From: Promicromonosporaceae bacterium
Lineage (GTDB): Bacteria > Actinomycetota > Actinomycetes > Actinomycetales > Cellulomonadaceae
DNA: 45,109 nt
Assembly (NCBI GenBank): GCA_009783295.1
Contig: WRHK01000031.1
Coordinates: forward strand, 1-45,109
Reading direction: 5' to 3'
Within the stretch, counting starts at the first letter, position 1. The number at the start of each line of letters is the position of its first letter. A model generated the notes under the pieces. It saw only the letters and a list, made by a program, of their open reading frames with translations, made no database searches and was not told the DNA's origin. The translations under genes were made by a program, and so were the position numbers. Shown piece by piece: positions 1 through 45,109 of the stretch.

Positions 1-474
1 AAGAAGCGCTTCGCCTACCCGCCCAACCTCGTAGTGGTCGACGGCGGCCCGCCCCAGGTCGCGGCGGCCCAGCGGGCGCTCGACGAGCTCGGCGTCACCG
101 ACGTCGCGCTGTGCGGCCTGGCCAAGCGGCTCGAGGAGGTCTGGGTGCCCGGCGAGGACTACCCGGTGATCCTGGAGCGCGCCTCCGAGGGCCTGTACCT
201 GCTGCAACGCGTCCGCGACGAGGCCCACCGCTTCGCCATCACCCAGCACCGCACGCGCCGCAGCAAGGGCATGACGGTCTCCGTGCTCGACGGCGTGCCC
301 GGCCTCGGCCCGGCCCGCCAGAAGGCCCTGCTCACCCACTTCGGCTCCGTCAAGCGCCTCAAGGCGGCGAGCGTCGAGGAGATCGCGACGGTGCGCGGCA
401 TGGGCGACACCACGGCCGCCGCCGTCGTGGCCGCCCTTCATCCGGCCGACCCGGCTGGCATGCTGGACGCATGA
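1..474 (+). CDS. uvrC: Excinuclease ABC subunit C, C-terminal part (5' end outside window)
   Basis: This is the C-terminal 157 residues of UvrC, the dual-incision nuclease of nucleotide excision repair. The open frame runs in from base 1, so the start lies upstream. The RNase H-like endonuclease core is visible as [10 protein letters not shown] near the beginning; its Asp belongs to the 5'-incision site. The tandem helix-hairpin-helix DNA-binding module follows at about 290-410, with [13 protein letters not shown] and [12 protein letters not shown]. The stop codon overlaps the start of rapZ (ATGA), indicating translational coupling. The order uvrC-rapZ-yvcK-whiA is the classic actinobacterial and firmicute arrangement, which supports the assignment. 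Confidence 0.97.
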
Positions 475-1409
475 CGGACCCGACGAACCCGTTCACGGTC
501 CCCACCGGGATCCCCGCGGTCGAGGCCGCCACCCCCGCGCCCCAGGGCGTGGAGCCGGAGGTGCTGGTCATCACCGGCATGTCCGGGGCAGGCAAGACGC
601 GCGCCGCGAGCGTCCTGGAGGACCTCGACTGGTTCGTGGTCGACAACCTGCCGCCCGCGATGATCGTGCCGCTGGTCGACCTGATGACGCGGGCGGGCTC
701 GTCCGTCGAGCGGCTCGGCGTCGTGGTCGACGTGCGCGGGCGGCACTACTTCGACGACCTCGACGGCGCCCTCGAGCACCTGCGCTCCGCGGGCGTGCCG
801 TACCGGATCATCTACCTCGACGCCTCCGACGAGGAGCTCGTGCGCCGCTTCGAGGCCGTGCGCCGCCCGCACCCGCTGCAGGGCGACGGCCGCATCCTCG
901 ACGGCATCGGCGCCGAGCGGCGCGTGCTCGCCGCCATCGCCGAGCGCGCCGACACCGTCATCGACACCACCACGCTCTCGGTGCACGACCTCGCGCGCGA
1001 GGTCCGCGCCACCGTCGCCGACGGCGCCCCCGAGGTGCTGCGCATCAACATCGTCGCGTTCGGCTTCAAGTACGGCCTGCCGCTCGACGCCGACCACGTC
1101 GTCGACGTGCGGTTCCTCGCCAACCCGTACTGGATCGGGGAGCTGCGCCACCTGACCGGCCGCGACGCCCCCGTCCGCGACTACGTGCTCTCCCGCCCCG
1201 GGGCGCGCGTGTTCGTGGAGCGGTACGTGGCCGCCCTCGAACCCGTGCTCACGGGCTACCTCCACGAGGAGAAGCGCTACGCGACCATCGCCGTCGGGTG
1301 CACCGGTGGCAAGCACCGCTCCGTCGCGATCGCCGAGGAGATCGCCCGGAAGCTGCGCGACCAGGGCCTGCGCGTCAGCGTCAGCGCCCGCGACCTCGGC
1401 AAGGAGTAG
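471..1409 (+). CDS. rapZ: RNase adapter protein RapZ (YvcJ family nucleotide-binding protein)
   Basis: The protein has 312 residues and is a P-loop nucleotide-binding protein that in E. coli controls amino-sugar metabolism by guiding RNase E to small RNAs; its actinobacterial role is less clear. The Walker A motif GMSGAGKT lies at residues 36-43. The C-terminal RapZ domain shows FGFKYGLP and [10 protein letters not shown], both highly conserved in the family. The open frame extends further upstream, but the ATG at 471 was chosen because it overlaps the uvrC stop by 4 bases and gives the usual family length. The gene lies 3 bases before yvcK, so the two are probably co-transcribed. Confidence 0.96.
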
Positions 1410-1412
1410 CGA

Positions 1413-2372
1413 GTGGCGGTCCCGTCCAACAAGCCCGCTGTCGTCGCCCTCGGCGGCGGGCACGGGCTCTCCGCGAGCCTGCGCGCCCTGCGGCACGTCT
1501 CCGACCGGCTCACCGCCGTCTGCACGGTGGCCGACGACGGCGGCTCGTCCGGCCGGCTGCGCGAGGAGCTCGGCGTGCTGCCGCCCGGCGACCTGCGCAT
1601 GGCGCTCGCGGCCCTCACGGACGACTCCGACTGGGGCCGCACGTGGTCGGCGGTGCTCCAGCACCGGTTTGCCAGCGAGGGGCCGCTCGACAAGCACGCG
1701 GTGGGGAACCTGCTGATCACGGCCCTGTGGGAGCTGCTCGGCGACCCGGTGACGGGCCTGGACTGGGTGGCCCGCCTGCTCGGAGCGCGCGGCCGCGTGC
1801 TGCCGATGGCGGCCGTGCCGCTGGTGGTGGAGGCCGACGTGCGCGGGGCGGACAACTCGCTGCAGACCGTGGTGGGCCAGGTGAACGTCGCGACGGCGCA
1901 GGGCCGCATCGAGCAGCTGCGCGTGCTGCCTCACGACCCGCCGGCGTGCGACGAGGCGGTCGCCGCGGTGCGCGCCGCCGACTGGGTGGTGCTGGGCCCC
2001 GGGTCCTGGTACTCGTCGGTGCTCGTGCACCTGCTGGTGCCACGCCTGGCGCAGGCGCTCCACGAGACGACGGCGCGCCGCTGCGTCACGCTCAACCTGT
2101 CGCCCGACGCCGAGACGTCGGGCCTGACGGCGGTGGACCTGCTGGACGTGCTGCACAAGCACGCGCCGGCGCTGCGCATCGACGTGGTGCTCGCCGACCC
2201 GTCCGCGGTCGAGGACGTCGACGAGGCCGAGCGTGCCGCGGAGTCGCTGGGGGCGCGACTGGTGATGCGTCAGGTCGCGCTGGGCGACGGCACGGCCCAG
2301 CACGACGCCCTGCGGCTCGCGGCCGCGTATCGGGACGTGTTCGACGGCGTGATCGGCGACGTCGCGGGGTAG
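1413..2372 (+). CDS. yvcK: Gluconeogenesis factor YvcK / CofD-like protein
   Basis: The protein has 319 residues and belongs to the YvcK/CofD-like family. In Bacillus and Mycobacterium (CuvA) these proteins are needed for growth on gluconeogenic substrates and for normal cell-wall synthesis; they bind UDP-sugars. The nucleotide-binding start [13 protein letters not shown] is at residues 14-26, followed by [12 protein letters not shown], a family signature. [10 protein letters not shown] in the second half is also conserved. It starts with GTG after a GGAGTAG stretch and follows rapZ by 3 bases. It lacks the signatures that would make it the F420 enzyme CofD itself. Confidence 0.94.
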
Positions 2373-2455
2373 TCCGGGGACCACCCGGCGCCCGCACGAG
2401 CAGCACGACACGCCGGTGCATTTTCGCCGCGACACGCCGTGGCAGGATGTCCGCC

Positions 2456-3436
2456 ATGGCGCTCACCGCACAGGTCAAGGAAGAGCTCGCGCGGCTGCGC
2501 GTGACCCGCACGTCGTGCCGCAAGGCCGAGGTGTCCTCGATGCTCCGCTTCTCGGGCGGGCTGCACATCATCTCGGGTCGCGTGGTGGTCGAGGCGGAGC
2601 TGGACACCGAGTCCGTCGCCGCCCGCCTGCGCGTCGCGATCACGGAGCTCTACGGGCAGCAGAGCGACCTCATCGTGGTGCAGGCCGGCGGCCTGCGGAA
2701 GAACAACCGCTACGTGGTGCGCGTGGTCCGCGAGGGGGAGTCCCTGGCCCGGCAGACGGGCCTGCTGGACCTGCGCGGTCGCCCCGTGCGCGGCCTGTCG
2801 CCCGACGTCGTGTCGGCGGGCGTGCAGGAGGCCGAGGCCGTGTGGCGCGGGGCGTTCCTGGCGCACGGCTCGCTCACCGAGCCGGGGCGCTCGATGGCCC
2901 TGGAGATCACGTGCCCCGGCCCGGAGGCGGCGCTCGCCCTCGTGGGCGCGGCGCGGCGCCTGGGCGTGCACGGCAAGTCCCGCGAGGTGCGCGGCGTGGA
3001 CCGCGTCGTCGTGCGCGACGGCGAGGCGATCGGCGAGATGCTGCGCCGCATGGGCGCCACCACGACCCTCGACATCTGGGAGGAGCGCCGCGCACGCCGC
3101 GAGGTGCGCGGCACCGCCAACCGCCTGGCCAACTTCGACGACGCGAACCTGCGCCGCTCGGCGCGGGCGGCCGTCGCCGCCGGGGCGCGCGTGCAGCGGG
3201 CGTTCGAGATCCTGGGCGACGAGGTGCCCGACCACCTGCGGCAGGCGGGCGAGCTGCGCCTCGCGCACAAGCAGGCGTCCCTGGAGGAGCTGGGCCAGCT
3301 CGCCGAGCCGCCGCTGTCCAAGGACGCCGTCGCCGGGCGCATCCGGCGGCTGCTCTCGACGGCCGACAAGCGGGCCATCGAGCTGGGCATCCCGGACACC
3401 GAGGCGGACCTCAGCCCCGACCTGCTGGACCTGTGA
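2456..3436 (+). CDS. whiA: DNA-binding protein WhiA
   Basis: WhiA is a 326-residue regulator combining a degenerate LAGLIDADG homing-endonuclease fold (N-terminal two thirds) with a C-terminal helix-turn-helix. In Streptomyces it acts with WhiB on sporulation septation, and in other actinobacteria and firmicutes on cell division. Diagnostic stretches are [47 protein letters not shown] and [13 protein letters not shown], the last within the HTH. ATG 2456 was chosen over ATG 2447 because the AGG at 2444-2446 then sits at ribosome-binding distance and the protein begins [10 protein letters not shown] as homologues do. It follows yvcK by 83 bases. Confidence 0.97.
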
Positions 3437-4692
<1,256 letters not shown>

Positions 4693-4716
4693 CTTCCGCG
4701 TAGCTCAGCGTGAACC

Positions 4717-4782
4717 GAAGGCCGCGTGCGGTTTCGACAAGCTCAACCGGCCGGTTGAGCTTGTCGGAACCCCGCGGCCTTC
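4717..4782. repeat. Long palindromic intergenic repeat / bidirectional terminator between gap and pgk
   Basis: A 10-bp outer stem (4717-4726 with 4773-4782) encloses a near-perfect inner palindrome centred between 4750 and 4751, with GACAAGCTCAACCGG on the left arm and its complement on the right. A 2-base bulge offsets the two stems. The core resembles intergenic palindromes I have seen in several Micrococcales genomes (from memory). It could terminate gap transcripts, stabilise them, or be a REP-like element; no T-run follows. Confidence 0.7.
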
Positions 4783-4831
4783 GTCGTTCGTGCCCCCTGA
4801 CCCGTTCCACCCCCACATCGATGGAGTCACT

Positions 4832-6043
4832 GTGAAGACCATCGCCACGCTCGGCGACCTCACTGGCAAGAAGGTGCTCGTCCGCTCGGACTTCAACGTC
4901 CCGCTCAAGGACGGCGTGATCACGGACGACGGCCGCATCCGCGCCGCCCTGCCGACGCTCAACGCGCTGCTCGACGCCGGCGCCGCCGTGATCGTCACCG
5001 CGCACCTGGGCCGCCCGAAGCCGGTCGACGGCTTCACCTTCGAGGAGAAGTTCTCGCTCGCCCCCGCCGCCGCCCGCCTGGGCGAGCTGCTCGGCAAGGA
5101 CGTCAAGCTGGCCTCGGACCTCACCGGCCCGTCCGCCCAGGAGACCGTCGCCGCCCTGCAGCCCGGCGACGTCGCGATGCTGGAGAACGTGCGCTTCGAC
5201 CCGCGAGAGACGTCGAAGGTCGACGCCGACCGCCAGGCCGAGGCCGCCGAGCTCGCCGCCCTCGCCGACGTGTTCGTGTCCGACGGCTTCGGCGTCGTGC
5301 ACCGCAAGCAGGCGTCGGTCTACGACATCGCCCAGCTGCTGCCCTCCGCGGCCGGCACGCTCGTGCACAAGGAGGTCGAGTCGCTCTCGCGCGCGACGAC
5401 CGACCCCGAGCGCCCCTACGTCGTCGTCCTCGGCGGCTCGAAGGTCTCGGACAAGCTCGGCGTCATCTCCAACCTGATCGAGAAGGCCGACCGCCTGCTC
5501 ATCGGCGGCGGCATGATGTTCACCTTCCTCAAGGCCCAGGGCCACGAGGTCGGCACGTCGCTTCTCGAGGCCGACCAGATCGACACCGTCAAGGGCTACC
5601 TCGCCCGCGCCGCCGAGCGTGGCGTCGAGATCGTCCTGCCGGTCGACGTCGTCGTCGCCGACTCGTTCGACGCCCCCGCCCCTGCCGGCGTCGTCGCCGC
5701 CGACGCGATCCCCGCCGACAAGATCGGCCTGGACATCGGCCCCGCCTCGGGCGAGCTCTTCGCCGCGAAGCTGGCCGACGCCAAGACCATCGCCTGGAAC
5801 GGCCCGATGGGCGTCTTCGAGCGTCCCGAGTACGCGGCCGGCACCAAGGCCGTCGCCGAGGGCATCATCGCGGCCACCGCGAACGGCGCGTTCTCGATCG
5901 TCGGCGGCGGCGACTCGGCTGCGGCCGTGCGCATCCTCGGCCTGGACGAGGACGGCTTCTCGCACATCTCGACCGGTGGCGGCGCCTCCCTCGAGCTCCT
6001 CGAGGGCAAGACGCTCCCCGGCATCGCCGTCCTGGAGGGTTGA
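4832..6043 (+). CDS. pgk: Phosphoglycerate kinase
   Basis: The enzyme transfers phosphate from 1,3-bisphosphoglycerate to ADP, giving ATP and 3-phosphoglycerate. It has 403 residues. Landmarks are VRSDFNVPL near residue 20, TAHLGRPK near 55, [13 protein letters not shown] near 205, and the nucleotide-binding glycine loop GGGDSAAAV near 360. The start is GTG 4832, preceded by GGAG at 4822-4825; an in-frame upstream ATG at 4790 would add 14 non-conserved residues. tpiA follows 5 bases after the stop, so the two are probably one transcript. Confidence 0.98.
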
Positions 6044-6048
6044 GAGAC

Positions 6049-6834
6049 ATGTCGAACCGCACCCCGCTGATGGCGGGCAACTGGAAGATGAACCTGGACC
6101 ACCAGGAGGCCATCGCCACCGTCCAGAAGCTCGCCTGGACGCTCAAGGACGCCAAGCACGACTACTCCTCGGTCGAGGTCGTCGTCTGCGCGCCGTTCAC
6201 CGACCTGCGCTCCGTCCAGACCCTGGTCGACGGCGACAAGCTCGAGGTCAAGTACGCCGCCCAGGACGTCTCGAAGCACGAGTCGGGCGCCTACACGGGT
6301 GAGATCTCGGCGTCGATGCTGTCGAAGCTCGGCTGCTCGTACGTCGTCATCGGCCACTCGGAGCGTCGTGAGTACCACCACGAGTCCGACGAGCTGATCA
6401 ACGACAAGGTCCGCGCCGCGTTCGGCAAGGGCGTCACGCCGATCCTGTGCGTGGGCGAGGGCCTGGAGATCCGCAAGGCGGGCGAGCACGTGGCCCACAC
6501 GCTCGCGCAGGTCGAGGCCGGCCTGGCCGACGTCTCGAAGGAGCAGGCCAAGCAGGTCGTCATCGCCTACGAGCCCGTCTGGGCCATCGGCACCGGCGAG
6601 GTCGCCACCCCCGAGGACGCGCAGGAGGTCTGCGGTGCCATCCGCCGCCTGCTCGCCGAGGTGTACGACGACGAGGTCGCCGCGGCGACCCGCGTGCTGT
6701 ACGGCGGCTCGGTGAAGTCGTCGAACGTCGCCGACATCATGGCGAAGCCCGACGTCGACGGCGCCCTCGTGGGCGGTGCGAGCCTCGACCCCGAGGAGTT
6801 CGCCAAGATCGCGCGATTCCAGTCGCACGCCTGA
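6049..6834 (+). CDS. tpiA: Triose-phosphate isomerase
   Basis: This TIM-barrel enzyme interconverts dihydroxyacetone phosphate and glyceraldehyde-3-phosphate. It has 261 residues. Catalytic residues are all visible: Lys in GNWKMN (residues 10-15), His in IGHSERR, and Glu in [11 protein letters not shown], followed by the phosphate-gripping YGGSVK. An upstream TTG (6040) overlaps pgk, but ATG 6049 gives the conserved [15 protein letters not shown] beginning and has GGAGGG at 6034-6039. It lies directly behind pgk and ahead of secG. Confidence 0.97.
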
Positions 6835-6927
6835 CGAACCCCGCTACACGATCACGACGCGACGTGTGCCCCTCGGGGCGGCCGCCCGGGAGCATCCCGG
6901 CGTTCGCCTCGGGGGGCGCGCGTCGCC

Positions 6928-6933
6928 TAGGCT
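6928..6933 (+). promoter_or_regulatory. Probable -10 box (TAGGCT) for secG
   Basis: TAGGCT lies 8 bases before the secG ATG, a spacing that would give a very short leader. A GGAG at 6933-6936 overlaps it, so ribosome binding on a longer transcript from tpiA is equally possible. No clear -35 is seen. Confidence 0.4.
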
Positions 6934-6940
6934 GGAGACC

Positions 6941-7183
6941 ATGGACGTCCTGCGCATCATCCTCCAGGTCCTGCTGGTCATCACCAGCGGGTTCCTCACC
7001 CTGCTGATCCTCCTGCACAAGGGCAAGGGCGGCGGCCTGTCCGACATGTTCGGCGGCGGCATCTCCGCGGGGGCCGGCAGCTCCGGTGTCGCGGAGCGCA
7101 ACCTCAACCGCATCACCATCTCTTTCGGCATCGTCTGGGCCGTTGTCATCGTGCTCCTGGGACTCATTCAGAAGCTCGGCTGA
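6941..7183 (+). CDS. secG: Preprotein translocase subunit SecG
   Basis: This is an 80-residue inner-membrane protein of the SecYEG translocon. Two membrane segments are seen, about residues 3-23 (ILQVLLVITSGFLTLLILL) and 55-75. They are joined by the glycine-rich cytoplasmic loop HKGKGGGLSDMFGGG, which is diagnostic for SecG. The start ATG 6941 gives the usual MDVLRI beginning. Its position directly after tpiA is standard in actinobacteria. Confidence 0.95.
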   Translation: MDVLRIILQVLLVITSGFLTLLILLHKGKGGGLSDMFGGGISAGAGSSGVAERNLNRITISFGIVWAVVIVLLGLIQKLG

Positions 7184-7196
7184 GACCGGGTACGCT
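7167..7196 (+). promoter_or_regulatory. Probable promoter of rbpA
   Basis: A TTCAGA (-35 like) at 7167-7172 and TACGCT (-10) at 7191-7196 are separated by 18 bases. The start codon of rbpA lies about 55 bases downstream, leaving a short leader. The -35 element lies inside the 3' end of secG. Confidence 0.4.
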
Positions 7197-7252
7197 CGGG
7201 CACTGGTCGTCGGCATCGACGCTGACGAACAGAGTCGAAGGGTGGAAGATCG

Positions 7253-7609
7253 GTGGCTTCTGCTGGTCATGCGATCCGGGGCTCCCGCGTCGGTGCGGGC
7301 CCGATGGGTGAGTCGGAGCGCGGTGACATCGCTCCCCGCGCTCGCATCTCCTACTGGTGCGCGCACGGGCACGAGACGCAGCCGGCGTTCGCCGTCGGCG
7401 CCGACTTCGAGCCCCCGTCGACGTGGGACTGCCCGCGCTGCGGGTACCCGGCCGGGCTCGACCCGCTGGCACCCCCGCCGCCCGTGCACAACGAGCCCTA
7501 CAAGACGCACCTCGCGTACGTGAAGGAGCGTCGCTCGGACGAGGAGGGCAAGGCCCTGCTGGACGAGGCCTTGGCGGTCCTGCGCCGCCGCCGCGGCGAG
7601 GTCGCCTAG
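7253..7609 (+). CDS. rbpA: RNA polymerase-binding protein RbpA
   Basis: RbpA is an actinobacteria-specific RNA polymerase partner that binds group 1 and 2 sigma factors and stabilises the open promoter complex. The 118-residue product has the core domain with YWCAHGHETQPAFAVGAD and a zinc-binding CPRCG at about residues 62-66. The C-terminal sigma-interacting helix contains YKTHLAYVKERRS. The GTG start at 7253 gives MASAGHAIRGSRVGAGPMG, matching the basic N-terminal tail of the family. The position after secG is common in the phylum. A perfect hairpin terminator follows. Confidence 0.96.
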   Translation: MASAGHAIRGSRVGAGPMGESERGDIAPRARISYWCAHGHETQPAFAVGADFEPPSTWDCPRCGYPAGLDPLAPPPPVHNEPYKTHLAYVKERRSDEEGKALLDEALAVLRRRRGEVA

Positions 7610-7615
7610 AACGAC

Positions 7616-7651
7616 GAAGGCCCCGCCACCCCTGAGGGTGGCGGGGCCTTC
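7616..7651. terminator. Bidirectional terminator between rbpA and pgl
   Basis: A perfect 16-bp stem (7616-7631 with 7636-7651) has a 4-base CTGA loop. It lies between the convergent stops of rbpA and pgl. There is no T-tract, which is usual for actinobacterial hairpin terminators. Confidence 0.85.
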
Positions 7652-7663
7652 GCGTGCCGTCCG

Positions 7664-8413
7664 TCAGGGGGCGTCCGCCGCCGCCGTGTCCAGCAGCCAC
7701 AGGGTGCGCTCCGTGCCCCGGACGCCCGACGCCGGGACGTCCGACGTCGGCTCGCCCGCGAGGGCCGCAGCGGCCTGCTCCGCCTTCTCGGCGCCCGCCG
7801 CGACGACCCACACCTCACGAGCCGCGTTGATGGCCTCGAAGGTCAGGGAGACGCGCTCCGCGGGCGGCTTGGGGGAGCCGTGCACCCCGACCGTCGCGCC
7901 GGTCGCGCCGAGGCCCTCGTGGCCCGGGAACAGCGACGCCACGTGCCCGTCGGGGCCCATGCCCAGCAGCAGCACGTCGAACGCGGGGACCAATGCACCG
8001 TCGTCCGCCTGGGCGAGCAGCTCCGCGGCGTAGGCCGCAGCGGCCTCCTCGGGCGTGCCGACCGTGTCCGGACCGGCGACGGCGTGGACGTGGTCGGCCG
8101 GCAGCCCCGCCGACGCCACGAGGGCGTCGACGAGGGCTGCGCGGGCCTGCGTCTCGTTGCGGTCGGGGTCGCCGACCGGCAGGAACCGCTCGTCGCCCCA
8201 CCACAGGTGCACGCCCGTCCAGTCGACGGCCGCGACCAGGGGGCTGGCCGCCGCGGCGGCCAGCGTCTTGATCCCGACGGTTCCGCCGGTGAGCACCACG
8301 TGCACCGGGCGGCGCACGGACTGCACGTCGAGCAGCCGCGTCAGCAGCCGCGCGGCGGCCGCCTCGGCGAGCACGTCGGTGTCGGGGTGCACCACGACCA
8401 GGCGGTCGGTCAC
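7664..8413 (-). CDS. pgl: 6-phosphogluconolactonase
   Basis: The enzyme hydrolyses 6-phosphogluconolactone to 6-phosphogluconate, the second oxidative pentose phosphate step. It has 249 residues. The glucosamine-isomerase-like fold is marked by VLTGGTVGIKTL, WWGDERFLP and GMGPDGHVASLFPG. The open frame continues far upstream antisense to nothing real; GTG 8413 was chosen because it overlaps the opcA stop as GTGA and gives the usual MTDRLVVVHPD beginning. It is the last gene of the tal-zwf-opcA-pgl operon and is closed by a strong hairpin. Confidence 0.95.
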   Translation of the reverse strand: MTDRLVVVHPDTDVLAEAAAARLLTRLLDVQSVRRPVHVVLTGGTVGIKTLAAAAASPLVAAVDWTGVHLWWGDERFLPVGDPDRNETQARAALVDALVASAGLPADHVHAVAGPDTVGTPEEAAAAYAAELLAQADDGALVPAFDVLLLGMGPDGHVASLFPGHEGLGATGATVGVHGSPKPPAERVSLTFEAINAAREVWVVAAGAEKAEQAAAALAGEPTSDVPASGVRGTERTLWLLDTAAADAP

Positions 8414-9351
8414 GCTGCCCCCTCGGCGGCCTGGGCGTCGACCGACGGCAGGCCCTTGATGAGGGCTTCCTCGTAGATCTCGTCGGGGTCGAGGCGGCGC
8501 AGCTCCTCGATGAGGGCCTCGTTGAGCTTGCGGATCGGCAGGGCGATCCGGCGGTCCGGAGAGCCGGCCTGCGAGATCGTGACGATGCGGCCGTCGGGCC
8601 GGTCGAGCACGATGTCGCCGCCCTTGCGCTGCAGCGTCACGCGCGTGATCGCCGTCGTGCCGGGCTTGTGCACGATCTTCGTCGGGGTGTGCAGGCGGGC
8701 CGTGAGCCAGGCCGCGAGGAGGTCCAGGGACGTGTGCCCCTGCTCGCCCTCGATGACCACGCCGGTCACGGGCTCGAAGGGCGGCTGCTCGACTGCGGCC
8801 GCGAGCAGGCCGCGCCACAGCGTGACGCGGGCCCAGCCCAGGTCGGTGTCGCCCGTCGTGTAGTGCTCCGCGAGCGAGCGGATCATCACCTCGGGGTCGG
8901 CAGACATCACCGAGTCGGTGATGCGGCGCTGCGCGATGCGGCCGATGGGGTGCTCCGCCGGCGTCTGCGGGGCCTCGCGGGGCCACCAGACGACGATCGG
9001 GGCGTCCGGCAGCAGCAGCGGCATCACGACGGCGTCGGGCTGGTCCTGGAGCGGCCCGGAGGCACGCAGGATGACCACCTCGGACGCGCCGGCGTCGCCG
9101 CCCACACGGATCTGTGCGTCGAGCCGCGGGGCGGCGTCGACCGCGCCCGCGGACGCGATCACGAGCACGCGGCTGGGGTGCTCGCGGCTCGCGTCGTTGG
9201 CGGCCTCGACGACCGTCTCGACGTCGGCCTCGTCCGCGAGGATCACCAGGGTGAGCACGCGGCCCAGTGCGACCGCGCCGCCCTCGTCGCGCAGGCGCAC
9301 CAGGCGCTTGTCGACGGCGGTGGTGGTGGTCTCGGGCATGTCGATGATCAT
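8410..9351 (-). CDS. opcA: Glucose-6-phosphate dehydrogenase assembly protein OpcA
   Basis: OpcA is a redox-sensitive partner of glucose-6-phosphate dehydrogenase in cyanobacteria and actinobacteria, where it stabilises or activates Zwf. The product has 313 residues. Family features include the MPETTTTAVDKRLVRLRDE start region, VVWWPREAPQTPAEHPIG in the middle and LDRPDGRIVTI near the C-terminus. ATG 9351 overlaps the zwf stop (ATGA); an internal ATG at 9339 is an alternative start. Its place between zwf and pgl, both with 4-base overlaps, confirms the role. Confidence 0.95.
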   Translation of the reverse strand: MIIDMPETTTTAVDKRLVRLRDEGGAVALGRVLTLVILADEADVETVVEAANDASREHPSRVLVIASAGAVDAAPRLDAQIRVGGDAGASEVVILRASGPLQDQPDAVVMPLLLPDAPIVVWWPREAPQTPAEHPIGRIAQRRITDSVMSADPEVMIRSLAEHYTTGDTDLGWARVTLWRGLLAAAVEQPPFEPVTGVVIEGEQGHTSLDLLAAWLTARLHTPTKIVHKPGTTAITRVTLQRKGGDIVLDRPDGRIVTISQAGSPDRRIALPIRKLNEALIEELRRLDPDEIYEEALIKGLPSVDAQAAEGAA

Positions 9352-10892
9352 CAGGGCCTCCTCCAGGCACGGCCGTCACGGGCCATCATGGTGTCGGCGG
9401 AGGCGGGGCCCCAGGTGCCGGCCGGGTACGTGTCGGGCTTGCCGTGGCGCGCCCAGTAGGCGGTGATCGGGTCGAGGATCTTCCAGGAGAGCTCGACCTC
9501 CTCACGCGTCGGGAAGAGGGGCGGGTCGCCCAGCAGCACGTCGAGGATGAGCCGCTCGTACGCCTCGGGGGAGGACTCGGTGAAGGCGTGGCCGTACCCG
9601 AAGTCCATCGTGACGTCGCGGACCTCCATCGCCGTGCCGGGCACCTTGGCGCCGAACCGGAGCGTGACGCCCTCGTCCGGCTGCACGCGGATGACCAGCG
9701 CGTTGTTGCCCAGCTCGGACGTCAGCGACGACTCGAAGGGCAGGTGCGGCGCCTTCTTGAAGACGACGGCCACCTCGGTGACGCGACGGCCCAGACGCTT
9801 GCCCGTGCGCAGGTAGAACGGCACGCCCGCCCAGCGGCGGTTGTCGATGTCGAGGCGCACCGCGGCGAACGTCTCCGTCGTGGACTCGGGGTTGAACCCC
9901 TCCTCCTCGAGGAAGCCGACGACCTTCTCGCCGCCCTGCCACGCCGCGGTGTACTGGCCGCGGGCGGTGTGGTGGCCCAGGTCGCGGGGGAGGCGCACCG
10001 AGCTGAGCACCTTGATCTTCTCGGCGCGCAGCGCGTTGGCCTCGAAGTTCACGGGCTCCTCCATGGCCACGAGCGCCAGCAGCTGGAGCAGGTGGTTCTG
10101 GATGACGTCGCGGGCCGCGCCGATGCCGTCGTAGTAGCCGGCACGGCCGCCGATGCCGATGTCCTCGGCCATCGTGATCTGGACGTGGTCGACGTAGTTG
10201 TTGTTCCAGATCGGCTCGAACATCTGGTTCGCGAACCGCAGCGCCAGCATGTTCTGGACGGTTTCCTTGCCCAGGTAGTGGTCGATGCGGAACACGGACT
10301 CGGGGTCGAACACCTCGGAGACGACGGCGTCGAGCTGGCGGGCGCTCTCGAGGTCGTGGCCGAACGGCTTCTCGATGACGACGCGGCGCCACGCGCCCTC
10401 CTGCGGCGTCGACAGCCCGTGCTCCTGCAGCTGCTTGACGACCGTCGGGAACGCGCTCGGCGGGATCGACAGGTAGAAGGCGTGGTTGCCGCCGGTGCCC
10501 CGCTCCGCGTCGAGCTTCTCGACGGTGCGGCGCAGCTCGGCGAACGCGGCGTCGTCGTCGAAGGCACCCTGGACGAACCGGATGCCCTCGGCGAGCTGCT
10601 TCCACGTGGCCTCACGGAAGGGGGTGCGGGCGTGCTCGCGCACGGCGTCGTGCACCACCTGGGCGAAGTCCTCGTCGGCCCAGTCGCGGCGCGCGAAGCC
10701 CGTGAGGGCGAAGCCCGGGGGCAGCAGGCCGCGGTTGGCGAGGTCGTAGACGGCGGGCATGAGCTTCTTGCGCGACAGGTCGCCCGTCACGCCGAAGATC
10801 ACGAGGCCGCTCGGGCCCGCGATGCGGGGCAGGCGCAGGTCGCGCGGGTCGCGCAGCGGGTTGTTGTCCGCCGCGATCTTGGCGGGCCTCAC
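9351..10892 (-). CDS. zwf: Glucose-6-phosphate 1-dehydrogenase
   Basis: The enzyme oxidises glucose-6-phosphate to 6-phosphogluconolactone, producing NADPH. It has 513 residues. The nucleotide-binding motif [11 protein letters not shown] lies near residues 34-44 and the substrate/catalytic motif RIDHYLGKE near residue 200, with its catalytic His further on. A longer open frame exists, but GTG 10892 gives the expected N-terminus and overlaps the tal stop by 4 bases (GTGA). It belongs to the tal-zwf-opcA-pgl operon. Confidence 0.97.
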
Positions 10893-12040
10893 TCGGCACC
10901 TCCGGTGGACTTCGCGGCGGCCTCGAGGCCGGCGGTGGTGGTCTCGAGCAGCTGCGACCAGCTGACCTCGAACTTCTCCACGCCCTCCTCCTCGAGCTGC
11001 TTCGTGACGTCGGACATCGCGATGCCCTGCGCCTCGACGGCCGCGATGGTCGCGGCCGCGTCGTCGCCGGTGCCCGTCACGGTGTCGCCGAGCACGATGC
11101 CGTGGTCGGCGAACGCGTCGAGCGTGGCCTGCGGCATGGTGTTGACGACGCCGGCGACGACCAGCTCGTCGACGTACATCGTGTCGCGGTACTCGGGGTT
11201 CTTCACCCCGGTCGACGCCCACAGGGGGCGCTGCGGCTGCGCACCGGCCTCCGCGAGTGCGGCCCAGCGCGGGGAGCCGACGACCTCCTGGTAGGCGGCG
11301 AACGCGAGGCGTGCGTTGGCGATCGCGGCCTTGCCCTTGAGGGCGGCCGCCTCGTCCGTGCCCACCTTGTCGAGCGCGGCGTCCACCGCGGTGTCGACGC
11401 GGGAGACGAAGAACGACGCGACCGAGCCGATGACGGCGAGGTCGTGGCCGTTGGCCTTGGCCTGCTCGAGGCCGGCGAGCCACGCGTCCATGACGGCGCG
11501 GTACCGCTCGATCGAGAAGATCAGGGTCACGTTGACCGAGATGCCCTGGGCGAGCGTGCGCGTGATGGCCGGCAGGCCCTCGACGGTCGCGGGGATCTTG
11601 ATCATGACGTTGGGGCGGTCGACGGTCGACCACAGGCGCTCGGCCGTGGTGACGGTCTTCTCGGTGTCGCGCGCGAGGCGCGGGTCCACCTCGATGGAGA
11701 CGCGGCCGTCGACGGCGGTCGTGGCGTCGTAGGTGGGGCGCAGCACGTCGGCGGCCTCGCGCACGTCGTCCGTGGTGATCCGCTCGACGGCGGCCTCCAC
11801 GTCCGTGCCGGCGAGCTCGTGGAGCGCGGCGTCGTAGGCGTCGCCCTTGCTGAGGGCGGCGGCGAAGATCGTGGGGTTCGTGGTGACTCCCACCACGTCC
11901 CTGTCCTTGACGAGCTGCGCGAGGTTGCCGGTGGCGAGGCGCTCGCGGGACAGGTCGTCGAGCCAGATCGACACCCCCGCCTCCGAGAGCCGGCTCGTGG
12001 GCCGGGAGAGGCTGTTCGGGGTGTCCGTAGGGCTGGTCAT
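10889..12040 (-). CDS. tal: Transaldolase
   Basis: The enzyme transfers a dihydroxyacetone unit between sedoheptulose-7-phosphate and glyceraldehyde-3-phosphate. It has 383 residues, the long actinobacterial form. [10 protein letters not shown] lies near residue 50, the Schiff-base Lys in NVMIKIPAT near residue 146, and [19 protein letters not shown] in the C-terminal half. It starts with ATG 12040 and is the first gene of the tal-zwf-opcA-pgl operon. A hairpin downstream of tkt separates it from that gene, so it probably has its own promoter between 12041 and 12149. Confidence 0.96.
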
Positions 12041-12149
12041 GCGGGTCGGACCTTCCTGTCAGGGTTGCCGGTCCCCATCGTGGCGAGGACCGGACGTGTG
12101 TGTCCGGGGTGGCGCTCCGTGCCCGGGGGAGGGGACGAGCGCCAGAGGC

Positions 12150-12189
12150 GGCGAGGGCCGGCCCGACCTGGGTCGGACCGGCCCTCGCC
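12150..12189 (-). terminator. Hairpin terminator after tkt
   Basis: A 12-bp stem (12150-12161 with 12178-12189) encloses a smaller inner stem. It begins 5 bases after the tkt stop codon on the minus strand. No T-run is present. Confidence 0.8.
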
Positions 12190-12194
12190 GACTG

Positions 12195-14303
12195 TCACGC
12201 CTGTGCGGCCGCGATGGACTCGCGGGCTGCGCCGACCACGGCTTCCGCCGTGATGCCGAACTCGTGGAAGAGCGCCTCGGCGGGGGCCGACGCACCGAAG
12301 TGCTCGAGCGAGACGGAGCGGCCGGCGTCGCCGACGATGCCCGCCCAGCCGAGCGCGATGCCCGCCTCGACCGACACGCGGGCCTTCACGCCGGCGGGGA
12401 GCACCGACTCCTTGTACTCGGCCGACTGGCGGTCGAACCACTCGAGCGACGGGGCCGAGACGACGCGCGCCTTGATGCCCTCGGCGGCGAGCGTCGCGCG
12501 CGCCTGGACGGCGAGCTGGACCTCGGAGCCCGTGCCGATCAGGATGACATCGGGCGTGCCCTCCGTGTCGAGCAGGGTGTACGCACCCTTGAGGACGCCC
12601 TCGGCGGGCGCGAAGCCCTCCTCGCCGCGCGGGAACGTCGGCAGGTTCTGCCGCGACAGGATGAGGCCGGCCGGGTTCTCGCGGTTCTCGATGATGCCGC
12701 GCCACGCCCAGGCGGTCTCGTTCGCGTCGGCCGGGCGGACGATGTCCAGGCCCGGGATCGCGCGGTAGGCCCACAGGTGCTCCACCGGCTGGTGGGTGGG
12801 GCCGTCCTCGCCGAGGCCGATCGAGTCGTGCGTCCACACGAAGATCGACGGCGTCTTCATGAGCGCCGCGAGGCGGACGGCGCCGCGCATGTAGTCGGCG
12901 AACTGGAAGAACGTGCCGCCGTAGGGGCGGGTCAGGCCGTGCAGCGTGATGCCGTTGAGGATCGCGCCCATGCCGTGCTCACGGATGCCGAAGTGGAGCG
13001 TGCGGCCGTAGGGGCCACCCTTCCACGCGCGGGTCTGGTGCTTCTCCGTGATGAACGACGGCTCGCCGTCCATGGTGGTGTTGTTCGAGCCGGCGAGGTC
13101 GGCCGAGCCGCCCCACAGCTCGGGCAGCACCGGGGCGAGCGCCGTCAGCGTCTTGCCCGAGGCGACGCGGGTGGCGATGCCCTTGGGGTCGGCGGCGAAC
13201 TCGGGGAGGGCGGACTCCCAGCCCTCCGGCAGCTCGTGGGCCTCGAGGCGCTCCAGCAGCGCGGCGGCCTCGGCGTTGGCGCCCTTCCAGGCGGCGAACG
13301 CGTCGTCCCAGGCGGCACGCTGCGTGGACTGGCGCTCGGCGACGGAGCGCGTGAACTTGAGCACGTCCTCGTCGATGGCGAAGTGCTGCTCGGGGTCGAG
13401 GCCCAGGGCCTCCTTGAGGCCGACGACCTCGGCGGCGCCGAGCGCCGAGCCGTGGATCGCGTACGTGTCCTGCTTCTTGGGCGACGGCCAGCCGATGATC
13501 GTCGAGAGGCGGATCAGCGTCGGCTTGCCCGTCTCGGCCTTGGCGGCCTCGAGGGCGGCGGCCAGGGCCGCGACGTCCTCGGTGTACTCGGTGCCGCCGT
13601 TGGTCCAGTCGACGTGCAGCGTGTGCCAGCCGTAGGCCTCGTAGCGGGCGACGACGTCCTCCGAGAAGGAGATGTCGGTCTGGTCCTCGATCGAGATCCG
13701 GTTGTCGTCCCAGATGACGATGAGGTTGCCGAGCTCCTGGTGGCCGGCGAGCGAGCCGGCCTCGGCCGTCACGCCCTCCTGCAGGTCGCCGTCGCCGGCG
13801 ATCACGTAGATGTGGTGGTCGAACGGCGAGGTGCCGGGGGCGGCCTCGGGGTCGAGCAGGCCACGCTCGCGGCGCGAGGCGAAGGCGAAGCCGGTGGCGG
13901 CGGCGAGGCCCTGGCCCAGCGGGCCGGTGGTGATCTCGACACCCGTGGTGTGGCCGACCTCGGGGTGGCCCGGGGTGAGCGAGTTCCACTGGCGCAGGGC
14001 GGCGATGTCCTCGACCTCGAGGCCGTAGCCGGCCAGGAAGAGCTGGAGGTAGATGGTCAGCGACGAGTGGCCGGCCGAGAGGATGAAACGGTCGCGGCCC
14101 ACCCAGTGCGGGTTCGCCGGGTCGTGACGCATGACCTTCTGGAACAGGAGGTACGCCGCCGGAGCGAGCGAGATAGCGGTGCCGGGGTGGCCGTTGCCGG
14201 CCTTCTCCACGGCGTCGGCCGCCATCGCCTTGATCGCCTTGACCGCGCGCTCGTCGAGCTCATTCCATTCGAGCGGAGTCAGTGCGGGGTCGAACGTGCT
14301 CAC
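12195..14303 (-). CDS. tkt: Transketolase
   Basis: This thiamine-diphosphate enzyme of the pentose phosphate pathway has 702 residues. Visible are [11 protein letters not shown] near residue 37, the substrate His region [10 protein letters not shown], and the thiamine-diphosphate motif from GDGDLQEG to WDDNRIS. The second domain shows [23 protein letters not shown]. The open frame extends to 14378, but GTG 14303 has AGGAAAGAGG just upstream and gives [21 protein letters not shown]. It is divergent from ctaB, a common actinobacterial pair. Confidence 0.97.
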
Positions 14304-14578
14304 GAATGCCTCTTTCCTGTCCAGGGCATCGCGGCCCCGGGATCGGTTCGGGTTGCCTTGCAGCGCGCCAGGACGCAAACGTTCCCAGGCGGAGCCGACG
14401 GGAAGGGTCGACCCCGCGGCGCAGGTGCGGCTCCAGCCTAGCGCGGAGCCTTGTTTCGGGTGTGTTGCTGTCCGGCAGTACTCCGACGCACGTCACTAAC
14501 CGGCGGACCAGGTTCGATGTTCCCGAGCCGTAGACTGACCCGGACCTCCCCGCCAGCGAGAACGGAACAGCGACGCGC
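14304..14578. promoter_or_regulatory. Divergent promoter region between tkt and ctaB
   Basis: The 275 bases between the divergent starts hold no gene. A TAGGCT -10 for tkt is read on the minus strand at 14440-14435, and a TAGACT -10 for ctaB is at 14531-14536. No matching -35 hexamers are convincing on either strand. Confidence 0.45.
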
Positions 14579-15493
14579 GTGACCACGAGCCCGATCGCCA
14601 GCGGCGGCCTTCGCGACCGCGTCGGCGCGTACGTCGCCCTGACCAAGCCCCGCATCATCGAGCTTCTGCTCGTCACCACCATCCCCACGATGTTCCTGGC
14701 CCAGGGCGGCCTGCCGAACCTCTGGCTGGTGCTCGGCACCCTGGTCGGCGGCGCCCTCGCCGCAGGGTCGGCCAACGCCTACAACTGCTACTACGACCGC
14801 GACATCGACGCGGTGATGAACCGCACCAAGCGCCGCCCGCTGGTCACCGGCGAGGTCACGCCCCGCAACGCGCTGATCTTCGCCACGGTGCTGGGCGTCG
14901 TCTCGCTCGTGTGGTTCGCGCTGCTCATCAATGCGTTCACGGCCTGGCTCACGTTCGCGGCCATCGCCCTGTACGTCGTCTTCTACACGATGATCCTCAA
15001 GCGGCGGACGTCGCAGAACATCGTGTGGGGCGGGGTCGCCGGCTGCATGCCCGTGTTCATCGGGTGGGCCGCCGTGACCGGCAGCCTGAGCTGGGCGCCC
15101 GTCGCGCTGTTCGGCGTCATCTTCTTCTGGACGCCGCCGCACTACTGGCCGCTGTCGGTGAAGTTCAAGAAGGACTACGCCGAGGCCGGCGTGCCCATGC
15201 TCCCCGTCGTCGCGTCCGAGCGCCGCGTGGCCGTCGAGATGATCGTCTACACCGTCGCGATGGTGGCCTGCTCGCTGATCCTCGTGCCGCTGGCGCACAT
15301 GACCTGGGTGTACACGGTGGTCGCCGTCGTGCTGGCGCTCTGGTTCGGCTGGCAGACGTGGCTCATGCTCGACAACGCCCGCCACGGCCGCGCCAAGACC
15401 GGCAAGATCGCGATGAACGTGTTCCACGCCTCCATCACGTACCTGACGATCCTGTTCGTCGCCGTCGCCGTGGACGTGTTCCTGCCGTTCTGA
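14579..15493 (+). CDS. ctaB: Protoheme IX farnesyltransferase (heme O synthase)
   Basis: This inner-membrane UbiA-family prenyltransferase adds a farnesyl group to heme B for cytochrome oxidase. The product has 304 residues and about nine membrane segments. The first Asp-rich prenyl-diphosphate motif is [20 protein letters not shown] at about residues 63-82. The second conserved region shows [17 protein letters not shown] near 182-198. It starts at GTG 14579 with little Shine-Dalgarno sequence. The divergent arrangement with tkt is typical of actinobacteria. Confidence 0.96.
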
Positions 15494-15548
15494 CGGCCGC
15501 ACGGCGGGGCAGCCTCGCCCCGGCCCGCCTGCACGGCATCATGACCGC

Positions 15549-16517
15549 GTGAGCAGCAGCGTCGTCGTCGTCAGCGGGCCCCTGGAGGCAGCCCTCGACG
15601 ACTACCTCGCGCACCTGCGCGTCGAGCGCGGGCTCTCCGTCAACACCACCGCGGCGTACCGCCGCGACCTCGCCCGCTACGTCCGCCACCTCGAGTCGCT
15701 GGGGCGCACGTCGCTCGCAGCGGTCCGCGAGGACGACGTCGCCGCGTTCCTCCAGGCCGTCCGCGAGGGGTCCGACGGCGGCGCCGCGCTCTCGCCGTCG
15801 TCCACGGCACGCGCCCTCGCCGCCGTGCGCGGCTGGCACAGGTTCGCCCACGCGGAGGGCCTCGCCCTGCAGGACCCGGCCGCCGACGTGCGCGCACCCA
15901 CCCAGCTGCGCCGCCTGCCGCACGCCCTGAGCGTCGACGCGGTCACCCGCCTCCTCGAGGCCGCCGGCGCCGGCGACGGGCCCGTCCCGCTGCGCGACCG
16001 CGCCCTGCTCGAGCTCCTCTACTCCACCGGCGGGCGCATCAGCGAGGTCGTCGGCCTCGACGTCGACGCCCTCGGCTGGCTCGGCGACGACGACGAGGAC
16101 ACCACGATGCCCGCCACCGTGCGGCTGCACGGCAAGGGCGACAAGGAACGCATCGTCCCCGTCGGGTCCTACGCGCGCACCGCCCTCGACGCCTACCTGG
16201 TGCGGGCCCGGCCGGCGCTCGCGGCCGCGGGCACCGGGACGTCGGCGCTCTTCCTCAACACGCGCGGGCGGCCGCTCTCGCGGCAGTCGGCGTGGGCCGT
16301 GCTGCAGGCGGCGTCGGAGCGCGTGGGCCTCGAGAACGTCTCGCCGCACACGCTGCGGCACTCGTTCGCGACGCACCTGCTGCAGGGCGGAGCCGACGTG
16401 CGCGTGGTCCAGGAGCTGCTCGGGCACGCGTCGGTGACCACCACGCAGATCTACACGATGGTCACGCCGGACACGCTGCGCGAGGTCTACGCGGCGTCGC
16501 ACCCGCGCGCGCTCTGA
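15549..16517 (+). CDS. xerD: Tyrosine recombinase XerD
   Basis: XerD resolves chromosome dimers at dif together with XerC. The product has 322 residues: an N-terminal SAM-like core-binding domain (about 12-110) and a C-terminal catalytic domain. The catalytic set is visible: Arg in STGGRISE, Lys in [15 protein letters not shown], the His of LLGHASV and the nucleophile Tyr in TTQIYT. It starts at GTG 15549. Its usual downstream neighbours parA-scpA-scpB are present but separated by an inserted minus-strand SDR/TetR pair, so it is taken as the core XerD rather than an island integrase. Confidence 0.95.
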
Positions 16518-16542
16518 GGCTCGTCTCCGCGTCAACGCACCA

Positions 16543-16570
16543 GGGGCCGCCGGCACCGGCCGGCGGCCCC
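16543..16570. terminator. Bidirectional terminator between xerD and the dehydrogenase
   Basis: A 12-bp GC stem (16543-16554 with 16559-16570) has a 4-base loop. It lies between the convergent stops of xerD and the SDR gene. Confidence 0.8.
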
Positions 16571-16584
16571 ACGGACGTGCGTCG

Positions 16585-17373
16585 TCAGATGGTCTTGATC
16601 ATGCCGCCGTCGATGGTGAAGTCGGCGCCGGTCACGTTGCCGCTGCGGTCGCTGGCCAGGAAGAGCGCGAGGTCGGCGACCTCCTCGGGCAGCGAGAACC
16701 GGCCGCTGGCGATGCCGCCCAGGCCGGCCACGACCGCCTCGACCGCCTGGTCGTGGCTGATCCCCATGGCCCCGCCGACGGTCTCGGCCACGCCGCCCTT
16801 GCCGTGCCACAGGTCGGTCTCGACGGGCCCGGGGCTGATCGTGTTCACGCGGACGCCCTTCGGGCCGACCTCCTTGGAGAGCGACTTGGCGTAGCTGGCG
16901 AGCGCCGCCTTGGCGGCGGCGTAGTCGACGACGCTGGGGTCGGGCAGGATCGCGTTGACCGAGCCGATGTTGACGATGGCGCCGTGCGTCTCGAGCAGGC
17001 CGGGCAGTGCGGCGCGGGTGGCGCGCACCGTGGTGAGCAGGTTGGCGTCGAGCGTGGCGACCCAGTCCTCGTCGCTCACGGCCGTGACTCCGGCCAGCCG
17101 GGCGGTGAGCCCGCCGACGTTGTTGACCAGCACGTCGACCGGGCCGAAGACGGCGGCCGCCTCGACGAGCCGGGCGGCACCCTCGGCGGTGCCGAGGTCG
17201 GCCACGACGGGGGTGACGTCGTACTCCCGGGCGAGCTCGGTGAGCGTGTCGACCGTGCGGGCCCCGGCGATGACCCGGGCGCCCTCCTGGGCGAAGGCGC
17301 GGACGGTCGCGAAGCCGATGCCGCGGCTGGCGCCGGTGACGACGACGACCTTGTTCTTGAGGCCGAGATCCAT
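16585..17373 (-). CDS. Short-chain dehydrogenase/reductase (SDR)
   Basis: This is a classical SDR of 262 residues, an NAD(P)-dependent oxidoreductase of unknown substrate. The cofactor motif TGASRGIG is at residues 13-20 and NNVGG near 84-88. The catalytic set is N111, S138 in NIGSVN, Y151 and K155 in YAAAK. The C-terminal FTIDGGM is typical. ATG 17373 has AAGGAG about 10 bases upstream. It lies 77 bases behind a TetR-family gene in the same direction and probably is its target. The pair sits in the middle of the normally contiguous xerD-parA region. Confidence 0.93.
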   Translation of the reverse strand: MDLGLKNKVVVVTGASRGIGFATVRAFAQEGARVIAGARTVDTLTELAREYDVTPVVADLGTAEGAARLVEAAAVFGPVDVLVNNVGGLTARLAGVTAVSDEDWVATLDANLLTTVRATRAALPGLLETHGAIVNIGSVNAILPDPSVVDYAAAKAALASYAKSLSKEVGPKGVRVNTISPGPVETDLWHGKGGVAETVGGAMGISHDQAVEAVVAGLGGIASGRFSLPEEVADLALFLASDRSGNVTGADFTIDGGMIKTI

Positions 17374-17450
17374 GATGCTGCTCCTTGTTGTTGAGTGGGC
17401 GTTCCATAATGCGGGTGTGAAGCGACGTCGGCAGGTGGCTGCCGGCGAGA

Positions 17451-18023
17451 TCAGTCCAGGGCGGCGAGCGCGGTGTCGACGGCGCTCAGGGCGAAGGCGC
17501 GGCCGGACCTGGCCTGCCCCATGACCCGCAGGCCCTGGATGAAGGTGGTGAAGAAGCGCGCGAGCGCGGCCGGGTCCTTCTCGGCACCCAGGCCGCCGGT
17601 CGCGACGGCCCGCTCGAGCGAGCCTGCCAGCGCCGACTCGACCTGGCGCAGGTTGAGCGCGATGCGTTCGATCGTGGTGTCGTCGTCGTCCCGCTCGGTG
17701 GCCGCGTTGACGAGGAAGCAGCCACGCGGTTCGGCCAGGTCCATCTCCACCAGGCCGACGAGCACCTCGCGAAGCGTCGACCGGATGTCGTCGGACGACT
17801 CCAGCGCCATCAGCAGGTCGCCCGCCTGCTCGTCGCAGTAGCGCCCGAGCGCCCGGGCGTAGAGGCCCTCCTTGGAGCCGAAGGCCGCATACAGGCTTCC
17901 GGGCCCGACGCCGAGCTCGGCGGTCAGGTCGGAGATCGAGGTGCCGTTGAACCCATGTCGCCAGAACAGCTCCTTGGCGCGGTCGACCGCGACCTCGACG
18001 TCAAACTCCCGTGGTCTTGCCAT
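17451..18023 (-). CDS. TetR/AcrR-family transcriptional regulator
   Basis: This 190-residue repressor has its N-terminal helix-turn-helix at about residues 25-55, including TSISDLTAELGVGPGSLYAAFGSKEGLY. The ligand-binding domain shows RGCFLVNAATE, which recurs in TetR proteins governing stress or xenobiotic reductases. The ATG start at 18023 gives the usual MARPREFD beginning. Inverted repeats overlap the region just upstream, suggesting autoregulation. It probably represses itself and the SDR downstream; the ligand cannot be read from sequence. Confidence 0.93.
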   Translation of the reverse strand: MARPREFDVEVAVDRAKELFWRHGFNGTSISDLTAELGVGPGSLYAAFGSKEGLYARALGRYCDEQAGDLLMALESSDDIRSTLREVLVGLVEMDLAEPRGCFLVNAATERDDDDTTIERIALNLRQVESALAGSLERAVATGGLGAEKDPAALARFFTTFIQGLRVMGQARSGRAFALSAVDTALAALD

Positions 18024-18028
18024 GTGCG

Positions 18029-18051
18029 GAACGCTAGCACGTTCTGGAACG
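18029..18051. promoter_or_regulatory. Candidate TetR operator
   Basis: Three alternating half-sites GAACG, CGTTC and GAACG lie at 18029-18033, 18040-18044 and 18047-18051. CGTTC-TG-GAACG forms a tight dyad. A related half-site, CGTTCCA, occurs upstream of the SDR gene at 17400-17406, followed by a weaker second arm. Binding is inferred. Confidence 0.5.
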
Positions 18052-18180
18052 ATCGCTCATGAATGTGACGCGTCCCACGCTCCGGAGGCCGCAGACCCGC
18101 CCGCGCGGGCCGAAGAGCAAACGGCGCAGGGGTGGGCGGCACGCCGAGCGGGTCCCCCTGGCCGAACGGAGGCGCTGGGG

Positions 18181-18186
18181 TAGCGT
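18181..18186 (+). promoter_or_regulatory. -10 box (TAGCGT) of parA, probably leaderless
   Basis: TAGCGT ends 7 bases before the GTG start of parA, so transcription would begin at or next to the start codon. No Shine-Dalgarno sequence is present. Confidence 0.5.
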
Positions 18187-18193
18187 GGCCGCC

Positions 18194-19096
18194 GTGAGCG
18201 ATGCACCGGGGAACGACACGCTGTTCGCACCTGCCGCCACCGTGGCCACGGAGGAGCGGCGTGACGCCGTCGGGCGCGAGGTGCCCGACTTCGCCGACCC
18301 CGCGCCGATCACACAGCACGGCCCTGCCCGCATCGTCGCGATGTGCAACCAGAAGGGCGGCGTCGGCAAGACGACCACCACCATCAACCTGGGTGCCGCC
18401 TTCGCCGAGTACGGGCGCCGCGTGCTCCTCGTGGACTTCGACCCGCAGGGCGCCGCGTCGGTGGGCGTGGGCGTCAACCCGCACGAGCTCGATCTCAGCG
18501 TCTACAACCTGCTCATGGACCGCACCGTCCAGGCGACGGACGTGATCCTGCCGACCGCCATCGAGAACCTCGACGTGCTGCCGGCCAACATCGACCTGTC
18601 GGCGGCCGAGGTGCAGCTGGTGGGCGAGGTCGCCCGCGAGTCCGTGCTGGCCCGGGCCCTGCGGCCCGTGCTCGACCAGTACGACGTGATCCTGGTGGAC
18701 TGCCAGCCGTCGCTGGGCCTGCTCACCGTCAACGCCCTCACGGCCGCGAACGGCGTGCTGATCCCGCTCGAGTGCGAGTTCTTCGCGCTGCGCGGCGTCG
18801 CGCTGCTGGTCGAGACCATCGAGAAGGTGCGCGACCGCCTCAACCCGGGCCTCGAGATCGACGGCATCCTGCCGACCATGTTCGACTCGCGCACGCTCCA
18901 CTCGCGCGAGGTGGTGGCGCGCGTGCACGAGGCCTTCGGCGACACGCTGCTGCACACCGTCATCGGGCGCACCGTGAAGTTCCCGGACGCGTCCGTGGCG
19001 GCGGAGCCCATCACGGCGTACGCACCGAACCACCCGGGAGCGCTGGCCTACCGCCAGCTCGCCCGTGAGCTCGTGGCTCGCGGGGATGCCCGGTAG
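18194..19096 (+). CDS. ParA/Soj-family chromosome partitioning ATPase
   Basis: The product has 300 residues and is a deviant Walker A ATPase of the ParA/MinD family. The motif NQKGGVGKTTT starts at residue 52 with both the signature and the standard lysine. VDFDPQG and VDCQPSLGLLTVNAL mark the A' and Walker B regions. The open frame begins at 18059, but GTG 18194 has a -10 at leaderless distance and gives the usual length. This is the paralogue that sits beside scpAB, distinct from the origin-proximal parAB pair, so its exact partner is uncertain. It overlaps scpA. Confidence 0.93.
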   Translation: MSDAPGNDTLFAPAATVATEERRDAVGREVPDFADPAPITQHGPARIVAMCNQKGGVGKTTTTINLGAAFAEYGRRVLLVDFDPQGAASVGVGVNPHELDLSVYNLLMDRTVQATDVILPTAIENLDVLPANIDLSAAEVQLVGEVARESVLARALRPVLDQYDVILVDCQPSLGLLTVNALTAANGVLIPLECEFFALRGVALLVETIEKVRDRLNPGLEIDGILPTMFDSRTLHSREVVARVHEAFGDTLLHTVIGRTVKFPDASVAAEPITAYAPNHPGALAYRQLARELVARGDAR

Positions 19097-19886
19097 CCCG
19101 TTCGAGGTCCACCTCGACAACTTCACCGGTCCGTTCGACCTGCTGCTGAGCCTCATCGCCAAGCACGAGCTCGACGTCACCGAGGTGGCCCTGGCCGCCG
19201 TCACCGACGAGTTCGTGGCCTACATCCGCGCGCACCCCGAGTGGGACCTCGGCACGGCGTCGGAGTTCCTGGTGATCGCCGCGACGCTCCTCGACCTCAA
19301 GGCTGCGCGTCTGCTGCCCGGCGTGGTCGAGGAGGACCTCGAGGACCTCGAGCTGCTCGAGGCGCGCGACCTGCTGTTCGCTCGGCTGCTGCAGTACCGC
19401 GCCTACAAGGAGGTCTCGGCCCTCATGGCGCAGCGGCTCGCCACCGAAGGGCGGCGCGTCGCCCGGTCCGTGCCGCTCGAGCCCGAGCAGGCCGCGCTGC
19501 TGCCGGAGCTCGTGTGGACGCTCACGGGGGAGCGGCTCGCCGAGCTCGCCGCCCGCGCGCTCACGCCCAAGGCACCGCCCGTCGTCTCCCTCGACCACCT
19601 GCACGCGCCCGCCGTGTCGGTGCGCGAGCAGGCCGCGATCGTCGTCGGGCGGCTGCGGCGCGAGCACGCCGTCACGTTCCGGTCGCTCGCAGCGGGGGAG
19701 GAGCGGCTGGTGGTCGTGGCCCGGTTCCTCGCGCTCCTGGAGCTCTTCCGCAACGGACAGGTCGCGTTCGAGCAGGTCACGGCGCTGGGCGAGCTCACGG
19801 TCCGGTGGACGGGGTCCGACGACGAGGTCGACGTGGCCGCAGGTTTCGAGGTGTTCGACGGTGCGACCCAGGAGGTCCAGGCATGA
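19086..19886 (+). CDS. scpA: Segregation and condensation protein A
   Basis: ScpA is the kleisin that links SMC heads in the bacterial condensin complex. The product has 266 residues from ATG 19086, beginning MPGSPFEVHLDNFTGPFDLL, the family signature. FLVIAATLLDLKAARLLP lies near residues 60-77, and the C-terminal winged helix shows FLALLELFRNGQVAFEQ. An in-frame GTG at 19065 would add 7 residues but lacks a ribosome site. It overlaps the end of parA by 11 bases and the start of scpB by 4 (ATGA). Confidence 0.94.
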   Translation: MPGSPFEVHLDNFTGPFDLLLSLIAKHELDVTEVALAAVTDEFVAYIRAHPEWDLGTASEFLVIAATLLDLKAARLLPGVVEEDLEDLELLEARDLLFARLLQYRAYKEVSALMAQRLATEGRRVARSVPLEPEQAALLPELVWTLTGERLAELAARALTPKAPPVVSLDHLHAPAVSVREQAAIVVGRLRREHAVTFRSLAAGEERLVVVARFLALLELFRNGQVAFEQVTALGELTVRWTGSDDEVDVAAGFEVFDGATQEVQA

Positions 19887-20506
19887 GTGACGAGCGCGAG
19901 GCGCCCGAGGTCGACGTCGTCGCCCTCCCCGGCGGGGCGCTCGCGGCCCTGGAGGCCGTGCTCATGGTGGCCGACGCGCCCGTCGGCGCCGACCGGCTCG
20001 CCGCGATCGTGGCGCTGCCCACGGACGACGTCGTCGGCCTGCTGGAGGAGCTCGCCGCCGAGTACCGCGGCGACGCCGGCGGGCGGCCGCGCGGGTTCGA
20101 GCTGCGCGAGGGCGCCCAGGGGTGGCGCATCTACTCGGCGCCGTCGCACGCCGACGTCGTCGCGCGGCTGGTGCTCGAGGGGCAGAGCGCGCGGCTGAGC
20201 CAGGCCGCGTTGGAGACCCTGGCCGTGATCGCGTACCGTCAGCCGGTCACGCGCGGGCAGGTGTCCGCGGTGCGCGGCGTGAACGTCGACGGCGTGGTGC
20301 GCACCCTGCTGGCCCGCGGCCTGGTCGCCGAGGTGGGGCAGGACCCGCTCAGCGGCGCCGTCCTGTTCGCCACCACCGGTGAGTTCCTCGACCGGATGGG
20401 CTGGGCCTCCCTGGACGAGCTGCCCCCGATCGCCCCGCACCTGCCCGGGATCGACGCGCTCGACGACCTCGCAGCGCGTGACCGCGCGACGCAACCCGCC
20501 GACTGA
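19883..20506 (+). CDS. scpB: Segregation and condensation protein B
   Basis: ScpB forms a winged-helix dimer that binds ScpA in the SMC complex. The product has 207 residues. It shows [13 protein letters not shown] near the N-terminus and the conserved core [20 protein letters not shown] followed by [17 protein letters not shown] 19883 is preceded by GGAGG at 19871-19875 and overlaps the scpA stop. The frame is open further upstream through scpA, which is a shadow. Confidence 0.95.
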
Positions 20507-20523
20507 CCTGAGAGAATCCCTGC

Positions 20524-21369
20524 ATGAGCCCCACCCCTCCGCGCCGCGGCGCCGGCCGTCCCGGTGCCGCCGGCCGGCCGAGCCAGCCCCGTCGTCGTCC
20601 GCCGCAGCGTCCCGCTCAGCCCCCCGTGGACGTCCACGTGCCCGACGGCGTGCGCCTGCAGAAGGTGCTGGCCGAGGCCGGGTACGGGTCGCGCCGCAAG
20701 GCCGAGGAGCTCATCGCGAACGGCCACGTGAGCGTCGACGGGCAGATCGTCGTCGAGCTGGGCGTGCGCGTCGACCCCACCAAGAACGTCATCCACGTGG
20801 ACGGCATGCGCGTGCTGCTCGACACGGACAAGATCACCGTGGCGGTGAACAAGCCCGCCGGCGTGCTGTCCGCGATGAGCGACGAGCAGGGTCGCCCCAC
20901 CCTCGCCGACCTGGTGCGCAACCGCGAGGAGCGGCTGTTCCACGTCGGGCGCCTCGACGTCGACTCCGAGGGCCTGATCCTGCTCACCAACGACGGCGAG
21001 CTCGGCAACCGCCTGGCGCACCCCAAGTACGAGGTGCCCAAGACGTACCTCGCCACCGTGGGCGGCGGCGAGGTGTACCCGCGCATCGTCAAGCAGCTGC
21101 TCGAGGGCGTCGCACTCGAGGACGGCCCCGCGCGCATGGACAAGGTGAAGATCGTCCAGGTGCTCGGCAACCTCACCATGGTGGAGGTGGTGCTCCACGA
21201 GGGCCGCAACCGCATCGTGCGCCGCATGTTCGAGGCCGTGGACCGCCCCGTGGAGCGCCTCGTGCGCACCCGCATCGGCCCGATCGCCCTCGGCGACCAG
21301 CGGCCGGGCACCAACCGCGTGCTGAGCAAGACCGAGGTCGGGAGCCTCATGGCGGCGGTGGATCTGTGA
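20524..21369 (+). CDS. rluB: Pseudouridine synthase (RluB/RsuA family)
   Basis: The enzyme isomerises a uridine in 23S rRNA. The product has 281 residues. A Pro/Arg-rich tail (residues 1-35) precedes an S4 RNA-binding domain ([20 protein letters not shown]). The catalytic domain carries the Asp in [17 protein letters not shown], with EVPKTYLA and [10 protein letters not shown] further on. A GAGAAT box at 20512-20517 sits 6 bases before the ATG, suggesting a leaderless transcript. RluB versus another RsuA-type specificity is inferred from position behind scpB. It overlaps the possible upstream start of the next gene. Confidence 0.92.
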
Positions 21370-21386
21370 ACCAGGAGACTTCTGAC

Positions 21387-23549
21387 GTGCTTGTGATCGC
21401 CATCGACGGGCCCTCGGGCTCCGGCAAGTCCTCCGTGTCCAAGGAGGTGGCGCGCCGCCTGGGCCTCGCCTACCTGGACACAGGCGCCATGTACCGGGCC
21501 GCGACCTTGTGGGCGCAGCGGTCCGTGGGCGACCTGACCGACCAGCCGGCCGTCGCCGCCGCGGTCGACGAGATGCCGCTGGGCATCGGCCTCGACCCCG
21601 ACCAGCCGGTGTTCGAGCTCGACGACGTCGACGTCAGCGAGGCCATCCGCACCACCGAGGTCTCCACCGAGGTGTCGAAGGTGGCCACCAACCTCGACGT
21701 GCGCGCGATCCTGCGCCAGATGCAGCGCGAGATCATCGAGGCCGCCGAGGAGGGGATCGTGGCCGAGGGCCGCGACATCACCACCGTCGTCGCGCCCGAC
21801 GCCGACGTGCGCATCCTGCTCACGGCGTCCGAGGAGGCGCGCCTGCGCCGTCGTTCGCTCGACGTGCACGGGTCCGCCACCGACTCGGACGTCGAGGCGA
21901 CGCGCGATCAGGTGCTGCGCCGCGACCGCGACGACTCGACCGTCATGGAGTTCCAGGTCGCCGCCGACGGCGTCGTCACCGTCGACTCCTCCGACCTCGA
22001 CTTCGAGCAGACGGTCCAGGCCGTGCTCGCCGTGGTCACCCAGGTCACTGCCGGCCAGGCCGACGTCGAGGAGGACTACGAGGACGGCGAGGGCTTCGTC
22101 TTCGAGGAGTCCGAGGACGACGAGGCCCGCGAGCGCGCCCTGCGCGCCGGGCTCGACGACTTCGAGCTCGACGCCGACGACGTCGCCCTGCTGGACGGCG
22201 AGTGGAGCGCCGAGGAGCTCGCCGCCGACGAGGGCCCGCTGCCCGTGCTCGCCATCATCGGCCGCCCCAACGTGGGAAAGTCGACGCTGGTCAACCGCGT
22301 GATCGGCCGCCGCGAGGCGGTCGTCGAGGACAAGCCCGGCGTGACGCGCGACCGCGTCACCTACCCGGCCGAGTGGGCGGGGCGTGACTTCCACGTCGTC
22401 GACACCGGCGGCTGGGAGGTCGACGTCGCGGGGATCGAGTCCAAGGTGGCCGAGCAGGCCGAGGTCGCGATCGCGCTGGCCGACGCCGTGCTGTTCGTGG
22501 TCGACGCCACGGTGGGCGCCACTGCCACCGACGAGCGTGTCGTGGAGCTGCTGCGCCGGTCGGGCAAGCCCGTGGTGCTGGCCGCCAACAAGGTGGACGG
22601 ACCGTCGGGCGAGGCGGACGCCGCCTACCTGTGGTCCCTCGGGCTGGGGGAGCCGTACCCGATCTCGGCCCTGCACGGCCGCGGCGTGGGCGACCTGCTC
22701 GACGCGGCGATGGCCGTGCTGCCGGCGGTCTCCGAGCACGGCGAGCTGCGCCCCACCGGGCCGCGCCGCGTCGCACTGGTCGGGCGCCCGAACGTGGGCA
22801 AGTCGTCGCTGCTCAACAAGGTGGCGGGCTCCGAGCGCGTCGTCGTCGACGAGCTGGCCGGCACCACGCGCGACCCGGTCGACGAGCTCATCGTCATCAA
22901 GGGCGTGCCCTACTGGTTCGTGGACACCGCGGGCATCCGCCGGCGCGTGCACCAGACGAGCGGCGCCGACTTCTACGCGTCGCTGCGCACGGCCGCCGCG
23001 ATCGAGAAGGCGGAGGTCGCCGTCGTGCTGCTCGACGCCTCGCAGCCGCTCACGGAGCAGGACACGCGCGTGCTCCAGCAGGTGGTCGACTCCGGCCGCG
23101 CCCTGGTGATCGCGTACAACAAGTGGGACCTCATGGACGAGGACCGGCGCCCCTACCTGGAGCGCGAGATCGAGAAGGAGCTCGTGCAGCTCACGTGGGC
23201 GCCGCGCGTCAACGTCTCGGCGCGCACCGGGTGGCACACCGAACGGCTCACGGGGGCGATCGAGCGGGCCCTCGAGTCGTGGGACACGCGCATCCCGACC
23301 GGGAAGCTCAACGCGTTCCTCGGCGAGCTCGTGGCCGCGCACCCGCACCCGCTGCGCGGCGGCAAGCAGCCGCGCATCCTGTTCGCGACCCAGGCGTCGA
23401 CGCGCCCGCCGCGCTTCGTGATCTTCGCGACCGGGTTCATCGAGGCCGGCTACCGCCGCTTCATCGAGCGCCGCCTGCGCGAGACCTTCGGGTTCGAGGG
23501 CACGCCCATCGAGATCTCGATCCGCGTGCGGGAGAAGCGCAAGCGGTAA
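21387..23549 (+). CDS. cmk-der: Fused cytidylate kinase and GTPase Der
   Basis: One uninterrupted frame of 720 residues joins two enzymes. Residues 1 to about 215 are CMP kinase, with P-loop GPSGSGKS (8-15), LDTGAMYRA and [14 protein letters not shown] very acidic linker of about 60 residues follows. Der begins near 285, with two tandem GTPase domains whose GRPNVGKS loops lie near 292 and 466, and ends in a KH-like domain. Der acts in 50S ribosome assembly. GTG 21387 was chosen because AGGAG lies 9 bases upstream; GTG 21366, overlapping rluB, would add 7 residues. Such fusions are annotated in some Micrococcales. Confidence 0.95.
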
Positions 23550-23605
23550 CTGATCTCACAGCCTGTCATCTTGCGGTCCCCGCTCCGGGGGCGCATTGTG
23601 TGGTC

Positions 23606-24874
23606 ATGCCACATAGAGGTCAGGCCACATCTCCGTCCGCGTCCAGCCGCCTCTGGTGGCCCGTCGCCGCCGTGATGTTCGCCGTCGCCTGGGGTGGCAA
23701 CGAGTTCACGCCGCTGCTGGTGATGTACCGGCAGGGCGGCCTGGGCGGCGTGACCGTCGACGCCCTGCTCGGCGCGTACGTGCTCGGCATCATCCCGGCG
23801 CTGCTGCTCGGCGGGCCGCTGTCCGACAGGTTCGGCCGGCGGCCGCTGCTGCTCCCGGCCGCTCCGGTGGCCGCGCTCGGCTCGGTGATCCTCGCGCTCG
23901 GCGCGTCGACGCCGTGGGTGCTCGGCGTGGGGCGCGTGCTGTCCGGCGTGGCCCTCGGCCTGGTCATGGCGGTGGGCACCACGTGGGTGACCGAGCTTGC
24001 CTCGCGGGCCGGAGACTCGGCGGCTGGGGCCCGGCGGGCGTCGCTCGCGCTCACCGCCGGGTTCCTGGTGGGCGCGGGCGTCGCCGCCGCGCTCGCCCAG
24101 TGGGCGCCCTGGCCCGCGCACCTCACCTATGTCGTGCACGCCCTGCTCGCCGCCGTCTCCGGCCTCTGGGTGCTCCGCGTGCCGGAGACGTCCAGCACGG
24201 CCGGCGCGCGCGTCTCCCGGCTGCGGGACGACCTCCGGGTGCCCGCCGCCGCCCACCGGCGCTTCCTGCGCGTCGTGGTGCCGACGGCGCCCTGGGTGTT
24301 CGGGTGCGTCGGCGCTGCCTACGCCGTGCTCCCGGGGCTGCTCGCCTCGCACGCCGGGTCCGTGCCCGTCGCCTTCGCCGGACTCATGACCGTGCTCACG
24401 CTCGGCTGCGGCATCGGCATCCAGGTGGTCGCCCGCCGCATCGACACCCACCGCTCCGCGCGGGCGTCCGTCATCGCCATGAGCCTCATCGTCGTGGGCG
24501 TCGGGCTCGGCGCCGTCGCCGCCCACACGCTCGCGCTCGTTGTCGGGATGGTCGCCGCCGCCGTGCTCGGCATGGGCTATGGGCTCGCCCTCGTCGCCGG
24601 CCTCAGCGAGGTCACCCGCATCGCCGGCCCCCGCCACCTCGCCGGGCTGACGGCGGTCTACTACTCCATCGCCTACCTCGGGTTCTTCGTGCCCATGCTG
24701 CTCGCCTGGCTCGCGCGGACCTGGAGCTACGCCCAGATGTTCGGCGTCGGGCTGGTGCTCGCCGCGGCCTCGTTGGCCATCGTGGCGGCGGCCTGGAAGG
24801 CGCACCTGCCGACCTCGACGGCCGAACGCGCCGCCGGTGATGCCGTGGCCAGGAGCGCGGCGTCCGTGGGGTAG
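23606..24874 (+). CDS. Major facilitator superfamily transporter
   Basis: This is a 422-residue inner-membrane protein with about 12 hydrophobic segments. The MFS motif A appears as GGPLSDRFGRRPLLL in the loop between segments 2 and 3, with a weaker counterpart in the second half. The C-terminus is short and cytoplasmic. Start ATG 23606 lies 8 bases after CATTGT, so it may be leaderless. It stands alone between der and the tRNA gene. The substrate, sugar or drug, cannot be told from the sequence. Confidence 0.9.
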   Translation: MPHRGQATSPSASSRLWWPVAAVMFAVAWGGNEFTPLLVMYRQGGLGGVTVDALLGAYVLGIIPALLLGGPLSDRFGRRPLLLPAAPVAALGSVILALGASTPWVLGVGRVLSGVALGLVMAVGTTWVTELASRAGDSAAGARRASLALTAGFLVGAGVAAALAQWAPWPAHLTYVVHALLAAVSGLWVLRVPETSSTAGARVSRLRDDLRVPAAAHRRFLRVVVPTAPWVFGCVGAAYAVLPGLLASHAGSVPVAFAGLMTVLTLGCGIGIQVVARRIDTHRSARASVIAMSLIVVGVGLGAVAAHTLALVVGMVAAAVLGMGYGLALVAGLSEVTRIAGPRHLAGLTAVYYSIAYLGFFVPMLLAWLARTWSYAQMFGVGLVLAAASLAIVAAAWKAHLPTSTAERAAGDAVARSAASVG

Positions 24875-24884
24875 TATTTCCGTC

Positions 24885-24918
24885 GGCCCTCCGGGGCCGG
24901 GAGCCCCTCGGGGCTCCC
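24885..24918 (+). repeat. Two adjacent GC hairpins upstream of tRNA-Pro
   Basis: A 5-bp hairpin (24885-24889 with 24894-24898) is followed by a 9-bp hairpin (24899-24907 with 24910-24918), ending 1 base before the tRNA. They could terminate the MFS transcript or shape processing of the tRNA 5' end. A TAGTAT box at 24872-24877 overlaps the MFS stop and may be the tRNA -10. Confidence 0.55.
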
Positions 24919-24919
24919 T

Positions 24920-24993
<74 letters not shown>

Positions 24994-25004
24994 CCGATCG
25001 AACT

Positions 25005-25045
25005 GGGTCCCTGATCTGCAATCACTGCAGATCAGGGGCCCTTTT
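25005..25045 (+). terminator. Intrinsic terminator after tRNA-Pro
   Basis: A 16-bp stem (25005-25020 with 25026-25041, one G-T pair) has a 5-base loop and is followed by TTTT. It is one of only two T-tailed terminators in the window. Confidence 0.93.
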
Positions 25046-25143
25046 CGTTGGGACCGACACGGCACACCGACCACGAACCCCCGCGGAACCAGTGCCACGA
25101 GCCCGCGTCCCTGGTGGGCGATCGGCTTGTAGGCTCCCGCCCC

Positions 25144-25824
25144 ATGAGCTCGTCGGAGCAAGGGGCGCCGCGCGACCAGGACGCGCAGGCCGTGCGCGCT
25201 GCCTACGACGACGTCGCCGCGGACTATGCGACGCATCTTCCCGACACCCGCGCGGAGGCTCCTGCCGATCTCGCGATGGTCGACGACTTCGTCGCGGCGG
25301 TGCGCTCATTCGCGGCGCCCGAGCAGGCCACCGTCCTGGATGCGGGATGCGGCACCGGGCGCATGAGTCGCTACCTCGCCGACCGTGGCGTCCAGGTTCG
25401 CGGCATCGACCTGTCGCCGGGAATGATCGAGCAGGCGGCCCGGCACCATGCCGACATCCCCTTCGACGTCGGATCGATCGCCGCGTTGCCCTATGCCGCC
25501 GCGACCGTCGACGGTGTGCTTCTCTGGTACTCGTTCATCCACACGCCGGCGTCGGAGCAGCCGGGCATCTTCTCCGAGGCCAGGCGCGTGGTCCGCGACG
25601 GCGGGTTCGTGCTGGCCGGGTTCCAGGTGGGCAAAGGCGTCCAGGACGTGTCGGACGCGTACCGCCCGCTCGGCCACGACATCGCGCTGGTCCGGTACCC
25701 GTTCACGCCGGACCAGGTCGCCGGATGGCTGGCGGACGCCGGCTTCACCGAGGTGCAGCGGCTGGTCCGGCCAGCAGCCGGACGGGAGCGCGAGGACCAG
25801 GGGTTTCTGCTCGCGCGGGCGTAG
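25144..25824 (+). CDS. Class I SAM-dependent methyltransferase
   Basis: This 226-residue protein has the Rossmann-like methyltransferase fold. Motif I is VLDAGCGTGRMSRYLADRG near residues 64-82, followed by the acidic end of strand 2 in VRGIDLSPGMI and motif III-like RRVVRDGGFVLAGF. A TAGGCT box at 25130-25135 lies 8 bases before the ATG, so transcription may be nearly leaderless. An upstream in-frame ATG (25048) is less likely. The substrate is unknown. Confidence 0.88.
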   Translation: MSSSEQGAPRDQDAQAVRAAYDDVAADYATHLPDTRAEAPADLAMVDDFVAAVRSFAAPEQATVLDAGCGTGRMSRYLADRGVQVRGIDLSPGMIEQAARHHADIPFDVGSIAALPYAAATVDGVLLWYSFIHTPASEQPGIFSEARRVVRDGGFVLAGFQVGKGVQDVSDAYRPLGHDIALVRYPFTPDQVAGWLADAGFTEVQRLVRPAAGREREDQGFLLARA

Positions 25825-25849
25825 CTCGCGTTCGGCCGTCAGAGTCCCG

Positions 25850-26794
25850 TCAGCTCGGCGTGTCGAGACGCTCGAGCTGCTCAGGCGTGAGCGTGAGGCG
25901 GACGGCGTCGAGGGCGCTGTCGAGCTGCTCGACCTTGCTGCCGCCGAGCATCGGCCGGACCCCGTGGGCGACGTGCCAGGCGAGCACGGTCTGCCCACGC
26001 GTGGCGCCCAGCTCGGCTGCGACCTCGTCGAGCACGGCGAGGCGGGCGGCGTTGCCCGGGTGGTCGTACATCTCCGGGATCGGCTTCGCGGGGTTGTCGT
26101 AGGCGCCCGACAGCAGGGGCGTGTACGCCCACACCTCGAGGCCGTCCACGGCGGCGTAGTCGCGCAGCTCGTCGGAAAGCACCCCGAAGCGGTGGTTGGT
26201 GGGGTTCGTTCCCGGCCGGGGGCGCAGGTACGTGCTGTTGTGCTGGAGCACGTCGATCGGCGTCGAACCGATCTGCCGGGCGTGGGCGCGGGCCCGCTCG
26301 ACCCGCCAGGCGGGGTGGTTGGACGCACCGATCCGGCCGGCCAGCCCGCTGCCGGTCACCGCGGCGAGGGCCTCCACGGTCTCCTCGATCGGCGTCGCGC
26401 GGTCCTCCATGTGGATCCAGAGCAGGTCCACCGACGGGATCCCGAGCCGGTCGAGGCTGGCCGCGAACCCGTCACGCACCGCCCGGGGCGAGAGGCCCTC
26501 GCGCTGCGGCGGGACCGAGCCGGCCGACGAGGTGTCCGCGCCGACCTTCGTCGCGATCTTGACGCGGTCGCGCACCCCGGGCCGGGCGGCGAACCAGCGG
26601 CCCAGCAGGCGCTCGCTGTCACCGCCGCGACCGTCGGCGCTCGCCCAGAAGGCGTAGGCGTTCGCGGTGTCGATCCACTCGCCGCCGCGCTCGACGAAGC
26701 GGTCCAGGACCGCGAACGAGGTGGCCTCGTCGACGGCGGTGCCGAACATCATGGCGCCGAGCACGAGTGCCGACGCGGGTTCCGTTGTGCTCAT
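25850..26794 (-). CDS. Aldo/keto reductase
   Basis: This is a 314-residue NADPH-dependent oxidoreductase with a TIM barrel. The start region LVLGAMMFGTAVD is followed by WIDTANAYAFW with Asp42 and Tyr47. The catalytic Lys is in KIATKVG and the His in LLWIHMED. GASNHPAW and the C-terminal cofactor loop GGSKVEQLDSALDAVRLTL are typical of the AKR families close to YajO/Tas. ATG 26794 was preferred over TTG 26806 because the latter directly abuts the GGAGG. It is divergent from the SnoaL-like gene. Confidence 0.93.
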   Translation of the reverse strand: MSTTEPASALVLGAMMFGTAVDEATSFAVLDRFVERGGEWIDTANAYAFWASADGRGGDSERLLGRWFAARPGVRDRVKIATKVGADTSSAGSVPPQREGLSPRAVRDGFAASLDRLGIPSVDLLWIHMEDRATPIEETVEALAAVTGSGLAGRIGASNHPAWRVERARAHARQIGSTPIDVLQHNSTYLRPRPGTNPTNHRFGVLSDELRDYAAVDGLEVWAYTPLLSGAYDNPAKPIPEMYDHPGNAARLAVLDEVAAELGATRGQTVLAWHVAHGVRPMLGGSKVEQLDSALDAVRLTLTPEQLERLDTPS

Positions 26795-26951
26795 CAGGTC
26801 GTGCAACCTCCGGTCGGCGTGGCTGTGTGCGCTCGAGGGAGCCTACGACGTCGTCGACGCCGGTCACAGCCCGACTCGACCACCGGAAGACTGGTCGTGG
26901 ACCGGTCGTGCCTGGGTAGATGTCGCCGTCGCGCCGGGGCAGGCTGGAGCC

Positions 26952-27278
26952 ATGACGATCGAGACCCCGCCAGCCATCGAGAAGTTCATCGCCGCCACGA
27001 ACGCCGGTGACTCAGACGCCTTCGTCGCGGCCTTCACCGACGACGCGACGCTGTACGACTGGGGGCGCTCGTTCCGCGGGCACCAGGGCGTTCGACGCTG
27101 GGACAGCACCGACAACATCGGTGTGCAGTCGCGCTTCGTCCTGCTGGACGTCCGCGCCGGCGCGCGTCCCGATCAGTACGTCGCATCGATCCGGGTCTCG
27201 GGCAACGGCTACAACGGCACCGGCGACATGCTCTTCCAGGTCCGCGACGGTCTGATCGCGGACCTGCGGATCGGCTGA
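26952..27278 (+). CDS. SnoaL-like / NTF2-fold small protein
   Basis: This is a compact 108-residue protein of the SnoaL-like (NTF2-fold) superfamily. It starts IEKFIAATNAGDSDAFVAAFTDDATLYDWG and ends in the characteristic beta strand FQVRDGLIADLRIG. Some members are isomerases or cyclases, others only bind ligands. ATG 26952 has GGAG a few bases upstream, and a TAGATG box at 26917-26922 could be its -10. It faces away from the aldo/keto reductase, sharing a 157-base promoter region. Confidence 0.85.
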   Translation: MTIETPPAIEKFIAATNAGDSDAFVAAFTDDATLYDWGRSFRGHQGVRRWDSTDNIGVQSRFVLLDVRAGARPDQYVASIRVSGNGYNGTGDMLFQVRDGLIADLRIG

Positions 27279-27310
27279 CAGGGGCAGCGCGGGCAGGTCG
27301 AGTGCCTCGT

Positions 27311-27430
27311 TCACGACGCGACGGCCGCGGTGGTCACGAGGTCCAGCTGCAAGCGGTTCTTCACCGACTTGCCCTCCGGGAACTGGTGGAACGCGAGGCG
27401 CGGACCCTGGTCGGTTGTGGTCTCGTCGAT
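27311..27430 (-). pseudogene. Remnant of a VOC-family (glyoxalase_6-like) gene
   Basis: On the minus strand, a short stretch just before a stop codon reads GPRLAFHQFPEGKSVKNRLQ. This matches the central motif of small glyoxalase-like VOC proteins, where PRL.F..VPE.K.VKNR is followed by LDL. The usual sequence before and after is missing and a stop follows within 12 residues. The open frame extends up to 27589 but is not recognisable there. I read it as a truncated relic; the rest of 27279-27627 holds nothing else that I can recognise. Confidence 0.45.
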
Positions 27431-27627
27431 GGCCGCGCCAGGCCGGTTCGATCCGGCGAGACCCCGAGCAGACAGCTCGGTTCGATGGTGACAGGGGGGT
27501 CGCCCTGCGCGGACGGGCGCGAAGTCCGCGGGCACTTCGAGGCAGGTGCCGGGTGCCTTCGTCGAAGCCTCACCGCCATGGAGGACCACAAGCGGTGGCC
27601 CAGGGCAATCACACCCAGGGAGACGCG

Positions 27628-28278
27628 ATGACAGGCATCGACCGGTCGGACGCGACGACTCCGCGCGCGGCGCGCGACGAGGTGGTCGCCACCCAGCACG
27701 AACGCTTCGGGGGCATGAAGTTCGGCGCCGCCTTCTTCGGATGGCTGACCGCCACCGGGCTGGCCGTGCTGCTCACCGCCCTGTTGTCGGCCATCGGGGC
27801 CGGCGTCGGGGTGGCGAACCACGCCGACGCGAACGAGGTCGCCACGCAGGGCGCCGGCACCGTCGGGCTGATCGGCGGGATCGTCCTGGCGGTGATCCTG
27901 TTCGTCTCGTACGCCGCGGGCGGGTACGTCGCCGGGCGTATGGCACGGTTCGACGGGGCCCGGCAGGGCGTCGCGGTGTGGCTGTGGGCCGTGATCATCG
28001 CCGTCGTGGTGGCCGTGCTCGCGGTGATCGCCGGCAACCAGTTCAACCTGCTGGGCAGCGTCAACGGGTTCCCGCGCATCCCCGTCGACGAGGGGACACT
28101 GACCCGCGGCGGCATCATCGCCCTGGTCGTGGCCGCGATCATCACGCTGGTGGGGGCGGTGCTCGGCGGGATGGCGGGGATGCGCTTCCACCGCCGGGTC
28201 GACGACGTCGCCATGGACTCGGAGGCCGTCCCCGCGCGGACGAGCGTCCCTACAACAAAGGCGGCATCTTCGAGCTGA
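27628..28278 (+). CDS. Four-helix membrane protein, unknown function (3' end possibly frameshifted)
   Basis: The frame gives 216 residues. Four hydrophobic segments are visible at about residues 34-64, 76-105, 114-136 and 155-182, separated by short loops, and the second segment is followed by the basic VAGRMARFDGARQG. A cytoplasmic N-terminus of about 30 residues precedes them. ATG 27628 has CAGGGAG upstream. The last 15 residues (PARTSVPTTKAASSS) use atypical A/T-ending codons, whereas the neighbouring frame looks coding from 28236 to 28379, so the true C-terminus may differ. No function is assigned. Confidence 0.75.
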   Translation: MTGIDRSDATTPRAARDEVVATQHERFGGMKFGAAFFGWLTATGLAVLLTALLSAIGAGVGVANHADANEVATQGAGTVGLIGGIVLAVILFVSYAAGGYVAGRMARFDGARQGVAVWLWAVIIAVVVAVLAVIAGNQFNLLGSVNGFPRIPVDEGTLTRGGIIALVVAAIITLVGAVLGGMAGMRFHRRVDDVAMDSEAVPARTSVPTTKAASSS

Positions 28279-28379
28279 ACGTCGTCGCGGAGATCGCGGC
28301 CGTGCTGCTTCTCGGCGTCGCCGAGAGCATCGCCGACCGCCGCCGGCACCCTGGGGTCGGCCCCGAGCCGCGCGTCTGA
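28236..28379 (+). other. Coding-like tail in a different frame, possible true 3' end of the membrane protein gene
   Basis: In the frame one base off the upstream gene, codons from 28236 to the TGA at 28377-28379 almost all end in G or C. They encode ADERPYNKGGIFEL, then a hydrophobic stretch VVAEIAAVLLLGVAE and a basic end. No start codon or ribosome site introduces it. A single-base indel near 28,210-28,240 would join it to the membrane protein. Confidence 0.4.
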
Positions 28380-28393
28380 GCCCGGTCGGCCCG

Positions 28394-29728
28394 TCAGGTC
28401 GTGAGTGCCGGCCAGAACGTCCCCTCGTACACCGACCCCGGCCAGTACGCCTTCTCGAAGCGTTCCCAGATGATGCGGTTCATGGCCGGCCAGTCGTTCG
28501 CGGCGACCGCGGCCTGGGTCTCGGCGGACAGCCGCAGCGCGCGGGGGCGTGCGACGGCGTCGTCCTCGCCGATCACGTACCACGTGAGCCGCGACGCCAA
28601 GCGCTCACTCAGCTCGAGCAGCAGCTGCGCCCCGGAGAACTCGAAGAGGGCCACGTTGAGGCCGACGTTGATCTGGTGCACCGGCGTCTGGGGCTCGGAC
28701 CGGTACCGGTCCTGGTGATGCCGCAGCACCGCGCGGAGCTCGTCGCGGTCGAGCTGCATCGCCCGGCGGTACGCGACACGGATCAGCACCCCGTACGCCG
28801 CGAAGGTGTCCCGGATCGTCTCGGGGTTCAGCCTCGCCACCCGCGCCGACTTGTTGAGCTGCTGCTCGACGAGGCCGCGGTTCGCGAGCTCGTCGAGGGC
28901 CTGGCGGACTGGGGTGTGCGAGACGCCGAGCCAGGCCATGAGCTCGACCTCCGGCAGCGGCTCGTCGGGCAGGAGGGTGCCGTCCAGGATCGCTCGCTCG
29001 ATCGTGTCGGCGGCGATGTCCCTGGTCAGCGTGACGCCGGGCTTCGGTGGGTCGAGCCTCAGGAGCCCGGGGCTGAACTCGCCGAACAGCATCCCCGTGC
29101 TCTCCCACAGATGGCTGGCGGCCTCCCCGACGTCGCCCCTCGTGACCGACGCGACGAAGTCGCGCTGCATCGTCAGCACGGAGGCGGGGTCGCTGCTCCC
29201 CTCCTGGACGAGGTGGGAGCGCACGCGCTTGACGTAGGGCAGCACCCAGTCGCGCACCCGGACCAGCTCGGGGTTGCCCGAGACGTCGAAGAAGACGTCG
29301 TACAGCCCGTGATGCCCTTCGGCGGTCACCATCGCCTCACGGACCGTGCCCGCGTCGCGGAGCCACCGGTCGCGGTAGTCGGCGAGCCGGCTGAGGTGCT
29401 GCGGTTCCAGGCGCCCGGCGGAGTCGTGCATCGCACGCGTGGTCACGCCGGCGAGCACCTCGGCCGCCTGGTAGCCCCGGTTCAGGTCGAGGTCGGTGAC
29501 GAACGTGCCCTTCCGCGGGACGATGCGGACCAGCCACTGGGTCTCGAGCTCCGCCAGGGCGGCCCGGATCGTCGACCGTGTGGTCCCGAACCGTGCCTCG
29601 AGGTCCTCGTCGTACAGCCGCTCGCCCGGCGCGAGGTCGCCGCGCACGATGGCGTCGAGGATCTGGTCGTAGGCCGTCCCGCGCGGGCCGCTCGCCCGGA
29701 GGTTCGCGGGCGTCTTGGGGATGGGCAT
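28394..29728 (-). CDS. Double GntR-type regulator (two winged-helix plus effector units in one chain)
   Basis: The product has 444 residues, about twice the length of a FadR/GntR regulator. The first winged helix (about 18-80) shows ARFGTTRSTIRAALAELE and the second (about 233-300) shows AWLGVSHTPVRQALDELANRGLV. Each is followed by an all-helical segment (about 85-215 and 303-444) of FCD-like size. The two halves are divergent, so this is an old duplication or fusion. ATG 29728 gives MPIPKTPANLRA. The target is unknown; the minus-strand Mo-oxidoreductase operon upstream (29.8-31.5 kb) is one candidate by proximity only. Confidence 0.85.
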   Translation of the reverse strand: MPIPKTPANLRASGPRGTAYDQILDAIVRGDLAPGERLYDEDLEARFGTTRSTIRAALAELETQWLVRIVPRKGTFVTDLDLNRGYQAAEVLAGVTTRAMHDSAGRLEPQHLSRLADYRDRWLRDAGTVREAMVTAEGHHGLYDVFFDVSGNPELVRVRDWVLPYVKRVRSHLVQEGSSDPASVLTMQRDFVASVTRGDVGEAASHLWESTGMLFGEFSPGLLRLDPPKPGVTLTRDIAADTIERAILDGTLLPDEPLPEVELMAWLGVSHTPVRQALDELANRGLVEQQLNKSARVARLNPETIRDTFAAYGVLIRVAYRRAMQLDRDELRAVLRHHQDRYRSEPQTPVHQINVGLNVALFEFSGAQLLLELSERLASRLTWYVIGEDDAVARPRALRLSAETQAAVAANDWPAMNRIIWERFEKAYWPGSVYEGTFWPALTT

Positions 29729-29822
29729 GAGCCAGTGTCTGCCCGGCCGGCAGTGCGCTGCCACCGCTGCGGCGGCGTCGCACCCCGGCGCTGACGCGCT
29801 CAGCCGTCTCGCTCGAAGGCGG

Positions 29823-30077
29823 TCAGCGCCGCAGCTCGATGGCGCTCAGCCCCGTGAGGCTGAGCCACAGCCGGTCGCCGGAGTCGACGACCGTGGCGAG
29901 GACCTGGTCGCAGCCGGCGCAGCGGGCGACGAGGCCCGGCGCCCCGGTGTACAGCATGGCCTCGGCGAGGCGCCCGACGTTGCCGCAGCCGGTGCAGCGT
30001 GCGCGGGCGTCCGTGAGGTCGACGGCGAAGACCTCGGCGAGGACGCCGGCGAGCGCGTTGCCGTCCAGGTGGGTCAT
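29823..30077 (-). CDS. DUF6510 family small zinc-ribbon-like protein
   Basis: This is an 84-residue protein starting HLDGNALAGVLAEVFAVDLT. It has two CxxC pairs, CTGCGN and CAGCDQ, which probably bind one metal ion. The family is known only as DUF6510. ATG 30077 overlaps the stop of the flavin reductase gene by 4 bases, so it is the last gene of a three-gene operon with the reductase and a molybdopterin oxidoreductase. It may be an electron-transfer or assembly partner (inference). Confidence 0.85.
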   Translation of the reverse strand: MTHLDGNALAGVLAEVFAVDLTDARARCTGCGNVGRLAEAMLYTGAPGLVARCAGCDQVLATVVDSGDRLWLSLTGLSAIELRR

Positions 30078-30883
30078 GGCGTGCCTCCGAATCGTTCGGT
30101 GCGGATGTCCGCCGCGTCGTGCCCGGCCTCCTGGAGCCAGCCGGCGATCGCCTCGACGAACCCCGTCGGGCCGCACACGTACACCAGGGGCCGGTCGGCG
30201 GCCGGGATCGTGCGGGCCGCGAGGGTCTGGCGGGTGAGCCGCCCGACGGCGTCGGGCGAACTGTCGGGCGCCCGCCGCGTCCAGACCAGGTCGAGGCCCA
30301 GGGTGGAGCCGTCGTGCGTGGCCGCGCCGCTCAGCGAGGCGAGCTCGTCGGCGAAGAACACGTCCTGCGGCGTGCGGACCGAGTACAGCAGCCGAAACGC
30401 CGTCGGGTCGCTGGCGGCGCCGTGCAGCGACGCCATGGCGTAGAGCGGCACGACGCCGGAGCCGCCGGCGATCAGCTGGACTGGCCGGGTGTCGCGGCCC
30501 GGGCGCCACACGAAGAACGCGCCGAGCGGTCCGTGCAGCTCGAGCTGGTCGCCCGGCCGCAGGTCGTGCACCAGGAAGGGCGACACCTCGCCGTCGGGCA
30601 CCTCGTCGACCGCGAGGACCACCTGCGTGCCGTCGCCGGCGGAGGCGACGGAGTACGAGCGGGTCGCCTGGTAGCCGTCCGGCGCCGTGAGCCGGACGTC
30701 GAGGTGGGCACCGGCGTCGTTCCCGGGCCACGTCGGGACGTCCAGGACCAGGCGCACGGCGGACGCGGTCTCGGGCCGGACCTCCGTGACCCTCGCGACG
30801 TGCCACGCGGCCCGGCGCTGGGGCCGGGCGAGGCGGGCCTCGGCGCCCCCCGTCGCCGGGTCGGTCAGCGCGCCCTGGGTCAC
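30074..30883 (-). CDS. FAD-dependent ferredoxin/flavodoxin reductase-type oxidoreductase
   Basis: This is a 269-residue member of the FNR superfamily. The FAD-binding motif RSYSVAS lies near residue 74 and the flavin phosphate loop follows. The NAD(P) half shows IAGGSGVVPLYAM and ends with YVCGPTGFVEAI. There is no plant-type 2Fe-2S domain, so electrons must pass to or from a separate partner. GTG 30883 overlaps the molybdopterin gene stop (GTGA). The longer upstream frame is a shadow of that gene. It probably serves as the electron channel for the neighbouring Mo enzyme. Confidence 0.9.
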   Translation of the reverse strand: MTQGALTDPATGGAEARLARPQRRAAWHVARVTEVRPETASAVRLVLDVPTWPGNDAGAHLDVRLTAPDGYQATRSYSVASAGDGTQVVLAVDEVPDGEVSPFLVHDLRPGDQLELHGPLGAFFVWRPGRDTRPVQLIAGGSGVVPLYAMASLHGAASDPTAFRLLYSVRTPQDVFFADELASLSGAATHDGSTLGLDLVWTRRAPDSSPDAVGRLTRQTLAARTIPAADRPLVYVCGPTGFVEAIAGWLQEAGHDAADIRTERFGGTP

Positions 30884-31473
30884 CAGTACCGTTCCTCGCG
30901 CCAGGGGTCGCCATGCAGGTGGTAGCCGTTCTGCTCCCAGAACCCGGGCTCGTCGTCGGGCATCATCACCAGGCCGCGCACCCACTTGGCGCTCTTCCAG
31001 AAGTACAGGTGCGGCACGAGCAGCCGGGCGGGGCCGCCGTGCTCGGGGGTGAGCGGCTCGCCGTCGGCCTCCACGGCGATCCAGGCCTTGCCGTCGAGCA
31101 GGTCCTCGAGCGGGACGTTGGTCGTGTCCCCGCCGTAGGAGTGGGCCATGACGAACTCGTGCTCCGACTCGACGTCCTCGAAGAGCTTGTCGACGCTGAC
31201 CCCGCGCCACTCCATCCCGAGCTTGGACCAGTGCGTGACGCAGTGGATGTCGACCGTGACGTCCTCGACGCCGAGCGCGAGAAGCCCGTCCCAGTCCCAG
31301 CGGTGGTCGGCGCCCGTCTCGTCCCGGATGACGAGCTCCCAGGTCGCGGTGTCCACGCGCGGCGTGGGCCCGGCGGACAGGACGGGCCAGTCGTGGACGA
31401 GGGTCTGGCCCGGCGGCAGCTGCGGGTCCGGCTCGCGCCGGTGCCCCGAGAACCCGCGAGTGATGAACGACAT
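30880..31473 (-). CDS. Sulfite-oxidase-like molybdopterin-dependent oxidoreductase
   Basis: The product has 197 residues and is a single-domain member of the SUOX/MsrP (YedY) fold. The molybdenum-ligating Cys is in DIHCVTHWSKLGMEWRGV at about residue 85. HSYGGDTTNVPLEDLL and HGGPARLLVPHLYFWKSAKWV are conserved pterin-pocket regions. There is no Tat signal, so it should act in the cytoplasm, unlike MsrP. ATG 31473 has AAGGAGA just upstream. It is the first gene of the operon with a flavin reductase and DUF6510 protein. The substrate is unknown. Confidence 0.9.
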   Translation of the reverse strand: MSFITRGFSGHRREPDPQLPPGQTLVHDWPVLSAGPTPRVDTATWELVIRDETGADHRWDWDGLLALGVEDVTVDIHCVTHWSKLGMEWRGVSVDKLFEDVESEHEFVMAHSYGGDTTNVPLEDLLDGKAWIAVEADGEPLTPEHGGPARLLVPHLYFWKSAKWVRGLVMMPDDEPGFWEQNGYHLHGDPWREERYW

Positions 31474-31622
31474 CGGTCTCCTTCCCAGGCGCCAAGTGTG
31501 CGTGCTGACACTATGACCTGCGCAGACGCCTGTCACCAGTGCGAGCGGGCGTCGACCTCCATAGCGTTCTCGCAGGGCCGTCGCGCGCCGGGCGAGGCGG
31601 CACCGACGGGGAGGTGTCGGCA

Positions 31623-31787
31623 ATGAAGACGGTGGAGTACGAGTGCCCCGTGTGCGGCGACAGGGGCGTCGCCACCATCGACGAAGCCGTGTCGACGCAC
31701 GGACCCGTCGTCTCGCTCATCAGCTCGGAGTGCCCGAAGGGCTGCACGCCCAGCGCCGAGGAAGTCAGGCACGCGCTCGGGATCTGA
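31623..31787 (+). CDS. Small Cys-rich zinc-ribbon-like protein, 54 residues
   Basis: The product begins MKTVEYECPVCGDRG and contains a second pair in SECPKGCTPS, together a plausible zinc knuckle. ATG 31623 has an excellent GGGGAGG at 31608-31614. The gene ends 2 bases before dinB, so both are probably translated from the same message. Upstream, 31474-31622 holds the divergent promoter region shared with the Mo-oxidoreductase operon. I do not recognise the family, and the link to DinB is by position only. Confidence 0.75.
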   Translation: MKTVEYECPVCGDRGVATIDEAVSTHGPVVSLISSECPKGCTPSAEEVRHALGI

Positions 31788-31789
31788 CC

Positions 31790-32872
31790 ATGACCGGGCG
31801 TCCGTTCCGCTGGGTGCTGCACGTCGACCTCGACCAGTTCCTGGCCGCGGTCGAGGTGCTGCGGCGCCCCGAGCTCGCCGGGAAGCCCGTGATCGTGGGC
31901 GGCCGGGGCGACCCGACGGAGCGGGCGGTCGTGTCGACCGCGTCCTACGAGGCGCGGGCGTTCGGCGTCCGGTCGGGCATGCCGCTGCGGATCGCCGTCC
32001 GCAAGGCGCCCGACGCCGTCGTCCTGCCCGTGGACCGCGACACGTACCTCGACGTCTCGGACCACGTGATGGACACCCTGCGCGGGCTCGGCGTGGTGGT
32101 GCAGGTGCTCGGCTGGGACGAGGCGTTCCTGGGCGTCGACGCCGACGACCCCGAGCAGGTGGCCCACCGGGTGCAGGCCGCGGTCCTCGCCGCCACCCGG
32201 CTGCACTGCTCGGTGGGCGTCGGCGACAACAAGATCCGGGCCAAGAACGCGACAGGGTTCGGGAAGCCCGCGGGGGTCTTCCGTCTCACCGCGGAGAACT
32301 GGCTCGCGGTCATGGGGGAGCGGCCCACCATCGACCTCTGGGGCGTCGGGTCCCGGATCTCGCAGCGGCTGGCGGTGCACGGCATCGCCACGGTCGCGCA
32401 GCTCGCCGCGGCCGACCTCGACGTGCTGGTCGCGGAGTTCGGGCCGCGGATGGGCACCTGGTACTCCGAGCTCGGTCGGGGGGACGGCTCCGCCGTCGTC
32501 GACGACACGCCGTGGGTGGCGCGCGGGCACGGCCGCGAGACGACCTACCAGCGCAACCTCGCCACGCCGGCCGAGATCGAGGCGGCGCTGCGCGAGCTCG
32601 CCGCGCAGGTGCACGCGGACACCGAGGCCGAGGACCGCCCCGTCGTCCGGGTGGTCCTGAAGGTGCGCTACGCGCCCTTCTTCACCCAGACGCGCTCCAA
32701 GAAGCTCCCCGCGCCGACGCGGTCGCTCGAGGAGGTCACCGCCGCCGTGCTCGACCTCGCCGCGACCATGGAGCCGGGGCGGGAGGTGCGGCTGCTCGGC
32801 GTGCACGCCGAGATGACGATGCCCGACGGCGGTGACGACGCCGAGCACACCCCGGTGCGCGGGCACTTCTAG
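31790..32872 (+). CDS. dinB: DNA polymerase IV (Y-family translesion polymerase)
   Basis: This 360-residue translesion polymerase copies damaged templates without proofreading. The palm Asp is in HVDLDQFLAAVE near residue 12, and the catalytic Asp-Glu pair is in GWDEAFLGVD near 109-110. VSTASYEARAFGVRSGMP marks the finger region, and the little-finger domain lies at about 235-345. The last residues do not show a canonical beta-clamp peptide. It follows the zinc-ribbon gene by 2 bases. Confidence 0.94.
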   Translation: MTGRPFRWVLHVDLDQFLAAVEVLRRPELAGKPVIVGGRGDPTERAVVSTASYEARAFGVRSGMPLRIAVRKAPDAVVLPVDRDTYLDVSDHVMDTLRGLGVVVQVLGWDEAFLGVDADDPEQVAHRVQAAVLAATRLHCSVGVGDNKIRAKNATGFGKPAGVFRLTAENWLAVMGERPTIDLWGVGSRISQRLAVHGIATVAQLAAADLDVLVAEFGPRMGTWYSELGRGDGSAVVDDTPWVARGHGRETTYQRNLATPAEIEAALRELAAQVHADTEAEDRPVVRVVLKVRYAPFFTQTRSKKLPAPTRSLEEVTAAVLDLAATMEPGREVRLLGVHAEMTMPDGGDDAEHTPVRGHF

Positions 32873-32925
32873 ACGAGGAGCCCGCGGGGGTGGTCGAGCG
32901 GGCCCGCCGTGGCGAAGATTGGCGC

Positions 32926-34503
32926 GTGTTCGGACTCGAGATGGTCGTCCTGCTCGGCGTCGCCCTCGTCGCGTGCGGCGCGCTGGCCCGCCGCTACCCG
33001 ATCGCGCCCGCCCTGCTGCTGGTGCTGGTCGGTGTGCTGGTCGGGTTCGTGCCGCACCTGCGCCACGCCCAGCTGCCGCCCGAGGTCGTGCTGCTGCTGT
33101 TCCTGCCCGCGCTGCTCTACTGGGAGAGCCTGACCACCTCGCTCCGCGAGATCCGCAACAACCTGCGCGTGGTGGTGCTGTCCAGCACGGTGCTGGTGGT
33201 GGCCACCGCCGCCGCGGTCGCGGCGACGGCCCACGCGATGGGCATGCGGTGGGGCCCCGCGTGGGTGCTCGGTGCCGCGCTCGCCCCGACCGACGCCACC
33301 GCGGTCGGCGTGCTGGCGCGCGACCTGCCGCGCCGCGAGGTCACGGTGCTGCGCGCCGAGAGCCTCGTCAACGACGGGACCGCGCTGGTCCTCTACGGGC
33401 TGGCCGTCGGCGTCACCGTCGGCGAGGAGAACCTGACCGGGTGGCACGTCACCTGGCTCCTGGTGCTCGCCTACGCGGGTGGCGTGCTGGCCGGGGGCCT
33501 GGTCGGGCTGCTCAGCTGGCAGGTCCGCAGCCGGATGGACGACCCGATGCTCGAGGGCATCGCGATGCTGGTGACCCCGTTCGCGGCGTTCCTGCTGGCC
33601 GACGTCGTCCACGCGTCCGGCGTGCTGGCCGTCGTCTGCTGCGGGCTGTTCATCAGCCAGGTGACGCCGCGCATGACCGGCGCGTCCACACGGCAGCTCG
33701 TCGTCCCGTTCTGGTCGCTCTCCACGACCGTGCTCAGCAGCGCGCTGTTCGTCCTGGTGGGCGTCTCGGCGCAGTCGGCCTTCCGCGCCCTGGCCAGCAC
33801 GTCGCTGCGACACGCGCTGGTCGACACCGTCGTGGTGACCGTGGTGGTGGTCGCGGTGCGGTGGGCGTGGACCTACACGACGCCGTACGTGATCCGGCTC
33901 GTCGACCGCCGGCCCGCCCAGCGGCTGCGCCGGGTCGGCGCGCGCCAGCGCACCGTGAGCGCGACGGCCGGGTTCCGCGGCGCGGTCTCGCTCGCCGCGG
34001 TGCTCGCGGTGCCCCACACGTTGCGCGGTGGCGCCCCGTTCCCCGACCGGGACCTGATCGTGCTGATCACGTGCGGCGTCATCGTGCTGACCCTGCTCCA
34101 GGCGCTGCTGCTCCCGGCCGTGGTGCGGTTCGCGCGGCTGCCCGCCGACGACTCGGTCGCACAGGAGCTCCAGGTCGCAGAGGCCTTCACGCTCGACGCG
34201 GCGATGGAGACCATCGACGCCACCGCCGCCGAGCTGGGCATCGGCGAGACCGTGGTCGCCCGGGTGCGTCACGAGCTCGACAAGCGGCGCAAGCTCGTGA
34301 GCGCCGCCGGGGCCGTGAGCGACCCGGTGGTCCAGCACGACGACCAGTACACGAGCCTGTCGCTCGCGCTGCTGGCCCGGCGTCGCGCCGCACTGCTCGA
34401 GCTGCGCGACGCGCAGCGGATCGACGACATCGTGCTGCGCCGCGTCCAGGCCGGCCTCGACATCGAGGAGGTGCGGTTCTCCCGCGCGAACCTCGCGGAG
34501 TGA
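32926..34503 (+). CDS. CPA1-family Na+/H+ antiporter
   Basis: The protein has 525 residues with about 12 membrane helices and a C-terminal cytoplasmic tail of about 110 residues. The ion-binding motif APTDATAVG is near residue 122 and ESLVNDGTALVLYG near 145, both diagnostic for NhaP/NHE-type exchangers, and SATAGFRGAVSLAAVLAVP follows later. GTG 32926 lies 6 bases after AAGATT, suggesting a leaderless start; GTG 32890 is an alternative. Its 3' end is overlapped antisense by the next gene as sequenced. Confidence 0.92.
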   Translation: MFGLEMVVLLGVALVACGALARRYPIAPALLLVLVGVLVGFVPHLRHAQLPPEVVLLLFLPALLYWESLTTSLREIRNNLRVVVLSSTVLVVATAAAVAATAHAMGMRWGPAWVLGAALAPTDATAVGVLARDLPRREVTVLRAESLVNDGTALVLYGLAVGVTVGEENLTGWHVTWLLVLAYAGGVLAGGLVGLLSWQVRSRMDDPMLEGIAMLVTPFAAFLLADVVHASGVLAVVCCGLFISQVTPRMTGASTRQLVVPFWSLSTTVLSSALFVLVGVSAQSAFRALASTSLRHALVDTVVVTVVVVAVRWAWTYTTPYVIRLVDRRPAQRLRRVGARQRTVSATAGFRGAVSLAAVLAVPHTLRGGAPFPDRDLIVLITCGVIVLTLLQALLLPAVVRFARLPADDSVAQELQVAEAFTLDAAMETIDATAAELGIGETVVARVRHELDKRRKLVSAAGAVSDPVVQHDDQYTSLSLALLARRRAALLELRDAQRIDDIVLRRVQAGLDIEEVRFSRANLAE

Positions 34504-36208
34504 GCCGCGCTCCGTCCCGGCCGGCCGCTAGGGCGGGCGTACCCGGCCCGAAGGCGGTGAGGAAGCGGTCGCGGAAGGCGTCCATCGGCCAGACCGGGGC
34601 CTTCGACGTCGGGCGCAGGCCCGGCACCCAGCCCCAGCCGGCGATCCGCTGCATCACCGCCGGGTCGTGGGCGATCACCGAGACCGGCACGTCGTGGTTG
34701 GACCCGACCGTGACCGGGTTGTGGGGCTGGTGGTCCCCGAGCACGACGAGCACGAGGTTCGGGTCCGGGTAGGTCTCGACGAACGAGACGAGCGCGCCCA
34801 GCGTGTACTCGACGGACTGGCCGTACAGCCTCCGCTGCGCGGCGGCGCTCGTGGCCTGGGCCGGGCTCTCCCCGTGGGCGGGCATCGGGTCGAACACGGA
34901 CCCGTCGCCCACCTTGTCCCACGGGACCAGCTGGGGGAGCGGCGTCCACGGGGTGTGGCTGGACACGAGGTCGATCTCCGCCATCACGGGGCCCCGGTGG
35001 GCGGGCGCGAGCTCGAGGCGGCGGAACTCCTCCAGCACGTACTGGTCGGGCATGGTCGCGTAGCTGAACGTCGGCCCGCGGTAGCCCACGTCGCGGGAGT
35101 CGTAGAGCTGGTCGAAGCCGTAGAACCGCGCGCCCTGGGGCCAGTCCCTGTTGTCCGACGGGATGTCGGTGACCGTCCGCCATCCCGCCCGGCCGAAGGC
35201 CCGGGTCAGCGTGAGGCGGTCGCTGGCGAGAAGCTGCTGGTACCGGCGCGCGCTGTCGACCCACACCCCCGACTGCAGGGTCGAGTGGGCCAGCCAGCTC
35301 ACCCCGCCGAACGTGGGCGACGTCAGCCAGCCGCTCTCCGACGAGAAGCCCGCAGCCCGCAGCCCCCGCGTGCCGGAGTCCAGCACCGCGTCGACGCCGG
35401 GGGAGAAGCTCGAGCCCTCGACCGCGACGCGCCCGTAGCTCTCGACGAACACGACCAGCACGTCCTTGCCCTTCAGCCCGCTCAGCAGCCGGCTGCCGGG
35501 GACCCCGGCGAAGCGGTCGGCGGCGATCTGGCTCGCGAAGTGGCGGGCGTCGCCGACGTCGGCGCGCACGCGGCTCGCCTCCTGGTACGCCGTCGTCGCG
35601 GCGCTGACGGAGGCGGCCGGTGCGCCCGGCGCGGCCTGCAGGCCGGTGACCGCGAGCAGCGCCCAGACGGCCGTGGCCCCGGCGACGGCCCAGAACGTCC
35701 TCGCGCGGTGGCGGGACGCGAGGCGGGTGAGGCGGACGGCCGCCAGGGGGAGCAGGACGAGCGCGGCCACCACGGCGAGGCCTGTGCCGACGGCGGCGGC
35801 GACCGCCGCGGGCCGCCCGGCGGAGTCGGCGAGGACGCCGAGGGCCGGCGGCAGGTACTGCCAGTCGTTCACCGGGTCGAACGGGCGGCTGAGGTACACC
35901 TCGAACCCGTAGTCGAGCCCCGTCGCCACGAGAACCAGGCCCAGCGCGAGGCCGAAGGCGACGGCGACCCAGCGGCGCCACCGCAACGGGAGCAGGAGGA
36001 CCACCCCGGCGAACAGCAGGCCCTCGAGCGGGAGGCGGACGAAGTGCGCGGCCGTCGCCGGGGGGACCACCCCGGGCGCGACCAGCGCGCCCCAGACCGC
36101 GAGGGCCGCCACGCCGGTGACGGCGACGGAGGGGACGGCCCTCGGGCGCGTCCTCGGCGGCGCGGGAGCCTCGCCGTCGGCCTGTGCAGGGTGAACCCGT
36201 CGCACCAC
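34187..36208 (-). CDS. LtaS-like sulfatase-fold membrane protein (3' end suspicious)
   Basis: An N-terminal membrane domain with about five hydrophobic segments (residues 30-210) is followed by an alkaline-phosphatase-superfamily domain. VVFVESYGRVAVEG, SSHTPWTPLP and VVLGDHQPHNPV mark the metal site, as in lipoteichoic-acid synthases and related phosphoglycerol or phosphoethanolamine transferases, so it should act outside the membrane. GTG 36208 or 36205 behind GGAGG is the likely start. The natural end is probably near DAFRDRFLTAFG; as sequenced, the frame runs about 100 Arg-rich residues further, antisense to the antiporter gene. A TAG at 34530-34528 lies one base out of frame. Confidence 0.85.
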   Translation of the reverse strand: MVRRVHPAQADGEAPAPPRTRPRAVPSVAVTGVAALAVWGALVAPGVVPPATAAHFVRLPLEGLLFAGVVLLLPLRWRRWVAVAFGLALGLVLVATGLDYGFEVYLSRPFDPVNDWQYLPPALGVLADSAGRPAAVAAAVGTGLAVVAALVLLPLAAVRLTRLASRHRARTFWAVAGATAVWALLAVTGLQAAPGAPAASVSAATTAYQEASRVRADVGDARHFASQIAADRFAGVPGSRLLSGLKGKDVLVVFVESYGRVAVEGSSFSPGVDAVLDSGTRGLRAAGFSSESGWLTSPTFGGVSWLAHSTLQSGVWVDSARRYQQLLASDRLTLTRAFGRAGWRTVTDIPSDNRDWPQGARFYGFDQLYDSRDVGYRGPTFSYATMPDQYVLEEFRRLELAPAHRGPVMAEIDLVSSHTPWTPLPQLVPWDKVGDGSVFDPMPAHGESPAQATSAAAQRRLYGQSVEYTLGALVSFVETYPDPNLVLVVLGDHQPHNPVTVGSNHDVPVSVIAHDPAVMQRIAGWGWVPGLRPTSKAPVWPMDAFRDRFLTAFGPGTPALAAGRDGARLTPRGSRGRTAPPRCRGRPGRGAARCRRSAARRAARAVRRDAGPAARATGSCTGRRAGPPGRSRPRRRSRACAACRARDAPGRPRSRRCPARRRWRRWSPSPRRA

Positions 36209-36392
36209 GCCTCCGTCCCCAGGGGTACGACTGTTCAACGGACTCCGGGGCGGTGGGGTTCACACGCCCGCCTCCATCGTGAGGGCTCTCCGCCGTGACC
36301 GCAGGCCCGGCGCTCGCGGCCCGCGACCACCGCGTCCATACTGGGCGGACGCCGGTCGCCGCGGTCCGACCGGCCGACATCGGAGGCGGGCA

Positions 36393-36851
36393 ATGACGCT
36401 CAGGACCGAGAGCCGCACGACCATCGCCGGCAGCGTCGACGAGGTGTGGGCCTACTTCTGCGACGTCGGGCGCTGGCCGGAGTGGGCGCCGACGGTGCTC
36501 GAGTGCTGGGTCCGCGACGGGGGCCCGCTCCAGGCCGGCGCCTGGGTGGAGCAGCGGGCCAAGGACCGGGGGTGGACGCACCATCGGACCGAGAAGGTCA
36601 CGGCGGTCGAGGCGCCGCACAATGTCGAGTTCGCCGGGACGATGGGGATGTCTCCCGCCCGGTGGGCCATGGTGCTCGAGCCCGCGGGCGACCGGCAGAC
36701 CGAGGCGACGATGTGGATCGAGGTCGACCTCGCCGGCGTGATGCGTGCGGTCCCGGGTGCGGTGAGGGGCACCCTCCAGCGCGTGAGCAACCGTGAGATG
36801 GCGGCGATCAAGTCCGCCGTCGAGTCCGCACCACAGGGCGCGGGCTCCTAG
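36393..36851 (+). CDS. SRPBCC-fold polyketide cyclase/dehydrase-like protein
   Basis: This is a 152-residue protein of the START/Bet v1-like superfamily. It begins RTESRTTIAGSVDEVWAYFCDVGRWPEWAP, the typical first strand and helix, and ends with a long C-terminal helix (LQRVSNREMAAIKSAVESA). Members bind hydrophobic ligands; some are cyclases. ATG 36393 has GGAGG at 36382-36386. A CATACT -10 box is possible at 36337-36342. It is divergent from the sulfatase-fold gene and precedes a methyltransferase by 50 bases. Confidence 0.88.
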   Translation: MTLRTESRTTIAGSVDEVWAYFCDVGRWPEWAPTVLECWVRDGGPLQAGAWVEQRAKDRGWTHHRTEKVTAVEAPHNVEFAGTMGMSPARWAMVLEPAGDRQTEATMWIEVDLAGVMRAVPGAVRGTLQRVSNREMAAIKSAVESAPQGAGS

Positions 36852-36901
36852 GTGGTGACGCCCGTGCCACCGGCACGCCGCCGCGGTCGAGGAGCGCACG
36901 C

Positions 36902-37573
36902 GTGAGCGAGAACGACGCGACGCGCCGGCGGCTGGTGGACATCTACCGCAGGAGGGCGAAGCACTACGACCTGACCTCCCGGCTCTACCCCGTGCCGTTC
37001 TACCCGCAGCCGTCGCAGCGCACCCTGGCCGTCGAGGCGCTCCACCTGCGCGCCGGGGACACCGTGGTGGACGTCGCGTGCGGCACGGGGGTGAACTTCC
37101 CGCTGATCGAGAAGGTGGTCGGCCCCGGCGGGCGGATCGTCGGCGTCGACCTGACGGACGCGATGCTCGCCCAGGCGCGGCGCCGGGTCGAGCGGAACGC
37201 CTGGGGCAACGTCACGCTGGTCCAGGCCGACGCCGCCGAGCTCGACTTCCCGGCCGGGGCCGACGCGATCGTGTCCACCTACGCCCTGACGCAGGTCCCG
37301 GGGTGCGCGGCGGTCGTCGCCCACGGCGCCGCGGCGCTGCGCCCCGGCGGCCGGATGGCGGTCCTGGACCTCAAGGTGCCCGACGGCACGCCCCGGTGGC
37401 TGGCGCGGCTCGGCGCCGCGCCGGTGCGGCACTTCGCCTCGATCGACGCGTGGCTCGCGCACCGCCCGTGGGAGACGATCCGGGCCGCCATGCAGGTTGA
37501 GCTGGTCGACCTCACCTGGACCGAGCTGTTCTTCGGGAACGCGTTCCTCGCGGCGGGCTCACGCCCAGGGTGA
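36902..37573 (+). CDS. UbiE-type SAM-dependent methyltransferase
   Basis: This is a 223-residue class I methyltransferase. IYRRRAKHYDLTSRLYPVPFYP at the N-terminus resembles UbiE/BtaB-like enzymes. Motif I is VVDVACGTGVNFPLIEK near residues 55-71, and GVDLTDAMLAQARRR marks strand 2. Later, LRPGGRMAVLDLKVPDG is the motif III region. It starts at GTG 36902. It may act on a phospholipid or isoprenoid head group, given the phosphatidyltransferase nearby (inference). Confidence 0.9.
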   Translation: MSENDATRRRLVDIYRRRAKHYDLTSRLYPVPFYPQPSQRTLAVEALHLRAGDTVVDVACGTGVNFPLIEKVVGPGGRIVGVDLTDAMLAQARRRVERNAWGNVTLVQADAAELDFPAGADAIVSTYALTQVPGCAAVVAHGAAALRPGGRMAVLDLKVPDGTPRWLARLGAAPVRHFASIDAWLAHRPWETIRAAMQVELVDLTWTELFFGNAFLAAGSRPG

Positions 37574-37595
37574 ACCGAACCGGGCACGCATCCGT

Positions 37596-38438
37596 CTACC
37601 AAGGAGAGGAGGTCGCATGGGACGTCGGGCGCGCCAGCAGGTCCTCGTGGTGCACGGTGACCGACAGCCGGCCGGCGGCGGCCTGGGCCAGCCGTCGTTC
37701 CACGTACGGGTTGGCCTGCGCGGCGAGCTCGGGCCGCTGCTCGACGGCGGCGCCGACCCAGCCGGCGAACCACTCCGCCACGAGGGCGGCCTCCGACGGC
37801 CCGAGCCGCCACGGGGCCGGACGCGTCGTCACGTCCGCGCCGGCCTTCGTGAACGCCGCGACGGCGGCACCGAACGCCGTCGGGCCGAGCAGCCTGCCAC
37901 GGTCGGTGGTGCGCTGCTGGTGGGCGTTGAACGCGTCGCCCACGCGCGCGTCGAACGGGTCGGCGGGCGTGAGCTCGACCCGGCCGGTGACGCTGAGCGC
38001 GACGAGTGTCGGGCACCCCGCCCCCACGCACGTGGCGACGAACCGGTCGAGCTCCGCCGCCGTGAACATGTCCAGCAGCGCGGAGGCGGTCACCAGGTCC
38101 GCACCGGAGAGTTCGCCGGGCCGCAGGCGGGTGACCTCGCGCCGGCGGGTCTCGACCGTGACCGGACCGCCTTCGGACGACCGGCCCAGCGGCCTCGCGT
38201 CCGCGAGGCGGAGCAGCGTGTCGTCCCGGTCGTACAGGACCCAGTGCTGCGGCGCGGCGAGGCGCGGCGCGAGCCAGCGGGCCATCGAGCCGGTGCCGCA
38301 CCCCAGGTCGTGGACCACCACCCGGCCCGGGGGCAGGGCAGGGCGGACGAACTCGACGAGCTCCTCGGAGCGGGCGGAGGCGTCGGCGGGCTCGCGCAAC
38401 GTCAGCCAGCCGTGGAACGGCAGCACCGAGACGCCCAT
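37596..38438 (-). CDS. SAM-dependent methyltransferase
   Basis: This 280-residue methyltransferase is read tail-to-tail with the preceding one (22-base gap). Motif I is VVHDLGCGTGSMARWLAPRL at about residues 41-60. HWVLYDRDDTLLRLA marks the cofactor-binding acidic strand. The central part ADLVTASALLDMFTAAELDRFV resembles class I enzymes that act on small metabolites. ATG 38438 has GAGGTGAG upstream. It is divergent from the phosphatidyltransferase fusion gene and so belongs to the same locus. Confidence 0.88.
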   Translation of the reverse strand: MGVSVLPFHGWLTLREPADASARSEELVEFVRPALPPGRVVVHDLGCGTGSMARWLAPRLAAPQHWVLYDRDDTLLRLADARPLGRSSEGGPVTVETRRREVTRLRPGELSGADLVTASALLDMFTAAELDRFVATCVGAGCPTLVALSVTGRVELTPADPFDARVGDAFNAHQQRTTDRGRLLGPTAFGAAVAAFTKAGADVTTRPAPWRLGPSEAALVAEWFAGWVGAAVEQRPELAAQANPYVERRLAQAAAGRLSVTVHHEDLLARPTSHATSSPW

Positions 38439-38515
38439 GGGCGGCTCACCTCCGGGTCGATGATCCGGACGCTACCAACACTCGGCGTCGGGGGGTGAGG
38501 GACACGGGAGGTGTC

Positions 38516-39991
38516 GTGCGCGCTGCCCGGACCGGGTCGCTGGTCGGCTCGGCGGCGCTGGTGGTGCTCCTCGCCGCGCTCGCGGCCGCTACGGGCCTGA
38601 GCCCGGTCGGCTGGGCCGTCGGGCTCGTCTGCGCCGCGGTGGTGGTCGCCGTGGAGGTGCGCGGTCTGTCCCGTTACGCCCACGCGCGCGGGCCGGCCGA
38701 CATGATCACGCTCACGCGGGCGATCCTGACCTGCGGCGTGGCGGCGCTGGTCGCGGAGTCGTTCCTGCGGACGCCGCCCGTCGGGGCGATCGTGGCCCTC
38801 ACGGTCCCCGCGCTCGCGCTCGACGCGGTGGACGGGTGGGTGGCCCGGCGCACGCGCACGGCGTCGCTGTTCGGCGCGTGGTTCGACGGCGAGGTCGACG
38901 CGTTCCTCATGCTCGTGCTGAGCGTGGGCGTCGTGCGGTCGGCCGGCGCGTGGGTGCTCGCGATCGGCGGCGTCCGTTACGCGTTCGGGCTGGCCGGGCG
39001 CGGCCTGCCCTGGCTGCGGGCGCCGCTCCCGCCGCGTTACTGGCGCAAGGTCGTGACGGCGACGGCGGGGATCGTGCTCGCCGCGGCGGTCGCCGGCGTC
39101 GCGCCGTCCGCCGTCACGGAGGCAGCGCTGGCCGTCGTGCTCGCTCTGCTGGCCGAGTCGTTCGGCCGGGACGTGCTCTGGCTCTGGAGCCGCCGGGCCG
39201 CCACCCGTGCGCTGGCGGCGCCGGGGGACGGGCACGCCGCCCGCGACCGTCTGGAGCGGGCCCTGGTCCGGGCGCGGCCGGTGGCGTACGAGCCGGGCGA
39301 GTTCGTGGGCCAGGAGAGCTTCATGGGCGCCGAGGAGATCCTCGCGCTGGCCGCCCGTGCGGGCATCGGCCGGGGGACCTCGGTGCTGGACCTGTGCTGC
39401 GGGGTGGCCGGCCCGGGGCGCCTCATCACCCGGGCGCTGGGCTGCACCTACCTGGGGGTCGACTCGAGCGCTGCCGCCGTGACCATCGCCCGGGAGCGCG
39501 CCGGGGAGGACGGCTGCCGGTTCGAGGTCGCGGCGGTCCCGCCGGTCCCCGTCGGGGCGTTCGACGTCGTCCTCCTGTTCGAGACCCTGCTCGCCTTCCC
39601 CGACAAGGAGGCGCTGCTGCGGGAGGTGTCCGCGTCGCTGCCGCCGGGCGGGCGCTTCGCGTTCACCGTCGAGGAGGGCGCACCGCTGACGCGGGCGGAG
39701 CGGAGCAGCATGCCGCGCTCGGACACCGTGTGGCCCGTGCCGCTGCCCGAGCTGCTCGGCTGCCTCGAGCGCGTCGGCCTGCGGGTCACCTGGCAGGAGG
39801 AGCGGAGCCACGCGCACCGTGCCGTGGCCCACGCGCTCGCCCGGGCGTTCGCCGACGACGCCCCGCACATCACGGCGCATCTCGGGCGCCGCGCCCTGGA
39901 CGACCTGGTCACGTCGCACCGCCTGTGGGGCGAGTGGCTGCAGGCGGGACGGATCAGGAAGTTCGCCTTCGTCACCGAGAAGACGCCGTAG
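38516..39991 (+). CDS. CDP-alcohol phosphatidyltransferase fused to a methyltransferase
   Basis: The N-terminal half (about 1-230) is a membrane domain with the complete CDP-alcohol phosphotransferase motif DG-x2-AR-x8-G-x3-D-x3-D at about residues 106-128 (starts DGWVARR, ends WFDGEVD). These enzymes swap CMP for an alcohol head group on a lipid. The C-terminal half carries a class I methyltransferase with VLDLCCGVAGPGRLITRA near 290 and VLLFETLLAFPDKEALLREV. GTG 38516 follows GGGAGG; GTG 38495 is an in-frame alternative adding 7 residues. The two activities probably work on one product. Next gene: BchC-like dehydrogenase, 13 bases on. Confidence 0.88.
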   Translation: MRAARTGSLVGSAALVVLLAALAAATGLSPVGWAVGLVCAAVVVAVEVRGLSRYAHARGPADMITLTRAILTCGVAALVAESFLRTPPVGAIVALTVPALALDAVDGWVARRTRTASLFGAWFDGEVDAFLMLVLSVGVVRSAGAWVLAIGGVRYAFGLAGRGLPWLRAPLPPRYWRKVVTATAGIVLAAAVAGVAPSAVTEAALAVVLALLAESFGRDVLWLWSRRAATRALAAPGDGHAARDRLERALVRARPVAYEPGEFVGQESFMGAEEILALAARAGIGRGTSVLDLCCGVAGPGRLITRALGCTYLGVDSSAAAVTIARERAGEDGCRFEVAAVPPVPVGAFDVVLLFETLLAFPDKEALLREVSASLPPGGRFAFTVEEGAPLTRAERSSMPRSDTVWPVPLPELLGCLERVGLRVTWQEERSHAHRAVAHALARAFADDAPHITAHLGRRALDDLVTSHRLWGEWLQAGRIRKFAFVTEKTP

Positions 39992-40004
39992 CCGGGGCCG
40001 CGCG

Positions 40005-41018
40005 ATGGCGAGCGACAGGCGGACCGGCCAGTCTGGGACTGTGGTGGACGAGGCTCTGGCGTACTGGCTGGGCAGTCCCGGTCAGGGCGAGATCAGACCG
40101 GTGTCGCTGCCGGCGCGCGGTGCGGACGACGTGGTCGTCCGCACCGTCCGTTCCGGCGTGAGCCGGGGCACCGAGGCGCTCGTCTTCCGCGGCGACGTGC
40201 CGCCGGACCAGTACGTCGCCATGCGCGCCCCGTTCCAGGAGGGCGAGTTCCCCGGGCCGGTCAAGTACGGCTACCTGAACGTCGGGGTGGTCGAGGACGG
40301 CCCCGCCGCACTGCGCGGCCGGACGGTCTTCTGCCTCTTTCCGCACCAGACGCGGTACGTCGTCCCGGCCGCGTCCGTCGTCGTCGTGCCCGACGGCGTG
40401 CCCGCGTCCCGGGCCGTGCTGGCCGGCACGGTCGAGACCGCCGTCAACGCGCTGTGGGACGCCGCGCCGCTGGTCGGCGACCGCGTGAGCGTCGTCGGGG
40501 CGGGCATGGTGGGGTGCTGCGTGGCCCGCCTGCTGGCCGGGATCCCGGGGGCCGACGTCGAGCTGGTCGACGTCGACGACGCGAAGGTCAAGGTTGCCGA
40601 CGACCTCGGCGTCGGGTTCGCGCTGCCCGCCGAGGCGCGCCGGGAGCGCGACCTGGTGCTGCACACGAGCGCGACCTCCGCGGGGCTGCAGCTCGCGCTC
40701 GACCTGCTGGTGCCCGACGGGACGGTCGTCGACCTGAGCTGGTACGGCGACGCCCCCGTGCACCTCGAGCTCGGGAGCGCGTTCCACTCCCGCCGCCTGA
40801 CGGTCCGGGCCAGCCAGGTGGGGGCGGTCGCGCGGTCGCGCCGGGACACGCGCTCGACGCGCGACCGGCTCGCGCTGGCCCTGGAGCTGCTGCGCGACCC
40901 GGCCTTCGACGCGCTCCTCACCGGGGAGTCGGAGTTCCAGGAGCTGCCCGACGTCATGACCCGCCTCGCCACGGGCCGCCTGCCCGGCCTCTGCCACACG
41001 ATCGCGTACGGGGGGTGA
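40005..41018 (+). CDS. Medium-chain dehydrogenase, BchC-like zinc-binding alcohol dehydrogenase subfamily
   Basis: This is a 337-residue MDR-fold oxidoreductase. The N-terminal domain has [17 protein letters not shown], the signature of the subfamily that includes bacteriochlorophyllide dehydrogenase BchC. The usual catalytic zinc Cys and structural Cys cluster of alcohol dehydrogenases are absent. The cofactor motif [17 protein letters not shown] is near residue 163. The gene sits 13 bases after the phosphatidyltransferase fusion and 2 bases before the pterin-synthase-like gene, so one transcript is likely. The substrate is unknown; a sugar or pterin-derived alcohol is a guess. Confidence 0.87.
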
Positions 41019-41020
41019 GC

Positions 41021-41419
41021 ATGTTCTCGGTGACGGTCCGCGACCACATGATGGTCGCGCACAGCTTCCGCGGCGAGACGTTCGGGCCGGCGCAGCGGCT
41101 GCACGGGGCGACGTTCGTCGTCGACGCGACGTTCAGCCGGGCCGCCCTCGACGCGGACAACGTGGTGGTCGACATCGGGCGGGCGGGGGAGGCCCTCAAG
41201 GCGGTCCTCGCGGAGCTCACCTACCGCAACCTCGACGACGAGCCGGCCCTCGCGGGCGTGAACACCACCACCGAGGCGCTCGCGCAGGTCGTCGCCGACC
41301 GGCTGTCCACCAGGATCGAGACCGGCGACCTCGGCCCGGGTGCCCGGGACCTGACCCGGCTCGTCGTCACCCTCCACGAGTCCCACGTCGCGTGGGCGAG
41401 CTACGAGCGCGCGCTGTGA
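41021..41419 (+). CDS. 6-pyruvoyltetrahydropterin synthase / QueD-like protein with altered active site
   Basis: This is a 132-residue tunnelling-fold protein of the PTPS/QueD family. It retains AHSFRGETF (H14) and RLHGATF (H28), plus the C-terminal Glu in LHESHVAW. In canonical enzymes the second region is C-x-x-x-HGH, giving the catalytic Cys and the third zinc His. Here those positions are Ala24 and Ala30, and the Asp-His pair near LDHHYLND is replaced (LTYRNLDD). The zinc site and chemistry are therefore probably different. ATG 41021 follows the dehydrogenase by 2 bases, and the stop overlaps the glycosyltransferase start (GTGA). Confidence 0.88.
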
Positions 41420-41890
41420 CTACGGTCCACGTCGTCGTCCCGGACGCGTTCGACGACCCCCAGCGACCCAGCGGCGGCAACGTCTACGACCGTCGGCTGT
41501 GCGAGGAGCTGGGCCGCCTCGGCTGGTCGGTGCGGGTGCTCCCCGTGCCCGGGCCGGTCGCGCTCGCGGCCGCGCTCGACGACGTCGCGGACGGCGGGCT
41601 CGTGATCGTCGACGGCCTGGTCGGCTCCGGAGCGCCCGACGCCGTGCTCCTGCACGCCGACCGGCTGCGCCTCGCCATGCTCGTGCACCTGCCGCTGGGG
41701 GTCGACGGCGACGACGGCGTCCGCGCCCGCGAGCGGGCGGCCCTCCACGGGTGCGCCGCCGTCATCGCGACGAGCCGGTGGACGCGGCGCTGGCTGGAGC
41801 GCCGCTACGACCTGACGGCGGGCAGGGTCGCGGTCGCCGAGCCGGGCGTGGACCGGGCACCCCTGGCCCCGGGCACGCCGCCGGGGGGCC
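41416..41890 (+). CDS. Glycosyltransferase family 4-like, N-terminal fragment cut at a sequence junction
   Basis: About 155 residues of a GT-B glycosyltransferase are present. [20 protein letters not shown] shows the N-terminal Rossmann domain with its GGN loop, then [15 protein letters not shown] and [26 protein letters not shown] and [18 protein letters not shown] are the typical linker before the sugar-nucleotide domain. The GRLLCV-type strand expected next is missing: the actinobacterial sequence stops and unrelated DNA begins. The frame stays open by chance to 42687. GTG 41416 overlaps the previous stop. Confidence 0.9.
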
Positions 41891-41896
41891 GCCTTC
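41878..41896. other. Junction between actinobacterial and foreign DNA
   Basis: Upstream, frame 1 encodes the glycosyltransferase as far as PGTPPGG. Downstream, frame 2 encodes a repeat protein already in mid-domain at [17 protein letters not shown]. Both are truncated here, at a G/C-only stretch (GGGGGGCCGCC) that could supply microhomology for a misjoin. Confidence 0.85.
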
Positions 41897-42802
41897 CTGC
41901 GGGCCTGCCAGCATGCGGCCCCCCCGTACGACGGAGCCGTGTTCGAGGAAGGCGGCGGGGTTGTGTCCACCTATTCCACGTCGCTGGCCATCTCGGCCTG
42001 GTCCGGGCTGGACGCCGCGGAGCACGCCCCGGCCATGGCCCGGGCCGCCGGCTGGCTGCGCCGGCAGCAGGCTTCCGAGGAGCATGGCGGCTACGACCCC
42101 GCCTTGCACCCCGGGGCGTATGGCGGCTTCGCGTATGGCGCCGGCGGGGGCGCCCGGGGGTCCCGTCCCGACCTGTCCAACACCTGGATGGCCCTCCAGG
42201 CCCTCCGGGACAGCGGCCTCGCGGGCCCGGACGATCCGGTCTGGGCCAGGGCCCTGGTGTTCGCCCAGCGCTGCCAGCACACCACAGAAACCAACGACCA
42301 GCCCTGGGCCACGGACAACCCGGATCCCCTGGGCGGGGGGGTGTACCTGCCCGACGCCGGAGCCGACGGCGCGCCGGCCCCTTACGGGACCATGACCTGC
42401 GCCCTCATCCTGGCCTATCTGTCGGCCGGGGTGGAGCCGGGGGACGAAAGGCTGGCCCTGGCCGTCGGCTGGCTGGCCCGCAACTTCGACGTGGAGGGCG
42501 TCCCGCGCCAGGGGCAGGACGGCCTGTACTATTATTATCGGATTTTGGCCAAGGCCCTTTCCGCCCTGGGAGAGCCGGACCTCGGCGGCCATGCCTGGGC
42601 GCCGTCGCTGGCCCGCGCGGTGGCCGCGCGCCAGCGCCCCGACGGCTCCTTCGCCAACGCCGCCGCCGGCCGGTGGCAGGAAGGTGATCCGGCCCTGGCC
42701 ACGGGCTATGCCCTGGCGGCCCTGGGGCTGGCGCGTCAGGCCATGGCGTCCGGCGCGGCCACGGCGGAAAATATCCCGAAACCCGCCGGCCCCCAAAGGT
42801 AA
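41882..42802 (+). CDS. Squalene/terpene-cyclase-type prenyltransferase-repeat protein, C-terminal part
   Basis: The frame enters from the junction without a start and gives about 306 residues. It has alpha-alpha toroid repeats: [68 protein letters not shown] and DGLYYYYRILAKALSALG. These are typical of the squalene-hopene-cyclase/prenyltransferase repeat superfamily in PVC-type genomes. No DxDD acid motif is visible in this part, so it may be non-enzymatic. It shares no context with the genes upstream. Confidence 0.8.
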   Translation, partial: RGAAFLRACQHAAPPYDGAVFEEGGGVVSTYSTSLAISAWSGLDAAEHAPAMARAAGWLRRQQASEEHGGYDPALHPGAYGGFAYGAGGGARGSRPDLSNTWMALQALRDSGLAGPDDPVWARALVFAQRCQHTTETNDQPWATDNPDPLGGGVYLPDAGADGAPAPYGTMTCALILAYLSAGVEPGDERLALAVGWLARNFDVEGVPRQGQDGLYYYYRILAKALSALGEPDLGGHAWAPSLARAVAARQRPDGSFANAAAGRWQEGDPALATGYALAALGLARQAMASGAATAENIPKPAGPQR

Positions 42803-43178
42803 AGTACGGCAAAGGCGCGCGGTGCGCCGATGATGCGGGAGGACACGCTTTCGGGCGGTTGGCCGGCGCGCGTGCGCCGAGATCCCTGCCGCGGGCGGGG
42901 GGCCGTTTTTTCGCTTGACCCGCCGGCCGGGTAAAAGGTAAAAAGGAAATGCGCGGGGACGCGCGCGGGCGGGCCAGGGCGGGCAGGGCCTGGACGGCCC
43001 GCACAAAAAAAAGGTTTTTTTTTGTTGACCGGCTTTCGTGGCCGCATATATTGGCGGGGTCATCGCGGGGAAGGCCTCCGGGTGGCGCGCCGGGCAATTG
43101 GGGCTTGGCGGGTTGTCCTTGGCCGATGGGCGAATATATAGCTTTTTTCCGGGTTTCTTTTTTCGAGGGAGGCTGGTC
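42803..43178 (+). promoter_or_regulatory. Intergenic region with tandem promoters before the barrel protein
   Basis: Three sigma70-like pairs can be drawn: TTGACC 42915-42920 with TAAAAA 42939-42944 (18 bases), TTGACC 43025-43030 with TATATT 43047-43052 (16), and TTGTCC 43113-43118 with TATATA 43135-43140 (16). An A-run followed by a T-run lies just before the second one, like an UP element. A 77-codon frame (42949-43182) overlaps the next start by ATGA but looks weak. No firm gene is seen. Confidence 0.6.
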
Positions 43179-44291
43179 ATGAAAAAGCGCATTGTTGGTG
43201 CATTGCTGGGCGTGGTGCTGCTGGCCCAGGGGGCGTTCGCCCAGGGGTTGTGTTCGGCGGGTGACGGCGAAATAGCCGCCATCCTGGACGCTTATGGCGT
43301 CACGGGCATCACCACGGCCGCCGACGCGTGGGATTGGATTGACACCAACAAGGAATGGGCCCAATTGATCAGCCGCGACTTGTCGGCTGGCGCGGCGGCC
43401 AATACCCAGACGCTCATGGGCGCCAACACCGCTATCCTGGGCGGCGTCGCCAAGGGCCTGACGGGCAGCACGATGAGCTTGGGCGGCGGATACGCCCGGA
43501 ACGATCGGGCCTTCCGGTCGGCCGACAGCATGGCCGCCGTGGCCTCGTCCGGGTATGACTGCGGATGGGAATTGTGGGTGCAGCCCTTCGCCAACTGGAC
43601 CCGCATGAGCGCGGGCACTTGGTATGCCGGTCACAAAACGGACACCTACGGTTTCAACATCGCCGCGCAAAAGGCGTTTGACTTCGGCAAGGCGGGCCTG
43701 TTCGCCGGCTATTCGCACACGGCGTTCGAAACCCGCGGCATCAGCGGCATGGGATCCGGATATATCTTCCGCAATTGGGGCATGCACTCCAACAACTGGA
43801 CCTTGGGCGCGTTTGGCGACTTCAACGTCAAGAACTTCGCCGTCACCGCCATCCTGGGCCACACCTGGAACCGCCTGCATGACGGTTCCTGGCGCAACCA
43901 CGCCAACACCTGGTTCCACTCCCTCAAGGTGGGGTATGACTTCTGCCTGTCCAATGGCCTGACGCTGACCCCGTCCATCGGCTGGCGCTACACCCACATG
44001 AAGCCCCGCGGAGCCGGAGCCCTGTACAGCAGCCAGCTGCCCTTCCTGGCCAAGCTCGCCTATGACAGCGGCAACGGCAAGTTCTACGTCGAAGGCGGCT
44101 ACATCCGCGAAGTGTCCCACCGCACCGTGTACAAGTATGGCCGCCCCCTGTCCAACGACCTGGGCACCATCGGCGCGGGCTACGAAGGCAACATCGGCCG
44201 GTTCGACTGGGGGATTGACTACGACTACCAGTTCGACACCCGCGGCACCAACAGCCACACCTTGGCCCTCAAGTTCGGCATCAAGTTCTAG
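43179..44291 (+). CDS. Outer-membrane beta-barrel protein (autotransporter-barrel-like)
   Basis: The product has 370 residues. The signal peptide MKKRIVGALLGVVLLAQGAFA is followed by a short helical region (LCSAGDGEIAAIL onward). From about residue 100 to the end, alternating hydrophobic strands with aromatic girdles (GWELWVQPFANWTRM, GLFAGYSHTAF, NWTLGAFGDF, KVGYDF) indicate a barrel, and the last residue is Phe, as required for outer-membrane insertion. There is no long passenger domain. ATG 43179 has GAGGGAGG upstream. This is Gram-negative biology and cannot belong with the actinobacterial genes. Confidence 0.85.
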   Translation: MKKRIVGALLGVVLLAQGAFAQGLCSAGDGEIAAILDAYGVTGITTAADAWDWIDTNKEWAQLISRDLSAGAAANTQTLMGANTAILGGVAKGLTGSTMSLGGGYARNDRAFRSADSMAAVASSGYDCGWELWVQPFANWTRMSAGTWYAGHKTDTYGFNIAAQKAFDFGKAGLFAGYSHTAFETRGISGMGSGYIFRNWGMHSNNWTLGAFGDFNVKNFAVTAILGHTWNRLHDGSWRNHANTWFHSLKVGYDFCLSNGLTLTPSIGWRYTHMKPRGAGALYSSQLPFLAKLAYDSGNGKFYVEGGYIREVSHRTVYKYGRPLSNDLGTIGAGYEGNIGRFDWGIDYDYQFDTRGTNSHTLALKFGIKF

Positions 44292-44327
44292 CCGACGCCT
44301 TGGGCAGAGTGGTTCATGGACAACAAG

Positions 44328-44356
44328 CCCCGTCCGCCATGCGGACGGGGTTTTTT
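44328..44356 (+). terminator. Intrinsic terminator after the barrel gene
   Basis: A 10-bp stem CCCCGTCCGC/GCGGACGGGG (44328-44337 with 44341-44350) has a 3-base loop and is followed by six T residues, 36 bases after the stop. Confidence 0.95.
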
Positions 44357-44361
44357 ATTTT

Positions 44362-44528
44362 CGTAGGGGCGGCAACCTGCCGCCCGAAACCGCAGTGCAG
44401 AGTGCAGAACGCAGAGTGCAGAGTAAAAAGAAAGAATCGGCAGTAGGCTCTGCACTCTTCACTCTGCACTCTTCACTCTGCACTCATCACTCTGCACTCT
44501 GCACTAGCGGTTCCGTGCCGCCCCTACG
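44362..44528. repeat. MITE-like element with terminal inverted repeats
   Basis: The ends are CGTAGGGGCGGCA (44362-44374) and its exact complement (44516-44528), extended inward by AACCGC/GCGGTT. The interior is a run of GCAGAGT units on one side and ACTCTGC units on the other, a few bases apart, so the whole can fold into a long hairpin. No transposase is encoded. Its right end supplies the stop codon of the neighbouring deacetylase gene. Confidence 0.75.
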
Positions 44529-45109
44529 GCTCAGGCGGGTCCAGCCCCATCAACGCCTCGTATTCCAGGCGGCGGTTGGGGGAATCCAGCAAAAAGGCGT
44601 CCGCGGTGGCGCGGTCCACGCCTTCGGCCTCGGGCCCGCCTTGGCACGGATGAAAGCACAATTCCACCGCGCCAAACCGCCCGGGGACTTTCAGGCGCCG
44701 CAAGGCGCGCCCGTGCAGGCGGGTGGCATGCAGGATGCTGTAAAAATACGTTTCCGCCCCGGCCTCGCCGGCGGCGGCGGCCGGCCCCGCGAGCCAGCCG
44801 CAGGCCCGCAGCGCCGCCCATTTGACAACCCCGCCGTCCAGCCAGGCCCGGCCAAGTCCGGCCCCGGCCCAGGTGGCCCGCAGGCTTTCGTTGACGCGGC
44901 GCAGGCGCGGGATGCCGTACTCGGCCCGCAGCCCGCCGGCGACCCGGAACAGGACGGGGATCATGTGGGCGTGGCGGTGGGAATCCAGATGCGCCAGCGC
45001 CAGGCCGCGGTCCAGCGCCCACCGGATTTGCGCGCGCATTTCGGCTTCCGCCTGGCGCGCCAGTTCCCGCGGCCGCAGCACGGACAGGGCCAGCAGGGCC
45101 GCCCAGCCC
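44524..45109 (-). CDS. ChbG/HpnK-family carbohydrate deacetylase, C-terminal part (start outside window)
   Basis: The frame runs off the end of the window. The metal/substrate motif LAHLDSHRHAHM, with the H-x-D-S-H-x-H pattern, marks the YdjC/ChbG/HpnK deacetylase fold, which removes acetyl groups from chito-oligosaccharides or hopanoid glycosides. YGIPRLRRVNE and VELCFHPC follow as in homologues. The stop TAG lies inside the inverted repeat of the adjacent mobile element. Having a squalene-cyclase-type protein nearby is suggestive of hopanoid modification, but the link is weak. Confidence 0.85.
   Translation of the reverse strand, partial: GWAALLALSVLRPRELARQAEAEMRAQIRWALDRGLALAHLDSHRHAHMIPVLFRVAGGLRAEYGIPRLRRVNESLRATWAGAGLGRAWLDGGVVKWAALRACGWLAGPAAAAGEAGAETYFYSILHATRLHGRALRRLKVPGRFGAVELCFHPCQGGPEAEGVDRATADAFLLDSPNRRLEYEALMGLDPPEP

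Follow-up and report, generated by a model that had tools for sequence, protein, structure and literature searches.

Contigs that unite DNA of different species are described for metagenome assemblies in the GUNC study (PMC8201837), where misassemblies are put as relatively rare, and a second study (PMC7881036) attributes chimeric contigs to species of low to intermediate coverage. Here we analyze a stretch of 45,109 nucleotides (the window) that is the entire contig C31 of the actinobacterial assembly G000, which comprises 119 contigs and 3,975,351 bases and has an estimated completeness of 99.98 and contamination of 2.11. Like the chimeras in PMC8201837, C31 holds fragments of different sources in one contig, and the contamination estimate of its assembly is low despite the foreign DNA; unlike them, the foreign pieces of G000 occupy the tips of contigs, and several contigs of this single assembly are affected. 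If coverage dropped out at the G/C-rich joint of C31, this would fit PMC7881036. We consider C31 to be an artefactual fusion of the DNA of two organisms, with a probability of about 0.96.

A glycosyltransferase gene breaks off at the joint

The initial annotation of the window had described some 42 kb of actinobacterial genes running into Gram-negative (PVC-like) DNA at a point where a glycosyltransferase frame is cut and a squalene-cyclase-type repeat protein begins in mid-domain in another frame. What it said of the joint itself is borne out. In an alignment with the full-length gene of the relative G028, the glycosyltransferase of C31 tracks its homologue to '...APGTPxGG' and then diverges, and a second frame, open from about position 41885, begins mid-protein at the joint; the join is thereby confirmed to be truly present in the sequence. 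The G/C-rich stretch that had been noted there corresponds to a G/C-only run (Table 1), and a search for repeats between 41700 and 42100 revealed a 10-bp perfect stem with its outer ends at 41883 and 41924. Neither tRNA genes nor Rfam families were detected in 40000-45109, and no integrase or transposase was found among the six proteins scanned, in keeping with the earlier description of a joint that lacks an integrase or insertion sequence. A horizontally acquired island should be bounded by an integrase, a transposase, a tRNA gene or an att site, none of which was found within the scope of these searches, and there is no second boundary back to native DNA, as the foreign DNA reaches the end of the contig.

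Within the upstream 42 kb, the genes that could be named are an operon from about 38.5 kb and the end of UvrC within the first kilobase, with the remainder assessed by composition only. In the operon, the dehydrogenase-like gene is 67% identical to its G028 counterpart and stands in the same order (its match to ADH_zinc_N, with an E value of 9.7e-5, falls under the cut-off), and the following gene, which matches no Pfam family, is presumably 6-pyruvoyl-tetrahydropterin-synthase-like (PTPS-like). Matches of any kind to the glycosyltransferase were obtained in 5 of the 38 other relatives searched.

Table 1 Features of the window around the joint and in the tail
Feature	Position	Strand	Remarks
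Zinc-type dehydrogenase-like gene, native operon	39969..41018	+	True start may be downstream of the frame given
PTPS-like gene (presumed), native operon	41021..41419	+	76% identity to G028 gene, order same
Family 4 glycosyltransferase, N-terminal part, truncated at joint	41416..41893	+	PF13439, E 9.2e-10; 61% to G028
Chimeric joint	41880..41895	.	Overlaps 18-base G/C-only run 41876-41893
Foreign: squalene-cyclase/prenyltransferase-repeat-like protein without N-terminus	41885..42802	+	Open frame; weak family matches
Foreign: sigma-70-like promoter match TTGACC-16-TATATT	43025..43052	+	1 found vs 0.3 expected in shuffles
Foreign: outer-membrane autotransporter beta-barrel protein	43182..44291	+	PF03797, E 2.2e-13
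Foreign: intrinsic-terminator-like hairpin	44325..44353	+	
Foreign: imperfect palindromic (MITE-like) element	~44362..44523	.	
Foreign: YdjC-family fragment, truncated by contig end	44524..45108	-	PF04794, E 1.1e-17

The last 3.2 kb of C31 are foreign

The DNA beyond the joint (41895-45109) differs from the native DNA in composition, codon usage and gene content, as would be expected of a contig whose two parts are of different genomic origin. Measured by tetranucleotides, it lies at a distance of 0.514 from native DNA (z 11.6), against a mean of 0.171 (sd 0.029, maximum 0.266) for 79 overlapping native windows of C31 and a second contig, C55, and the comparison of the two sides that had been proposed earlier exposes the tail as a strong outlier. 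The three foreign genes have a proportion of G or C at third codon positions (GC3) of 0.87-0.89, compared with 0.93-0.99 in nine native genes. Nine 400-bp windows of C31 fall under the native 0.5% quantile, and none of them starts before 42801.

Of the features that the initial annotation had placed downstream of the joint, the outer-membrane barrel, a terminator-like hairpin, the MITE-like element and one TTGACC/TATATT promoter match were recovered (Table 1). The autotransporter and YdjC families (PF03797 and PF04794) each have their sole match in G000 in this tail, and Omp85 was absent from G000 in a search that picked up this family in 7 of the 14 genomes used as controls. The repeat protein matched SQHop_cyclase_C (E 0.011) and TIGR01787 (E 0.0018), both below curated cut-offs, and had no match among solved structures. 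(At its ends the palindromic element is of the GTAGGGGCGGCA type, and inside it there are repeats resembling TGCAGAGTGCAGAGT.)

Because the tail carries an autotransporter barrel, its donor was probably a Gram-negative bacterium; the further attribution to a PVC-like organism was not confirmed, no close relative having been found in the sets described below, in which PVC genomes were not singled out. No relative of any of the three foreign proteins was found in viral contigs, nor of the repeat protein, the sole one tried there, in plasmids. In genome contigs, which were searched with YdjC alone, one relative (44%) was found in a metagenome-assembled genome (MAG) labelled Rickettsiales; the repeat protein was found neither in the genome of that MAG nor, in a search without a positive control, in 398 genomes of its phylum.

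The missing half of the glycosyltransferase gene lies at the end of C55

When the C-terminal half of the G028 glycosyltransferase was used to search G000, it returned 15 matches, the best of which (C55:26766-27209(-), E 6.5e-38, 53%; next best E 2.1e-12) ends no more than 5 bases from the end of C55, a contig of 27,214 bases. The pieces on C31 and C55 are complementary, non-overlapping parts of the G028 gene, separated by 30 alignment columns that correspond to 90 bases in G028. The neighbouring genes follow the same division: G028 has the order dehydrogenase, PTPS-like, glycosyltransferase, RibD, GCH2, with a frame between the glycosyltransferase and RibD that we presume to be a flippase-like membrane protein, and C31 carries the dehydrogenase, the PTPS-like gene and part of the glycosyltransferase gene, while C55 carries the remainder of that gene, RibD and GCH2, without the intervening G028 gene. 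The full operon order is found in one of five relatives and its first part in three more. In particular, L022 has dehydrogenase-PTPS-glycosyltransferase with RibD nearby on the opposite strand, L023 and L024 have only dehydrogenase-PTPS-glycosyltransferase, and L025 has glycosyltransferase matches only.

The codon signature of C55 is native (no GAT in 5 genes, GC3 0.93-0.98), and its tip is native in composition and holds no foreign DNA. The longest unbroken match between the last 60 bases of C55 and the window from 41701 on does not exceed 12 bases. Judged by homology, without overlap, C55 is most probably the native neighbour of C31, and the native continuation of the interrupted gene would thus lie elsewhere in the same assembly. 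(Taken over 39969-41893 and the end of C55, the operon consists of dehydrogenase, PTPS-like, glycosyltransferase, RibD-type reductase and GTP-cyclohydrolase-II-like genes in an order common to G028; a limited search of the literature found nothing specific on such an operon.)

Other contig ends of G000 also carry foreign-looking DNA

At the right end of contig C25 (L031:8100-9746), an apparent native ABC-transporter operon, named from its reading frames, gives way after a run of 11 C to a last 1.6 kb with a gene of the URO-D family (PF01208). Ten bases from the end of C25 there is an exact copy of 24 bases of the C31 palindromic element (44362-44385). C25 is a second chimeric contig end, and both it and the end of C31 are foreign by sequence.

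We scored contig tips more widely in a non-random sample that took in 166 ends from 87 contigs out of 119 (C24-C48, C52, C55 and C60-C119, some with one end only; C1-C23, C49-C51, C53, C54 and C56-C59 are omitted). Six ends (C117-C119) were masked, leaving 160 ends of 84 contigs, and a tip was flagged if the likelihood of its last 400 bp under a native model fell below the native 0.5% quantile, a quantile derived from the same sequence that had trained the model. By this measure 16 of the 160 scorable ends were foreign-like, as against none of 140 control windows taken 3.5-3.9 kb inside. Two of the 16 were set aside: the left end of C74, which overlaps the start of a 16S rRNA, and the right end of C90, which has no Rfam match of its own and was judged ribosomal from a spurious frame in common with C74. 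Owing to G/C-rich sequence in the final 400 bp, neither C31 nor C25 was flagged at its right end, and the test therefore misses some foreign tips. Counting these two, and minus the two ribosomal ends, 16 ends are suspect, about 14 of them by composition.

The flagged tips do not look like one organism. Among them are C88 left (HU, a cysteine desulfurase and the selenium protein YedF), C105 left (the C terminus of UvrD/PcrA and an AIRS-domain protein), C37 right (glucosamine-6-phosphate deaminase), C62 right (glucuronate isomerase) and C80 right (a TetR regulator in DNA of 37% G+C), together with C60 right, which matches penicillin-binding protein 2 and may come from another actinobacterium. 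C97 right has one sub-threshold match only; C61 left, C116 right, C98 right, C70 left (with no Pfam match) and C47 left were flagged on composition alone. C72 left and C114 right are also among the foreign-like tips. (Note that the C80 stretch, L052, contains 100 N, possibly a scaffold gap.)

A fusion of unrelated DNA almost certainly accounts for the contig

We favour misassembly because the other half of the glycosyltransferase gene ends C55, the operon order is kept in a relative and further contig ends look foreign; the suggestion that an assembly artefact explains the window better than transfer is upheld on these grounds. In the native chromosome, C31 would lead into a G/C-rich stretch of the glycosyltransferase gene, of which about 90 bp are missing, and then into C55 in reverse, and at this gap C31 would have been wrongly extended into 3.2 kb of another bacterium, most likely by the assembler in the course of a metagenome assembly, of which G000 would be a bin. 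A chimeric molecule formed in the library, by amplification or by ligation, and then followed by the assembler would be a less likely, and in our estimate rather improbable, route to the same fusion. The stem at the joint could have allowed fold-back priming or template switching, but foreign tips at many contig ends fit a problem in the assembly graph at least as well.

Real horizontal transfer is a very remote alternative. Had Gram-negative DNA entered the glycosyltransferase gene, so that C31 stops within the insert and C55 picks up beyond it, the gene would likewise be interrupted and its other half found elsewhere. However, the tip of C55 is native, no tRNA was found in 40000-45109 and no integrase or transposase among the six proteins scanned, the supposed insert opens in the middle of a protein, and other contigs, too, end in DNA that differs in composition and gene content. 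The barrel protein is missing from the 10 further genomes searched within the genus, which lack the glycosyltransferase, the site of the junction, as well. The junction is almost certainly not a real biological feature, and the naive reading of C31, that of an actinobacterium with a Gram-negative outer-membrane autotransporter, is not sustained by this evidence. Since two contig ends of G000 are foreign in their sequence and about 14 others are suspect by composition, genes near its contig ends are unfit as evidence of transfer.

G/C-rich runs at the joints

In the artefactual fusion that we favour, G/C-rich gaps and G/C homopolymers or palindromes may have seeded the joins. Seven joints were read by hand (C31, C25, C97, C80 and C37 right; C88 and C105 left), in stretches picked by eye and partly for their G/C runs; homopolymers of G or C reach 5 bases or more at six of these seven and 6 or more at five, with none at C37, and the native background holds 15 runs of at least 6 in 69,014 bases. 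At automatically placed change points, which are rough and badly misplaced for C31 and C25, just 4 of 17 ends have a G/C-only run longer than the 95% point of native DNA (17 bases), weaker backing than the hand-read joints would suggest. The formation of joins at G/C-rich coverage gaps is at this stage a lead, not a result. A limited search of the literature, which is not proof of absence, found no account of G/C-rich or poly-G chimeras at contig ends. We tentatively raise, at somewhat less than even odds, the more general possibility that in high-G+C genomes contig tips ending, at coverage gaps, in G/C homopolymers or palindromes are systematically fused to DNA of unrelated members of the community and pass marker-gene checks, as here with a contamination of 2.11. 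If so, such ends would form a recurrent class of chimera, and reference genomes would contain false 'transferred' genes at their contig ends.

A further observation, with no direct bearing on the joint of the window, concerns PurL, which is broken at the end of C37 (G000:C37:36802-37227). Its second half, expected at another contig end, was not found; a complete PurL on C42 (3280-5478) is 85% identical to the C37 fragment over 486 bp, and the two copies suggest a mixed bin with, possibly, a second actinobacterium.
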